NCBI GenBank assembly: GCA_001768125.1 | Contig: MENB01000129.1 | Location: 5,668 to 11,494 of the forward strand | Length of the DNA: 5,827 bases | Source: Armatimonadetes bacterium RBG_19FT_COMBO_69_19 | GTDB taxonomy: Bacteria > Sysuimicrobiota > Sysuimicrobiia > Sysuimicrobiales > Kaftiobacteriaceae | Reading direction: 5' to 3' | Shown here: positions 1-5,827 of the stretch, piece by piece | Position numbering within the stretch: position 1 is the stretch's first letter | How the letters are laid out: each line of letters starts with the position of its first letter | Position numbers and translations under genes: made by a program | The notes under the pieces: model-generated | Seen by the model: only the letters and a program-made list of their open reading frames with translations | Databases searched by the model: none | Told to the model about the DNA's origin: nothing

Positions 1-1115
1 CACGTGACGCGGCGGATGACGTGCACATCCGCCGCGGACTTACCTGCGCGTCCTGCCACGGCGGGAACCCGCGCGAGATGAGCTTGGGCGCGCACGACCG
101 ATCGGCCGGCTTCACGGGCGCCCCGAAGCCGGCGCAGGTGCCGCAGTTCTGCGCGCGCTGCCACAGCCGGCCCGAGGTGATGCGCCGCTACAACCCCAAG
201 CTCCCGTCGGATCAATTCGCCCGCTTCTTGACCAGCGTGCACGGCACGCGACTGGCGAAGGGCGACACCAAGGTGGCGACCTGCACGTCCTGCCACGGCG
301 TCCATCCCGTGCGCGCGGTCGCCGATTCCGCCTCGCCCGTGTACCCGACCAACGTGCCGCAGACCTGCGCGCGCTGCCACGCCGATCCGGATCGGATGAA
401 GAGTTACGGCATCCCCACGACGCAGTTCGAGGAATACAAGGGCAGCGTGCATGGCGAGGGCCTGTTGGCCCGCGGGAACCGACAGGCCCCCGCCTGCAAC
501 GACTGCCACGACAACCACGGGGCCGTCCCGCCGGGCGTGACGTCGGTGGCCAACGTGTGCGCGCAGTGCCACAGCGCGACGCGCGACCTGTTCGTGCGAA
601 GCCCCCACAAGGACGCGTTCGACATCCTGGGTGAGTCGGAGTGCACCACGTGCCACGGTACGCACAACATCGCGTTCCCCAGCGACGAGATGATCGGCAC
701 GGGCAGCGCCTCCGTCTGCGTGCGCTGCCATCCCGCGGACAGCGGTGGCGGACAGGCCGCCGCGCAAATCCGGGGCCAGCTGGAGCGCGTCAAATCCATC
801 ATTGCGCAGGCCGACGCGCTCCTGGCCCGCGCGTCGACCGCCGGCATGGACGTGACGGACGCGAACCTCGACCTGAATGAGGCGCGCACGCAGCTGATCC
901 TCTCACGGGCGGTCACCCACGCGGCCAGCCCTGCCGAGATCGAGAAGACCGCCGGCGCCGGCGTGGCCGCGGCGCTGCGGGCGAAGGCGTTCGGTGACGC
1001 CGCGATGGCGGAGTTGCGGTTCAGATGGCGCGGACTCGTCGTCTCGATCGGAGTGATCATGTTCGTCGCCGTGGCGCTCTGGCTCAAGATCCGTGAACTC
1101 GAATCGCGCAGATAG
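1..1115 (+). CDS. Octaheme c-type cytochrome with C-terminal membrane anchor (5' end outside window)
   Basis: The reading frame is open from base 3, and the first possible start (GTG at 21) sits only eight residues before a heme motif with no signal peptide, so the true start is probably upstream. Numbered from that GTG, eight CxxCH heme-binding motifs begin at residues 9, 44, 88, 116, 159, 180, 208 and 233. The heme region also holds eight other histidines (2, 25, 74, 95, 144, 166, 196, 215), enough for bis-His ligation of every heme. Residues about 245-330 are Ala/Leu/Glu-rich and probably helical. Residues 338-355 form one transmembrane helix followed by a short charged tail, which should place the heme domain outside the cytoplasmic membrane. 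It belongs to the broad cytochrome c3/doubled-CXXCH type. The likely role is electron transfer in the periplasm, probably with the three-heme cytochrome that starts 36 nt downstream. Substrate and redox partner cannot be told from sequence. Confidence 0.9.
   Translation, partial: RDAADDVHIRRGLTCASCHGGNPREMSLGAHDRSAGFTGAPKPAQVPQFCARCHSRPEVMRRYNPKLPSDQFARFLTSVHGTRLAKGDTKVATCTSCHGVHPVRAVADSASPVYPTNVPQTCARCHADPDRMKSYGIPTTQFEEYKGSVHGEGLLARGNRQAPACNDCHDNHGAVPPGVTSVANVCAQCHSATRDLFVRSPHKDAFDILGESECTTCHGTHNIAFPSDEMIGTGSASVCVRCHPADSGGGQAAAQIRGQLERVKSIIAQADALLARASTAGMDVTDANLDLNEARTQLILSRAVTHAASPAEIEKTAGAGVAAALRAKAFGDAAMAELRFRWRGLVVSIGVIMFVAVALWLKIRELESRR
138..731 (+). repeat. Internal module duplication in the octaheme cytochrome
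   Basis: Residues 40-111 and 112-175 (numbered from the GTG at 21) share the pattern VPQxCARCH, an acidic/Pro segment, QF, SVHG, then CxxCH and a further His. A more divergent third copy spans residues 176-237. The first two copies are offset by 72 residues (216 bp). Bases 138-164 and 354-380 differ at only two of 27 positions. Each module carries two hemes and two extra histidines. Confidence 0.75.
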
Positions 1116-1151
1116 ACGTACACTACGGTAGGGGCAGAAAGGAGCAGACGG

Positions 1152-1526
1152 ATGAAGGCGGTCGCATGGATCGTGGCAGGACTCGTCGTGCTCGGGTTCA
1201 TGGTGGTGCTCATCGGGACCGAGCGTACTACCGCGGGTCCCGCCGTGCAGGGTTGTCCGGCGTGTCACGGCGTGGCCGGCAAGCAGCCGGCGCTCGACGC
1301 GGCGGCGAAAGCGATCAAGGGGCATCCCGCCTCGGCGGCCAAGACGGTGCAGCAGTGCGCCTTGTGCCACACCAAGGGACCCACGCCCGCGCCGTTCCGC
1401 ACGGGGATGCACAAGATCCACCTGAATAGCGCGAAGTTCACGGCCGCGAAGGGGACGTGCACCTCGTGCCACAGCGTGGACAAGGCGACGGGGACCGTCA
1501 CGGTCTTCGGGCTCGAGCGGAAGTAG
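1152..1526 (+). CDS. Small three-heme c-type cytochrome, N-terminally anchored
   Basis: This 124-residue protein starts at ATG 1152 behind an AAAGGAG-type ribosome site at about 1138-1144. Residues 5-22 are strongly hydrophobic and act as an uncleaved anchor or signal peptide. Three heme motifs follow at residues 35-39 (CPACH), 69-73 (CALCH) and 103-107 (CTSCH). Outside the motifs there are exactly three histidines (58, 87, 90), which fits three bis-His, low-potential hemes. It is encoded 36 nt after the octaheme cytochrome on the same strand, so the two are probably co-transcribed and exchange electrons at the outer face of the cytoplasmic membrane. No enzymatic active site is visible. It resembles small cytochrome c7/c3-type carriers in size and motif density, but I do not recognise a named family. 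Confidence 0.88.
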   Translation: MKAVAWIVAGLVVLGFMVVLIGTERTTAGPAVQGCPACHGVAGKQPALDAAAKAIKGHPASAAKTVQQCALCHTKGPTPAPFRTGMHKIHLNSAKFTAAKGTCTSCHSVDKATGTVTVFGLERK

Positions 1527-1542
1527 TTATCATCTGCACCCG

Positions 1543-1573
1543 CGGCAGGGCGCCGGTCACCGGCGTCCTGCCG
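1543..1573 (+). terminator. Strong GC-rich hairpin after the cytochrome genes
   Basis: Bases 1543-1556 pair with 1560-1573 around a 3-nt loop, with one G-U pair. The innermost pairs may open to a wider loop. It starts 17 nt after the stop codon of the three-heme cytochrome. No T-run follows, so it may instead protect the mRNA 3' end or need Rho. The rest of 1527-1694 contains the palindrome at 1610-1627, the ribosome site of the next gene, and no gene that I can support. Confidence 0.5.
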
Positions 1574-1609
1574 TACGCTTCGCTCGTTGGGCGGATGCGA
1601 CAGGAGGGC

Positions 1610-1627
1610 TGCCGAGGGCCCTCGGCA
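1610..1627. promoter_or_regulatory. Perfect 18-bp palindrome upstream of the DinB-family gene
   Basis: TGCCGAGGG is followed directly by its exact reverse complement CCCTCGGCA, with no spacer. It lies 68 bp before the start codon at 1695. A spacerless palindrome makes a poor RNA hairpin but a plausible site for a dimeric DNA-binding protein. No regulator gene is adjacent, so the function is inferred from symmetry alone. Confidence 0.3.
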
Positions 1628-1682
1628 CCATCGTCGCACGCTCACGACGTGTGAACCCTGCCCTATGGTGTCGCGCCTCACC

Positions 1683-1687
1683 AGGAG
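1683..1687 (+). promoter_or_regulatory. Ribosome-binding site that sets the DinB-family start
   Basis: AGGAG ends 7 nt before ATG 1695. The in-frame ATGs further upstream, at 1587 and 1665, lack a comparable site, and the peptide they would add does not look like a DinB N-terminus. Confidence 0.6.
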
Positions 1688-1694
1688 TTGTGCC

Positions 1695-2270
1695 ATGAAT
1701 CAGCGGGAACGTTCAGCGGACGGTACCATTTCAATCGTGGCGCTTCGGTCCGCGTTAAAGAGCCAGTATCATGCCGCCCTTGCGATGCTGCGGGCAGCCA
1801 TTCGGCGCTGTCCTGACGATCTGTGGACCAGCAGCCGCGGTCATGCCAATCCATTCTGGCGAATTGCGTATCACACGCTCTACTACACACATCTGTATCT
1901 CCAGCCGAACAACCGGGCCTTTCGTCCTTGGGAGCACCACCAGAGGGGAATCCAGCACATGGACAAACCCCCGAAGACCGGGCGACCATATACAAAGGCG
2001 GAGGTGCTGGCCTACTGGAGCATCTGCAAGTCAATGGTTGACGATGCCGTTGACGCACTCGACCTGAACGATCCGCAGAGCGGCTTCAGTTGGTACAAGG
2101 TTCCCAAGGTGGAGCACCAGATCGTCAACATTCGCCATATTCAGTATCACCAAGCGCAGCTCGCCGATCGTCTACGGGCGGCGACCGGCGCCGGCGTCAA
2201 TTGGGCAGACGCGCGCCGGAGGGCAAGAGCGCGCGCGACCGGCCAGCGACACCGGCGGAAGTCATTGTAG
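1695..2270 (+). CDS. DinB-family putative metal-dependent protein
   Basis: This 191-residue protein has the DinB/DfsB four-helix-bundle layout. The first helix (residues 13-38) is followed by FWRIAYHTLYYTHLYL around 54-69, a variable middle, and IRHIQYHQAQL at 146-156. The three histidines usually binding a divalent metal in this family are most likely His60, His148 and His152. The family includes thiol-dependent transferases and many proteins of unknown role, so no substrate can be assigned. The last 20 or so residues are very Arg/Lys-rich, an unusual tail. Base composition is lower in GC than the flanking genes: two 60-base lines counted here gave about 52% and 63%. It has hairpins on both sides and looks like a stand-alone gene, perhaps recently acquired. 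Confidence 0.8.
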   Translation: MNQRERSADGTISIVALRSALKSQYHAALAMLRAAIRRCPDDLWTSSRGHANPFWRIAYHTLYYTHLYLQPNNRAFRPWEHHQRGIQHMDKPPKTGRPYTKAEVLAYWSICKSMVDDAVDALDLNDPQSGFSWYKVPKVEHQIVNIRHIQYHQAQLADRLRAATGAGVNWADARRRARARATGQRHRRKSL

Positions 2271-2274
2271 CTTT

Positions 2275-2316
2275 CGGAAGTAGCCCTCTTCCGGCCGCAT
2301 CGGGCCTCCGCCCGAT
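2275..2316 (+). terminator. Two tandem hairpins after the DinB-family gene
   Basis: The first hairpin pairs CGGAAG (2275-2280) with CTTCCG (2288-2293) around a 7-nt loop. The second pairs ATCGGGC (2299-2305) with GCCCGAT (2310-2316) around a 4-nt loop. They start 4 nt after the stop codon. There is no T-run, so a classic intrinsic terminator is not proven. They separate this gene from the regulated operon that follows. Confidence 0.45.
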
Positions 2317-2355
2317 ACTCCTCGACCCGCAGCGCGCGTACCCTACGGAGTAAGC

Positions 2356-2399
2356 GTTCACGTTTTCTTCACGTCGCGTTCACGACCGCTTCACGCCGG
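2356..2399 (+). promoter_or_regulatory. Four 11-bp direct repeats, likely operator for an OmpR/PhoB-type regulator
   Basis: TTCACG occurs at 2357, 2368, 2379 and 2390, each exactly 11 bp from the last. The 11-mers begin G, C, G, C and are otherwise (G/C)TTCACGNNNN. Direct repeats with 11-bp spacing are the known binding layout of OmpR/PhoB winged-helix regulators, and the unit resembles the GTTCACC unit of actinobacterial PHO boxes. A regulator of this class is encoded third in the operon that begins 65 bp downstream, so autoregulation is the simplest inference. A weak -10-like TACCGT at 2405-2410 lies 9 nt after the last core, a geometry like that of PhoB-activated promoters, but it matches the -10 consensus poorly. 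Confidence 0.72.
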
Positions 2400-2426
2400 G
2401 TCGGTACCGTGAGCGCTGAGAGGGCC

Positions 2427-2441
2427 GTGAGAGGCTCTCAC
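2427..2441 (+). promoter_or_regulatory. 15-bp near-spacerless palindrome in the operon leader
   Basis: GTGAGAG and CTCTCAC are exact reverse complements around one central G. The element lies 28 bp downstream of the 11-bp repeats and 9 bp before the ribosome site. CGTGAG, close to the reverse complement of the repeat core, also occurs at 2408, 2426 and 2447. It could be a second operator or a small leader hairpin near the ribosome site. Confidence 0.35.
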
Positions 2442-2450
2442 ACTGACGTG

Positions 2451-2455
2451 AGGAG
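2451..2455 (+). promoter_or_regulatory. Ribosome-binding site that selects ATG 2465 over ATG 2456
   Basis: AGGAG directly abuts the ATG at 2456, leaving no spacer, but ends 9 nt before the in-frame ATG at 2465. The shorter product also begins with a cleaner signal peptide. Confidence 0.65.
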
Positions 2456-2464
2456 ATGGACAGC

Positions 2465-3184
2465 ATGCAGAAAGGATACGTCTATATCGGGATCGGTATC
2501 CTCGCGCTCGCCACAGCGCTGGCGCTGCCGGTGATCGCGCAGCCCCGCATCGGGGGCCCGGGCGGCGGATGGGGGCCGGGTGGAATGCACGGCGGCGGCA
2601 TGACGGGCGGCGCATGGATGGGTGGCCCGCGCGTGGGGCAGGCCGTGACGCCTGTCACGACGATCGACGGCGCGGCTTCGCGCGCGCGCGAGGCCCTCGC
2701 GGGGTACCCTGGTGACTTGGCCGTCGCGGAAGTGATGGAGTTCAGCAACCACTACTATGTGCTGGTCAAGGAGAAGAGCACGGGGCGCGGTGCGCTCGAG
2801 CTCATCGTCGAGCGGAACGGGTTCGTGCACCCCGAGCCCGGGCCCAACATGATGTGGAACACGAAATACGGCCACATGGCCGGCGCCGGCTGGATGGGCG
2901 GCGGCATGATGGGTGGCGGCATGATGGGGGGTCCCACCACCCAGCCGGTGACCCCGCAGGCCCAGCCGATCACGCCGGATCGCGCGCAACAGCTCGCTGC
3001 GCAGTATCTGGCGCAGGCGTTCCCCGGGTCGACCCTCGAGCCCGGCATCGCCTTCTACGGCTACTTCACCTTCGACTTCGAGCGCGGCGGCAAGATCGCC
3101 GGGATGCTGAGCGTGAACGCGTCCACCGGTCAGGTATGGTTCCACACCTGGCACGGCGCGTTCGTGGCTGAGAGAGAGTTCTAG
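2465..3184 (+). CDS. Secreted protein with two PepSY-like halves and Gly/Met-rich linkers
   Basis: From ATG 2465 the protein has 239 residues. Residues 1-25 are a signal peptide (Lys3, hydrophobic core, VIA before Gln26). Residues 30-56 and 138-157 are Gly/Met/Trp/His-rich linkers. Residues about 65-135 form a PepSY-like half ending in PGPNMMWNTKYG. Residues 169-239 form a second half with a helix, FYGYFTF, a GKIAGMLSVN strand pair and GQVWFHTWHG. Similar two-half proteins occur in other bacteria as uncharacterised PepSY-domain proteins; I know of no defined function. Exposed Met and His could bind soft metals such as Cu(I) or Ag(I), but this is inference. It is the first gene of the operon, directly behind the 11-bp repeats, and 11 nt ahead of the SHOCT gene, so it is probably a main target of the encoded two-component system. 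Confidence 0.8.
   Translation: MQKGYVYIGIGILALATALALPVIAQPRIGGPGGGWGPGGMHGGGMTGGAWMGGPRVGQAVTPVTTIDGAASRAREALAGYPGDLAVAEVMEFSNHYYVLVKEKSTGRGALELIVERNGFVHPEPGPNMMWNTKYGHMAGAGWMGGGMMGGGMMGGPTTQPVTPQAQPITPDRAQQLAAQYLAQAFPGSTLEPGIAFYGYFTFDFERGGKIAGMLSVNASTGQVWFHTWHGAFVAEREF
2891..2935 (+). repeat. Three tandem 15-bp units encoding (W/M)MGG(G/P)
   Basis: Units at 2891-2905, 2906-2920 and 2921-2935 encode WMGGG, MMGGG and MMGGP in the second Gly/Met-rich linker. The third unit is partly diverged. The number of units could vary by replication slippage without breaking the frame. Confidence 0.65.
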
Positions 3185-3195
3185 GAGGCACATAG

Positions 3196-3540
3196 ATGAG
3201 CTCACGAGATCTGTCGATCGTCTTGCTGGTGGTGCTCGGCGTGGTCGTCCTGCTCCCCGTGCTGGGGATGTCACTCGGGGTGGGCGGGATGGGTGGGATG
3301 ATGGGCCCCGGACACATGGGCCGGGGCATGATGGGCGGCTGGTACGGCGGCGGGTCCGGTTGGGGCTGGGGAGGACTCCTGTTCCTCGTGCTCGTGATCG
3401 CCGGCGTCGTGCTGATCACCCGCGGCCTGGTGGACAAGGCCGGACGCGCTGATGAGGCGCTGGCGATCCTCCGGCAGCGGCTGGCGCGCGGCGAGATCAC
3501 GACGGAGCAGTACGAGGAGCTGAAGCGCGCCCTCGGGTAG
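3196..3540 (+). CDS. Two-TM Gly/Met-rich membrane protein with C-terminal SHOCT domain
   Basis: This 114-residue protein starts at ATG 3196, 7 nt after AGGAGG (3183-3188), a ribosome site that begins within the previous stop codon. Transmembrane helix 1 covers residues 7-27. Residues 30-58 are a Gly/Met/Trp-rich segment with MM pairs at 35-36 and 45-46 and one His (40). Helix 2 covers 59-76. Residues 86-113 match the SHOCT pattern (short C-terminal domain): ILRQRLARGEIT, then EEYxxLK-like YEELKRAL. The SHOCT tail should lie on the same side of the membrane as the N-terminus. SHOCT domains are common at the ends of small membrane proteins and their role is unclear. The Met-rich segment resembles that of the preceding secreted protein, so the two may act together at the envelope. 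Confidence 0.85.
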   Translation: MSSRDLSIVLLVVLGVVVLLPVLGMSLGVGGMGGMMGPGHMGRGMMGGWYGGGSGWGWGGLLFLVLVIAGVVLITRGLVDKAGRADEALAILRQRLARGEITTEQYEELKRALG

Positions 3541-3542
3541 AG

Positions 3543-4238
3543 ATGTCCAAACGGACGGTGCTGATCGTCGAGGATGAGCCGGGGATCGCGGACGTCGTCC
3601 GCCAGTACCTGGAGAAGGACGGCTACCGCGTCGAGGTGAGCGGCGACGGGGCTCGGGCCGTGGACGAGTTCGCGCGTCTGCGGCCCGATCTCGTGCTGCT
3701 GGATCTCATGCTGCCAGGGCTGGACGGTTTTGAGGTCTGCCGGCGCATCCGCGGCCAGGGGTCAACACCAGTGATCATGCTCACCGCGCGTGACGAGGAG
3801 ACCGACAAGCTCGTCGGGTTGGAGCTTGGCGCCGACGACTATATCACGAAGCCGTTCAGCCCCCGCGAAGTGGTCGCGCGCGTCCGCGCGGTCCTTCGCC
3901 GCGCGCAGGCGGGACCGGCGCCGGGTGACCGTGTCCACGTACACGATCTGGAGATCGACCCCGCCCGCTTCGAGGCGACCCGCGCGGGCATCCCGCTCGA
4001 TCTCACACCGACGGAGTTCAGGCTGCTCACGGCGCTGGCGCGCAGTCCCGGACGGGCGTTCACGCGACTGCAGCTCATCGATCAGGTGCAGGGATACGCG
4101 TTCGAGGGCTATGAGCGCACCGTGGACGCGCACGTGAAGAACCTCCGGCAGAAGCTCGAACCCGATCCGCGGCATCCGCGCTACATCGTCACCGTGCACG
4201 GCGTGGGCTACCGGCTCGCGGAGGCCCTTGATGACTAG
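3543..4238 (+). CDS. OmpR/PhoB-family response regulator
   Basis: This 231-residue protein has a receiver domain at residues 1-120 with the full active site: acidic pair Glu10/Asp11, phospho-acceptor Asp54 (in LVLLDLMLPGLDG), Thr81 and Lys103 (in KPF). Residues about 129-229 form a winged-helix DNA-binding domain with the LTPTEFRLL motif and a recognition helix near 191-205 (RTVDAHVKNLRQKL). The start codon is 2 nt after the preceding stop with only a weak ribosome site, so translation is probably coupled. The kinase gene overlaps its 3' end by 8 bp, as expected for a cognate pair. Regulators of this class bind 11-bp direct repeats, as found at 2356-2399, so control of its own operon is likely. 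The stimulus is not shown by the sequence. Confidence 0.96.
   Translation: MSKRTVLIVEDEPGIADVVRQYLEKDGYRVEVSGDGARAVDEFARLRPDLVLLDLMLPGLDGFEVCRRIRGQGSTPVIMLTARDEETDKLVGLELGADDYITKPFSPREVVARVRAVLRRAQAGPAPGDRVHVHDLEIDPARFEATRAGIPLDLTPTEFRLLTALARSPGRAFTRLQLIDQVQGYAFEGYERTVDAHVKNLRQKLEPDPRHPRYIVTVHGVGYRLAEALDD
4218..4224 (+). promoter_or_regulatory. Ribosome-binding site for the histidine kinase
   Basis: GCGGAGG lies inside the response regulator gene and ends 6 nt before ATG 4231. This favours ATG over the TTG at 4228. Confidence 0.6.
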
Positions 4239-5322
4239 CGTGCGCGGGCGGTTGGTGCTGGTCCTGGTCCTCGTGGCCTGGCTTTCCGTCGCGGTCGTGG
4301 GCGTGGTCACCGACCGTCTCGCCCAGGCACGCGTCGCCACCTTCCTCCGCCATGCGAGGGCGATGCCCGGGATGAACACGATGATGCGGGAGATGATGCC
4401 TTCGCCCGAAGCGCGTCTGCTCGGCGACGTCCGGCGGGCGATCTGGGTGGCGGCGGTGATCGGGCTGGGCGTCGCTGCGGTGGCGGGGACCGCGACCGCC
4501 CGAACGATCACCGCCCCGCTCCAGGCCTTTGCCGTCGCCGCGAAGCGCGTGGGGCAGGGTGACCTGCGGCACGACGTACCGGTGGCGGGCGGCGACGAGC
4601 TGGCCGGTGTGGCGCGCGCATTCAACGCCATGGCAGCGGACCTGCGGCACACGGAGGAGACGCGCCGGCAGCTTCTGGCGGACATCGCGCACGAACTCGG
4701 CACGCCCCTCTCGGTGCTGCAGGCCAACGTCGAGGGTATGCTCGACGGCGTGGTCGAGGCCACGCCGGAGCGTCTGGCCTCGCTGCACATGCAGACGCAG
4801 GTCCTCACCCGGCTGGTGCGAGACTTGCGTGACCTCTCGCTGGCTCAGCAGGGCCAGCTCCATCTCGATCGGCGACCGGCGAATCTCGGCGGACTGGTCC
4901 GGGAGGTAGCTGACGTGGCCCGCCCGCTGGCCGAGGAGAAGGGGGTCGCGCTGGACGTAGCCGCGCAGGCCCTGAGCGTTCCCGCGGACCGCGATCGGAT
5001 CGTCCAGGTCCTGCACAATCTGCTGGGCAACGCGATCCGCTACACGGAGCGCGGCGGCGTGGTGCGGCTGGCGGCGCGGGCCGTGGATGGCGAGGTTCAG
5101 GTGGAGGTGTCGGACACGGGTCCCGGCATCCCCCCTGAAGAGTTGCCCCACATCTTCGACCGGTTCCACCGCGTTGACCGTTCGCGATCGCGCGCGACGG
5201 GCGGGGCCGGCCTCGGACTTGCTATCGTCAAGCATCTCGTGGAAGCGCACGGGGGGCGCGTCTGGGCGCGCAGCGAGCTCGGCGCAGGCACGACCGTCGG
5301 TTTCGCGCTCCCCGCGTCGTAG
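4231..5322 (+). CDS. Membrane sensor histidine kinase with short Met-rich sensor loop
   Basis: This 363-residue kinase has TM helix 1 at residues 8-27, a short extracytoplasmic loop at 28-69, TM helix 2 at 70-90, a HAMP linker to about 142, the dimerisation/phospho-acceptor helix with His154, and a complete ATPase domain. In that domain the N-box is Asn263 to Asn267, the G1 box is Asp295-Gly299 (DTGPG), the F-box is IFDRF (308-312) and the G2 box is GAGLGL (325-330). The H-box reads HELGTPL, with Gly157 in place of the usual Arg. The loop has six Met in 12 residues (45, 48, 51, 52, 55, 56), which could detect a soft metal such as copper or silver, or Met oxidation; this is inference. It overlaps the response regulator gene by 8 bp and should phosphorylate Asp54 of that protein. 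A TTG at 4228 is a less likely start. Confidence 0.95.
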   Translation: MTSVRGRLVLVLVLVAWLSVAVVGVVTDRLAQARVATFLRHARAMPGMNTMMREMMPSPEARLLGDVRRAIWVAAVIGLGVAAVAGTATARTITAPLQAFAVAAKRVGQGDLRHDVPVAGGDELAGVARAFNAMAADLRHTEETRRQLLADIAHELGTPLSVLQANVEGMLDGVVEATPERLASLHMQTQVLTRLVRDLRDLSLAQQGQLHLDRRPANLGGLVREVADVARPLAEEKGVALDVAAQALSVPADRDRIVQVLHNLLGNAIRYTERGGVVRLAARAVDGEVQVEVSDTGPGIPPEELPHIFDRFHRVDRSRSRATGGAGLGLAIVKHLVEAHGGRVWARSELGAGTTVGFALPAS

Positions 5323-5335
5323 GGAGGAGAGGGAG

Positions 5336-5773
5336 ATGGGATCCACACATGCACGACGTCCGTGGTACCGGGGCTATGCCGGCTGGCTTCTCGCCGCCGG
5401 CCTGGTCGCCGCCGCGGTCGTGGCGTTCGTAGCCTGGCCCCGCGGCCCCGTCTACGCGGACTATGTGGAGGGCGGCCGGCCGACGGTCGTCTTCGTCTGG
5501 TCGGATCCGACGCCCCATCATCCGCATGGCTGAGGGGCGTGCGACGTGATGAAGCCCGTGATGGCTTCACTCAAAGCACGGTACGGAGAGCAGATCACCT
5601 GGCACTACCATGAGTTCAATCAACCGGACGCGGCGAAGGTGAACGCGATTTTCGAGATCAAGGCGCACCCGGAGATCTTCATCCTGGATCGGGACGGGCG
5701 CATGGTGCGAAAGTTCATCGGCGTGACCTCGATGTATGAGCTCGAAACCACGCTGCGTCCGCTGCTGCGCTGA
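5336..5773 (+). CDS. Membrane-anchored thioredoxin-like selenoprotein (in-frame TGA read as Sec66)
   Basis: Read through one TGA (5531-5533), the frame encodes 145 residues. Residues 1-14 are basic, 15-34 form one membrane anchor, and 49-145 form a thioredoxin fold facing outward. PTVVFVWS (49-56) is the first core strand, followed by a His-rich loop, the active site Sec66-Gly-Ala-Cys69, and DVMKPV. Pro74 is five residues after Cys69, matching Pro40 after Cys35 in thioredoxin. AHPEIFILDRDGR (110-122) supplies the cis-Pro (112) and the next strands, and KFIG follows. The TGA thus replaces exactly the nucleophilic Cys of CxxC. Both sides stay in frame and each alone lacks half the fold. A SECIS-like hairpin follows. 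GGAGG (5323-5327) is 8 nt before ATG 5336, and the kinase stop is 13 nt upstream. The likely role is thiol-disulfide or peroxide/methionine-sulfoxide reduction in the envelope. A pseudogene with a Cys-to-stop mutation is the main alternative. Standard gene callers would split it into 5336-5533 and about 5546-5773. Confidence 0.85.
5538..5580 (+). promoter_or_regulatory. Candidate bacterial SECIS element for Sec insertion
   Basis: The upper stem is 7 bp (5550-5556 with 5563-5569) closing the 6-nt loop CGUGAU at 5557-5562. A lower helix CGUGC (5538-5542) pairs with GCACG (5576-5580) across an internal loop. The apical loop starts 23 nt after the TGA and has G as its second base with a GU step. 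As I recall the consensus, bacterial SECIS hairpins lie inside the coding region, roughly 16-37 nt downstream of the UGA, with a G in the first two loop bases, so SelB could place Sec-tRNA here. The loop is not identical to E. coli GGUC, which is normal between phyla. Confidence 0.65.
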
Positions 5774-5786
5774 CGGAGGGACGATG

Positions 5787-5827
5787 ATGCGTGTGGTGAT
5801 CGTGGCGGTTCTGATCGGCGCGGCGGT
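5787..5827 (+). CDS. Start of an exported or membrane protein (3' end outside window)
   Basis: GGAGGG at 5775-5780 precedes two in-frame ATGs, at 5784 and 5787. The second has the better 6-nt spacing. The visible residues (MRVVIVAVLIGAA) look like the start of a signal peptide or membrane helix. The gene begins 13 nt after the stop of the selenoprotein and probably shares its operon. Nothing more can be said from 41 bases. Confidence 0.6.
   Translation, partial: MRVVIVAVLIGAA

What the first reader, a model, noticed from the sequence alone, without database searches (positions are those of the whole stretch)
5336..5773. Unannotated thioredoxin-like selenoprotein with a U-G-A-C active site
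A TGA falls exactly at the first Cys position of a thioredoxin CxxC motif. The resolving Cys69, Lys-Pro at 73-74 and cis-Pro112 are intact downstream in the same frame, and the membrane anchor and first beta-strand are intact upstream. A chance nonsense mutation would rarely hit this one residue and leave both sides conserved and in frame. The gene would normally be split or truncated by annotation, so the family may be missed in databases. An outward-facing Sec thioredoxin inside a two-component operon is unusual.
Basis: partly seen in the sequence, partly recalled or inferred. Interest (0 to 1): 0.93.

Follow-up and report, generated by a model that had tools for sequence, protein, structure and literature searches.

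The report
Unannotated selenocysteine thioredoxin family
A gene that databases list as two separate scraps is read here as one small protein, predicted to be a membrane-anchored thioredoxin, whose in-frame stop codon TGA at the active site likely encodes the rare amino acid selenocysteine; dozens of database relatives break off at exactly the same position, and no cysteine version was found in the searches made.

Summary
The window gene (5336-5773) has an in-frame TGA at codon 66, the nucleophile position of a thioredoxin-type UxxC site. A homolog only 49% identical, in another family of the same order, has TGA at the same place. Among 5.8 billion database proteins, 43 of 43 upstream halves end exactly there and 51 downstream halves are separate short ORFs; their stop codons were not seen, because only two genes could be read as DNA. 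A full-length search with Cys at position 66 found no Cys form. The window's genome holds tRNA-Sec, SelB and SelA on one contig and a SelD fragment at a contig end. The model is a thioredoxin fold behind one N-terminal helix. A SECIS-like hairpin follows both TGAs, but 18% of background TGA triplets pass the same rule. I read it as an unannotated, apparently Sec-only family of extracytoplasmic UxxC thioredoxins. Partners and substrate are inferred: a CcdA-like protein and a cupredoxin lie downstream, but a same-genus genome has that gene run without the Sec gene. Sec insertion itself is not shown.

The parts
5336..5773 (+). Sec-thioredoxin gene (145 residues with U66), ending in TGA
5369..5434 (+). 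predicted N-terminal membrane helix (residues 12-33); positively charged N-terminus, so the catalytic domain is predicted to lie outside the cytoplasm
   Evidence: AlphaFold2 helix 12-33; N-side net charge exceeds C-side in all 40 N-halves that the script could measure, of 43, mean +5.45 against +0.7
5531..5533 (+). TGA codon 66, predicted selenocysteine (nucleophile of UGAC)
5540..5542 (+). TGC, resolving Cys69
   Evidence: Cys in the same place in G012 and, by eye, in P0017
5547..5573 (+). SECIS-like hairpin (10 bp with one bulge, loop CGUGAU at 5557-5562, 23 nt after the TGA)
   Evidence: identical loop and spacing in G012; weak on its own
4231..5322 (+). sensor histidine kinase (HAMP, HisKA, HATPase_c) with a Met-rich outer segment (Met-rich by eye)
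   Evidence: start chosen at the ATG, the ORF listing gives TTG 4228
3543..4238 (+). response regulator (Response_reg + Trans_reg_C)
3196..3540 (+). Met/Gly-rich protein with SHOCT domain
2456..3184 (+). Met/Gly-rich protein with a signal-like N-terminus (by eye), no Pfam family at E 0.001
5784..5827 (+). start of the next gene (VEIEV-type small protein), which runs on outside the window; followed outside by a membrane protein, a cupredoxin and a CcdA-like protein

Best explanation
The window holds one gene, split by annotation, for a protein predicted to have a thioredoxin fold behind a single membrane helix, in which an in-frame TGA likely encodes selenocysteine as the attacking residue of a UxxC active site that would reduce disulfides outside the cytoplasm. 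Steps shown: the frame and its TGA; TGA at the same place in a 49%-identical homolog; a protein end at the same column in 41 other database clusters; the Sec machinery in the same genome; a confident thioredoxin-fold model. Steps inferred: (1) SelB with tRNA-Sec reads the UGA, aided by the hairpin 23 nt downstream. (2) The N-terminus stays inside, so the domain faces outward. (3) U66 attacks a substrate disulfide and C69 resolves the selenylsulfide. (4) The protein is re-reduced by a membrane electron carrier, most plausibly the CcdA-like protein encoded by the fourth gene downstream. (5) The likely substrates are thiol ligands of exported metal (copper) or haem proteins, because a cupredoxin, Met-rich proteins and CXXCH cytochromes are encoded around it.
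For: TGA shared by two genes with 49% identical products. 43 of 43 N-half proteins end exactly at the U position, and 51 of 51 C-halves begin after it. NCBI lists the G012 gene as two hypothetical proteins, HY660_13415 and HY660_13410. Own genome: tRNA-Sec 83.8 bits (gathering 47), also called by ARAGORN with anticodon TCA; SelB 321 bits (cut-off 242); SelA 546 bits (cut-off 268), all on contig C19. SelD fragment at the edge of contig C58, and a TGA inside SelD in the 3 other genomes asked. AlphaFold2 pLDDT 84.8; best PDB matches are thioredoxins, E 1.4e-7. Behind the TGA, 7 codons ATG AAG CCC GTG ATG GCT TCA are identical in both genes although GCT and TCA are rare (25 of 418 Ala and 12 of 136 Ser codons in 14 genes of G000), as expected if the RNA hairpin is constrained.
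Against: No expression or mass data. The stop codon was seen as TGA in two genes only. In G012 (72% complete, 620 contigs) selA, selB and tRNA-Sec were not found over cut-off; only a TGA-bearing SelD piece was. The hairpin rule is passed by 264 of 1461 background TGA triplets, and the fold z-scores are modest: -1.91 and -0.83 for the window, -1.60 and -1.00 for G012. The shared codons may in part be common descent: 16 of 31 identical residues before the TGA and 24 of 38 after it (hairpin included) share the codon. The CcdA-like reading is weak: DsbD_TM in 2 of 13 homologs, SfLAP in 6, ArsG in 11 (the window genome's copy 14.3 bits against a cut-off of 200), PDB CcdA at E = 1, and no Pfam match for the window genome's own copy. 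Genome G017 of the same genus keeps the whole run without the Sec gene, so the neighbours do not need it. The copper link rests on neighbours only.
Confidence: 0.8

Rival explanations
1. Two separate proteins: a 65-residue membrane peptide ending at TGA and a 75-residue protein starting at the GTG/ATG just behind it, kept as a pair.
For: The databases hold both halves as separate predicted proteins. In the window GAGGGG lies 8 nt before the internal GTG at 5546 and could act as a ribosome site (sequence).
Against: The GAGGGG is absent in G012, where TGA CCA GCC TGC GAC ATC ATG is read. The cut falls at the catalytic residue inside a thioredoxin fold, and the codons between TGA and the putative start still encode the resolving Cys in both genes. 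The genome has Sec machinery.
Confidence: 0.07
2. A pseudogene or a sequencing error at a Cys codon.
For: The window comes from a draft genome of 190 contigs, 80.8% complete.
Against: 41 other clusters end at the identical column, and both sides are conserved in 51 and 43 database proteins.
Confidence: 0.01
3. TGA is reassigned or read through as another amino acid (for example Trp) rather than Sec.
For: An open frame under TGA=U is no evidence for Sec in itself.
Against: TGA serves as the end of 4 of the 12 genes checked, this one included. The position aligns with the first catalytic Cys of thioredoxins. SelA, SelB and tRNA-Sec are present.
Confidence: 0.02
4. A true selenoprotein, but its partner and role differ: for example a general outer-surface disulfide reductase or peroxide defence, unrelated to copper or to the CcdA-like protein. 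(This overlaps with the best explanation except for its steps 4 and 5.)
For: G012's copy lies in a different neighbourhood; the G017 operon lacks the gene. Known UxxC proteins are mostly of unproven redox role (PMC13188914, sections 7-9 read).
Against: Two database proteins, P0002 and P0003, carry a half of the Sec-thioredoxin in one chain with a VEIEV-type stretch like the window's next gene (59% over 112 and 47% over 108 residues), so that neighbourhood recurs. P0003 comes from a 728-base contig and may be a chimera.
Confidence: 0.4

Closest known systems
Selenocysteine thioredoxin (UxxC; row 'Thioredoxin (Trx)', PF00085, in Table 1 of PMC13188914)
   Same: Thioredoxin fold, Sec at the first active-site position, Cys at the second, cis-Pro.
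   Different: One N-terminal membrane helix; extra residues with a His-His-Pro stretch before the Sec; Pfam thioredoxin score at the threshold (23.2 and 23.8 against 23.5); TIGR01068 25.6 against 96.8. No Cys relatives found in the searches made.
TsoX, HSGNPxU motif selenoprotein (NF045809)
   Same: His and Pro just before a U in a UxxC motif; weak profile match (E 0.044 and 0.01).
   Different: 14 and 16 bits against a cut-off of 52; not a member.
Thiol:disulfide interchange selenoprotein (PF13098) and TlpA/DsbG/DsbA-like Sec proteins (Table 1, PMC13188914)
   Same: UxxC in a thioredoxin fold; extracytoplasmic roles are known for such families (recalled). Some C-halves carry precomputed PF13098.
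   Different: PF13098 is 20.8 bits for the G012 protein against a cut-off of 27, and does not match the window protein at E 0.001.
HUIPC motif thioredoxin-like selenoprotein (NF047660)
   Same: By its name: His before U, UxxC, thioredoxin-like.
   Different: No match to the window or G012 protein at E 0.1.

Membership tests
Bacterial selenoproteins | in-frame TGA aligned with a catalytic Cys or Sec position and conserved in homologs | tested here: met
   TGA in both genes seen as DNA; 43 of 43 N-halves end there (codon not seen for 41); the position aligns with the first Cys of thioredoxins
Bacterial selenoproteins | SelA, SelB, tRNA-Sec and SelD in the genome | tested here: met
   SelA, SelB, tRNA-Sec over cut-offs on one contig; SelD only a fragment of 117.7 bits (cut-off 125) at a contig end. 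In G012 not found, apart from a SelD piece
Bacterial selenoproteins | bSECIS: loop of 3-9 nt, stem of 4-16 bp, G in the first two loop positions, 16-37 nt from UGA, energy at most -7.5 (PMC13188914, Fig. 2 legend) | tested here: inconclusive
   met in the window and in G012 (loop CGUGAU, 23 nt, -10.9 kcal/mol), but 264 of 1461 TGA triplets also pass
Bacterial selenoproteins | Sec present in the protein | not testable with these tools
   needs 75Se labelling or mass spectrometry
Thioredoxin family (PF00085) | thioredoxin fold with active site at the start of helix 1 and a Pro before strand 3 (cis-Pro position) | tested here: met
   (helix 67-86 right after U66, strand 113-117 after P112; that the Pro is cis was not measured); thioredoxins on top
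Thioredoxin family (PF00085) | Pfam gathering score 23.5 | tested here: inconclusive
   window 23.2, G012 23.8
Thioredoxin equivalog TIGR01068 | score over 96.8 | tested here: not met
   25.6 and 22.3 bits
TsoX (NF045809) | score over 52 | tested here: not met
   14 and 16 bits
HUIPC thioredoxin-like selenoprotein (NF047660) | profile match | tested here: not met
   no match at E 0.1
CcdA/DsbD electron carriers (for the neighbour gene) | profile match and two invariant membrane Cys | tested here: inconclusive
   C21 and C145 invariant in 13 of 13, but DsbD_TM matches only 2 of 13 and PDB CcdA only E = 1

The most novel reading that the evidence does not exclude
A selenoprotein family that exists only in the Sec form: an outward-facing, membrane-anchored HHPxG-U-x-A-C thioredoxin whose catalytic site needs selenium, perhaps because two conserved His next to the Sec form a copper-handling site fed with electrons by a CcdA-like carrier. 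It would have escaped searches that depend on Cys relatives.
Probability: 0.35. Interest if true: 0.78.

Novelty: new variant of a known kind. Interest (0 to 1): 0.66.

Why it matters
[quoted passage not shown] the same premise stands in a passage of PMC12013277). A family with dozens of likely Sec members and no Cys member found would be invisible to such searches, and its genes are stored in databases as pairs of meaningless fragments. It is also a test case for when selenium cannot be replaced by sulfur. The Sec gene is present in one genome and missing from the otherwise matching operon of a same-genus genome, which gives a natural comparison for its role.

Tried and rejected
Cys orthologs: the full-length search (candidate lengths about 80-255 aa, shared words needed; 186 candidates) gave 2 hits at E 0.001, neither a full-length Cys form. 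The 43 genomes of the phylum gave only the two TGA genes (the same 43 genomes twice). In genome contigs (GTDB r220) the scan found one relative, the G012 contig; one of its two patterns carried a C at the TGA position and so could not match TGA genes, the other could. Viral contigs gave none (one of the two patterns again began with that C). Plasmids gave 2 Streptomyces records at 26% identity over 71% of the query, one of them annotated trxA. The searches with half proteins could not have shown full-length Cys forms, because of their length limits. So 'Sec-only' rests mainly.

Rfam search of the window: nothing over gathering scores. A joint alignment of both kinds of halves misaligned and was dropped. 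The model used the two full products, P0002 and 44 of the 51 C-halves; left out were P0005, P0023, P0028, P0049, P0053, P0054, P0055 and all N-halves. The G012 codon table used automatically chosen long ORFs, some with low GC3 and probably false, so only the G000 rarities are relied on. A search for SECIS-like hairpins behind the TGA of relatives' SelD genes printed nothing and was not pursued. Papers: PMC13188914 abstract and sections 5, 7, 8, 9 read; passages only of PMC12013277 and PMC11604079; all others as search listings. The phylum name Sysuimicrobiota (CSP1-3) for the host is a guess from recall and was not established.

Full report
1. What is there. The gene at 5336-5773 starts 13 nt after the histidine kinase gene, behind a strong ribosome site. 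Read through one TGA at codon 66 it gives 145 residues: a charged N-terminus, one hydrophobic stretch, then VVFVWSDPTPHHPHG-U-GAC-DVMKPVMASLKARYG... and a Pro at the cis-Pro position. TGA is also a normal stop in this gene run, in 4 of 12 genes checked, this one included, so the code is not simply changed.

2. Is the TGA conserved? In the 43 genomes held for the phylum (all one order), the protein is found in 2: the window's genome and G012, 49% identical, with TGA at the same place and U-P-A-C in place of U-G-A-C. The full-length search of 5.8 billion proteins found only two partial proteins. P0003 ends at the U position; P0002 starts behind it; both also carry a VEIEV-type stretch like the window's next gene. 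Searching with each half separately found 51 C-halves and 43 N-halves. All 43 N-halves end exactly six residues after WS[DE]PT, that is, at the U position. Two of them are the window's and G012's own, so 41 are others. The databases show proteins, so the stop codon of those 41 was not seen. The residue before U is Gly in 42 of 43; of the two His, one is kept in 42 and the other in 40 of 43. MKPVMASL is intact in 48 of 51 C-halves. Sixteen N/C pairs list identical longest-contig lengths, one of them G012's. This is not the pattern of a nonsense mutation or a sequencing error.

3. Can the cell make Sec? In the window's genome, tRNA-Sec (83.8 bits; ARAGORN anticodon TCA), SelB (321 bits) and SelA (546 bits) lie side by side on contig C19. 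SelD is a fragment at the start of contig C58 (117.7 bits, cut-off 125); the three other genomes asked have SelD with a TGA inside. Against: G012 shows no selA, selB or tRNA-Sec over cut-off. That genome is 72% complete in 620 contigs and the three genes are neighbours in G000, so one lost contig could explain it; this is inference.

4. SECIS. The RNA after the TGA forms a hairpin around GAAGCC-CGUGAU-GGCUUC with a 6-nt loop, G in its second position, 23 nt from the UGA, in both genes (the same core). It meets the published model (PMC13188914, Fig. 2 legend), but 264 of 1461 background TGA triplets do too. Fold z-scores are modest: -1.91 (60 nt) and -0.83 (76 nt) for the window, -1.60 and -1.00 for G012. 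The better sign is codon choice: seven codons in a row are identical in the two genes, including GCT (25 of 418 Ala codons) and TCA (12 of 136 Ser codons) in 14 genes of a G+C-rich genome. For identical residues in general, 16 of 31 before the TGA and 24 of 38 after it, hairpin included, share the codon.

5. Structure and topology. AlphaFold2 on 47 sequences gives pLDDT 84.8: helix 12-33 (the membrane stretch), strand 50-55, helix 67-86 starting just after U66, then the rest of a thioredoxin fold. The 50 Foldseek matches listed from the PDB are thioredoxins, thioredoxin fusions or relatives, E 1.4e-7 at best. N-side charge exceeds C-side charge in all 40 N-halves that could be measured, of 43, so the domain is predicted to face outward.

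6. Neighbourhood. Upstream: Met-rich protein, SHOCT protein, response regulator, histidine kinase. Downstream outside the window: the VEIEV-type protein, a 161-residue membrane protein, a cupredoxin (PF13473, E 4e-14) and a 226-residue membrane protein with invariant Cys in its NPC-like and PC motifs. Genome G017 of the same genus has the same order of genes without the Sec gene: there the kinase stop is followed 12 nt later by the VEIEV gene. So the Sec gene was gained or lost as a single piece (inference). The CcdA-like protein matches in 12 of 43 genomes; of 5 others cut out around it, a cupredoxin gene adjoins in 4 (G017, G005, G004, G010) and none is seen in G012's piece. The CcdA assignment is weak.

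7. Mechanism. I commit to an outward-facing UxxC disulfide reductase. Shown: frame, TGA in two genes, the common break point of the family, machinery, modelled fold. Inferred: Sec insertion, topology, selenolate chemistry, recharging by the CcdA-like protein, and targets among exported copper or haem proteins.

8. Known or new? Table 1 of the 2026 review (119 families/subfamilies, seen) lists UxxC thioredoxins and several relatives, but none under this motif, and NCBIfam release 20.0 gave no family over cut-off for either protein. Paper searches showed no description; they cover open-licence papers only and were judged from listings. It is a new variant of a known kind. The Sec-only pattern is its most unusual feature and is limited by the searches described.

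Noticed in passing
window 5784-5827 and L015:11451-11918: A small protein (VEIEVT ... HHRSGVLIFP) with no Pfam or NCBIfam family at E 0.1 lies next to the Sec gene; relatives occur in G017, G005 and G004, and database proteins P0002 and P0003 carry such a stretch in one chain with a half of the Sec-thioredoxin.
   Followed up: partly
L015:12923-13603: A 226-residue membrane protein with invariant cysteines, CcdA/ArsG/SfLAP-like, lies next to a cupredoxin gene in this and 4 of 5 other genomes looked at.
   Followed up: partly
L040:6260-7129 (G017): A protein that looks like a VKOR-type membrane oxidase fused to a thioredoxin domain with CPHC lies near the Sec-free copy of the operon (read by eye, no profile run).
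   Followed up: no
window 3-1526: Two proteins with CXXCH haem motifs (Paired_CXXCH and cytochrome c3/c7 types; the second only a below-cut-off MtrC-like match) precede the operon.
   Followed up: no
L021, L022 and G012:C269:9458-9925: SelD genes with an in-frame TGA, that is, a likely Sec-type SelD, in three relatives.
   Followed up: no
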